Positions 1 through 40,690 of a stretch of DNA of 40,690 bases are shown here, piece by piece; positions within the stretch are counted from its first letter, which is position 1, and each line of letters begins with the position of its first letter. The notes beneath the pieces were generated by a model. It made no database searches, had not been told where the DNA came from, and worked only from the letters and a program-made list of their open reading frames with translations. This stretch comes from an uncultured bacterium (GTDB taxonomy: Bacteria; Verrucomicrobiota; Lentisphaeria; Victivallales; Victivallaceae), in contig CACZPY010000302.1 in assembly GCA_902783135.1 (NCBI GenBank), positions 1 through 40,690 of the forward strand. The letters are read 5' to 3'. The position numbers and the translations under genes are program-made.

Positions 1-471
1 ATCCATCACGAAGGTGCTGCTGGCGCTCTTGATCCCCGGCGCGGTGCCGATGCAGTGGAACGCGGCGCGGAGCATGTCGGCGGTCGAGGCGATGCTGCCG
101 GCGACGAGCCCGTCGGCGAGACCGCGGCGGCACATCATCGCGCCGAAGTAGATGCGGCTCGAGATCATCTTGCGCGCCTTTTCGATCTCCAGCCCCTTCG
201 CCTTGCGCATTTCGTAGAGCTGCTGCGCGAACTCCTCGAAGAGCGGGCTCTGCATGTAGTCGAGACGCTCGAAGTTGGTCTTGGCGATCCCCGCCTCCTT
301 GCAGGCGGCGTCGATCTCGGCGTCGCTGCCGAGGACGATGATCCTGCCCACGACCTTTTCGGCGAGCGCCTTTTCGGCGGCGACGACGACCCGGGGATCC
401 TGCCCCTCGGGGAGCACGATGGTGCGCGCCACCTTGCGGGCGCGTTCGGCGAATTTTTCAATAGCGGCCAT
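1..471 (-). CDS. pta: Phosphate acetyltransferase, N-terminal part (cut by window edge)
   Basis: Interconverts acetyl-CoA and acetyl phosphate in the cytoplasm, the partner step to acetate kinase. Reading the minus strand from the ATG at 471 gives MAAIEKFAERARKVARTIVL and continues open to base 1 (157 codons). It carries the PEGQDPRVVVAAEKAL and GLADGLVAGS stretches typical of the PTA_PTB family N-terminal lobe. The protein begins directly with the catalytic domain, so this is the short form without the DRTGG/P-loop N-terminal extension of E. coli Pta. An AAGGAG ribosome site lies just upstream (about 475-483), and ackA ends 14 bp before the start, so the two genes are one transcript. A phosphate butyryltransferase is possible on this partial sequence, but the neighbour favours Pta. 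Confidence 0.9.
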   Translation of the reverse strand, partial: MAAIEKFAERARKVARTIVLPEGQDPRVVVAAEKALAEKVVGRIIVLGSDAEIDAACKEAGIAKTNFERLDYMQSPLFEEFAQQLYEMRKAKGLEIEKARKMISSRIYFGAMMCRRGLADGLVAGSIASTADMLRAAFHCIGTAPGIKSASSTFVMD

Positions 472-484
472 TTTTAATATCTCC

Positions 485-1684
485 TTATTTGGAAACGATG
501 GATTCGGTATTCTTGGCGATCATAAGTTCTTCGTCGGTGGGCATCACGATCGCTTTCCACGCGCTGTCGTCGGTGGAGATCACGCCCTGCTTGCCGAAGC
601 ACGCTTCGTTGCGCGCCTCGTCGAGGCGGATGTTCAGCGCGGAAAGTCCCGCCATGATGCGCCTGCGGATCGGACGCGAAAATTCGCCGATGCCGCCCGT
701 GAAGGCGATCGCCTCCGGACCGCCGATCAGCACGTAGTACGCACCGATGTACTTCACGATCCGGCGGACGAACATCTTGATCGCCAGCGACGCCTGCTCG
801 TTGCCCTTTTCCTCGGCGTCGAGCATGTCGCGCATATCGCCGGTGCCGATGCCGCCCACGCCGAAAAGTCCGGATTTCTTGTTCAATATGGTGTCGACTT
901 CACGCGGGGTGCTGCCGAGTTCGATCATGCGGACCACCGCGGCGGGATCCATGTCGCCCGCGCGGGTTCCCATCATCAGACCTTCGAGCGGGGTCAGCCC
1001 CATCGTCGTGTCGATGACCTTGCCGTTCTTGATCGCCGCCATGCTGCAGCCGTTGCCGAGGTGGCAGGTGATGATGTTGGTATCTTCTATCTTGCGGCCG
1101 AGGAACTTCGCCGTCGCCAGCGTCACGTAGTGGTGACTGGTGCCGTGGAAGCCGTACTTGCGGATGGCGTACTTGGTGTAGTACTCGTAGGGGATCGCGT
1201 AGAGGTACGCCTCGGGGGGCATGGTCTGGTGGAACTGGGTGTCGAAGACCGCCACGTTGGGCACGCCGGGCATGGCGGCTTCGCAGGCTTCGATGCCGGC
1301 AAGGTTCGCCGGGTTGTGGAGCGGCCCGAGCGGGAAGCACTCGCGGATGACCGCCTTGATCTTGTCGTCGACGAGCACCGGAGCGGTGATCTTCTCGCCG
1401 CCGTGAAGCACCCGGTGACCGATCGCGCCGATCTCGGAGAGCGACTTGATCACGCCGTTCTCGGGATCGACCAGTTTGGCGCAGATCTCCTTGAAGGCGC
1501 CGACGTGATCCGGCACCTTTATCACGCCCTCGAACTTGAACCCGTCGGGGCGCTTGTAGATGAGGTTGGGACTGTCGGTCCCCAGACGCTCGAAGACGCC
1601 CTTCGCGAGCACCCGCTGGTCCTCCATCTGGAAGAGCGTGAACTTCATCGAACTCGATCCGGCATTGATGACTAATACTTTCAT
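485..1684 (-). CDS. ackA: Acetate kinase
   Basis: Transfers phosphate between acetyl phosphate and ADP/ATP, making ATP and acetate in fermentation. The protein is 399 residues, normal for the family. It starts with the signature VLVINAGSSSMKF, followed by HRVLHGGE, the HLGNGCSM phosphate-binding loop, the MMGTRAGDMDP segment and FTGGIGE near the C-terminus. An in-frame ATG exists 60 bp further upstream (1744), but the family signature begins at residue 2 of the 1684 start, so I chose 1684. A GGGAG stretch lies 15 bases upstream of it. The gene follows infA at a short distance and leads into pta, the usual ackA-pta pair. Confidence 0.96.
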   Translation of the reverse strand: MKVLVINAGSSSMKFTLFQMEDQRVLAKGVFERLGTDSPNLIYKRPDGFKFEGVIKVPDHVGAFKEICAKLVDPENGVIKSLSEIGAIGHRVLHGGEKITAPVLVDDKIKAVIRECFPLGPLHNPANLAGIEACEAAMPGVPNVAVFDTQFHQTMPPEAYLYAIPYEYYTKYAIRKYGFHGTSHHYVTLATAKFLGRKIEDTNIITCHLGNGCSMAAIKNGKVIDTTMGLTPLEGLMMGTRAGDMDPAAVVRMIELGSTPREVDTILNKKSGLFGVGGIGTGDMRDMLDAEEKGNEQASLAIKMFVRRIVKYIGAYYVLIGGPEAIAFTGGIGEFSRPIRRRIMAGLSALNIRLDEARNEACFGKQGVISTDDSAWKAIVMPTDEELMIAKNTESIVSK

Positions 1685-1740
1685 TCGGACTTCGTTTTCA
1701 CTCCCTGTGATTTTTTGGTTGTATTCTCGTTGCCGAAAAT

Positions 1741-1959
1741 TCACTTCTTGCGGAACACTATGCGCCCCTTGTTGAGGTCGTAGGGCGACATTTCCAGCGT
1801 CACCGCGTCGCCGGGCAGGATGCGGATGAAGTTCATCCTCATCTTGCCCGAGATATGCGCGTCCACGATATGGCCGCCCTGGATCTCCACTTTGAACATG
1901 GTGTTGGGCAACAGTTCCTTGACTACGCCCTCGACCCGAATCACATCGTCTTTTGCCAC
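1741..1959 (-). CDS. infA: Translation initiation factor IF-1
   Basis: A 72-residue S1-like OB-fold protein that binds the 30S A site during initiation. Near-canonical IF-1 sequence: [19 protein letters not shown], then a [20 protein letters not shown] core and the C-terminal [13 protein letters not shown]. The start lies inside the 3' end of map (19-bp overlap), which implies translational coupling. The neighbourhood adk-map-infA is the tail of the classical spc ribosomal-protein operon. Here it continues into ackA rather than into rpmJ/rpsM. Confidence 0.98.
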
Positions 1960-2711
1960 GTTAAAATCTCCGGTTCGTTATCGGTTATGAGAATTTGATG
2001 TTCGAAATGCGCGCTCAGACTGCCGTCGCGGGTACGGGCGGTCCAGTGGTCGTGACGGTCGAGCACCACGTGCCAGTCGCCGGCGGTGAACATGGGTTCG
2101 ATGCAGATCACCATTCCGGGCAGCAGCGGGGCGCCGCGTCCGCGCCCGGTGAAGTTCGGCACTTCGGGCGGTTCGTGGAGCTTGATGCCGCAGCCGTGTC
2201 CGACATAGTCGGTGACGACCCCGAGTTTGCGGCGTTTGGCGACCTGTTCGACCGCGTGCGAGATATGCGATATGGTGTCGCCGCATTTCGCCGCGCGGAT
2301 CCCGGCATTGAGCGCTTCGCGCGTGCCCTCCATGAGATTGCGCTTTTCATCGGTCATCGGGGCGAAGGTGAAAGTCAGCGCGGTGTCGCCCACGGCGCCG
2401 TCGATCATGACGCCGACGTCGATGCTCACGAGGTCGTCGTCCTGAATGATCCGCTCGGGCACGCCGATGCCGTGCACGACTTCGTCATTGATCGAGATGC
2501 AGACGTTGCCGGGGTAGCCGCAGTAGTTCAGAAAGGCGCTTTTGCCGCCGGTCTCGCGGATCAGCGCCCCCGCCGCCTGATCGAGTTCCCACGTGGACAT
2601 CCCCGGGCGGGCGACCGCCGCCAGCTGGTCGCGCAGCCACCCCGACGCCTGCGCGGCGCGGCGGATGCGGATTATTTCCTCGGGGGTGTGGATGATATAC
2701 GAACGGGGCAT
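1941..2711 (-). CDS. map: Type I methionine aminopeptidase
   Basis: Removes the N-terminal methionine from nascent proteins in the cytoplasm, using a dinuclear metal centre. At 256 residues it is the short type Ia form without an N-terminal zinc finger. Visible family elements are [25 protein letters not shown] (split here by position: the first metal Asp lies in the SIDVG segment, residues about 94-98), then [16 protein letters not shown] with the catalytic His, the late CIEPMF metal Glu, and FEHQILIT near the end. It lies 3 bp after adk and overlaps infA, so it is part of the adk-map-infA transcript. Confidence 0.97.
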
Positions 2712-2714
2712 GAT

Positions 2715-3380
2715 CTATTCCAATTCCTCTGCGATCCGTTTCATCATGGCGGGGATGGTGTCCGCCGCGACGGCGAAGAGCAGACCGTTTTTGCGGTAGT
2801 AGTCGACGAGAGGGGCGGTCTGACCGTAGAATACCTTGAGCCGCGACTTGGCGGTCTCGAGCGAGTCGTCGGGGCGCTGGAAAAGTTCGCCGCCGCAAAT
2901 GTCGCAGACGCCCTCTTGTTTGGGCGGGCGCGAGATCTTGTTGTAGATGGCGTCGCACTTGCGGCAGTTCATCCGGGCGGTCAGGCGGCGCAGCAGCGTT
3001 TCGTCGTCGACTTCGAAGAAAACCACCGCATCGATGTTGAGTTCGAGTTCGCGCAGGGCGTCTTCCAGAAGTTCCGCCTGCCGGATGGTACGCGGGAACC
3101 CGTCGAGGATGAAACCCCGGCGGCAGTCCGGTTCGGCGATGCGGCGGCGCACCATGCCCGCGACGAGTTCGTCGGGGACGAGCTGCCCGGACTTCATCAG
3201 CGCCTCCGCCTGTTTCCCGGCGGGGGTTTGGGCGGCGACTTCGCCGCGCAGGATGTCGCCGGTGGAGATGTGGGCGATGTGGTATTTGGCGACCATCTCC
3301 TTGGCGATGGTCCCCTTGCCGGCGCCGGGAGCGCCGAGGAAGATCAGATTTTTTCTGCGGAGTTCCGGTATGTCGCTCAT
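2715..3380 (-). CDS. adk: Adenylate kinase (zinc-lid, long form)
   Basis: Catalyses ATP + AMP = 2 ADP in the cytoplasm. The 221-residue protein has the P-loop GAPGAGKGT at about residues 16-24, ISTGDILR, the GFPRTIRQAE AMP-binding segment and a long LID domain. The lid carries two CxxC pairs, CRKC and CDIC, which is the Zn-binding lid seen in many Gram-positives, Thermus and PVC bacteria but absent from E. coli Adk. It lies between hisS (21 bp upstream) and map (3 bp downstream). In the classical spc operon secY occupies the upstream position that hisS holds here. Confidence 0.97.
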   Translation of the reverse strand: MSDIPELRRKNLIFLGAPGAGKGTIAKEMVAKYHIAHISTGDILRGEVAAQTPAGKQAEALMKSGQLVPDELVAGMVRRRIAEPDCRRGFILDGFPRTIRQAELLEDALRELELNIDAVVFFEVDDETLLRRLTARMNCRKCDAIYNKISRPPKQEGVCDICGGELFQRPDDSLETAKSRLKVFYGQTAPLVDYYRKNGLLFAVAADTIPAMMKRIAEELE

Positions 3381-3401
3381 GTTCAGATCCCCTCCATCGG
3401 A

Positions 3402-4667
3402 TCAACGCGTTTGCGCCGTTTCGCGGCGGATATGTTCGAACAACTGACCGTCGGATATTTCGATCTGGCTGCCGTCGGACATGTTTTTCACGACCGCCAC
3501 GCCGCGCGCCGCCTCGTCGCCGCCGCGGATCACCGCGAAACGGGCGCCGGACTTGTTGGCGCCGCGCAGCTGCGCCTTGAAGGAACGATCCTCCAGCTCC
3601 AGCGCGACCTTCAGCCCGCTTTCGCGGAGTCGGTTCGCCAGCGCGAGGTTGGCGATCCGCGTTTCCGGCGTCAGCCCTACGAGGTAGACCGCCGCGTTCT
3701 CGGCATTATTGGTCTTTTCGAGCGCCTGCCGCGCCAGGAGCAGACGCTCCACTCCGGCGGCGAATCCGACTCCCGGCACCGGACGGTTCTGCCCGGGCAG
3801 GAAGAGTTCGTAGCGCCCGCCGCCCGCGATGGCGGTCTGCGCGCCGAGCGCCGGATGGGTCAGCTCGAAGACGGTATGCACATAGTAGTCCAGCCCGCGC
3901 ACGAGCCGCGGTTCCACGCGGTAGGCGACGCCCAGCGTGTCGAGGGCGCGGCGGACGCTCGAAAAGTATTCGCGCGACTCCGGCGAGAAGTATTCGAGAT
4001 ACTCGGGGGCTCCGGCGATGATCTTGCCGCACGCTTCCTGCTTGCAGTCGAGGATGCGCCAGATGTTGCGTTCGAGGCGGGTTCGGCAGTCGTCGCACAT
4101 TTCGCCGATGTGTTTGGAAAAGTACTCGCGCAGCACCTTTTCGGCGGCGGGGCGGTCTTCGCGGACGCCGCGGGTGTTGATCACGAGTTCGGCGTCGGCG
4201 AGACCGATGCGGTTCAGAAACGCGCGGAGCATCGCCAGACACTCGGCGTCGAGCAGCGGCGCGCAGCGGCCGACGTTTTCGACTCCGATCTGATGGAACT
4301 GGCGGCGGCGCCCGGCGGCGGGGCGTTCGCCCCGGAACATCGGTCCCATGTAGTAGACCCGCTGTTCGACGCCGTTCAGCACGTCGGTGTTGGAGAGCGC
4401 TCGCATCACCCCCGCCGTGCCTTCGGGACGCAGCGTCAGGCTGCGGCCGCCGCGGTCGGCGAAGGTGTACATCTCCTTCTGGACGACTTCGGTTTCGCCG
4501 CCCAGACCCCGCTGGAAGAGTTCGGTGTACTCGAAGACCGGGGTGCGCAATTCGCCGTAGCCGTAGCGCGAAAAGACTTCGCGGGCGGCGCTTTCCAAAA
4601 AGCGCCACTCGGAAGCTTCGTCCTCAAAGATGTCCGCCGTGCCCGGCGGTGGTGCGTAAGTCGCCAT
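3402..4667 (-). CDS. hisS: Histidyl-tRNA synthetase
   Basis: Class II aminoacyl-tRNA synthetase that charges tRNA-His. The 421-residue length is normal. Visible motifs are the motif 2 region MFRGERPAAGRRRQFHQIG, the histidine-specific RGLDYYVHTVFE, GGGRYE, the motif 3 block GVGFAAGVERLLL, and a C-terminal anticodon-binding domain (from about residue 325). GAGGG lies 4 bases before the ATG. The gene follows a long imperfect hairpin at 4725-4761 that separates it from the HU gene, and leads into adk after 21 bp. Confidence 0.97.
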   Translation of the reverse strand: MATYAPPPGTADIFEDEASEWRFLESAAREVFSRYGYGELRTPVFEYTELFQRGLGGETEVVQKEMYTFADRGGRSLTLRPEGTAGVMRALSNTDVLNGVEQRVYYMGPMFRGERPAAGRRRQFHQIGVENVGRCAPLLDAECLAMLRAFLNRIGLADAELVINTRGVREDRPAAEKVLREYFSKHIGEMCDDCRTRLERNIWRILDCKQEACGKIIAGAPEYLEYFSPESREYFSSVRRALDTLGVAYRVEPRLVRGLDYYVHTVFELTHPALGAQTAIAGGGRYELFLPGQNRPVPGVGFAAGVERLLLARQALEKTNNAENAAVYLVGLTPETRIANLALANRLRESGLKVALELEDRSFKAQLRGANKSGARFAVIRGGDEAARGVAVVKNMSDGSQIEISDGQLFEHIRRETAQTR

Positions 4668-4724
4668 GATCCCTCGAAACCAGTATTGCCGTAAACCGCC
4701 CGCGGCGGCGATCCCATAAAGCGT

Positions 4725-4761
4725 TTCACGCCCGACGAAAGATTTTTTCGTCAGGCGTGAA
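4725..4761 (-). terminator. Hairpin between the HU gene and hisS
   Basis: Bases 4725-4740 pair with 4746-4761 (15 Watson-Crick pairs with one C-A mismatch) around a 5-base loop. The hairpin lies in the 139-bp gap after the HU gene. On the minus strand it is not followed by a clean T-tract (the next bases read CGCTTTATGG), so it may be a weak terminator, a partial read-through attenuator for hisS, or an mRNA 3'-end stabiliser. Confidence 0.5.
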
Positions 4762-4806
4762 TTTCCGCATCGGTGTCGTTCTGAACCTTTTAGTTTCAGC
4801 TACGAC

Positions 4807-5106
4807 TTACTTTATCGAAGCGGTGTCGAGCTTTTCGACGGCTTCCTTGAGTTCCTTGCCGGCGCGGAATTTGACGACCGCGCGTTCCGGGATCTTGACC
4901 ACATCCTGCGGCTTGTTGGGGTTGCGACCCTTGCGCTCCTTGCGGACCTTGATCTCGAAGACGCCGAAGTTGCGCAGTTCGATGCTGCGGCCGGCGATCA
5001 GTTCTTCGGTGATGTAGTCGAGGGTCTTCTGCACGATCTCCGCGACGTCGTTCTGGACCAGATCGGTCTCGCGGGCGATTCTAACTACCAGGTCACGCTT
5101 GGTCAT
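4807..5106 (-). CDS. HU/IHF-family nucleoid protein
   Basis: A 99-residue histone-like DNA-bending protein that acts as a dimer on the nucleoid. It starts MTKRDLVVRIARETDLVQND, carries IELRNFGVFEIK in the first beta strands, and has GRNPNKPQDV at the tip of the beta arm, with the intercalating proline in RNP. The sequence is closer to IHF-alpha/HU of deep-branching bacteria than to E. coli HU, so I leave the subtype open. A strong AGGAAGTGGAAA leader precedes the ATG, and a promoter is visible at 5194-5224. Confidence 0.95.
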   Translation of the reverse strand: MTKRDLVVRIARETDLVQNDVAEIVQKTLDYITEELIAGRSIELRNFGVFEIKVRKERKGRNPNKPQDVVKIPERAVVKFRAGKELKEAVEKLDTASIK

Positions 5107-5193
5107 TTTCCACTTCCTTTTTGATAATTGATAGGATTAAGTTACGGATAAACGTATATTGTCCTTCGGCGGTGATTTTTTGCCGCTCGTCAT

Positions 5194-5224
5194 ATAATAT
5201 GCCGCCAAAACATCACATAGTCAA
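5194..5224 (-). promoter_or_regulatory. Predicted sigma-70 promoter of the HU gene
   Basis: On the minus strand TTGACT (5219-5224) is followed 17 bp later by CATATT (5196-5201). A TATTAT hexamer (5194-5199) overlaps it with a 19-bp spacer. The predicted start gives a leader of roughly 80 bases before the HU ATG at 5106. Confidence 0.55.
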
Positions 5225-5249
5225 GGTGTTTCCCGCAAAAATTTTTATT

Positions 5250-5283
5250 TTGACTTGAAAAAGGCGCCGCCACCGGATAATTT
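5250..5283 (+). promoter_or_regulatory. Possible promoter of the lactonase gene
   Basis: TTGACT (5250-5255) overlaps TTGAAA (5255-5260), and a GATAAT hexamer follows at 5276-5281. The spacings (20 or 15 bp) are off the optimum, so this is a weak call. It lies 40 bases before the start codon in the divergent gap with the HU gene. Confidence 0.35.
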
Positions 5284-5318
5284 TAAGCGTTTCAACGGGA
5301 GGCAGCAGGGAGAACCGA

Positions 5319-6347
5319 ATGGAGCGTCGTTTATTTTATATCGTCGGGTGCTCGCAGGAGCGGGACGGCGGGATCGCCGCGTGCGAAATCGGAGCGGGCG
5401 GCAAGGTCGAAATGCGTTCGTTCGCGCAACTGGGCGGCGCGAATTATCTGATACCCGCCGCGGACGGGAAGACGCTGTACGCGTCGGGCGGCGGCGCGGA
5501 TTTCCGCGGATACGTGGCGGCGCTGCGCGTCGGAAGCAATGGCGAACTCGCGCTGATGGACCGGGTCGATACGGACGGACTCGGCTGCTGCCATCTGTGT
5601 CTCGCGCCGGATGGCAGTCGCCTGTATGCGGCGAACTACCGCAGCGGCAGCGTCGCCGGATTCGTCATCGGAGCGGACGGCAAGGTGGGGGCGCGCCGCG
5701 AGTTCGACCAGCACACGGGGCACGGCGCGGACCCCGAGCGGCAGGCCGGTCCGCATGCGCACTTCTGCGGCTTCGACCCGGCGGGAAAGTTTCTGCTGGT
5801 CAACGACCTCGGGTTGGATACGGTATTCGCCTATCCCTACGACCCCGCGCGCGGGATCGACGTCGGCGCGGCGCTTAAAAATTCCGTTTCTCCCGCCGGT
5901 TCGGGACCGCGCCATTTGTGCTTCGAGCCGGAGGGAACGTGCCTGCTCGTGACCGAGATGGGCAATTCGCTCCAGCGCCTTGCCTACGGGGAGGGCAAAC
6001 TGTCGCTCCTCGCTTCGGTGTCGACGCTGCCCGCGGATACGGCGGTGCCGAGCAAGGCGGCGGCGCTGCGCATTTCGCCCGACGGGCGCTTCGTGCTGGT
6101 GAGCAACCGGGGGCGGGACTCCATCGCGGTTTTCGAGCGGCGGACGCTCGAAATGACGGCGTTGGTGCCGAGCGGGGGCAAAAGTCCGCGCGACTTCGCG
6201 TTTCTCGCCGACGGACGCACGGTGGCGGTCGCCAACGAGTTCGAGCCGAACGTCGTCTTCTTCGACTTCGACGCGCGGAACGGCACGCTGACGCCGACGG
6301 GCGAAACGCTCGTCATGGCGCGCCCGCTCTGCGTGCTGGCGCGCTGA
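5319..6347 (+). CDS. Seven-bladed beta-propeller lactonase family protein (6-phosphogluconolactonase-like)
   Basis: A 342-residue protein of the YbhE/Pgl lactonase family (PF10282 type), whose E. coli member hydrolyses 6-phosphogluconolactone. The sequence shows repeating blade motifs: NYLIPAADGKTLYASGG, CHLCLAPDGSRLYAANYRSG, HAHFCGFDPAGKFLLVNDLG, GPRHLCFEPEGTCLLVTEMG and LRISPDGRFVLVSNRGRDSI. The HAHF and GPRH segments match the conserved family positions around the central pocket. There is no signal peptide, so it is probably cytoplasmic. GGGAG lies about 9 bases before the ATG. It stands alone between a divergent HU gene and a convergent lipoprotein gene. The exact substrate is inferred from the family only. 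Confidence 0.85.
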   Translation: MERRLFYIVGCSQERDGGIAACEIGAGGKVEMRSFAQLGGANYLIPAADGKTLYASGGGADFRGYVAALRVGSNGELALMDRVDTDGLGCCHLCLAPDGSRLYAANYRSGSVAGFVIGADGKVGARREFDQHTGHGADPERQAGPHAHFCGFDPAGKFLLVNDLGLDTVFAYPYDPARGIDVGAALKNSVSPAGSGPRHLCFEPEGTCLLVTEMGNSLQRLAYGEGKLSLLASVSTLPADTAVPSKAAALRISPDGRFVLVSNRGRDSIAVFERRTLEMTALVPSGGKSPRDFAFLADGRTVAVANEFEPNVVFFDFDARNGTLTPTGETLVMARPLCVLAR

Positions 6348-6360
6348 CCACGCATCGGTC

Positions 6361-6414
6361 GCTCGCAGCCGCGCCGGCGCATAAGAAAAGGGCGGCTGCG
6401 AGCCGCAGCCGCCC
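6361..6414 (-). terminator. Intrinsic terminator with competing hairpins, convergent gene pair
   Basis: A perfect 11-bp GC stem pairs 6390-6400 with 6404-6414 around an AGC loop. On the minus strand it runs into CTTTTCTTAT, so it should end transcription of the lipoprotein gene at 6439. A second perfect pairing, 6361-6372 with 6392-6403 (12 bp), uses the same central arm and is mutually exclusive with the first. It lies between convergent stop codons. Confidence 0.75.
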
Positions 6415-6438
6415 CCGTAAGCGATTTCGATCGCCGGC

Positions 6439-7032
6439 TTACTTCAGATTGAGATTGATCGTCGGCTTGGGCGCGTCCTTCGCGTCCTTGCCGCAGGGAA
6501 GAGCCGGATTTTCTTCCGGGCTGATGTATTCGATCCGCTGCCACTGGTTCAATATGACCGGCTTGTTCACGAACTTCACCCCCTTGACCGTCGCCGGATA
6601 TCCCTTCGCCGTGCACTTGACCTGGGTGTAGAAGAGGTTGCTGTACACCGTGTATTCGTAGGTCGCGCCCAGCAGCTGGTCGGCGTTGCTCGCGGCGACG
6701 GCGTTGAATACCGCCGCCTTCTTGGCGTTGCCGATGCAGAGCTTGGTCGGCGAAAGCGTGTCGGCGAATCCGTCCATGGCGGTGCGCGAAAGATCCTCGT
6801 CCCACAGGCAGCACTTGCCCTCCGAGATGTGGAACATGCCGAGCACGACCTGAGCTTCGCCGGTCGCGGAGACCCGCTCCTTGGAAACCTCGTAATCGGT
6901 GCGGTACGTCGGCGAGGAGATCGATGCCGGACGGGCGAGATTGGCGGCGCCGCCGTCGCGGTAGACCGTGGTCGAACAGCCGGCGAGCAGCAGCGCGCCG
7001 GATACGAGCGAAAGCAGATGCAGACTCTTCAT
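6439..7032 (-). CDS. Predicted lipoprotein of unknown function
   Basis: A 197-residue protein starting MKSLHLLSLVSGALLLAGC, a lipoprotein signal peptide with an LLAGC lipobox (Cys19), so it is probably anchored in the outer membrane. I do not recognise the mature domain. It contains a conserved-looking core with EGKCCLWDEDLSRTAMD, CIGNAKKAAVFNAVAASNAD and LGATYEYTVYSNLFY, reminiscent of the small TRL-like lipoproteins but not assignable. An upstream in-frame ATG (7200) was rejected because GGAGAAGG precedes the 7032 ATG and the signal peptide starts there. A near-consensus promoter lies at 7151-7178 and a terminator follows at 6390-6414, so it is monocistronic. Confidence 0.85.
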   Translation of the reverse strand: MKSLHLLSLVSGALLLAGCSTTVYRDGGAANLARPASISSPTYRTDYEVSKERVSATGEAQVVLGMFHISEGKCCLWDEDLSRTAMDGFADTLSPTKLCIGNAKKAAVFNAVAASNADQLLGATYEYTVYSNLFYTQVKCTAKGYPATVKGVKFVNKPVILNQWQRIEYISPEENPALPCGKDAKDAPKPTINLNLK

Positions 7033-7150
7033 TCCTTCTCCAATGCCTTTCTGGTGCCCGGAAAACTCCGGATATGATGGTTGTCCCCGGAGCCCGCGAC
7101 CCGAAAGCGCCTGCGGCGTCGAGTCGACGCCGGGACTCCGATCCTGCCCT

Positions 7151-7178
7151 ACTATAGCATCCGCCGCGGGCTTTTCAA
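7151..7178 (-). promoter_or_regulatory. Predicted sigma-70 promoter of the lipoprotein gene
   Basis: On the minus strand TTGAAA (7173-7178), a 16-bp spacer, then TATAGT (7151-7156). The predicted leader to the ATG at 7032 is about 110 bases. Confidence 0.7.
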
Positions 7179-7203
7179 GACGGTATCTTGATATAAACAA
7201 ATA

Positions 7204-7238
7204 TTCGCGAAGCCGACCGCGATCGCCTTCGCCCCCGC
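7204..7238. repeat. Direct repeat copy downstream of the AIDA-repeat gene
   Basis: Bases 7212-7238 are identical over 27 bases to 10735-10761 inside pyrD. With 7204-7209 matching 10727-10732, the repeat spans 35 bases with 2 differences. It lies in the gap between the AIDA-repeat gene and the lipoprotein promoter. Confidence 0.8.
7207..7232 (-). terminator. Predicted terminator of the AIDA-repeat gene
   Basis: On the minus strand GCGAAG-G-CGA pairs with TCG-G-CTTCGC around a six-base loop, followed by GAATATTTGTTT. The stem has one internal G-G mismatch and the T-tract is interrupted. A second GC hairpin (7232-7238 with 7246-7252) lies just before it. Most of the stem is made from the 27-bp repeat shared with pyrD. 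Confidence 0.45.
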
Positions 7239-7260
7239 TTTACCGGCGGGGGAGGCGGGA

Positions 7261-10200
7261 TCACGCCAGCGCGGAATTGAGACGGTAACTGTTGGTACCG
7301 TTCGCCGCCGCTTCGATCTTTAGGAACTTCACCTCTTCGGAGATGGAGTCGAAGAACCGCGAATTCTTTTTGGGATCACTGTCGGCGGCTATGGTGAATG
7401 ACGACTGCCCGTCCAAATCGACTGCGGTATGGTTTTCATCGAAGAAGCTCGCCTTGATCGTGCCGCGCTCCATGGCGATGGTCAGGTTTTCGATACCGCG
7501 AAGATCGTAGATGTCCACCTTGTCGAACGACTTTTCCACCGCGGCGAAGATATGCTCCGGCGCCTTCTCGGCGTTTTCCCAGGTGTTGTTGGTTTTGTCC
7601 ATGATGTTGTCCACCGTCACGGACTTGACCTTCGACTGGTTGCCTGCCGCATCGACGCCGCGGAAAACGATGATCTCGTTGGTCTTCAAGGTCAGCGCCT
7701 TGGTGTAGTCCTGCCACGTCGCGCCGCCGTCGATGGTGTACTGCTTCTTCGCCGAGTCGTTCGAGAACGTCGCCGTAACGGTGACGCTCTTGTCCGTCGG
7801 AGCGGTCGAACTCACACTGACCTTCGGCGCGGCGGGGGCGGTCTTGTCGATGTTCGAGACCTTGATGCTCTTCATCTTGGACTTGTTGCCCGCCGCGTCG
7901 ATGGCGCGGAAGTAGTACGTTCCGTTCTTGGTGACCGTGATCGCCTTGGAGTAGGTCCTCCAGTTTTTCTTGTCGGTGGAGTACTGCTTCTTGGCGGAGT
8001 CCTTCGAGAAGGTCGCCGTGAGGGTGATGTTTTTGTTGGTCGGGGCGGTGTCGCTCACATTGACTTTCGGTGCGCCGGGGGCGGTCTTGTCGATATTCGT
8101 GATCTTGATGCTCCTCACCTTCGACTTGTTGCCCGCCGCGTCGATGGCGCGGAAGTAGTAAGTCCCGTTCTTGGTGACCGTGATCGCTTTGGAGTAGGTC
8201 TTCCAATTTTTATTATTGGTGGAGTACTGCTTTTTGGCGGAGTCCTTCGTGAAGGTCGCCTTGAGGGTGATGTTTTTGTTCGTCGGCTTGGCGTTGCTCA
8301 ATTTGACCTTCGGGGTGCCGGGCGCGGTCATGTCGATGTTCGTGACCTTGATGCTCACCACCTTCGACTTGTTGCCCGCCGCGTCGATGGCGCGGAAGTA
8401 GTACGTCCCGTTCTTGTCGATAGACACCGCCTTGGTGTAATTCTGCCACGTCTTGTTGTCGGAGGAGTACTGCTTCTTGTCGGAGTCCTTCGAGAAGGTC
8501 GCCGTGATGGTGATGCTCTTGTTCGTCAGCTTGGTGTTGCTCGACTTGACCTTCGGAGCCGCCGGCGCGGTCTTGTCGATGTTCTTGACCGTATAGGTCG
8601 TTATGTCGGAGATCCTGCCCGTCGAGTTTATGGCGCGGAAGTAGTACGTTTCGTTCTTGCCAACCGTGATCGCCCCTTGGTAGTCCTTCCAAGTCTTCTT
8701 GTCGGTGGAGTACTGCTTTTTCGCGCTGTTGCTGCTGTATGTCACCGTGAGGGTGACGTTTTTGTTCGTCGGGGCGGTGATGTCCGCCGTCGCGATCGGC
8801 TTGGCCGGGCCGGACTTTTCGATGTTGGCGACCTTGACGGTCGTCACCTCGGAAATGTTGCCCGCCGCGTCGATGGCGCGGAAGCGGACATTGCCGTTTT
8901 CGACCATCACGACGCCGGTAGTATAGGACGTCCAGGCATTGCCGTTGCGGCTGTATTGCCTCTGGGCCGCGTCGTCCGGGAAGGTCGCCGTGACCGTGAC
9001 ATTCTGTTTGGTGGGCGTGGTGATGTTCGCCGTTGCGATCGGAGCGTCGGGTGCGATCTTGTCGATGTTCTTGACTTCGTAACTCACCACCTCGGATTCG
9101 TTCCCCATCGTGTCGGTCGCCTGGAAGTAGACGGTCGTGTTTTCCGATACGGTCACGCCGTCGGTGTACGTTTGCCATGCGCCGTTGCCGATCCGGTACT
9201 GTTTGGAGTAGATCTCCACGTCGTCGGTGAAGGAGGCGGTGACGGTCACGTCCCGATTCGTCCATTCCGTGGTGCTGGCCTTGATATCCCTGACCTCCGG
9301 GGCGGCGGTGTCTTTTTTGTCCGACAGCGTCAGCGTCAGCGCGTAAGTGGTGCGGTTGAGCCAGAGCGTGTAATAGAGGTCGTTGAGGTTCGTGGTGCTG
9401 CCGAGTGCGAGCTCCCCGAGCTCTCCCCCCGCCGTGTCACGCACGGTGACGGTCTTGTCGTTGTCGAATCCGGCGGCGTCTTCGACGAGGGTGTAGGCGC
9501 CGTACGCCTGTTTCCGGCCGACGTTGATCGTGCAGAAATAGTTCTCCGAGATGTTTATGGCGGTGAACGAGATCCCGTCGACGAGGAAGTCGCTGTTGGG
9601 GGCAACGCCCGAGATGTCGAATGCGAGCGTGCCGCCTTCGAAATCGATCTCGGAGGCTTCGCGCAGGGCGCCCGTGAGGATGCCGCCCCGATTGATCGTG
9701 ATGTGCTGAAGCCTGGCTCCGGAGGCCGCGGTCACGATCGAGCCGTCGTTGACGATTGCGCGGGAGATTTCTGCGCCGTTCAGGATCTGTACCGAGGCGG
9801 AGTCCAAGGTGGCCGAGGAAAGCGTGCCGGACGCTTTGATCGTGGCGGCGGCACTGGAGAGCGTGACGACAGTGGCCACTCCGTTTGCCAGTGTGAGCGA
9901 TCCGTTGGAATTCACATTGATGCTTTCGACCATACAGAAGTCGCCGGTACTGGCGCTCAGAACGAGGTTGCCGCCGAGAACGTCGATTCCCGTAAAGGCG
10001 TTGCCCCCGTCAAGGGTGGTCCATCCGCCCTGTTCGACGACGGTCGATCCCCGGAGCATGGCATTTTCGCCCACATAAAGTCCACCGCCGGTTTTGACGG
10101 TGGTGTCGGAGGCGGTGCCTCCGGAAAGGACGGTCAGATAACCGCCATCGTTGATCACGGTGCCGATCGCTTTGCCTTGAGCTTCCATGTAGCCGTCGGA

Positions 10201-10425
10201 GTTGATGACGGTCGCGCTCGCGATGCCGCTGCTGTAAAGGTCGAGTTCGCCGCCGCCGTTCAGAACGGTGCCGACGACTTTACCGTTGGAGGAAACGAAG
10301 ATATAGGCGTCTTCGTTGACGATGGTGTTGTTCGCGGTGCCGCCGGAGTAGACGAACATATTATTCGGGTAATTGAGCATCACGCCGTTGGAAACGACTC
10401 CGCCGTTCACATGGACATTCGCCAT
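7261..10425 (-). CDS. Large AIDA-repeat protein with seven Ig-like repeats, probable surface protein
   Basis: A 1054-residue protein with three parts. Residues 1 to about 150 are AIDA-type passenger repeats (YSGGTANNTIV, LSGGTASDTTV). About 150-367 continues as beta-helix-like sequence. About 368-941 holds seven tandem repeats of about 82 residues, each with DKTAPxAPKV, TNKNITLTATFSKDSAKKQYS, a W, NGTYYFRAIDAAGNKSKV and a closing NI. A distinct C-terminal domain (about 942-1054) holds DKVDIYDLRGIENLTI and ends SYRLNSALA. AIDA repeats and such Ig-like modules occur in adhesins and secreted proteins. There is no N-terminal signal peptide and no beta-barrel, so it is not a classical autotransporter and its export route is unknown. 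AAAGGG precedes the ATG. The adhesin role is inference. Confidence 0.85.
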   Translation of the reverse strand: MANVHVNGGVVSNGVMLNYPNNMFVYSGGTANNTIVNEDAYIFVSSNGKVVGTVLNGGGELDLYSSGIASATVINSDGYMEAQGKAIGTVINDGGYLTVLSGGTASDTTVKTGGGLYVGENAMLRGSTVVEQGGWTTLDGGNAFTGIDVLGGNLVLSASTGDFCMVESINVNSNGSLTLANGVATVVTLSSAAATIKASGTLSSATLDSASVQILNGAEISRAIVNDGSIVTAASGARLQHITINRGGILTGALREASEIDFEGGTLAFDISGVAPNSDFLVDGISFTAINISENYFCTINVGRKQAYGAYTLVEDAAGFDNDKTVTVRDTAGGELGELALGSTTNLNDLYYTLWLNRTTYALTLTLSDKKDTAAPEVRDIKASTTEWTNRDVTVTASFTDDVEIYSKQYRIGNGAWQTYTDGVTVSENTTVYFQATDTMGNESEVVSYEVKNIDKIAPDAPIATANITTPTKQNVTVTATFPDDAAQRQYSRNGNAWTSYTTGVVMVENGNVRFRAIDAAGNISEVTTVKVANIEKSGPAKPIATADITAPTNKNVTLTVTYSSNSAKKQYSTDKKTWKDYQGAITVGKNETYYFRAINSTGRISDITTYTVKNIDKTAPAAPKVKSSNTKLTNKSITITATFSKDSDKKQYSSDNKTWQNYTKAVSIDKNGTYYFRAIDAAGNKSKVVSIKVTNIDMTAPGTPKVKLSNAKPTNKNITLKATFTKDSAKKQYSTNNKNWKTYSKAITVTKNGTYYFRAIDAAGNKSKVRSIKITNIDKTAPGAPKVNVSDTAPTNKNITLTATFSKDSAKKQYSTDKKNWRTYSKAITVTKNGTYYFRAIDAAGNKSKMKSIKVSNIDKTAPAAPKVSVSSTAPTDKSVTVTATFSNDSAKKQYTIDGGATWQDYTKALTLKTNEIIVFRGVDAAGNQSKVKSVTVDNIMDKTNNTWENAEKAPEHIFAAVEKSFDKVDIYDLRGIENLTIAMERGTIKASFFDENHTAVDLDGQSSFTIAADSDPKKNSRFFDSISEEVKFLKIEAAANGTNSYRLNSALA
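7603..9325 (-). repeat. Seven tandem coding repeats of about 245 bp
   Basis: The segment encodes seven Ig-like modules. The middle modules (roughly 7860-8580) are highly similar at base level, sharing long stretches such as CGCGTCGATGGCGCGGAAGT, while the outer modules (near 9100-9325 and 7603-7850) are more divergent. This pattern fits internal duplication or homogenisation in the centre of the array. Confidence 0.85.
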
Positions 10426-10480
10426 TTATTCTGCCCTTTCAGTTTGATGATTTATTATCTGCGAAAACGATCGATTTTTC

Positions 10481-10542
10481 CGTCGTACACGACGCTCCGC
10501 GCCACCTGTATTCAACCGATTTCAGCAACATAGCGTAAAAAT
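10481..10542 (-). promoter_or_regulatory. Possible promoter region and palindrome upstream of the AIDA-repeat gene
   Basis: In the 192-bp gap before the gene, a weak promoter-like pair is visible on the minus strand: TTGCAA, a 16-bp spacer, TATGTT. A 14-bp inverted repeat CGTCGT-AC-ACGACG lies at 10481-10494. It could be an operator or a 5'UTR hairpin. No function can be assigned from sequence alone. Confidence 0.3.
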
Positions 10543-10617
10543 TCGACTTTGCAAACAGTTGCGTACAGTTTTTTAGGATTCCCGCTTCCAGAGCGCTCAA
10601 GCGACGAAGTGGGCGGT

Positions 10618-11538
10618 TCAACTTTCCAGTGCACCGGAAAGTTCCTCGATCGACTTGAAACCGTGACGGTCCATGTAGTCGTTGATGAAGTCGATGATTT
10701 CCAGCGAGACCGCCGGTTCGACGAAGTTCGCGGTGCCGACCGCGATCGCCTTCGCCCCCGCGAGCAGAAACTCCACCGCGTCGGCGCCGCACGATATGCC
10801 GCCCATGCCGATCACCGGGATCTTCACCGCCTTGCTCGTTTCGTAGACCATCTTGACCGCCACCGGCTTAACCGCCGGTCCCGACAGTCCGCCGCAGCGG
10901 TTGGCGAGCACCGGACGGCGCTTTTCGATGTCGATGACCATGGCGCCCAGAGTGTTGATCAGCGATACCGCGTCCGAGCCTTCCGCTTCGGCGGCGCGGG
11001 CGAAGTCCGCGATGTGCGTGACGTTCGGGCTGAGTTTGGTGATGAGCGGCAGTTTGGTGCGCGCGCGGACGGTGCGCACCACCTCGGCGGCGAGTTTCAG
11101 ATCCGTGCCGAAGGCGGCGCCCCCCGCCTTGACGTTGGGGCACGAGATGTTTATTTCCAGCGCGGAGATGCCCTCCGGCTCCGCGTCGAGCCGCGCGGCG
11201 ACTTCGCCGTATTCGGCGATGCTGGTGCCCCAGATGTTCACGATCACCGTCGCTCCGATCGACCGCAGGAACGGCATGTAATCATTCCCGTGCAGGAATT
11301 TCTCCACGCCCGGTCCCTGCAGCCCGATCGCGTTGAGCATCCCGCCCGTGACTTCGCAGACGCGCGGCGTGGGATTGCCGTGCGACGGCGTCATGCGGAT
11401 GCCCTTCACGACCACCGCGCCGAGGCGGGTGATGTCGAAAAGCCGATGGTATTCGCGCCCGTATCCGAAGGTGCCGCTGGCGGTCATCACCGGATTCTTC
11501 AGAACGATCTTTCCGAGTCTTGCAGTCAAATCAGCCAT
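10618..11538 (-). CDS. pyrD: Dihydroorotate dehydrogenase, class 1B catalytic subunit
   Basis: Oxidises dihydroorotate to orotate in pyrimidine synthesis, in a heterotetramer with PyrK that passes electrons to NAD+. The 306-residue protein begins LTARLGKIVLKNPVMTASGT, followed by GGMLNAIGLQGPGVE, the LEINISCPN segment with the catalytic cysteine, ITKLSPN, and the FMN phosphate-binding GMGGISCGADAVEFLLAGA. Class 1B is set by the adjacent pyrK, 12 bp upstream in the same transcript. Codons near 10735-10761 contain one copy of the 27-bp direct repeat whose other copy flanks the AIDA-repeat gene. The reading frame is intact through it. Confidence 0.96.
   Translation of the reverse strand: MADLTARLGKIVLKNPVMTASGTFGYGREYHRLFDITRLGAVVVKGIRMTPSHGNPTPRVCEVTGGMLNAIGLQGPGVEKFLHGNDYMPFLRSIGATVIVNIWGTSIAEYGEVAARLDAEPEGISALEINISCPNVKAGGAAFGTDLKLAAEVVRTVRARTKLPLITKLSPNVTHIADFARAAEAEGSDAVSLINTLGAMVIDIEKRRPVLANRCGGLSGPAVKPVAVKMVYETSKAVKIPVIGMGGISCGADAVEFLLAGAKAIAVGTANFVEPAVSLEIIDFINDYMDRHGFKSIEELSGALES
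10727..10761. repeat. Direct repeat copy inside pyrD
   Basis: Partner of 7204-7238: 27 identical bases (10735-10761) plus a further TTCGCG match at 10727-10732. It encodes AGAKAIAVG near the PyrD C-terminus. The two copies bracket about 3.5 kb including the whole AIDA-repeat gene and the last 117 bp of pyrD. Confidence 0.8.
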
Positions 11539-11550
11539 TTTCAGTCCCTG

Positions 11551-12327
11551 TCATTCCGTGTAAACATCCGCGAGCGGGAAAACCGGTCCTTCGCTGCAGC
11601 TGCGCGCGTAGCGCCAGTTGCTTTCGGAGCCGGGATCGTTGACCTTCACCACACAGCCGAAGCAGGCGCCGACTCCGCAGCACATGATCTGATCGATGCT
11701 GAGCTCCCCGTCGAGTCCGCGTTCGCGCAGCAGTTTCGCGAGCGCCATCAGCATCGGGTGCGGACCGCAGCCGTAGAAGAAGAATTTTTTCCCCGGATAG
11801 TCCGCCAGCAGTTTCGGGATGAGATCGGTCACGAAGCCCTTTTCCCCCAGCGAACCGTCGTTGGTGGCGACGCGCACTTCACAGCCCGCGTCGCGGTAGC
11901 GGTCGGTGAGGATCACATCCGCCGCGCTCCGCGCGCCCATCAGCAGCACTCCGGGCTTGCGGCGCGTCAGCATGAACATCGCCGCCGCGCCGTAGCCCCC
12001 CGCCACCGCGACGGGTAAAACGTCGTCAGCCGGCGGCGAGTAGGCGCGTCCCTGCGGCCCCAGCGCGTCGATGGCGTCGCCGGGACGGAGCTGACTCAAT
12101 GCGCCCGTGCCGCCCCCCACGACTTTGTAGACCACCGTGACCGTGCCGGCGGCGCGGTCGGTGTCGTGGATGCTGAACGGACGGCGCAGTATGCGGTCCT
12201 GCCGCCGGTCGATGCGGATATGCGTGAAGTGCCCGGCGGCGGCGCGCTCCGCCATTTCGGGCGCGGAGAAGACGAGTTGGAAATAGTCGCCCTGGATGCG
12301 GGCGTTGGCGATGATCGTTGCGTTCAT
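11551..12327 (-). CDS. pyrK: Dihydroorotate dehydrogenase electron-transfer subunit
   Basis: FAD and [2Fe-2S] subunit that carries electrons from PyrD to NAD+. The 258-residue protein has the flavin-binding RILRRPFSIHD (ferredoxin-reductase RxxS/T type), a GPQGRAYSPP loop, the NAD-binding VAGGYGAAAMF stretch, the FYGCGPHPML motif, and the cluster cysteines in CCGVGACFGCVVKV with a further Cys in ARSCSEGPVF. The length is normal for PyrK. It lies between an MBL-fold hydrolase (10 bp gap) and pyrD (12 bp gap). Confidence 0.95.
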   Translation of the reverse strand: MNATIIANARIQGDYFQLVFSAPEMAERAAAGHFTHIRIDRRQDRILRRPFSIHDTDRAAGTVTVVYKVVGGGTGALSQLRPGDAIDALGPQGRAYSPPADDVLPVAVAGGYGAAAMFMLTRRKPGVLLMGARSAADVILTDRYRDAGCEVRVATNDGSLGEKGFVTDLIPKLLADYPGKKFFFYGCGPHPMLMALAKLLRERGLDGELSIDQIMCCGVGACFGCVVKVNDPGSESNWRYARSCSEGPVFPLADVYTE

Positions 12328-12337
12328 GACCGTGGTT

Positions 12338-12970
12338 TCACCGACCTTTCGTTAGGTTTCTGAGGTATGGATTGTAAGCGAGTTCGTCGCCGATGGTGGT
12401 GGTGCCGCCGTGTCCGGGGAAGACCCGGGTCCCGGGCGGCAGATCCGCCAGTTCGTCGCGGATCGACCGAATCAGCGTTTCGTAGTCCCCGCCCGGCAGA
12501 TCGGTGCGACCGATCGACCCCGCGAAGAGCGTGTCGCCGGAATAGAGCAGTGGCGCGTCTCCCTCCCGGAACAGAAAGGCGCATCCGCCCGGGGTGTGTC
12601 CGGGGACGCGCAGCAGCCGGAAGTCGCCGTCCGGCTCGAAGTCCGACGTCTCCGGCAGATCGTCCGCCGCCGGCAGTATGGGCGGTATCGCGTTGTACGG
12701 AGAACGGTAGAGCGGCAGGTCGGCGGGGTCAATCATCACCTTTTCCGCGCGGAGCTCCCGCGCCGTTGCGCCTGCGGCGGAGATGTGATCGACGTGGGCA
12801 TGGGTGAGCAGTATCCGCACTGATACGACCCCGTCGAACCGGCGCGCCGCGGCGACGATCCGGGCGGCTTCGGCGCCGGGATCGATGACGTAGAGCCGGT
12901 GCGCCGCTTCGAGGTGCACCAGATAGCAGTTTTCCTCGATGGGACCGACGGTCAGAGAAGAACTTTCCAT
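12338..12970 (-). CDS. MBL-fold metallohydrolase (glyoxalase II-like)
   Basis: A 210-residue single-domain metallo-beta-lactamase-fold hydrolase. All metal-ligand motifs are present: THAHVDH, then GHTPGG, SGDTLFAGSIGRTDLPGGD and FPGHGGTTT. This is the pattern of the YcbL/GloB-like group that hydrolyses thioesters such as S-lactoylglutathione. The true substrate cannot be read from the sequence. There is no signal peptide, so it should be cytoplasmic. It starts 1 bp after the stop of the 1260-residue transglutaminase-like gene and runs into pyrK, so it is inside an operon. Confidence 0.9.
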   Translation of the reverse strand: MESSSLTVGPIEENCYLVHLEAAHRLYVIDPGAEAARIVAAARRFDGVVSVRILLTHAHVDHISAAGATARELRAEKVMIDPADLPLYRSPYNAIPPILPAADDLPETSDFEPDGDFRLLRVPGHTPGGCAFLFREGDAPLLYSGDTLFAGSIGRTDLPGGDYETLIRSIRDELADLPPGTRVFPGHGGTTTIGDELAYNPYLRNLTKGR

Positions 12971-12971
12971 A

Positions 12972-15900
12972 TCAGCGCTCCTTCTTGGCTTTTCCGCCCG
13001 ACAGCAGTATCCGGCGCGCGCCGGGTCGGAGCAGTGCGCTTTCGAGATCGACCAGTTCCACGTAGTCGCAGGCGGCGATGAACTCGACGGGCAGCACGAT
13101 CTGGGTGTCGAGTTCTATCCGGTCGCGGGTGACCGAGTAGTGTTCGATGTAGTATCCGGAGTTGCGCCGCCCGAGTTCGGTGAAGGGCGGACGCCCCTTG
13201 ACGACTCTGAAACCGTTGGGGAACTCGATCCGGTATTTCAGTTTCCGGCGGACGGCTCGGCTCCGCATCGCCGGAGTGCGGCGATCGCAGTTGACGGGGC
13301 CGAGGGTGTGGGCGGAAACGTAACCGGGCAGTTCGAACTGCATTTTTTCGCCCATCGGCAGGGCGAATTTGTCGATCCGGCAGCGGAAACGGATCGTACC
13401 GGGGTAGGCGGAAAAGTCGCTTTCGCCCGCGTCGGTCAGCCGCGCCGCCGGAGAAAGAGCGCAGACCAGCTGCTCGAAGTGCTGGCGGCGCTCCTCGGGC
13501 GTCATCTCGGCGAAGCGGCGTTTTTCGCTGCCGCAGAGCATGCCGAAGAAATGCCGGGTGACGGCAAGTTCCGCCGCGCCGTCGGCGGAGATGCGGATGT
13601 CGAACTCGGTGACGGTCTCGTCATCCGCCTTGTGCTGCGGACGGATCGCCACGAGACTGCCGCCGGGGAGCTCCAGCCCGATCATCGCGGCGTGCGCGGT
13701 GCTGCCGGGAACGGCGTACTGGTCGGTGTCGTTCAAATGGAGGTCGAGCGACGGGATGTAGACCAGTATCCCGGAAAAGATGTTCAGGGGCAATTCCTTG
13801 AGCCGGCGGGTGTTCTGCGGCAGGAACGGCAGATCGGAAACGGCGCGGAAACGGTATTCGATCCCTGCGCGGTTGAGCAGCGCGGCGATGACTGTCGCAC
13901 GGTCGGCGCTGTTGCCGTAGCCGTCGGAAAGGGTCTGCTCGGGCGGGGTGAGACGATCCAACGGCAGCCGGCTGAACGCGGGACCGGCGGCGCGCAGTTT
14001 CTTCGCCACGGCGTCGCGGATCTTGAGCGCCAGCTGTTTGGGGTCGTCTCCCGGCGCGCGCAGTTTGGCGATCAGCAGATCCGCCGACGGCGCCGGCGCC
14101 GCCGCCGCTTTGCGCAGCGCTTCATCCAACTGTTTCGCGTATGTCGGGTAATCGCCGTCGGAGGCGCGCACCGTCGGCACGAAGAGCGAAGCGGGCGCCT
14201 GCATCGACTCGGAGGGGATGGCGGGCAGATCGGTCATGCGCCATTTGCAGACGCGAAAATCCCCCTGATCCGCGGTCGTGAAATCGCTCCCGGCGGGAGG
14301 CGGCGCGAGGCGAAGCCCGGAACGGCGCGGAAAGTGCATCTCGAACTCGGATTTGGCGGTCGGCACCCGGTCGCCGAAGATGAATTCCCGGCTGAAGAAA
14401 CCGATGCGCTGCGTCGTGCGGATCACGGTGCTGTCGATCACCGATCCGGCGCACACCCCCGGCAGCACCGCGACCTTGATCCGCTCGCCGGGATAGCGGG
14501 GAGCTCCCGCCACCCACGGCGCGTCCATATTGACGATCTCCTTGGGTTTGAGTTCCCGGCTGTTGCCGTCGGGAGCCGTCACCTTAGCGTGGATCTCCAC
14601 GTCCTCGAAGGCGGGGAAGTAGGCGATCTTTATTTCGGAATTTTTCTTGACCCCAGCGTAGTTGAGGATGTACCGCCGCTGCTCGGAAATGATGCTGATC
14701 CCGCCGGCGCCGAGTTCGATCGCGGTCCGGTCGCGTTCCAGAAACGAGTCGGCGTCGGGGAAGGTCTCCGCAAGTTTCCCCACCGGAACGGCGGCGTAAT
14801 GGGGACGGTACAGCGGCAGCAGCGACGCGGCGGCGGTGTACTCCCGCCATGCCTGCTTGAGTTGCGGATAATCCCGCGGCGCGATCTCCATCTGCGCCAC
14901 CGTCAGTTCCGCGTTGCCGCGTACGATGCCGTCGTTGAATTCGAGTTCCCGTTTCCACTCGATCCCCGGGGCGGAACCCTTCGCGGCTTCGGGCAGCGGC
15001 AGCAACTGCACCGAATCCGGCAGCGTGAGCGTGAAACTTTCGCGCGTCACTGCGGTCGTGTCGAAGAGCAGCGGATGCTTGCGGGTGTCGAGGTCGATAT
15101 CCGCGAGCATGTAGCCCGCGATCCCGAAAACGCGCGAAAGTTCGGGCAGCGGCATCACCTCGGTCCCGGCTACGAAGTCCAGCGCCTCCGGCACGAGGTA
15201 GTCCATGACGATCTGCAGCGGCTTGCTCATGTCGCGCACATCCTCCGGCGACACCTTGAACTTGTCGATCTTCGCTCCGGGCAGCGCCTGCTGCAGTTTG
15301 CGGGCGAAGAGCTGGCGCATCGCATCCGGACTGCGCCGCGAAAAGGCGCTGCGGTACATCTGATCGTTGACGCCGCCGAAGTCGATCACGCTGGTCGCCC
15401 GAAGTTTACCCTGCGGATCGATGGCGCCGTCGGTGCGGATGTTCAACGCGTTGTACGACGGATCCGGCGACGGGGAACGCCGCAGCGTTTCGCCCTCCGG
15501 ACGCGCGACGAGGTAACTCTGGTTCGCCATCCACGCGGGGAAGAACTCCGAGGTGGTCTCGAAGGTCGGGTCCATCAGCTGATACTTGCCGGGCTCGACC
15601 TCCCAGGCGACTATTGCGTGGTTGAAACGGCTCGCCGGCACCTCGGCGTCGACCGGAGGCTTGCCCGCGTAAAACAGCGTCATGTAAGCCTTGAGCCCCG
15701 CCTGTTCCATCATCGCCGTCAGCAGTCCCGCCTTGTCGCGGCAGACGCCGTGCCGCTGGTGGAAGGTGTCGCGGACGTCGTGAGGTTCGAAGCCCGGCGC
15801 CTTGTCCTCGTTGTTGAGTCCGGTGTAGCGGATCTTCTGCGAGACGAACTGGAAGAGCGCCATCGCCTTTTCCGTGTCGTTTTTCGCTCCGGCGGTGAGT

Positions 15901-16754
15901 TTTTTGACCTCGACTTTGAGCGCATCGTCCACGGCGTCGAGGCGGGGACGGCAGAGATCGCAGTACCAGCGCGACAGTTCCTGCCAGTTCTGCGCGGTGC
16001 TTACGAGCAGCCGCTGGGCGACGCCCCGGATCGGAGGCATGTTGGGTTCGGGCAGCACCTGCGGCACGTTCCGCGCGGTCCAGCGGTACACGATGCGGCC
16101 GTTTTTGCGCTCGTCCGGGTGGCGTTCCACCGTGTCTTCCGCCTTGTCCTTGACGGCGATCGAGCGCAGCGGCAGCGTTTCGGGCGCGTCCACCGTGACT
16201 TCGGCGAGCAGCAGCGGATAGTCGTCCTGCAGCATGAATTCCTCCGAATAGATGCCGGGGAACGGGGTCCTGATGCTTTTTGTCATGAGCGTCGCCGCGA
16301 CGGCGTCGCCGATCTCCAGTTCCGGAAAGTCGACCGACAGCACCTTTCTGGTCGGCGTGAAGATGTTGCTCCCCATCGACTGGGCGCTGATCGCGACCGA
16401 GGAGTACTTTTTCAGATCCACCGGGATCCGTTTGCCGTCCGGCTTGATCACCGCCGCCTGCAGCACGGTGCGCGTCCCGTAGTCGCTGTCGAAGCCGAAT
16501 TTCAGGTTGCGCAGGATGTCGCGTCCGGCTTCGGTCATCACCTTGATGCAGAACTCCTCGGTAACTTCCGCGAGCCCGTCGCGCTGGTAGACGACATGCG
16601 AACCGTCGTAAACGGTCACGGTGTCGGCGTTGGGATACTTTTCCGCCGTCGCCGAGCCGATCAGCTCCTGCAGTTTCTCCGGCGCCGGGAAAGCTCCGTG
16701 CAGCGTGACGGCAATGCCCAGCACCGCCAGCCAGATAAGCATGTATCTTTTCAT
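12972..16754 (-). CDS. Exported protein with duplicated DUF3857/transglutaminase-like modules
   Basis: A 1260-residue protein starting MKRYMLIWLAVLGIAVTLHG, a signal peptide, so periplasmic or exported. The first half has a DUF3857-like beta domain (about 40-230) and a transglutaminase-like core with Cys338 in HGVCRDKA, His379 in RFNHAIV and Asp395 in LMDPTF, the full catalytic triad. The second half repeats the layout: DUF3857-like (about 665-850), then a core in which the Cys position reads GNSADRA (Ser949) and the His strand is not recognisable. The second core is therefore probably inactive. GGAG lies 10 bases before the chosen ATG; the upstream ATG at 16814 would lie beyond the promoter -10 and was rejected. 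The substrate is unknown. It is the first gene of the MBL-pyrK-pyrD transcript. Confidence 0.85.
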   Translation of the reverse strand: MKRYMLIWLAVLGIAVTLHGAFPAPEKLQELIGSATAEKYPNADTVTVYDGSHVVYQRDGLAEVTEEFCIKVMTEAGRDILRNLKFGFDSDYGTRTVLQAAVIKPDGKRIPVDLKKYSSVAISAQSMGSNIFTPTRKVLSVDFPELEIGDAVAATLMTKSIRTPFPGIYSEEFMLQDDYPLLLAEVTVDAPETLPLRSIAVKDKAEDTVERHPDERKNGRIVYRWTARNVPQVLPEPNMPPIRGVAQRLLVSTAQNWQELSRWYCDLCRPRLDAVDDALKVEVKKLTAGAKNDTEKAMALFQFVSQKIRYTGLNNEDKAPGFEPHDVRDTFHQRHGVCRDKAGLLTAMMEQAGLKAYMTLFYAGKPPVDAEVPASRFNHAIVAWEVEPGKYQLMDPTFETTSEFFPAWMANQSYLVARPEGETLRRSPSPDPSYNALNIRTDGAIDPQGKLRATSVIDFGGVNDQMYRSAFSRRSPDAMRQLFARKLQQALPGAKIDKFKVSPEDVRDMSKPLQIVMDYLVPEALDFVAGTEVMPLPELSRVFGIAGYMLADIDLDTRKHPLLFDTTAVTRESFTLTLPDSVQLLPLPEAAKGSAPGIEWKRELEFNDGIVRGNAELTVAQMEIAPRDYPQLKQAWREYTAAASLLPLYRPHYAAVPVGKLAETFPDADSFLERDRTAIELGAGGISIISEQRRYILNYAGVKKNSEIKIAYFPAFEDVEIHAKVTAPDGNSRELKPKEIVNMDAPWVAGAPRYPGERIKVAVLPGVCAGSVIDSTVIRTTQRIGFFSREFIFGDRVPTAKSEFEMHFPRRSGLRLAPPPAGSDFTTADQGDFRVCKWRMTDLPAIPSESMQAPASLFVPTVRASDGDYPTYAKQLDEALRKAAAAPAPSADLLIAKLRAPGDDPKQLALKIRDAVAKKLRAAGPAFSRLPLDRLTPPEQTLSDGYGNSADRATVIAALLNRAGIEYRFRAVSDLPFLPQNTRRLKELPLNIFSGILVYIPSLDLHLNDTDQYAVPGSTAHAAMIGLELPGGSLVAIRPQHKADDETVTEFDIRISADGAAELAVTRHFFGMLCGSEKRRFAEMTPEERRQHFEQLVCALSPAARLTDAGESDFSAYPGTIRFRCRIDKFALPMGEKMQFELPGYVSAHTLGPVNCDRRTPAMRSRAVRRKLKYRIEFPNGFRVVKGRPPFTELGRRNSGYYIEHYSVTRDRIELDTQIVLPVEFIAACDYVELVDLESALLRPGARRILLSGGKAKKER

Positions 16755-16799
16755 GACCCTCATTCTCCGTAGGTGTTTTCTCAATAGTATTTGCCGTAG

Positions 16800-16828
16800 A
16801 ATATAACCATCCATCGCCGGAAAAACAA
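16800..16828 (-). promoter_or_regulatory. Predicted sigma-70 promoter for the transglutaminase-MBL-pyrK-pyrD operon
   Basis: On the minus strand TTGTTT (16823-16828), a 17-bp spacer, then TATATT (16800-16805). The predicted start lies about 40 bases before the ATG at 16754. It faces away from the plus-strand promoter at 16848-16876. Confidence 0.7.
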
Positions 16829-16847
16829 TTCATGGCGCGCGGAAAAT

Positions 16848-16876
16848 TTGAAAAATGCCGCCACATGGAGTATATT
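16848..16876 (+). promoter_or_regulatory. Predicted sigma-70 promoter for the small basic protein and ispF
   Basis: TTGAAA (16848-16853), a 17-bp spacer, then TATATT (16871-16876). The predicted start is about 40 bases before the ATG at 16922. An in-frame ATG at 16832 precedes this promoter, supporting the later start for the small gene. Confidence 0.75.
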
Positions 16877-16921
16877 TTCCAACAAACGGCATACATAACC
16901 GCAAAAACAAGGAAAAATATC

Positions 16922-17020
16922 ATGGGTCAGCAGATCAACAAGATCGAGAAACGCCGCCGCCGCAAGGCTTATCTGGAGCGTGTAGCCGAGCGCGCCAAGG
17001 CCGCCGCGAAGAAGAAGTAA
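16922..17020 (+). CDS. Very small basic protein (32 residues), function unknown
   Basis: MGQQINKIEKRRRRKAYLER begins a 32-residue protein that ends VAERAKAAAKKK. Over a third of the residues are Arg or Lys, so it should bind nucleic acid. The size and charge resemble small ribosome-associated proteins such as bTHX, but this is an analogy, not a recognised match. An AAGGA site lies 8-9 bases before the ATG, and a near-consensus promoter is placed to give a short leader. The upstream in-frame ATG at 16832 was rejected because it lies before the promoter. ispF starts 19 bp after the stop. I recall similar MGQQ-type small proteins in PVC bacteria but cannot verify this here. Confidence 0.65.
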   Translation: MGQQINKIEKRRRRKAYLERVAERAKAAAKKK

Positions 17021-17039
17021 GCGGCAAGCGTTTACCGCC

Positions 17040-17534
17040 ATGACCGATTTGCGTATCGGCAGCGGCTTCGATGTCCACCGCCTCGTACCGGGGCGGCGGC
17101 TTTTTTTATGTGGAGTCGAGATCCCGTTCGAACTGGGACTCGACGGACACAGCGACGCCGACGCGGCGCTGCACGCCATCGCGGACGCTCTGCTGGGGGC
17201 GGTCGCGCACGGCGACATCGGAGAGCACTTCCCCGATTCCGATCCGCGCTGGCGCGGCGCGGACAGTTTCGAACTCCTGCGCCGGGTTTGGGCGATGCCG
17301 GTATTCGGCAATTGGCGCATCGGCAATATCGACCTCACCATTATCGCCGAGCGCCCGAAGATCGCCCCGTACCGCGAACAGATGCGTCGGCGCGTCGCTG
17401 CCGCGCTCGATATTTTCCCCGACCGGGTGTCGGTCAAGGGGACCACGACCGAAGGACTGGGCTTCACCGGGCGCGGCGAGGGGATCGCCGCCCACTGCAC
17501 GGTGCTGCTGCTGCCGAAACGGCGGGAAGGATGA
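17040..17534 (+). CDS. ispF: 2-C-methyl-D-erythritol 2,4-cyclodiphosphate synthase
   Basis: Fifth enzyme of the MEP isoprenoid pathway, a homotrimeric zinc enzyme making MEcPP in the cytoplasm. The 164-residue length is normal. Visible motifs are RIGSGFDVHRL (metal Asp and His), LDGHSDADAALHAIADALLGA, GDIGEHFPD, ERPKIAPY, and the signature KGTTTEGLGFTGRGEGIAA. No ispD is fused or adjacent. The ribosome site is weak, so expression may depend on coupling to the small basic gene 19 bp upstream. A GC-rich hairpin followed by seven T residues lies within codons 13-22 (17078-17107). Confidence 0.95.
   Translation: MTDLRIGSGFDVHRLVPGRRLFLCGVEIPFELGLDGHSDADAALHAIADALLGAVAHGDIGEHFPDSDPRWRGADSFELLRRVWAMPVFGNWRIGNIDLTIIAERPKIAPYREQMRRRVAAALDIFPDRVSVKGTTTEGLGFTGRGEGIAAHCTVLLLPKRREG
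17078..17107 (+). terminator. Terminator-like hairpin inside the start of ispF
   Basis: CCGCC (17078-17082) can pair with GGCGG (17095-17099, or 17092-17096), and a run of seven T residues follows at 17101-17107. It lies inside the ispF reading frame, about 60 bases after the small basic gene. The stem is only 5 bp, so the call is weak. If functional it would attenuate ispF relative to the small gene. Confidence 0.3.
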
Positions 17535-17556
17535 TTTTTCCGTGTCGGAGGACGCC

Positions 17557-18432
17557 ATGAACACCTTGTACGAAAGATTCCGCATCGCCCCCGGAACCCG
17601 GGTGGATCTGCGCAATTGGGACCCCGAACCGCCCGTGGATTTCGGCGATCGGGAAAAGGCGCTCAAACTGCTCGGGGAGAACAACCGCCGCATCGCCCGG
17701 CTGCAGAACGACCTCTACTTCGAAAACCGCCAGTCGCTGCTGATCGTGCTGCAGGCGATGGACGCCGGCGGCAAGGACGGCACGATCAACAACGTCTTCG
17801 CCGCCATGAACCCGCAGGGCTGCCGGGTGCAGTCCTTCAAGACGCCGACCCAGCTGGAACAGTCGCACGACTTTCTGTGGCGGGTGCATACGGTGGCGCC
17901 GCGCACGGGCGAAGTGGTGATCTTCAACCGTTCGTACTACGAGGCGGTGCTGGTCGAAAAGGTCCACGCCTTCGCTTCGGAGCGCGAGATCGAGTTCCGC
18001 TACAAGGCGATCAACCACTTCGAGGAACTGCTGAACTTCCACCGGACGCGGATCGTCAAGTTCTATCTGCACATCAGCAAGGATGAACAGCTGCGGCGCT
18101 TCATGCGGCGGCTGGAAAGTCCGGCGAAGCACTGGAAGATCAGCGCCAACGACTATCCGGAACGCAAGTTCTGGAACGACTACATCGCGGCGTTCGAGGC
18201 GGCGCTGACGCACTGTTCGAGTGCGGCGGCACCGTGGTTCGTGATCCCGGCGAACAACAAGACTTTCCGCAATCTGGCGGTGTCGCAGATCATCCTGCAG
18301 ACGCTGGAGGATATGAAGATCCGGGTGCCGGAGCCGTCGGTGGACCTCCAGCAGACGCGGAAACTGGCGGCGATCGAACTTGCGCAGCAGCGCAAGGAGA
18401 CCAGACGCAACAAAGCGCAGAAGGAAAAGTGA
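17557..18432 (+). CDS. PPK2-family polyphosphate:nucleotide phosphotransferase
   Basis: Probable polyphosphate kinase 2 that transfers phosphate from polyphosphate to AMP/ADP or the reverse. The 291-residue protein has the Walker A-like AMDAGGKDGTI, FKTPTQLEQSHDFLWRVH, the NRSYYEAVLVEKVH segment (Walker B/lid region), and FYLHISKDEQLRRFMRRL followed by WKISANDYPERKFWNDY. This single-domain layout with N-terminal extension fits the PPK2 AMP/ADP phosphotransferase group. The exact class needs alignment. GGAGG lies 5 bases before the chosen ATG. It lies 22 bp after ispF and 2 bp before an unknown gene. Confidence 0.9.
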   Translation: MNTLYERFRIAPGTRVDLRNWDPEPPVDFGDREKALKLLGENNRRIARLQNDLYFENRQSLLIVLQAMDAGGKDGTINNVFAAMNPQGCRVQSFKTPTQLEQSHDFLWRVHTVAPRTGEVVIFNRSYYEAVLVEKVHAFASEREIEFRYKAINHFEELLNFHRTRIVKFYLHISKDEQLRRFMRRLESPAKHWKISANDYPERKFWNDYIAAFEAALTHCSSAAAPWFVIPANNKTFRNLAVSQIILQTLEDMKIRVPEPSVDLQQTRKLAAIELAQQRKETRRNKAQKEK

Positions 18433-18434
18433 TC

Positions 18435-18806
18435 ATGGCGGAAACGAAGGCGATCGTCGCCAAAGCAAGAGAACTTCTGACCGCCGAGGCGGTCGTCATC
18501 ACCGCCGCCGACATCGAAGACGGCGTGATCGGACAGCTTCAGGTGTACTTCTGGAGCGACGGTCAGGCGGTCATGGACGTGATAACCAAGGACGATCTGG
18601 TGCAGAACTGGCCCGATCAGGGCGTCTATTCGCTGATCGTCGGCCCCGGCCCCGCCGAAAAGTCTTTCAAGAAGGTGGCGATGTTCGAGGGCGAGGAGGA
18701 TATGTACTTCCGCATCGACGGCACGCGCACCGAAAAGGACGACCTCGGCAACCTGCCGCGCGTCGCCTTCATGGAAACCGTCGAAGGCATCTCCCAACTG
18801 CGGTGA
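18435..18806 (+). CDS. Hypothetical protein, 123 residues
   Basis: I do not recognise this family. The protein starts MAETKAIVAKARELLTAEAV and is acidic, with no signal peptide or membrane segment. It contains an IGQLQVYFWSDGQAVMDVIT stretch and an EEDMYFRIDGTRTEKDD stretch, looking like a small alpha/beta cytoplasmic domain. The start is chosen at the ATG 2 bp after the PPK2 stop, with AAGGA in the end of the PPK2 gene as ribosome site. It is almost certainly co-translated with the PPK2 gene and ends 46 bp before a convergent gene. Confidence 0.75.
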   Translation: MAETKAIVAKARELLTAEAVVITAADIEDGVIGQLQVYFWSDGQAVMDVITKDDLVQNWPDQGVYSLIVGPGPAEKSFKKVAMFEGEEDMYFRIDGTRTEKDDLGNLPRVAFMETVEGISQLR

Positions 18807-18852
18807 AACGCGGGGCGCTCCTCCGCATCTGCCGCCGCCGTGTCGGTTTATC

Positions 18853-19398
18853 CTACTTCACGAGTTTGCTCACCGCTTTGAACGCGGGATTTTTGGCGTC
18901 GCGCAACATCATGAAAAGCAGCGCTTCGGCGCTCACCACCGTGGCACCGGCGGCGCGGGCGGCCTGAATCGCCAGATCGCGGTCGGCGGTTTTTCGGCTG
19001 GTGACGGCGTCGGCGGCGAGGAAGACCCGGAATCCGCGTTCGAGGGCGTCGAAGAGGCTTTGCAGCACGCAGACGTGGCTTTCGATGCCGCACAGGATCA
19101 AATTTTTGCGGGGACGGGCGGATAGAACGGTGCGGAAGGCGGCTTCCTCGAAGACGGAGAAACCGGTCTTGGCGATGACGGGGGTATCCCCCGGCAGAAT
19201 TTCCCGGAAGCGGGGCAAGGTGGCGCCGAGGCCCTTGGGGTACTGCTCGGTGACGATGGCGTCGAGTGCGAGTTCGCGGGCGCCGTTGATGAGGAGTTCG
19301 GCGTTTTTGGCGCAGGATTCGAAGTCGGACATCGCGGGGGCGAGCCGTTCCTGCAGGTCGATCACGATGAGCGCGGATTCGGCGGGGTCGATGAACAT
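18853..19398 (-). CDS. Isochorismatase-family cysteine hydrolase (YcaC-like)
   Basis: A 181-residue cysteine hydrolase. The family triad is visible: Asp in SALIVIDLQERL, Lys in VIAKTGFSVF, and Cys in LCGIESHVCVLQS. The sequence resembles the YcaC group of hydrolases of unknown substrate rather than true isochorismatases or nicotinamidases. There is no signal peptide. Start chosen at the ATG at 19398 because AAGGA lies 8 bases before it and the fold begins immediately; an in-frame ATG 45 bp upstream (19443) lacks such a site. It follows the small exported protein gene by 60 bp. Confidence 0.9.
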   Translation of the reverse strand: MFIDPAESALIVIDLQERLAPAMSDFESCAKNAELLINGARELALDAIVTEQYPKGLGATLPRFREILPGDTPVIAKTGFSVFEEAAFRTVLSARPRKNLILCGIESHVCVLQSLFDALERGFRVFLAADAVTSRKTADRDLAIQAARAAGATVVSAEALLFMMLRDAKNPAFKAVSKLVK

Positions 19399-19458
19399 GA
19401 TGGATTCCTTGACGTGTGTGGTGTGGTGATTTGATGGCGGCATTCGGCGCGGTCGGCT

Positions 19459-19842
19459 TTAGCCCGGCGGATCGATGCCGGCGAAGGCGATCGGCAGCAT
19501 CAGCGCGTCGAATGCCAGTTTCAACGGAGCCTGTACACCGTACCAGCAGTTGTTGACGCCGGTCTTGGTGTATCCGAAAGGTGCGCCGAGCGTCATCTGG
19601 CAGAGCCCGAGGGGCAGATTGAGTATCTTGCCGACGTCGATGCACATTTTGCCCAGATGCTTGCAGCCGCAGATGAAGCCGCGGACCACATAGGGGGCGG
19701 CGATCTTGGCGCCCTTGATGGCGAGTGGCGCGAGGATGGCGATGGTCACGGGGTCCATCGCGCGCGCCTCGGGGGCGGAGCCCGGAGCGAAGAACGCCAG
19801 CATCAGTACGAGCGGCAGCAGTTTTTTCCCGAAAGCATTCAT
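19459..19842 (-). CDS. Small exported protein of unknown function
   Basis: A 127-residue protein with a clear signal peptide (MNAFGKKLLPLVLMLAFFAP, likely cut after PEARA at about residue 28). The mature part has a hydrophobic stretch PVTIAILAPLAIKGAKIA, cysteines in FICGCKHLGKMC, GLCQ and NNCWYG, and a glycine/proline-rich end. The cysteines may form disulfides in the periplasm. I do not recognise the family. It starts 21 bp after gspK in the same direction, so it may be the last gene of the T2SS transcript. That link rests on position only. Confidence 0.75.
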   Translation of the reverse strand: MNAFGKKLLPLVLMLAFFAPGSAPEARAMDPVTIAILAPLAIKGAKIAAPYVVRGFICGCKHLGKMCIDVGKILNLPLGLCQMTLGAPFGYTKTGVNNCWYGVQAPLKLAFDALMLPIAFAGIDPPG

Positions 19843-19863
19843 ATCATGAAATATACATCCGCA

Positions 19864-20874
19864 TCAGTAGAACATCCACTCGAGATAGCGTACCTTATCC
19901 TCCGGAGGACCGGAAACGGGAAACGCGGCGAAACTGAAGGTCAGGCGCTTGAAGGGGCGCTTCCGAGATTTCGGCGCCTCGACGGTGACGGTGTAGTTGC
20001 CGCTTTCGGTGCGGGCGAGCGGGGACAGTTTGGCGAGGAGTTCGGCATCCAGCGTTTCGCTCAGCGGGGTGCGTTCGTCGATCCAGGCGTCGATCGCTTC
20101 GCGGACCTCGGAGACCTCGCCGTCTTCGAGCTTGCAGTAGGATTTCAGCATGTCGTCGGAGGCGTTGAGCAGCGACGGCGCCCCCGACAGCGTCACGGTA
20201 TCGGCGGGAGGGATCAGCCGGATGTCGCTGAGCCGCCCCTGACGGTCGGTGGTGAAAAGGTCGCGGAAGGCGGGCAGATAGAGCAGTTCTTCGCGGAACT
20301 GCATGGCGGCGTTGCGGGGCAGGGGCTTCATGCCGAGTTCGTCGTAGTTGGGTTCTTCCAAGCCGTCGTCGCCGGTGGTGTCGCCGTTGGAATCGATGTA
20401 GTCGGCGATCTGACTGCGCAGCGCGGTGACGGCGTCGGTCCAGTCGGTGTCGTCGTCGTGGTTGGCGGCGAGCGAGTTTAGGCTGGATGCGTAGGCGGAC
20501 GAGGACAGATCGATCCCGCTGGCGGCGTCGGAGATGGTGAACTGGACCTCCTCGCCGTAGTAGTCGATCACATGGGGAACGCGGTCCGCCATGTAGCGGT
20601 CGTAGTCGTAGTCGTCGTAGATGGCTTCGCCCAGTTGTTCGGTGCTGGAGTAGTAGCTGCGGTCGGCGGCGATCAGCCATTGCACGCGGTTGGCGACGCC
20701 CTCGGCGACGAGCATGGAGCGCTGCAGCCGGACGTGCGATCCGACGTTGAAACTGCCCGCCTTGGCGAGGGCGAGCGCGGCGGTGGTGAGCACTCCGGCG
20801 GTGAAGATCAGGCACAGTACCGAGATCAGCGCGGCGCCGGATTCCGGATCGTGGGCGGCATGTCGTATCTGCAT
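19864..20874 (-). CDS. gspK: Type II secretion minor pseudopilin GspK
   Basis: The largest minor pseudopilin, which caps the pseudopilus tip with GspI and GspJ. The 336-residue protein starts with a short leader ending PESG and continues AALISVLCLIFTAGVLTTAA, the GspK-type hydrophobic segment lacking the usual Glu5. A large globular domain follows, with an IDLSSSAYASSL stretch and later LLNASDDMLKSYCKLEDGEV, the helical helix-hairpin-helix-like region of GspK. It is the only pseudopilin here with Gly at the -1 position. It follows gspJ by 3 bp. Confidence 0.88.
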   Translation of the reverse strand: MQIRHAAHDPESGAALISVLCLIFTAGVLTTAALALAKAGSFNVGSHVRLQRSMLVAEGVANRVQWLIAADRSYYSSTEQLGEAIYDDYDYDRYMADRVPHVIDYYGEEVQFTISDAASGIDLSSSAYASSLNSLAANHDDDTDWTDAVTALRSQIADYIDSNGDTTGDDGLEEPNYDELGMKPLPRNAAMQFREELLYLPAFRDLFTTDRQGRLSDIRLIPPADTVTLSGAPSLLNASDDMLKSYCKLEDGEVSEVREAIDAWIDERTPLSETLDAELLAKLSPLARTESGNYTVTVEAPKSRKRPFKRLTFSFAAFPVSGPPEDKVRYLEWMFY

Positions 20875-20877
20875 GGT

Positions 20878-21564
20878 TCAGTTTCCCGTGTTGGCGGTGC
20901 TGTTTTCGGGCGGCAGGCGGTAGCCGAAGGAACTGTGGAGCGAGGTGCCGGCGGTGCGGCGCAGCCAGTGTTCCCGGCGGCCGTCCTTCCACTCGACGGT
21001 CATGCGGATGGCGAGGGGAATGGCGGCGTGTTCGTCTTCGTCCCAGACGTCGAACCATTCGATCTCCGCCTCCTCGGATTCGCTCTCCTCGGCGTACTGG
21101 AAAGCGACGGAGGCGATATTGGCGGCGATGACCTCCCGGGTGAAGTACTGGGGATCCTCGTCGTATTCCTCGTCCCACGGCGGTCGGGGATAGTACGAGT
21201 AGTAGGCGACGAGTTCGTCCTCCTCGAGGCGCAGGCGGATGAAGATCAACGCTCCCGGAGTCTGATCGTCGGCGCGGCGCAACGCGGTGAACATCACGGT
21301 GTCCTGCTCGCCTGCGAAGACGAAGCGCGACACGCCCTCGGAGTCGACCCACTTGAAGGGCACGGCGTTGCGCACGGCGCCGTCCCAGATGCGGTCGATC
21401 GCCATGTACTCCCGCAGCCTTCCGGTGGCGCGCACGGCGCGGTTGTAGCCGTCGTAGAAAATCTTGCCGGCGCTGCCGATGATCATGGCGACCATCAGCA
21501 TCACCGCCATGGCGACGACCATCTCGATCAGCGTGAAGTTTTTCTTATTCGTCGCGGTCTTCAT
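20878..21564 (-). CDS. gspJ: Type II secretion minor pseudopilin GspJ
   Basis: A 228-residue minor pseudopilin with the N-terminal signal MKTATNKKN-FTLIEMVVAM followed by a membrane helix (AVMLMVAMIIGSAG). The mature domain has the GspJ-like layout, including IDRIWDGAVRNAVPF and a late acidic DEDEHAAIPLAIRMTVEW. The residue before FTLIE is Asn, not the Gly usually required by prepilin peptidase. It overlaps gspI by 20 bp and is followed by gspK after 3 bp, consistent with the I-J-K tip complex being co-translated. Confidence 0.88.
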   Translation of the reverse strand: MKTATNKKNFTLIEMVVAMAVMLMVAMIIGSAGKIFYDGYNRAVRATGRLREYMAIDRIWDGAVRNAVPFKWVDSEGVSRFVFAGEQDTVMFTALRRADDQTPGALIFIRLRLEEDELVAYYSYYPRPPWDEEYDEDPQYFTREVIAANIASVAFQYAEESESEEAEIEWFDVWDEDEHAAIPLAIRMTVEWKDGRREHWLRRTAGTSLHSSFGYRLPPENSTANTGN

Positions 21565-21955
21565 AGTCGAATCGGTCGATGTTCACTTCCGCCATGGTCT
21601 TGCCGTCGGACTGGCGCATTATGGCGATGTTCCAGCGCAGGAGCGGCAGCTGCCCCTCCAGATCCTCATAGTCCTCGGGCAGCCCCTCGGGGTCGCCGCA
21701 GTTGACCTCGACGGAGTATCCGGGGTAGGGGAAGAACTCTTCGGGGATGGTGGTGTTGTCTTGGTTCTGGAGCATCAGGTATTCGGCGGCCTGGGCGAGC
21801 ATGTGCTCGGACTCCCACTTTTCGACCGCTCCGGCGACGCGCGAACTCGCGCTGATCGACAGCTGGAGCAGTCCGGCGAGGCTGAGCGACAATATCGCCA
21901 ATGCCACCACGACTTCGATCAAGGTGAATCGCCGGGTCCGGGGGAGCCGTTTCAT
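21545..21955 (-). CDS. gspI: Type II secretion minor pseudopilin GspI
   Basis: A 136-residue minor pseudopilin. The N-terminus MKRLPRTRR-FTLIEVVVAL leads into the hydrophobic helix AILSLSLAGLLQLSI, as in GspI, which starts assembly of the pseudopilus tip. An Arg occupies the -1 position. The start at 21955 overlaps the gspH stop by 4 bp, and the 3' end overlaps gspJ by 20 bp. A longer in-frame opening exists upstream, but it reads through gspH in another frame and is not used. Confidence 0.87.
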   Translation of the reverse strand: MKRLPRTRRFTLIEVVVALAILSLSLAGLLQLSISASSRVAGAVEKWESEHMLAQAAEYLMLQNQDNTTIPEEFFPYPGYSVEVNCGDPEGLPEDYEDLEGQLPLLRWNIAIMRQSDGKTMAEVNIDRFDYEDRDE

Positions 21956-22536
21956 TTGGGTTCCTCCTCCTTGACTTCGATCAGCCGCCCGGTGAGGGGG
22001 GATATCTCGTACTTGCGCGCGAGTTCGCCGCATTCCACCTCGACGAGGTGCGTTCCCCCCACGAAGCCGTCGGCGTAGAAACGGAAGGTCCGTTCGCCTT
22101 CGGGGAGGTATTCGGCGTTCGCCGTATCCTCGTCCTGCTGCCGCTGTTCGACGATGGAGACCTTCTTTTCGGCGGTCTCGACGACGGGTTCGCCGCGGTT
22201 CTCGACGGCGGAGATCGTGATCTTTTCTGGGTAGCTCCACTTGAGCACCGGCGGCGGAGCTTCGTCGCTGAAACTCAGTTCCTCGTGTTCGGCTGCGGTC
22301 ATGCGCCGGCAGGCGGCGAAGGCGCGGGCGTCGGTGTTGAGGTAGACGTCCCAGGTGCATCCTTCCTCGGTCGCGCGGTAACGCACGCGGGCGAAGTAGG
22401 CTTCGAGGTTCTGCGAAAAGTTCTCCATCGCCCGCGCGTCGGATTCGCTGCGCAAGGTGGTCACCGCCAGCGCGGTGCTCAACGCGATCACCGTGATGAC
22501 GACTACCAGTTCCAGCAGCGTGAAGCGGCGGATCAT
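21952..22536 (-). CDS. gspH: Type II secretion minor pseudopilin GspH
   Basis: A 194-residue minor pseudopilin starting MIRR-FTLLELVVVITVIAL, an unusually short leader of four residues with Arg at -1. The GspH-type mature domain follows: an early helix with ENFSQNLEAYFARVRYRATEEG, the classical stretch selecting aligned variables for GspH/FimT, then a beta-rich part with GERTFRFYADGFVGG. It lies 49 bp after gspG and overlaps gspI by 4 bp. Confidence 0.87.
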   Translation of the reverse strand: MIRRFTLLELVVVITVIALSTALAVTTLRSESDARAMENFSQNLEAYFARVRYRATEEGCTWDVYLNTDARAFAACRRMTAAEHEELSFSDEAPPPVLKWSYPEKITISAVENRGEPVVETAEKKVSIVEQRQQDEDTANAEYLPEGERTFRFYADGFVGGTHLVEVECGELARKYEISPLTGRLIEVKEEEPK

Positions 22537-22585
22537 GAAAACGGTTCCGTCCGAAACGGAGGGCGGGCGCGCGGAACGCTGCCCG

Positions 22586-23017
22586 CTACTCCCAGTTGTT
22601 GATGTCGGCGTTGTCGCCGGTGCCGCCGACCTGACCGTCGGCGCCGAGGCTCGACAGGTCGTACTCGCGCCCGTCCTCGCCGGGGATCGTATAGACGTAC
22701 TCGTTGCCCCACGGATCCTTGGGCACGACGGCTGGCTTCAGGTAGGGGCCGTTCCACTTTTCGTTGTTGTCGGTGTTTTCGACCAGAGCCTGAAGTCCGG
22801 CGTCGGCGCTCGGGAAACTGCCGACGTCGAGTTTGTACTGCATCAGCGCGTCGTCGATCAGTTTGACCTGGGTCTTCGCGGCTCCGACGTTCGCCTTCTT
22901 GACGTAGTTCATGTAGAGCGGCGTGGCGACCCCGGCGAGCGTGACGAGGATCATGATGACCACCACCACTTCGATCAGCGTGAAGGCGCTGCGGCGGATT
23001 TTGCGATTGCGATTCAT
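22586..23017 (-). CDS. gspG: Type II secretion major pseudopilin GspG
   Basis: The main pseudopilus subunit. The 143-residue protein starts MNRNRKIRRSA-FTLIEVVV, continues in the long helix IMILVTLAGVATPLYMNYV, and has the GspG hallmarks DDALMQYKLDVGSFPSADAG, KWNGPYLKP, PKDPWGNEYVY and a C-terminal YDLSSLGADGQVGGTGDNAD, which supplies the calcium-binding loop. Ala replaces Gly at -1. It starts 7 bp after gspF. Confidence 0.96.
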   Translation of the reverse strand: MNRNRKIRRSAFTLIEVVVVIMILVTLAGVATPLYMNYVKKANVGAAKTQVKLIDDALMQYKLDVGSFPSADAGLQALVENTDNNEKWNGPYLKPAVVPKDPWGNEYVYTIPGEDGREYDLSSLGADGQVGGTGDNADINNWE

Positions 23018-23024
23018 AGAAGCA

Positions 23025-24229
23025 TTACCCTCCCTGACTTATTGAATTGATCTCCATCATGGCGATGAAGATGGATACCACCACGACCAGAACCACTCCG
23101 GCGAGGAAGACGATCACCGCCGGTTCGAAGAGACTCAAGAGGCGTTTGATCTTGAGTTTGGTGTCGTTTTCGAGGTTTTCGGCGATCTTGACCAGCATTT
23201 CGCCCACGGTGCCCGACTCCTCGCCGACGCGGAGCATCGGGGTCAGACTGGAGGGCAGAAACGGGTTGTCGCGGAAGGCGCCCGAAAGTTTGTCGCCGCT
23301 CTTGAGCTTGCGGTCGATGCCGTCGAAGGCGCGGGCGATCACCGGATTGGAGATGATCCGCCCCGAGATCCGGACGGTGCGGATGATCTCGACGTGGTTT
23401 GAGATCAGTATGGCGAGCGTGCGGATGTACTTGCACATCTCGAGATCGACCATCACCCGTCCCAGCAGCGGTAGCTTCAGCACGAACTTGCTCCAGCGCC
23501 AGCGCAGTTCGTTTTCGCCGAGCATCGCGCGCAGACCGAAGAACAGCAGCACCAGCGCCAGCGGGATCAGCCACCACGCCCACGCGAAGAAGGTACTGAC
23601 GCCGGTGAGCATCTGCATCGTGGGCGGCAGATCGCGTCCCATGTCGAGGAAGATCTTGGAAAAGCGCGGCACGAAGACGGTGAAGAGCAGCACCGTGACG
23701 ATCAGCGTGATGGTCAATATGGCGAGGGGGTAGATCGAACTGGAAACGACGAAGTCCTTGAGTTCCTTGCTCTCGCCCATGAATTTGTGCAGTTCCCGCA
23801 CCACGTCGGGCAGACAGCCGGTCTCTTCGCCGCTTTCGATGAGGTTCGCGTAGTAGCCGGGGAAGAGTTTGCCGTGCTGACGCACCAGCTCCGAAAACTT
23901 CTTGCCCTCGTGGAGCCCCTGCCGCAGCGAGTTCACGAAGTCGCGCTGATCCTTTTCGGAGGTGCTGTCGGCGATGATCCCGAGCGCCCGTTCGAGCGGG
24001 ATGAACGAATCGAGCAGCGGCGAAAGCTGGCGGGTGAACTCAAAGGTGTTGATCTTCTTGCGGTGCAGCGAAAAGGCGTTGCCGCCCTCCTCGTCGACCT
24101 CCCCGCAGTAGCGGATCGGACGCAACTGGCGGCTGCGGAGCTTGTTCAGCGCCTCCTTTTCGTTATCCGCCTCGATCAGCACTTCGCCGGGGGCGGCGCC
24201 GGGGGCGACGGCGATGTAACGGTAGACAC

Positions 24230-24233
<4 letters not shown>
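23025..24233 (-). CDS. gspF: Type II secretion inner-membrane platform protein GspF
   Basis: A polytopic platform protein that links the ATPase GspE to the pseudopilus. The 402-residue protein has an N-terminal cytoplasmic part (FEFTRQLSPLLDSFIPLERAL), two homologous T2SSF helical domains and three membrane segments (about 165-190, 215-235 and 370-395). Family landmarks are YYANLIESGEETGCLPDVV, FVPRFSKIFLDMGRDLPPTMQ and the mirrored LTPMLRVGEESGTVGEMLVK. It overlaps gspE by 4 bp and precedes gspG by 7 bp. Confidence 0.96.
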
Positions 24234-25818
<1,585 letters not shown>

Positions 25819-25822
<4 letters not shown>

Positions 25823-28257
25823 AGCCAGAAATCCTTGTCGGTCAAAAGTTTCGGTTTGCTGTCCTTGGATTCCGGACGGTCGCCGAGCGTTTTGTCATGC
25901 TTGTTGAGCGCCTCAATGGCTTCGTTGTAGCGCTTGATCATATCTTCGACCGGGCTGTGCTCGTCGACGATGTACCCCGTCACCATCACCAGCACCTCGC
26001 TGCGTTCGACTTCGGCGTTGGTGTTGCCGACGAGGCGGTTGATCAGCGGGATCTTGTTGATGAAGGGCAGCGAATCGAGGTTGTCGTTCTTCTTTTCCTG
26101 GATCAATCCGCCGATGATCATGGTGTGACCGTCGGCGATGGTCATGGCGGTCTCGACGGTGCGCTTCCTGATCTCGGGCGAGTCGAGCGAACTGCTGGTG
26201 TTGGTCACCGCCTGCGACAACTCCTGTTTGACGTCGAGCGAGATCAGGTCGGTGCTTGTCACCTGCGGGGTCACGGTCAGGATGATGCCGGTGTTCTCGT
26301 AGTCGATCGAGTTTTGGGACGACCCGTTGCTCGAAGTGCTGGTGTAGGTGCTTTTTATCACCGGCACCCGGCTGCCGACCTGGATGTTCGCCTTGGTGTG
26401 GCTGGATACGAGGATCTGCGGGCAGGATATGACCTTCACGAGCCCGTTCCCGGCGAGCGCGCGGATGTACCCGAAGCGCCCCTGCGGATCGTTGGTCTTG
26501 CCGAGGTAGAAGGTGCCGCCGGTCTGCCGCTGGTCGCCGGTGGAGACCTGGGTCTGCTGACCGATGATCTGCCCGGCGTCGTTGTAGATGTTCTCGTGGG
26601 TGAAGGGATTGAGCGTGCCGCCGCCCGCGGCGTAGTTGGTGCCGAAGAGCGAAGTGATGTCGTTGCCGGTGCCGTGTCCGGAGAACTCCAGTCCGAACTG
26701 AGTGCTCTCGGAGAGGGTCACTTCGACCACCAGCACCTGCAGCAGCACCTGCGCCGGGACCACGTCGAGCCGGTCCAGCAGCGCCTTGATCGAAGCGTAG
26801 GTGCGCGGAGTGGTGCGGATCACGAGCCGGTTCAGCGTGCCGTCGGCGAAGATGCGGGTGATGTTGGCGAAGAGGTTGGACCCCTTGTCGATCTGCAGAT
26901 TGTTCGCGGCGTTGGCGACGGCGGTGTGGCTGTTGCGGTTGGCGAGGCTCGCCGCGGTGGTGCGGGCGGAGTTGGCGGCGCGGTTGACCTGCGAGTTGAC
27001 GGTCTCGATGCGGGTGCGCCCGGTGTCGGTGTCGATGTAGAGCGAAGTGCCCTGCACCTCGTAGATCACGGCGAGGGCGCGCGCCAGATTGGAGGCCTTG
27101 GTGTGGCGCACCTTGTAGACGAAGACGCGCTCCTGTTCGTCGTTGTCGGCGGTGTCGAGTAGTTCGATCCACTTGCGGATCTCGACGATCGCCTCCTGAG
27201 TGGCGGCGGTGGCGACGACCACGCCGAGGCGGTCGAGGCCGATCAGCTGCACCGAGCCGGGGGGTTCGTTGCGGTCGTTGGGCTTGACGACGTAGAAGCC
27301 CAGCACCGGCAGCACCTCCTGCAATTCGGTGATGAGCTTGTTGGGCAGCACATTGCGGCAGCCGACCACGGCGCGCGGCCAGTTCTGGCGGCCGTTGCGG
27401 TCGATGCATTCGAGGATCTGGCGGAGCTTATCCATGTTCTCCGGGGTGTCGCAGACCATGACCGCGTTGGGGCGGCTGAGTTCGATGCAGACGCCGCCGG
27501 GGGCGAGGAAGGGACGCAGCTGGATCGTCGCTTCGCGGGCGGTGGCGGTGGTGAGCGGGAAATAGAGGATGTTGCTGCCGTTTCCGTTTCCGGCTTTCTG
27601 GTCGGGCTGACCGGCGAGTTTGTTGCGCGCCATGATGCGGACCAGCGAATCGTCGACGCGGGCGGTGGCTCCGGCGACGTACAGCATCCGGTCGAAGGTG
27701 TTCCAGAGGTCGCGGCGGGTCATCGTGGAGTTGAGGTTCAGCGTGACCACGCTGCGCAGGTCGCTGTCGGCGACGAAGTTGAAGCCGAGGATGTCCGCGA
27801 AGGCGGAGAGCACGTCCAACAGCGGCGCGCTGTTGAAGATCAGCGACACCGGGATCTCCTCGTCGCCGTTGAGCGCCACGAAGTCGTCGTAGAAGGTCTT
27901 GCGGGCGGCTTTTTTGCCGTCCTTGCCCGGCTCCGGCGCCGCCGTCTTGTCCGCGGGTCCCTTGCCCTTTTCCAGCTGCTTGAGCTGGTCGTCGGTCACG
28001 GCGGGGCGGGGTTTGAAGGCGTTGGACCCCGCCTCGTCCGGTTCGCTCTTGTCGGTATGCCGCGAGGCGGTGGGATGCTCTTTTTCATCACGCCGGAGGA
28101 ATGCGAAGCGATCTTCCTTCTTTTCGGTCTCCGGAGCGGTTTCTTCCTTCTTCGCTTCCTCGTCGGAGGCGCACGACGTACACAGGCAGAGCGTCATCGC
28201 GGCGGCGAGCACTCCGCACCATCCGGCGATGCGGAACGGCAGTTTTCCGTTTTTCAT
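25819..28257 (-). CDS. gspD: Type II secretion secretin GspD
   Basis: The outer-membrane secretin channel. About 812 residues from the ATG at 28257, chosen because GGGAA lies 6 bases before it; ATGs at 28260, 28263 and 28284 are also in frame. It has an N-terminal signal (MKNGKLPFRIAGWCGVLAAA) ending in a lipobox-like CTSC, then a charged linker of about 85 residues. N0 (LLDVLSAFADILGFNFVADS) and several N-type repeats follow, then the secretin domain with VPAQVLLQVLVVEVTLSEST, VGSRVPVIKSTYTS and GHTMIIGGLIQEKK. A lipobox would suggest self-piloting to the outer membrane. It lies 64 bp after the gspC-like gene. Confidence 0.95.
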
Positions 28258-28321
28258 CATCATTTCCCGTACTCTATTGTTCATATGGATTTATTTTCAT
28301 GAAAACATTTCATAATCGTCT

Positions 28322-28384
28322 TTACCGCCGTCCGCCGCGGTTGCCACCGCCGCGGTTGCCGCCCGGACGGTTGCCGCCGCCGCG
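28322..28384 (-). repeat. Short GGGNR-type coding repeat at the gspC 3' end
   Basis: The last 20 codons are built from near-repeated GGCGGCAACCG units encoding GGGNRPGGNRGGGNRGGRR. The result is a strongly basic, flexible C-terminus. Confidence 0.7.
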
Positions 28385-29128
28385 CATCTCCATCAGTGCG
28401 CGGACCATCATCTGCTGGGTCTGCAGCTGCGCCTGCTGGAGCTGCTGGTTCACGTTGAGCCGCGCGGGAGCGTTGCGGCGACCGCCGTTCTGGTTCCGGG
28501 AGGGCATCTGCAGTTCCAGTTCCATCTTGTCGCCGCCGCGCGTCAGCGTGGCGCGGGTGCGGGTGAGCGCCGCCAGCGTGTAACCGTTGGGCATCGTCTC
28601 GCCGAGGCGGACGTACTGTTTCACCGCGTCGTTGTTGCGGCGCTGGTTGTTCTGGTTCATCCCCGCCATGAAGCGCCGGACGCCGGCGCGTCCGCCGCCC
28701 GGCATCCCGGGCATCATGCCCGACGCGCCCGGAGGACCGCCGCCCCACATCATCCGCATGAAGGGGTTGATCTGCCGCGTGTTGGTGCGGCAGAGGATCA
28801 CCGCGCCGCGGACCTTGCCCGCTTCGAAGGTGCCCACGAGCGTGAGTTCCATGCGGTTGCCGCGCCGCCCGAACGCGGCGTTGGGGGTGCGCTCGGGGTT
28901 GAAGATGTCGGCGGCGAGGATCGCTTTGACCTTTTCCTCGCGGGAGAGCGTTTTCGGCGTATTCGGCTGCGCCGCGGCGTTTTTGCGCCCCGGATCGTTC
29001 TTTCCGGCGGCGGCGCGGCGGCGGTGCGCCGCGCCCGGCGTATTCGGCGAACTGCGCAGGGCGGAGACCGCCGTCCCCGCCAGCAGCAGCGCGAGCACGA
29101 TGTTGATGACGACGATCAGCGTCTTCAT
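28322..29128 (-). CDS. gspC: GspC-like inner-membrane protein with interrupted HR domain
   Basis: A 268-residue protein that takes the GspC (or PilP) position before the secretin. It has an N-terminal membrane anchor MKTLIVVINIVLALLLAGTA, a Pro/Arg linker, the short KAILAADIFNPERT motif that precedes HR domains, and an HR-like domain. The HR strands are ELTLVGTFEAGKVRGAVILC (93-112) and VRLGETMPNGYTLAAL...KMELEL (173-206). A Gly/Met/Asn-rich insert (about 120-168) splits them. No PDZ domain follows; instead there is a Gln-rich stretch and a GGGNR repeat tail. AAGGAG precedes the ATG, and it overlaps gspM by 4 bp. Confidence 0.75.
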   Translation of the reverse strand: MKTLIVVINIVLALLLAGTAVSALRSSPNTPGAAHRRRAAAGKNDPGRKNAAAQPNTPKTLSREEKVKAILAADIFNPERTPNAAFGRRGNRMELTLVGTFEAGKVRGAVILCRTNTRQINPFMRMMWGGGPPGASGMMPGMPGGGRAGVRRFMAGMNQNNQRRNNDAVKQYVRLGETMPNGYTLAALTRTRATLTRGGDKMELELQMPSRNQNGGRRNAPARLNVNQQLQQAQLQTQQMMVRALMEMRGGGNRPGGNRGGGNRGGRR

Positions 29129-29799
29129 GGTTTCACGCTCCTTTCCTTGCCGGGGACGGAGTTGTCGTCGGCGCAGATCATCCGCAGCGTGCCGTTCATC
29201 GCGACCCGCGTGTATTCGATGTTCAGGTTTTGCAGCGCGAGATTGAGCGAATCGGCTCCGGCAACGGTCTGCGGCCGGGGCCGGTTGTCGGGGCGCAGGT
29301 TGAGGCGCTTCCATATCGGGGCGGGGCGGATATCCTCCAGCGCGGCGATGAGGTTGGCGATCTCGTCCAGCTTGCCCTCGGCGGAAACGTCGATATCGGC
29401 ATAGTACAGTTCGTTGTTGATGCGTCCGGTGTTCACCGATCCGAGGCTGGAAAGCTTGAATTCCAGCTTGGCGACGGCTTCGGTGATCTTCTGGCGCAGC
29501 GCGGTTTCGACCTGTCCGTCGCGGCTTTCCCGCCACGCGGCGGCGGCGACGGCGCGGTAGCGCTTCTTCTGTTCCTGAAGTTCCGCATAGTTTTCGGCGA
29601 TCTGCTCGTGGGCGGCGCGGGTGCGTTTCAACTGGGTCCTCGCCCGGCTCAGGCTTTCGGAGTCGCCGAACGCCGAGATGCTGTCGGAGAAGAAGTAGCC
29701 GACGAGGAATATCCAGCTCGTCACCATCAGCGCTCCGGCGATGACAAGTTTGCCCTTGGGCGTGGCGGCGAAGGCGCGGATCTGTTCGCGACCGATCAT
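29125..29799 (-). CDS. gspM: GspM/PilO-like inner-membrane protein
   Basis: A 224-residue bitopic protein: a short cytoplasmic N-terminus (MIGREQIRAFAATPKG), one membrane helix (about 17-40, KLVIAGALMVTSWIFLVGYF), a coiled-coil region with RTRAAHEQIAENYAELQEQK, and a ferredoxin-like periplasmic domain with KLDEIANLIAALEDIRPAPIW. This is the layout shared by GspM and PilO. It lies between gspL and gspC with 4-bp ATGA overlaps on both sides, which fixes the start at 29799. Assignment rests on topology and neighbours more than on sequence identity. Confidence 0.78.
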   Translation of the reverse strand: MIGREQIRAFAATPKGKLVIAGALMVTSWIFLVGYFFSDSISAFGDSESLSRARTQLKRTRAAHEQIAENYAELQEQKKRYRAVAAAAWRESRDGQVETALRQKITEAVAKLEFKLSSLGSVNTGRINNELYYADIDVSAEGKLDEIANLIAALEDIRPAPIWKRLNLRPDNRPRPQTVAGADSLNLALQNLNIEYTRVAMNGTLRMICADDNSVPGKERSVKP

Positions 29800-31082
29800 C
29801 TTCTGCCTCCTTTCGCGCCTTTGGCACTCTTGTTCTTTTTGGCGGCGCGGCGGTCGGCGGGGACGAGCTTGGCGGTGATGGTGGTGGTGGCGCTCTGGCG
29901 CCCCTGCCGCTGGTGGATCTCGGCGACCTTCCACTGGCCGAGCGGCTTCAGGATGCCGGGGAGGTCGAGGTTTTCGCTCTCGCTCTGAAGCACGAGGTCG
30001 ATGCCGGTCTCGCCCCAGCGGAAGTCGGAGACCATCACATCCTGCGGCAGCAGCCGCGAAATATCCGCCAGCTGTCCGAGCACGTCGCTTTCGCCGAGGT
30101 TGGTGTTTATGGCTTTCGCGATGTCCTTCTGCTCCTTGCCGGAGCGGCGGAGCGCACTCTGCATCCGGTCGTTCTCGCGCTGCAGCGCCTCGGTCTCGGC
30201 GACGACCTCGCGGTAACTCCGGAAGTCCTGCCAGCGCTCTCTGCCGCAGCTCCAGAGCATGGTCAGCAGCAGCGCCGCGCCGAGCACGGCGGTCAGGCGG
30301 AGCTGACGGCGGTAGCGGACGGGATGCAGTTCGCGCGGCATCACTTCCAGTGCCTTGCGATGGCGGTGGAACTCCTCGGCGGCGATGAAGCGGGCGACGA
30401 TCAGGACGGGGAGGAATTCCCCGAGATCGGGGAGCGGAACGTCGCAGACGAATTCGCGTTCCATGATCCGCTTCCACTTCGCGGCGGCGTCCGCCGCTCC
30501 GCTGCCGGGAGCGCAGCGGTGGAACTTGCGGTTTTCGAAAAAGAATCCGGGGTCGATCCCCGGCAGGTAGACCGCCGGATCGTCCGGTCTCACCGTCAGC
30601 AGGGGGTGTATCAGTTCGTCGGCGCGGAGGTGTCCGCGGCCGAGCAGCGCCGTCAGCGTATCCAGCGCATTGCGTTCGAAGGCGTAGACGTTGAGGATCC
30701 CGGTGTCGTCGGAGTCGCCGCGCCCGACCGTCAGGAACTGGAACACGGGATCGTCCGGCGGCTTCAGCATCTGGCGCGGCAGTTCCATCGTCAGCGCCTC
30801 GCGCTGTTCGCGCACGGGGAGCGTTATGGTGTCGAAGCTGAAGAACACGCCGCCGGGTACGGCTCCGGTCAGCACGACGAGGTCGGAGCCGCCGTGGAGT
30901 TCATGCCGCAATTCGCGCCAGAGCTGGGATCGGTCCTTGGCTCCGGCGAGGTCCCGGGCGGAGGTGCAGCAGAGATGCCAGCGGCCGGCACGCATGGCGA
31001 AGACTCCGCCGCAGATCGCCGCGGAGTTGAACGATATGACCGTGAAGTTTTTGATTTCCCCGATTTTCAGCATCTTCGCCAT
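29796..31082 (-). CDS. gspL: GspL-like protein (PilM-like cytoplasmic domain plus PilN-like part)
   Basis: A 428-residue inner-membrane protein. Residues 1 to about 245 form an actin-like/PilM-like cytoplasmic domain (KNFTVISFNSAAICGGVFAM, VFFSFDTITLPVREQREALT). A membrane helix follows at about 263-282 (LRLTAVLGAALLLTMLWSCG), then a coiled coil (ETEALQRENDRMQSALRR) and a PilN-like ferredoxin domain (LADISRLLPQDVMVSDFRWG). GspL links the ATPase GspE to GspM. The gene begins 42 bp after the 280-residue repeat protein and overlaps gspM by 4 bp. Confidence 0.8.
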   Translation of the reverse strand: MAKMLKIGEIKNFTVISFNSAAICGGVFAMRAGRWHLCCTSARDLAGAKDRSQLWRELRHELHGGSDLVVLTGAVPGGVFFSFDTITLPVREQREALTMELPRQMLKPPDDPVFQFLTVGRGDSDDTGILNVYAFERNALDTLTALLGRGHLRADELIHPLLTVRPDDPAVYLPGIDPGFFFENRKFHRCAPGSGAADAAAKWKRIMEREFVCDVPLPDLGEFLPVLIVARFIAAEEFHRHRKALEVMPRELHPVRYRRQLRLTAVLGAALLLTMLWSCGRERWQDFRSYREVVAETEALQRENDRMQSALRRSGKEQKDIAKAINTNLGESDVLGQLADISRLLPQDVMVSDFRWGETGIDLVLQSESENLDLPGILKPLGQWKVAEIHQRQGRQSATTTITAKLVPADRRAAKKNKSAKGAKGGRR

Positions 31083-31124
31083 TTTGCGCCGTGCCCCTGT
31101 GGAATGACCGTTTCCCCCTCCCGG

Positions 31125-31967
31125 TCATTTCCCCTTTTCGCGCTCGAGTCTTTCCGCGAGTTCCCGCAGCAGTCTGGTCGCGGCGGCGGGATCCTCCTGC
31201 CGCAACGATTCGTATCGGCGCATCTCCTCGGGAAATTTTTCGCGGAGTTTGCGCAGCGGCGGGGTGCTCAATTTGCGCGGAGCGGGTTTCTCGTCGGCGA
31301 AGTCGCCGCCGTGCCCGTCGGGATTGCCGCGGCCGCCGCGTCTGCCGCGCATCATCGGCATCACCAGTTCGATGCCCTGTTCGCGCGCCAGTTCGAAGAG
31401 TTCCCGCATGCCTTCGCGGGGATCGGCGGCAATTTTGGCTTCGATCGCCGCGAATTTTTTCGGCGCCTTGTCGTGCAGACGGCGCAATTGCGAGATGAAG
31501 TTCGGCGGATATTTGACGCCGCCGCGTTCCGCAAGGTTGTTCAGCTTGTCTTCAGCGGCGAGTAGTTCGCGGACGACGGCGGCGAATTCGACGGGAAATT
31601 TTTCGCGCAGTTTGGCGTCGGCGGTCAGCGCTTCCAGCGGACCCCCGCCGCGCATCTGCCGGTCGCCGCGCCCGGGAAAGCCGCCGCGCATCTGCCGGTC
31701 GCCGTTTTCCGGACCGCGGCGGTAGCGGCCTCCGGCGGGGCGCGGCAACTTCAGATCGTGTTTGCGGGCGGCTTCGCGGAATTCGCGCAGTGCCGCGTTG
31801 AGATCGGTGGCGGCGAGTTTTTCGATCTTCGCGTACTCCTCGGGAGCGCGCTGTTTGAGCTCCGCCTGAACTTTGGCGAAGTCGCTCGGAGGTGTCGCGG
31901 TGTCTTCCGCCGCATATGCCCCCAACCCCAGCAGCGCGGCAATACAGAGAGCCGAAAACCTTTTCAT
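31125..31967 (-). CDS. Exported repeat protein of unknown function heading the T2SS locus
   Basis: A 280-residue protein with a signal peptide (MKRFSALCIAALLGLGAYA, cut before AEDT). The mature part has four degenerate helical repeats of about 35 residues at about 36-72, 118-150, 163-199 and 241-275. They share a pattern like LREKxPEExAxIExLxxxDxxxALRELxELARE. They are separated by Gly/Arg-rich linkers, including a tandem GDRQMRGG. I do not recognise the family. GAGG precedes the chosen ATG; an in-frame ATG at 32030 lies within the predicted promoter and was rejected. It is the first gene of the run that leads into gspL. Confidence 0.8.
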   Translation of the reverse strand: MKRFSALCIAALLGLGAYAAEDTATPPSDFAKVQAELKQRAPEEYAKIEKLAATDLNAALREFREAARKHDLKLPRPAGGRYRRGPENGDRQMRGGFPGRGDRQMRGGGPLEALTADAKLREKFPVEFAAVVRELLAAEDKLNNLAERGGVKYPPNFISQLRRLHDKAPKKFAAIEAKIAADPREGMRELFELAREQGIELVMPMMRGRRGGRGNPDGHGGDFADEKPAPRKLSTPPLRKLREKFPEEMRRYESLRQEDPAAATRLLRELAERLEREKGK

Positions 31968-32000
31968 CTTCTTTCCTCGTTTTTTCGTGTGGCAGGACAC

Positions 32001-32030
32001 AAAATGCCCGCAAATGGGAACGCCCGTCAA
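32001..32030 (-). promoter_or_regulatory. Possible promoter upstream of the T2SS locus
   Basis: On the minus strand TTGACG (32025-32030), an 18-bp spacer, then CATTTT (32001-32006). The -35 is good and the -10 weak. It is the only promoter-like sequence I see in the 197-bp gap before the first gene of the T2SS run. Confidence 0.4.
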
Positions 32031-32074
32031 GTCATTAACGCGAAAAAATACGATTTATTGCCGAACCCCGGCAA

Positions 32075-32108
32075 AAACTTACGATCTTCGACGCCCCCGC
32101 ATCGAAGA
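32075..32108 (-). terminator. Possible terminator after ftsI
   Basis: Inverted repeat TCTTCGA (32085-32091) / TCGAAGA (32102-32108) with a 10-base loop, followed on the minus strand within 8 bases by a TTTTT run (32075-32079). A smaller GCCG/CGGC hairpin at 32060-32072 with further T-rich sequence lies just beyond. It separates the division cluster from the T2SS locus. Confidence 0.4.
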
Positions 32109-32164
32109 CTTGAAGTAAATATACACATTGTCTTCTTCACATGCAAATGCGCGCGGGCAAAAAA

Positions 32165-34258
32165 TCACCGCCATTTTTGCGCTCCCCCGTTTACCGGGGC
32201 CATCGGCGGAAATTCTCCCGGCTGCGCCGCACGGCCGCCGGACGGCGCGGAGGGTCGGGGCGCGCGTTTCGACCGGTCGGTCGGAATCGGCGCCCGGCGC
32301 ACCTTGCGGGCGCCGGATTTCTCCTTTCCCGCGGGTTTTGCAGCGGGCTTAGCAACGGGCTTGACGGCGGCGGACGTTTTTGCGCCCGCGGCGGTTTTTG
32401 CGACCGGCTTGGCGGCAGGTTTTGCCGCGGCGGGATCGGCGGTTTTCTTCTCCGGTTCGGATTCGGGGTGGTCGGGCGGCACGTTAAGCATCTTCAGCAC
32501 CCGCTCGGCGGTCCGGGAGAACACCGGGGCGGAGACGGTCCCGCCGAAGTGGCTCCCTTTCGGGTTGTCGGTGGCGACGACCATCACGATCCGCGGCCGG
32601 TGCGCCGGGACGAAACCGGCGAAACTCGCGTAATACTGGCTGGAGGAATATCCCTTGCCCTCGATGTACTTGTGGCTGGTTCCGGTCTTGCCCGCGACGT
32701 CGTAGCCCTTGACCGCCGCTTTGGTGGCGGTACCGCCCGGACGGGTCACGCTGATCATCATATCCACCAGCTGCGCCAGCGCCTCGGGGTGCTCGAACAG
32801 CTGCGGTTCGGCTTGACGCGGTTCGCGGGTGACTTCTCCGGTGGCGGGGTCCTCGATGCGGTCGATCATCCGCAGCTGCGGCAGTTTTCCACCGTTGGCG
32901 AGGGCGCAGTAGGCGCGCAATATCTGCAGCGCGGTCACACGGACGCTGTAACCGATCGGCATCCGGGTCACGGCGAGTCCGTCGCCCTTGCGGATGCGGA
33001 TCGGGGTCCCGCGCGTTTCGCCGGGGAGCGGCAGACCGGTGCGCGATCCGAAACCGAAGCTGGAAAATCCTTCGCAGAAGCGTTTTTCACCGAGCATCAG
33101 GGCGATCTTGGCGGTGCCGATGTTGCTCGACTTCTGGATCACTTCGCCGACGGTCAGTTTTTCGTTGTGGTGGGTGTCGGTCATCGGCTTGCCGAGATAG
33201 ACCCAGCGCCCCTTTTCGCAGTCGATCCGGGTATCGGGCTTGACGACCCCCCAGTCGAGCGCCTTGCCGACGGTGAATGGTTTGGCGACGGAACCGGGTT
33301 CGAAGCTGTCCATGGCGATCCGGGTGCGGATCGCTTCGTTTCGGAAGGTGGAACGGTCGTCGGGGTCGTAGTTGGGGCGCTGGGCGATGGCGAGGATGTC
33401 GCCGTCGGGGGAGGCGATGACGGCGTAGATCGCATCGGGGTTCCACTTGGCGTAGGCGGCGTCGAGTTCCTCTTCGAGGATCGCCTGGATGGGTTCGCTT
33501 ATGGTCAGGTAGATGTTGCGTCCGTCGCGGGCGTCGCTGATGTTCTGGATGCCGTAGTCGAGCGGGGTGCCGTCGCGGGAGATCTCCTCCTTTATGCGTC
33601 CGGTCTCGGGCGAAGTTTCCTTGGCGAGCTGTTTTTCGAGTCCCATCTTGGGCTTGGGCGCGTCGTTTTCGATGTTGATGTAACCGATGACGTTGGCGAG
33701 CATGCGCCTTTTGGGGTAGGTGCGGGTGTAGGTGTCGAGGAACGAAAACGCCCCGAGGGGAATGTCGTTGGCGCGCAGGTCGCGTTTGAGTTTTTCCGCC
33801 TTGTCGATGGGGACGGTCCTGCCGAGCTGCAGAAAGGAGTTCTGGCGCATTTCGGGCTGCCCGTTGGCGTCGAGCACGATCCGACCTTCCCTGTCGCGGC
33901 GGGGGCGGGTCGGGCTGAGCCGGTCGTAGAAATAGTCGAAGTCCCGGTCGAAGTGGATGCTCAGCAGCGCCGCCAACCGTTTGCGTTTGAGCGGCGATTT
34001 GATCTCGCAGGGCGAACACGATATCTTCACGCAGGGGAGGTTGCCGACGATCAGATAGCCGGTGCGGTCGAGTATCTCGCCGCGTCGGCCGGAGGTCTTG
34101 CGCACCGAGGTATAGCACTTTTTCGCTTCGGCGAGGTAGAAGTCGTGGTTCTTGACCTGTATCACGTAGAAGCGTACCGCCAGCGCCGCGGCGATCGGGA
34201 TCCAGAATATGGCGGCTATGCGGATCCGGGTGCGGACGGTGTCGTTGCCATTGTTCAT
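32165..34258 (-). CDS. ftsI: Division-type class B penicillin-binding protein (FtsI/PBP3)
   Basis: Septal peptidoglycan transpeptidase. The 697-residue protein has an N-terminal membrane helix (about 11-31), the RGEILDRTG motif of the dimerisation domain, and the three active-site motifs: SVAK with Ser323, SSN at 377-379, and KTGT at 524-527. The transpeptidase domain ends near residue 595. A tail of about 100 residues follows, rich in Ala, Pro and Lys (KPAAKPVAKTAAGAKT and similar), longer than in typical FtsI and histone H1-like in composition. GAGGAG lies 8 bases before the ATG. It follows the ftsL-like gene by 31 bp in the order mraZ-rsmH-ftsL-ftsI. Confidence 0.95.
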   Translation of the reverse strand: MNNGNDTVRTRIRIAAIFWIPIAAALAVRFYVIQVKNHDFYLAEAKKCYTSVRKTSGRRGEILDRTGYLIVGNLPCVKISCSPCEIKSPLKRKRLAALLSIHFDRDFDYFYDRLSPTRPRRDREGRIVLDANGQPEMRQNSFLQLGRTVPIDKAEKLKRDLRANDIPLGAFSFLDTYTRTYPKRRMLANVIGYINIENDAPKPKMGLEKQLAKETSPETGRIKEEISRDGTPLDYGIQNISDARDGRNIYLTISEPIQAILEEELDAAYAKWNPDAIYAVIASPDGDILAIAQRPNYDPDDRSTFRNEAIRTRIAMDSFEPGSVAKPFTVGKALDWGVVKPDTRIDCEKGRWVYLGKPMTDTHHNEKLTVGEVIQKSSNIGTAKIALMLGEKRFCEGFSSFGFGSRTGLPLPGETRGTPIRIRKGDGLAVTRMPIGYSVRVTALQILRAYCALANGGKLPQLRMIDRIEDPATGEVTREPRQAEPQLFEHPEALAQLVDMMISVTRPGGTATKAAVKGYDVAGKTGTSHKYIEGKGYSSSQYYASFAGFVPAHRPRIVMVVATDNPKGSHFGGTVSAPVFSRTAERVLKMLNVPPDHPESEPEKKTADPAAAKPAAKPVAKTAAGAKTSAAVKPVAKPAAKPAGKEKSGARKVRRAPIPTDRSKRAPRPSAPSGGRAAQPGEFPPMAPVNGGAQKWR

Positions 34259-34289
34259 GCCGGCATCTCCTCGTGACGGCGCGGTGTCG

Positions 34290-34703
34290 TCAACGGGCGG
34301 CGGCGAATTTGCCTGCCTGGGCCGGGGCGCTTTCCGCCTGACGGAGATCCGGCGCGTCGTGGAGCCGGATGTCCCGGATCTGGCCGGGCAGCGGCGGCCG
34401 CAGCGGCAGTTTGAACTCGGCGATCCGGCGCCGGATGTACGGCCAGCCGGTGAGTTCGGCGTAGTCGACGCGGAGCCGCTCGATCTCGCGGCGGGTGCCG
34501 GCGATCTCGCGCTCGGTGCGGCGGATGCCGCGTTCGGTCTCGGCGATCTTCTGCCGCAGATAGATGTTGCCGTTGAAGAGCGCGGCGACGGCGAGACAGA
34601 AGAGCGCCGCCTTGACGGCGAACCACATCTTCGGCCACAGCCGGATCGCGAGATTGCCGCCCGTCGGGCGGGGACTTTGCGCCTGTCCGAATTGGATGTT
34701 CAT
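34290..34703 (-). CDS. ftsL: FtsL-like cell division protein
   Basis: A 137-residue bitopic protein with a basic N-terminus, one membrane helix (about 27-47, MWFAVKAALFCLAVAALFN), then a charged coiled coil (RQKIAETERGIRRTEREIAG, continuing to about residue 85). FtsL is poorly conserved in sequence, so the call rests on topology, size and position between rsmH and ftsI. AGGGG lies 6 bases before the ATG. An extra C-terminal stretch (PGQIRDIRLHDAPDLRQAES and on) goes beyond the usual FtsL length. Confidence 0.75.
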   Translation of the reverse strand: MNIQFGQAQSPRPTGGNLAIRLWPKMWFAVKAALFCLAVAALFNGNIYLRQKIAETERGIRRTEREIAGTRREIERLRVDYAELTGWPYIRRRIAEFKLPLRPPLPGQIRDIRLHDAPDLRQAESAPAQAGKFAAAR

Positions 34704-34752
34704 TTGTTTCCCCTTTTGGTTATGTCATGTTTTCCGAAAAACTGTTTTTTTG

Positions 34753-35700
34753 TCAAAGCTTCTCCGCCGCCCGGAGTTTCGCGCACGCGGCGCGGCGGTT
34801 CGCCGCCACCTCGGCGTCGCTGGCGACGACCGGCTTTTTGGTGACGATCCGCAGCGACGCCCGATGACCGCACCGGCAGACCGGCAACCCCGGAGGGCAG
34901 TGGCAGCCGGTGCTTTCGTCGCGGAAGAAGTTTTTGACGATGCGGTCTTCCAGCGAATGAAAACAGATCACGGCGATCCTGCCGCCCTTTTTCAACATCC
35001 TGACGCCGCTTTCGAGCGCGCGTTCCAATTGTCCGAGTTCGTCGTTGACGGCGATCCGCAGCGCCTGAAACACCAGTGTCGGATGCGGCAGCCTGCCCGG
35101 ACGCGATACCCCGAGCACCTCGTCGCAGAGCCGCACCAGATCGCGGGTCGTGCCGAAAGGCTGCGTCTCGCGCATCGCCACCGCGGCGCGGGCGAGTTTG
35201 CGCGCCTGCACGATCTCGCCGTACTCGCGGAATATCCGCGCCAACTCTGCCTCCGGTGCCTGATTCAGCAGCCGCCCCGCCGTCAGCGGATTGCGGTCGT
35301 CCATCCGCATGTCGAGCGGACCGTCGCTCCGCCACGAAAACCCCCGCTCCGGGGTGTCGATCTGCGGCGACGATACGCCGATGTCGAGCAATATGCCGTC
35401 GACTTCGCTCCAACCGATTCCGGAAGAAAACTCCGCCATCCGGGCGAAGTCCCCGCGCACCAGCGCGATCCTTCCGGACGCGAAGGAACACTTGTCCGCG
35501 GCGGCTTCCAGCGCGGCGGCGTCGCGGTCGATGCCCAATATCTCCAGACGCGGGAAACGCTTCAGCAGCAGCGCCGAATGACCGCCGCCGCCGACGGTCC
35601 CGTCGATCAGCCGCGCCGGGGCATCGGCCGGAAGATCCAGCAGTTCCGCCGCCTCTTCCGCCAGCACCGGTATATGTTCGAATTTCCGTTCCGCCGCCAT
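34753..35700 (-). CDS. rsmH: 16S rRNA m4C1402 N4-methyltransferase
   Basis: SAM-dependent methyltransferase acting on C1402 of 16S rRNA, also called MraW. The 315-residue protein has IDGTVGGGGHSALLLKRF (SAM-binding loop), GIDRDAAAL, LDIGVSSPQID, the MRMDDRNPLTAGRLL block, FREYGEIVQARKLAR and the signature CFHSLEDRIVKNFF. A late zinc-like cluster CHCPPGLPVCRCG precedes the C-terminal end. It follows mraZ by 33 bp. Confidence 0.97.
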   Translation of the reverse strand: MAAERKFEHIPVLAEEAAELLDLPADAPARLIDGTVGGGGHSALLLKRFPRLEILGIDRDAAALEAAADKCSFASGRIALVRGDFARMAEFSSGIGWSEVDGILLDIGVSSPQIDTPERGFSWRSDGPLDMRMDDRNPLTAGRLLNQAPEAELARIFREYGEIVQARKLARAAVAMRETQPFGTTRDLVRLCDEVLGVSRPGRLPHPTLVFQALRIAVNDELGQLERALESGVRMLKKGGRIAVICFHSLEDRIVKNFFRDESTGCHCPPGLPVCRCGHRASLRIVTKKPVVASDAEVAANRRAACAKLRAAEKL

Positions 35701-35733
35701 TTTCCCGCCGTCGTGCCCGCTCGCGGGACCCCG

Positions 35734-36246
35734 TCAGTGCTTCAAAATATCTCCGAGCAGCGCGGCGAGTCCGCCGTGGTCGTTTTCGCCGTCGCTGACG
35801 CTCTGAATATCGCTCAAATGTCCGGATATCTCCTCGGGCGAGGGTGTCCGCCAGCTTTCCGGGGAGCAGAGCCGGATATGCGTGATCGCGCCGACCAACT
35901 TCAATTGTCCCTTCACGCCGATCGAATCGAGCATACCGCGGTCGAGCGCGATGCGCCCCTGTTTGTCGCAGCGGCAGTTGCGGGCGCGCGAGCCGAGGTA
36001 GGCGAACGCCGCCTGCATCCGGGCGTTGGCGATGGCGTACTTTTTGGCGCGTTCGACGAACTCCATGAAGGTCTCCATCGGCAGCAGCAGCAGCGCCGCG
36101 TCGCGCGCGGGGATCAGCACCAGACTGGTGTCGCCGTTCCGGTTCCGCCATTCGCTGGGCAGAGTGACCCGGCACTGCGGATCGAGCGCGTGCTCGTATT
36201 CGCCCAGATAAAGCGTCGGTAAAGCGGTTTTCACAGCGTCGTCCAT
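35734..36246 (-). CDS. mraZ: MraZ transcriptional regulator
   Basis: A dodecamer- or octamer-forming DNA-binding protein that autorepresses the division cluster in bacteria where it has been studied. The 170-residue protein has two SpoVT/AbrB-like halves with the DXXXR motifs DPQCR (in HALDPQCRVTLPSEWR) and DKQGR (in CRCDKQGRIALDRG). It is somewhat longer than the usual 140-150 residues, with an acidic C-terminal tail. It opens the mraZ-rsmH-ftsL-ftsI run, and its own promoter overlaps four direct repeats at 36251-36290. Confidence 0.95.
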   Translation of the reverse strand: MDDAVKTALPTLYLGEYEHALDPQCRVTLPSEWRNRNGDTSLVLIPARDAALLLLPMETFMEFVERAKKYAIANARMQAAFAYLGSRARNCRCDKQGRIALDRGMLDSIGVKGQLKLVGAITHIRLCSPESWRTPSPEEISGHLSDIQSVSDGENDHGGLAALLGDILKH

Positions 36247-36250
36247 CGCC

Positions 36251-36290
36251 TGCCTATTTCATCCTATTCGATCCTATTCGCACCTATTTT
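36251..36290 (-). promoter_or_regulatory. Predicted MraZ operator: four 10-bp direct repeats
   Basis: On the plus strand CCTATT recurs at 36253-36258, 36263-36268, 36273-36278 and 36283-36288, exactly 10 bp apart (AATAGG on the coding strand). The array begins 5 bp before the mraZ ATG, and its outermost copy overlaps the -10 element. Arrays of short direct repeats at this place are the known MraZ binding sites in E. coli and mycoplasmas, although the repeat sequence here differs. Confidence 0.75.
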
Positions 36291-36314
36291 ACTCTTTCAA
36301 CGCCTTATTTTCAA
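36286..36314 (-). promoter_or_regulatory. Predicted sigma-70 promoter of mraZ
   Basis: On the minus strand TTGAAA (36309-36314), a 17-bp spacer, then TAAAAT (36286-36291). Transcription should start about 36279, within the repeat array, giving a leader of about 33 bases. Confidence 0.7.
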
Positions 36315-36407
36315 ATGCCGAATCAAAAAAAATGCGAATTTTTTTCGGAAAATCCGCCGCCGGGACCGCGGACGAAAAAAAATCCGGCTTTTATAGGGTC
36401 GGCGCTA

Positions 36408-36438
36408 TTGAAAAAAACGCGCCTCTTCTACATATTAT
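36408..36438 (+). promoter_or_regulatory. Predicted promoter of ftsQ, very close to the start codon
   Basis: TTGAAA (36408-36413) is followed by CATATT (17-bp spacer) overlapping TATTAT (36433-36438, 19-bp spacer). The ATG is at 36447, only 8 bases after the -10, and no Shine-Dalgarno sequence is present. The transcript would be leaderless or nearly so. Confidence 0.5.
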
Positions 36439-36446
36439 ACCCATAT

Positions 36447-37289
36447 ATGGCTGACAGATCAAAAAATACCGCTTCCGCCGCGGGAGGCGAACGGCGCGGG
36501 CGCAAGATGGCGCTGATCGCTCTGACGGCCGCCCTGCTGGTCGCGGGGGCGGCGGTCGCCGGAGTGATCGCCGCATTTCATACGCTCGGCCCGCTTTGGT
36601 TCGGCGACAATCCCCGGATGACGATCCGGCAGGTCAAGGTCGCCAGCGGCGGCTACTGGAACGACCGCGGCTACTGGAACAACCGCGAGGCCGAACTTCT
36701 GCGGCGTCTCGGTATCCGCCGGGGAATGACCCTCTTCGACGTCGATCCCGGCAAACTGCGCGCCGGTATCGAGCGCATCCCCTGCGTGGAAAGCGCCCGG
36801 GTGTATCGGGTGCTGCCGGATACGCTGCGCATAGAACTCATCGAACGCACTCCCCGTGCGGTGCTCTTCGACCGCACTTCGCCGCTGGTCGCCGACGAAA
36901 ACGGCATGGTGATCGAGCGGCGGGAATCGCTGGTCGCCACCGGCCGCTGGGATCTGCCGCTGATCTCCGGCGTGTCGCTCAAGTACCAGCCGGGGCAGAA
37001 GGATCCGCGGCTGGCTCCGGCGATGGAACTCATCATGCAGACGGTGAGCCGCTACCACAATTTCAAGGTCCGCGAAGTGGTGCTCAAGTCTCCGGAGCGC
37101 ATGGAGTGTTTTTTCAACTACGGCGGCGGCAGGACGATCTACCGGGCGATCTTCCCGGTGCGGCGGTATGAAAGCCGGATCGACGGACTGCTGCTGGCGC
37201 TGGAATCGGCGCTGATCGAAGTGCGGCGCTCGGGCGAGGACAAACGCAACTTCAATCTGTCCTTCGACGGGCAGGTGGTGATGAACTGA
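36447..37289 (+). CDS. ftsQ: FtsQ-like cell division protein
   Basis: A 280-residue bitopic division protein. The start at 36447 gives MADRSKNTASAAGGERRGRK, a basic cytoplasmic N-terminus, then a membrane helix (about 21-44). A POTRA domain follows, with RGMTLFDVDPGKLRAGIERI and PCVESARVYRVLPDTLRIEL, then an FtsQ beta domain with ERTPRAVLF and DENGMVIERR. A longer in-frame opening from 36315 exists, but it would begin before the predicted promoter. The gene is divergent from mraZ, so the usual mraZ-to-ftsQ order is broken. It is followed by purD after 42 bp. Confidence 0.85.
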   Translation: MADRSKNTASAAGGERRGRKMALIALTAALLVAGAAVAGVIAAFHTLGPLWFGDNPRMTIRQVKVASGGYWNDRGYWNNREAELLRRLGIRRGMTLFDVDPGKLRAGIERIPCVESARVYRVLPDTLRIELIERTPRAVLFDRTSPLVADENGMVIERRESLVATGRWDLPLISGVSLKYQPGQKDPRLAPAMELIMQTVSRYHNFKVREVVLKSPERMECFFNYGGGRTIYRAIFPVRRYESRIDGLLLALESALIEVRRSGEDKRNFNLSFDGQVVMN

Positions 37290-37331
37290 CACCGTTTGGG
37301 TACAATATAAAAATCTGAGGGTCATCGAGGA

Positions 37332-38618
37332 ATGAAAGTACTGGTCATCGGATCCGGCGGCCGCGAACATGCGCTGGTGTGGAAGCTCCGGCAGAGCGCG
37401 GCGGTCGAAAAGGTTTACTGCGCTCCCGGAAACGCGGGGATCGCCGCGGATGCGGAGTGCGTCGCGATCGGAGTGGACGAACTGGAAAAACTCGCGGATT
37501 TCGCGCAGGACCGGCAGATCGATCTGGTCGTGGTCGGTCCCGAGGCGCCGCTCTGCGCGGGCGCGGCGGATGTGATCCGGGCGCGCGGGATCGCGGTCTT
37601 CGGTCCCGGCGCGGCGGCGGCGAAGCTCGAAGGCAGCAAGGAGTTCGCCAAGGAGTTCATGCGCAAATACGGCATCCCCACGGCGCGCGGCGAAGCCTTC
37701 ACCGCCGAAGTTCCGGCGCTGGCGTACATCGCTTCGGAGTTCGCGCGCGGCGCGAAAGGGATCGTGGTCAAGGCGGATGGTCTCGCGGCGGGGAAGGGCG
37801 TGCTGGTCGCCGAGGACCGGCGCTCCGCCGAGGAGTTCACGCATGAGTGCTTTTCGGGCGCCTTCGGCGCGGCAGGCGCGAAGGTGGTGATCGAGGAGCT
37901 CCTGACCGGCGAGGAAACTTCGGTGCTGGCGCTGACCGACGGCAAGACCATCGTCCGCCTCGCGTCGTCGCAGGATCACAAACGGGTCTTCGACGGCGAC
38001 AAAGGACCCAACACCGGCGGCATGGGCGCGTACTCCCCGGCTCCGGTGGTGACATGTGAGGTCGAAAAGCGCATCGACGAGGAGATCCTGAAACCGTTTC
38101 TGCGCGGACTCGCGGCGGAAAAACTCGACTACCGCGGTGTGCTCTTCGCGGGGCTGATGATCGAAAACGGCATCCCCAAGGTGTTGGAATTCAACGTGCG
38201 CTTCGGCGATCCCGAGGTCCAGCCGGTGCTGCGCCGTCTGGAGGGCGATCTGGGCGAGATACTGCTGCGCACCGCCCGCGGCGAACTTGCGGGCACTCCC
38301 ATCGCGTGGAGCGACGAACCCTGCGTGTCGGTGGTGATGGCGTCGGGCGGCTATCCCGGCAAGTACGCCAAGGGCTTCCCGATCGAGGGGTTGGAGGCGG
38401 CGGCGCGCGAGGGCGCGGTGGTGTTCCACGCGGGTACGGCGTTCAAGGACGGTCGGATCGTCAACTCGGGCGGACGGGTGCTGGGGGTCTCCGCGCGCGG
38501 AGCGGATATAAAAACGGCGATCGCCAACGCCTACCGGGCGGTGGACAAGATAACTTTCGAAGGCGGTTTCTGCCGTCGGGACATCGGCGCCAAGGCGCTC
38601 AAACACGGAGGAAAGTGA
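37332..38618 (+). CDS. purD: Phosphoribosylamine-glycine ligase
   Basis: GAR synthetase, the second step of purine synthesis, an ATP-grasp enzyme. The 428-residue protein has the N-terminal VIGSGGREHALVWKL, ATP-grasp segments VVKADGLAAGKGV and EELLTGEETSVLAL, the signature GPNTGGMGAYSPAP, and the metal-binding LEFNVRFGDPEVQPVL. GAGG lies one base before the ATG, a tight spacing. It leads into a lipoprotein gene 3 bp after its stop. Confidence 0.97.
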   Translation: MKVLVIGSGGREHALVWKLRQSAAVEKVYCAPGNAGIAADAECVAIGVDELEKLADFAQDRQIDLVVVGPEAPLCAGAADVIRARGIAVFGPGAAAAKLEGSKEFAKEFMRKYGIPTARGEAFTAEVPALAYIASEFARGAKGIVVKADGLAAGKGVLVAEDRRSAEEFTHECFSGAFGAAGAKVVIEELLTGEETSVLALTDGKTIVRLASSQDHKRVFDGDKGPNTGGMGAYSPAPVVTCEVEKRIDEEILKPFLRGLAAEKLDYRGVLFAGLMIENGIPKVLEFNVRFGDPEVQPVLRRLEGDLGEILLRTARGELAGTPIAWSDEPCVSVVMASGGYPGKYAKGFPIEGLEAAAREGAVVFHAGTAFKDGRIVNSGGRVLGVSARGADIKTAIANAYRAVDKITFEGGFCRRDIGAKALKHGGK

Positions 38619-38621
38619 ATC

Positions 38622-39053
38622 ATGAAAAAACTGTCGACAGTTTGCGGAGCACTGGCGCTGCTGCTCGCGGGATGCACCACGGTCGAATCCACTCAGAAGT
38701 TCAACGCGCTGGGGCTGGGGACGCCGAACGAAAAGGCGGTCTGCCACACCTACGTCGAGATACCGGGCGTCTTCCTCTTCGGCTTGCCGATCGTCGTGGG
38801 CAGTCCCAAGGGCGACGGCGAGTGGACGATGTTCCAGTGGACGCTCAACAGCGAGAACGCCGTCTACATGCTGACCAAGGAGGCGAAGTCCAAAGGCGCG
38901 GCGCGGGTGATCAACGTCAACGTGTCTTCGACCACCGATACGGTGTTTCCGCCGTTCGTTTCGTACCGCAAGTTCATGGCTTCCGGCACCGGCGTGCGGA
39001 GCCGCAGCGCCGCGGTCAACAACGCGGCGCGGCAGTACGACATGGCGCCCTAA
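38622..39053 (+). CDS. Predicted lipoprotein, 143 residues
   Basis: MKKLSTVCGALALLLAGC is a lipoprotein signal peptide with the lipobox LLAGC (Cys18). The mature part contains YVEIPGVFLFGLPIVVGSPK and a stretch AKSKGAARVINVNVSSTTDT that recalls small lipoprotein or YbjQ-like beta/alpha folds. I cannot assign a family. GGAGG in the end of purD is the ribosome site. The gene is in one transcript with purD, though no functional link is apparent. Confidence 0.82.
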   Translation: MKKLSTVCGALALLLAGCTTVESTQKFNALGLGTPNEKAVCHTYVEIPGVFLFGLPIVVGSPKGDGEWTMFQWTLNSENAVYMLTKEAKSKGAARVINVNVSSTTDTVFPPFVSYRKFMASGTGVRSRSAAVNNAARQYDMAP

Positions 39054-39110
39054 CCGGGGGGAACTTCACCACTGCGCCGCGGCGCGGAGAAAAACGGAGT
39101 GCGCAAGGTC

Positions 39111-40499
39111 ATGAGTCAGCCTGAGGATAAGATAAAGACTTTCGTGCTGGATACCAACGTGCTTTTGCACAGCAGTTCGAGCATGGAGTCCTTCCGGGAA
39201 AACGACGTCGTGATCCCGATGGCGGTGATCGAGGAGCTGGACAAGTTCAAGAAGAACTCCGACGAACTCGGGCGCAACGCGCGTGCGGTGATCCGGAATC
39301 TGGACCGGCTGCGGCAGATCGATCCGGAAACTCCGGGGCGGCTGGCGCGGGGCGTGCCGCTCAAGCATCTTTCGGGCGCCGCCACCGGCAAATTGTATGT
39401 GGTCACGGCTCCGGTCGGCACCACCGCCGGGGAGGTCGCCCGCCGGGTCAACTCGGTCTTCGGCAGCGAACTCGACCAGTCCTCGCCGGACAACCGGATA
39501 CTCCGCGTCGCCTGCGATCTGCGCGACCGGGGACGCAGCGTGGTCTTCATCAGCAAGGACATCAACCTCAGACTCAAGGCGGATGCGCTGGGGCTGAAGG
39601 TGATGGACTTCGAACGCGGCAAGGTCGACGAAACGTCGCTCTACACGGGGTTCACCACCTGGCAGCTCGCTCCGGAGGAATTGGAAAAGATCTTCCGCGA
39701 CAAGGAGATCCCGCTCGCCGGGCGCGACATGCTGCCCAACGAGTGCGCGGTGTTGACGAGTTCCGACAATCCCAAACATACCGCGCTCGCCCGCCGCCGC
39801 GGCGACATGCTGCGGCTGCTGCGGATACCCGAAACGGTGTGGAACATTTCTCCGCGCAACAAGGAACAGCGCATGGCGTTCGAGCTCCTGCTCGACCCCG
39901 ACATCAAGCTCGTGACCCTCGTCGGCGGCGCCGGCACCGGCAAAACGCTGCTGGCTCTGGCGGCGGCGCTGCATCTGGTGCTCAACGAAAACCGCTACGA
40001 GCGGATACTGGTCTCGCGCCCGATCATTCCGCTCGGCAACGACATCGGCTATCTGCCGGGCAGCAAGGACAGCAAACTTTCGAGCTGGATGCAGCCCATC
40101 TTCGACAATCTGGAACTGCTGCTCGGCGGCGAGAACGAGCGCAAGCCCAAGAGCAGTTCGCACTATTCCGTCGAGGGGCTGATGGCGGCGCACAAACTGG
40201 AACTGGAGGCGCTGACTTACATCCGCGGCCGGAGCATCCCGCGACAGATCGTGATCGTCGACGAGGCGCAGAACCTGACTCCGCACGAGGTTAAGACGAT
40301 CATCAGCCGCTGCGGCGACGATACCAAGATGGTCTTGACCGGCGATCCGGCGCAGATCGACAACCCCTACCTCGATGCATCGAGCAACGGGCTCAGCGTC
40401 GCCGCCGAGCGCATGAAGGGACAGGATATCTTCGGGCATGTCACCCTCGCCAAGAGCGAACGCGGTACTTTGGCGGCGCTCGCGGCGCGGCTGCTGTGA
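39111..40499 (+). CDS. PIN-domain/PhoH-type ATPase (PhoH2-like)
   Basis: A 462-residue fusion of an N-terminal PIN RNase-like domain (IKTFVLDTNVLLHSSSS, VIPMAVIEELDKFKK, acidic residues through about 160) and a C-terminal PhoH P-loop ATPase. The ATPase has Walker A GGAGTGKT, SRPIIPLGNDIGYLPG and Walker B IVIVDEAQNLTPHEVKTI. PIN-PhoH (PhoH2) proteins are reported as RNA helicase/ribonucleases. The ATG at 39111 is used, with GGAG 11 bases upstream; a GTG at 39099 is an alternative start adding four residues. No antitoxin-like partner gene is visible. Confidence 0.93.
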   Translation: MSQPEDKIKTFVLDTNVLLHSSSSMESFRENDVVIPMAVIEELDKFKKNSDELGRNARAVIRNLDRLRQIDPETPGRLARGVPLKHLSGAATGKLYVVTAPVGTTAGEVARRVNSVFGSELDQSSPDNRILRVACDLRDRGRSVVFISKDINLRLKADALGLKVMDFERGKVDETSLYTGFTTWQLAPEELEKIFRDKEIPLAGRDMLPNECAVLTSSDNPKHTALARRRGDMLRLLRIPETVWNISPRNKEQRMAFELLLDPDIKLVTLVGGAGTGKTLLALAAALHLVLNENRYERILVSRPIIPLGNDIGYLPGSKDSKLSSWMQPIFDNLELLLGGENERKPKSSSHYSVEGLMAAHKLELEALTYIRGRSIPRQIVIVDEAQNLTPHEVKTIISRCGDDTKMVLTGDPAQIDNPYLDASSNGLSVAAERMKGQDIFGHVTLAKSERGTLAALAARLL

Positions 40500-40595
40500 G
40501 CGCCGCGGGAGGGGCGTCCGGAAGGTCAAAATGGCGTTTTCGGGTGATTTTTCGGTGAAAATGACGAAAAAAAGCGGATTTTATTTTGTTTTGTT

Positions 40596-40624
40596 TTGAC
40601 AAAACCCCTTGAAACGTGTATATT
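40596..40624 (+). promoter_or_regulatory. Consensus sigma-70 promoter at the window end
   Basis: TTGACA (40596-40601), a 17-bp spacer, then TATATT (40619-40624). The -35 is perfect and the -10 is five of six. It lies in the 182-bp gap after the PhoH gene and precedes the gene starting at 40682, with a leader of about 50 bases. Confidence 0.85.
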
Positions 40625-40681
40625 TCGGCTAAAGGCGTCCGTTTGAGCATTCGGATGTCGTAAAAAAGAAAGGATAAAATA

Positions 40682-40690
40682 ATGAAAAAG
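40682..40690 (+). CDS. Start of a further gene (first three codons only)
   Basis: ATGAAAAAG at the window end is preceded by AAAGGAT, a good ribosome site, and by the consensus promoter at 40596-40624. MKK is a common beginning of a signal peptide, but nothing else can be said about the product. Confidence 0.55.

Follow-up and report, generated by a model that had tools for sequence, protein, structure and literature searches.

The window, the whole stretch of 40,690 nucleotides that was analysed, derives from a genome assigned to the GTDB family of Victivallis vadensis (Lentisphaeria). On its minus strand mraZ is the first gene of the division cluster (dcw), ahead of rsmH, and the region upstream of mraZ carries a promoter and four short direct repeats, which are numbered here from the promoter towards the gene. 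The features are as follows.

35734-36246, minus strand: mraZ, encoding 170 amino acids (Pfam PF02381, 39.9 bits against a cut-off of 23)
34753-35700, minus strand: rsmH (mraW), second gene of the operon (Pfam PF01795, MraW, 1.9e-101)
34290-34703, minus strand: gene for a small membrane protein at the place of ftsL, assigned from its location between rsmH and ftsI
32165-34258, minus strand: gene for an ftsI-type penicillin-binding protein (Pfam transpeptidase, 7.5e-65)
36309-36314, minus strand: -35 element TTGAAA of the mraZ promoter, 17 bp ahead of the -10 element
36286-36291, minus strand: -10 element TAAAAT of the mraZ promoter, whose final T is position 1 of the TAGG of box 1
36283-36288, minus strand: box 1, AATAGG, exact repeat, sharing AAT with the -10 element
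36273-36278, minus strand: box 2, AATAGG, exact repeat, at the transcription start inferred from the -10 element
36263-36268, minus strand: box 3, AATAGG, exact repeat
36253-36258, minus strand: box 4, AATAGG, exact repeat, 6 bp from the mraZ ATG (36246)

The MraZ protein also matches NCBIfam TIGR00242 (1.4e-13), with 51 bits against the conservative equivalog cut-off of 98, and it carries two DxXxR loops, an N-terminal D22-PQC-R26 with Gln24 at its centre and a C-terminal D94-KQG-R98. An AlphaFold monomer model (pLDDT 88) aligned with the MraZ proteins of Mycoplasma genitalium and M. pneumoniae with Z values of 16.7-17.1, and the structure matches include cryo-EM structures of M. genitalium MraZ on its promoter, with one entry, 9sz7, containing a four-box promoter. 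The small membrane protein encoded between rsmH and ftsI yielded no Pfam or NCBIfam match.

A gene for an FtsQ-type POTRA protein (36446-37289, plus strand) is divergent from mraZ, across an intergenic region of 0.2 kb; a phmmer search of 145 relatives revealed no homologue of it upstream of mraZ. Downstream of ftsI, some genes on the same strand that lack a family match are followed by gspD, gspE and gspF of type II secretion (19864-28284, minus strand), which take the place of the usual mur genes. A terminator-like hairpin followed by T residues lies directly upstream of the mraZ promoter (36357-36334, minus strand), where one such structure was found against 0.4 expected. Scans for defence systems and against Rfam gave no match.

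The repeats had been noticed in a sequence-only reading of the window, as four AATAGG boxes with an exact 10-bp period in the stretch from the mraZ -10 element to the ATG, the outermost overlapping the -10 hexamer and the array extending over the transcription start to within 6 bp of the ATG. Reading of the minus strand bears out this description throughout, with the start site placed from the -10 element, and a promoter scan returned TTGAAA-17-TAAAAT (36314-36286, minus strand) as a clear match. The same reading had held that the box is unlike the published ones, and AATAGG does indeed differ from the mycoplasma AAAGTGKN3 and from the GTG and TGGG cores. In form, the array is that of an MraZ operator, with at least three short direct repeats in 10-bp steps at the mraZ promoter and overlapping its -10 element, but its core is TAGG and not the canonical GTGK or TGGG.

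The spacers between the successive boxes (TGCG, ATCG and ATGA) are mutually different and unrelated. The pattern AATAGGN4AATAGG has three matches in the window against 0.01 expected, namely the three adjacent pairs of the mraZ array, and a pattern scan found no exact copy elsewhere in the 2.64-Mb genome. When the 150 bp upstream were shuffled 20,000 times with dinucleotides preserved, no chain of four copies of a 6-mer arose at any period from 8 to 12, and a chain of three arose in 21 cases.

Conservation and promoter phase of the array

Comparison of related mraZ promoters, which the sequence-only reading had recommended as a check, was based on the MraZ genes of 78 genomes of the family together with samples from the order, class and phylum, making 255 distinct genes, to which E. 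coli and other named genomes were added. Phased TAGG-type boxes, three to seven in number, are present upstream of 118 of the 126 dcw mraZ genes of the lineage, all of which encode Gln-type proteins, while the remaining eight show no array of three by the criterion used. For the 69 dcw mraZ genes of the family, TAGG cores are separated by 10 bp in 112 cases, by 20 bp in 70, by 30 bp in 45 and by 40 bp in 8, and any distance that is not a multiple of 10 occurs at most three times. More generally, chains of at least three copies of a single 4-mer at period 10 occur in 172 of the 255 upstream regions, against none or one at each of the periods 7, 8, 9, 11, 12 and 13 and against 7 of 5,100 shuffled sequences. 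Boxes and phase are maintained across the families of the order and in other orders of the class, in the presence of wholly different spacers. The distance from the core of the last box to the start codon varies from 0 to 67 bp among the relatives, again with the phase kept, and in several of them box 4 abuts the ATG.

The exact triple TAGGN6TAGGN6TAGG occurs in 32 of the 78 family genomes, at every place upstream of a dcw mraZ, and a regulon search of the 78 genomes detected none away from mraZ. In three of these genomes (G038, G049 and G053) the dcw mraZ had been missed by Pfam, and mraZ and rsmH were then found directly downstream from the triple, such that the array predicted the gene. Conversely, a single rsmH locus that lacks mraZ (G016) has no such array (n=1). 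At one locus (L091, G044:C186) the dcw mraZ is split into two reading frames, by a frameshift or a sequencing error, and the TAGG array is intact.

The array is also in register with the promoter. Among Gln-type genes, the final T of the -10 element falls on box position 1, at an offset of 0, 10 or 20, in 82 of 106 promoters, and in 52 of these the offset is 0. For the second kind of MraZ described below (MraZ2), the box hit by this T is the third one in 58 of 75 promoters, and the MraZ2 array begins two helical turns further upstream than that of dcw mraZ. The -10 element is thus the anchor of both arrays, an arrangement which fits the needs of a repressor that blocks RNA polymerase and is not expected of an element acting in the mRNA.

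A second MraZ and the box words

Many genomes of the family carry two kinds of MraZ, the dcw protein encoded before rsmH and a solitary MraZ2, which is conserved in the order and the class. In the genome under study, mraZ2 and its array are located away from rsmH (G000:C300, about 17,580-18,145, minus strand, corresponding to about 2,580-3,145 of locus L055), the gene itself occupying about 17,580-18,120. The cultured Victivallis vadensis DSM 14823 likewise has both arrays, that of dcw mraZ in L269 and L080 and that of MraZ2 in L016. Its promoter reads TTGGAATTTT TTGGAATATA TTGGAAATAA TTGGAAACAA and carries four TTGGAA boxes at 10-bp steps. MraZ2 matches the Pfam MraZ family (45.2 bits) and also has a weak match to MazE. 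Upstream of 44 mraZ2 genes, TGGA cores are separated by 10 bp in 105 cases, by 20 bp in 71, by 30 bp in 46 and by 40 bp in 12. The two boxes are not mixed: across these 44 genes and the 69 dcw genes, TAGG is unphased upstream of mraZ2 and TGGA is unphased upstream of dcw mraZ. About 25 TGGA triples lie away from mraZ2, one per place and mostly with spacers containing G+C, and are not counted as targets.

Like the dcw system of the same genomes, MraZ2 has a 10-bp array over its own promoter, of three to five boxes, with the box T coinciding with the final T of the -10 element. It differs in having the core TGGA, an N-terminal loop DANGR and the upstream shift already described, and its gene is followed, in a unit of two, by that of a small membrane protein rather than by the dcw genes. 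The gene for this protein follows mraZ2 in 78 of the 92 MraZ2-type loci (for example L055, L058 and L025). It encodes about 75-90 amino acids, with a single hydrophobic segment close to the start, a Trp that is conserved and an end resembling P-x-LLLR, and the examples that were tested matched no family model.

When the genes are sorted by the residue at position 24, the centre of the N-terminal DxXxR loop, the box words separate. Proteins with Gln24 are paired with TAGG in 115 cases and with TGGA or TGGG in none, with 8 lacking an assigned box and 3 tied; those with Asn24 are paired with TGGA in 79 cases and never with TAGG; those with Lys24 are paired with TGGG in 31 cases, TGGA in 6 and TAGG in none, and the two with Arg24 are paired with TGGG. 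The unit profiles are A-A-A-T(77%)-A(98%)-G(99%)-G(97%) for the Gln type, where 98% of 447 units have A at position 2, T(96%)-G-G-A(88%)-A(69%) for the Asn type and T(96%)-G-G-G(81%) for the Lys type, the T being preceded by G in every K-K type. MraZ proteins of other classes have (G)TGGG boxes, and further Lys-type proteins of Bacillota and Opitutia have AGTGG arrays. Four Lys24 proteins of other classes with the loop DEKGR (L214, L215, L218 and L266) have TGGA-like boxes and are exceptions to the pairing of Lys with TGGG.

Residue 24 separates TAGG (Gln) from TGGG (Lys or Arg) perfectly, and column 24 ranks first among all alignment columns, with a normalised MI of 1.0 for TAGG versus TGGG within dcw genes and of 0.93 over all three boxes and all genes. 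The C-terminal loop does not separate these two types, since DKQGR is common to most Gln-type and several Lys-type proteins. When the boxes are aligned at the T, a change of G to A at position 2 distinguishes the Gln-type box from TGGG. In the major groove, Lys and Arg commonly contact G, and Gln commonly contacts A. Given these contact habits, we propose that residue 24 may read box position 2, and that the change of G to A in the box is probably due to the exchange of Lys for Gln.

There are clear bounds to this proposal. Gln24 has a single origin, in one clade of 126 members (support 0.98), on a branch that also saw changes at many other residues; its association with TAGG goes back to one event, from which a causal role does not follow. 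One scan of named genomes from other phyla yielded no second origin, the members having Lys or a missed gene start. Moreover, members of the MraZ2 clade with Ser, Ala or Asp at residue 24 keep TGGA and, together with the six Lys24 proteins paired with that box, they demonstrate that residue 24 cannot set position 4, for which there must be other determinants. Residue 24 therefore does not encode the whole box, and only position 2 can be explained by it.

Interpretation of the array

The array is, with high probability, an operator at which MraZ represses its own dcw operon, with the box shifted to TAGG. The proposal of a probable MraZ operator in the sequence-only reading thus gains support, from the conservation of the array and from the agreement of the box with the type of MraZ, which recurs in two paralogs and several lineages and from which we infer binding by MraZ. 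MraZ would occupy all four boxes together, each helical turn presenting one box on the same face of the DNA; when bound, it would cover the -10 element along with the predicted start site and keep RNA polymerase out, and in this way it would restrain the production of MraZ itself and of the products of rsmH, ftsL and ftsI. In MraZ of the Lentisphaeria type the common (G)TGGG has given way to (A)TAGG, probably via the replacement of Lys by Gln at residue 24.

Direct repeats with a period close to this one are also bound by other proteins, for example the mycoplasma HsdC (PMC5282649), and the array could be the operator of a regulator other than MraZ. We consider this improbable because, in the 78 genomes, the exact triples always lie before mraZ and nowhere else, the MraZ2 paralog has an array of its own with a different box, lineages with Lys-type MraZ carry the canonical MraZ box at the same place and the one rsmH locus without mraZ is also without the array. 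Slightly less probable still is a function in the mRNA, with the repeats acting as stacked Shine-Dalgarno-like AGG motifs or as a translational element of the 5' leader. The boxes beyond the start site are transcribed and, in the window, the AGG of box 4 has a suitable position for a ribosome site, but box 1 lies inside the -10 element, ahead of the start site, and the phase of the array is locked to that element while its distance from the start codon varies; where box 4 abuts the ATG it is too close for a ribosome site, and there is no Rfam match. Identical 6-mers at an exact 10-bp period would also be produced by a young tandem duplication without function, an origin that is hardly credible and already refuted by the retention of boxes and phase between wholly different spacers across the order and the class.

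Beyond autorepression at the dcw operon, we lean, with some reserve, towards a wider reading in which the two Lentisphaeria MraZ repressors are insulated from one another by their boxes, TAGG and TGGA, as against the widespread TGGG. The change of G to A at position 2 of the dcw box, together with Lys24 to Gln, would then constitute a specificity switch, and MraZ2 would stand at the head of a self-regulated unit, not described so far, that also encodes a small membrane protein. The new structures of MraZ bound to DNA make it timely to ask how the protein reads its boxes, and the lineage provides a natural experiment in which the architecture stays the same, the box takes three forms and one loop position distinguishes TAGG from TGGG. 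This points to a change of box as a means of keeping the two copies of a duplicated division regulator apart and, if the reading with two repressors is true, MraZ would be a natural and testable case of a specificity switch. A practical consequence is that searches for GTG or TGGG would miss the MraZ operators of this group.

Comparison with known MraZ systems

In E. coli and M. genitalium, MraZ represses its own gene, and the mycoplasma MraZ box has been defined as (AAAGTGKN3)3 (PMC8475190, PMC5282649, PMC7761207). In the mraZ promoter of Burkholderia cenocepacia, the start site is spanned by four repeats of 7 nt that alternate with 3-nt spacers, and this promoter was shifted by MraZ in gels (PMC7761207). 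In the open-licence papers searched, we found no description of a TAGG box, of two MraZ proteins with different boxes or of a link to residue 24; the architecture and the mode of action are already known, and the array matches the four-box MraZ complex of M. genitalium in its architecture.

Like the mycoplasma operator and the M. genitalium complexes (PDB 9r4j and 9sz7), the array has a period of 10, three to four boxes, a location at the mraZ promoter and no other site in the genome, and the proteins share the same fold (Z about 17) with about 16% sequence identity. The mycoplasma system has the core GTGK and an N-terminal loop DNKNR (Lys), whereas here the core is TAGG and the loop is DPQCR (Gln); autorepression would be a further trait common to both. 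The E. coli promoter, the sequence of which was read directly, likewise has 10-bp steps upstream of mraZ-rsmH-ftsL, and it differs in having three GTGGG boxes and the N-terminal loop DSKGR. The B. cenocepacia promoter resembles the present one in having four repeats downstream of the -10 element and over the start site, and its core is GTG.
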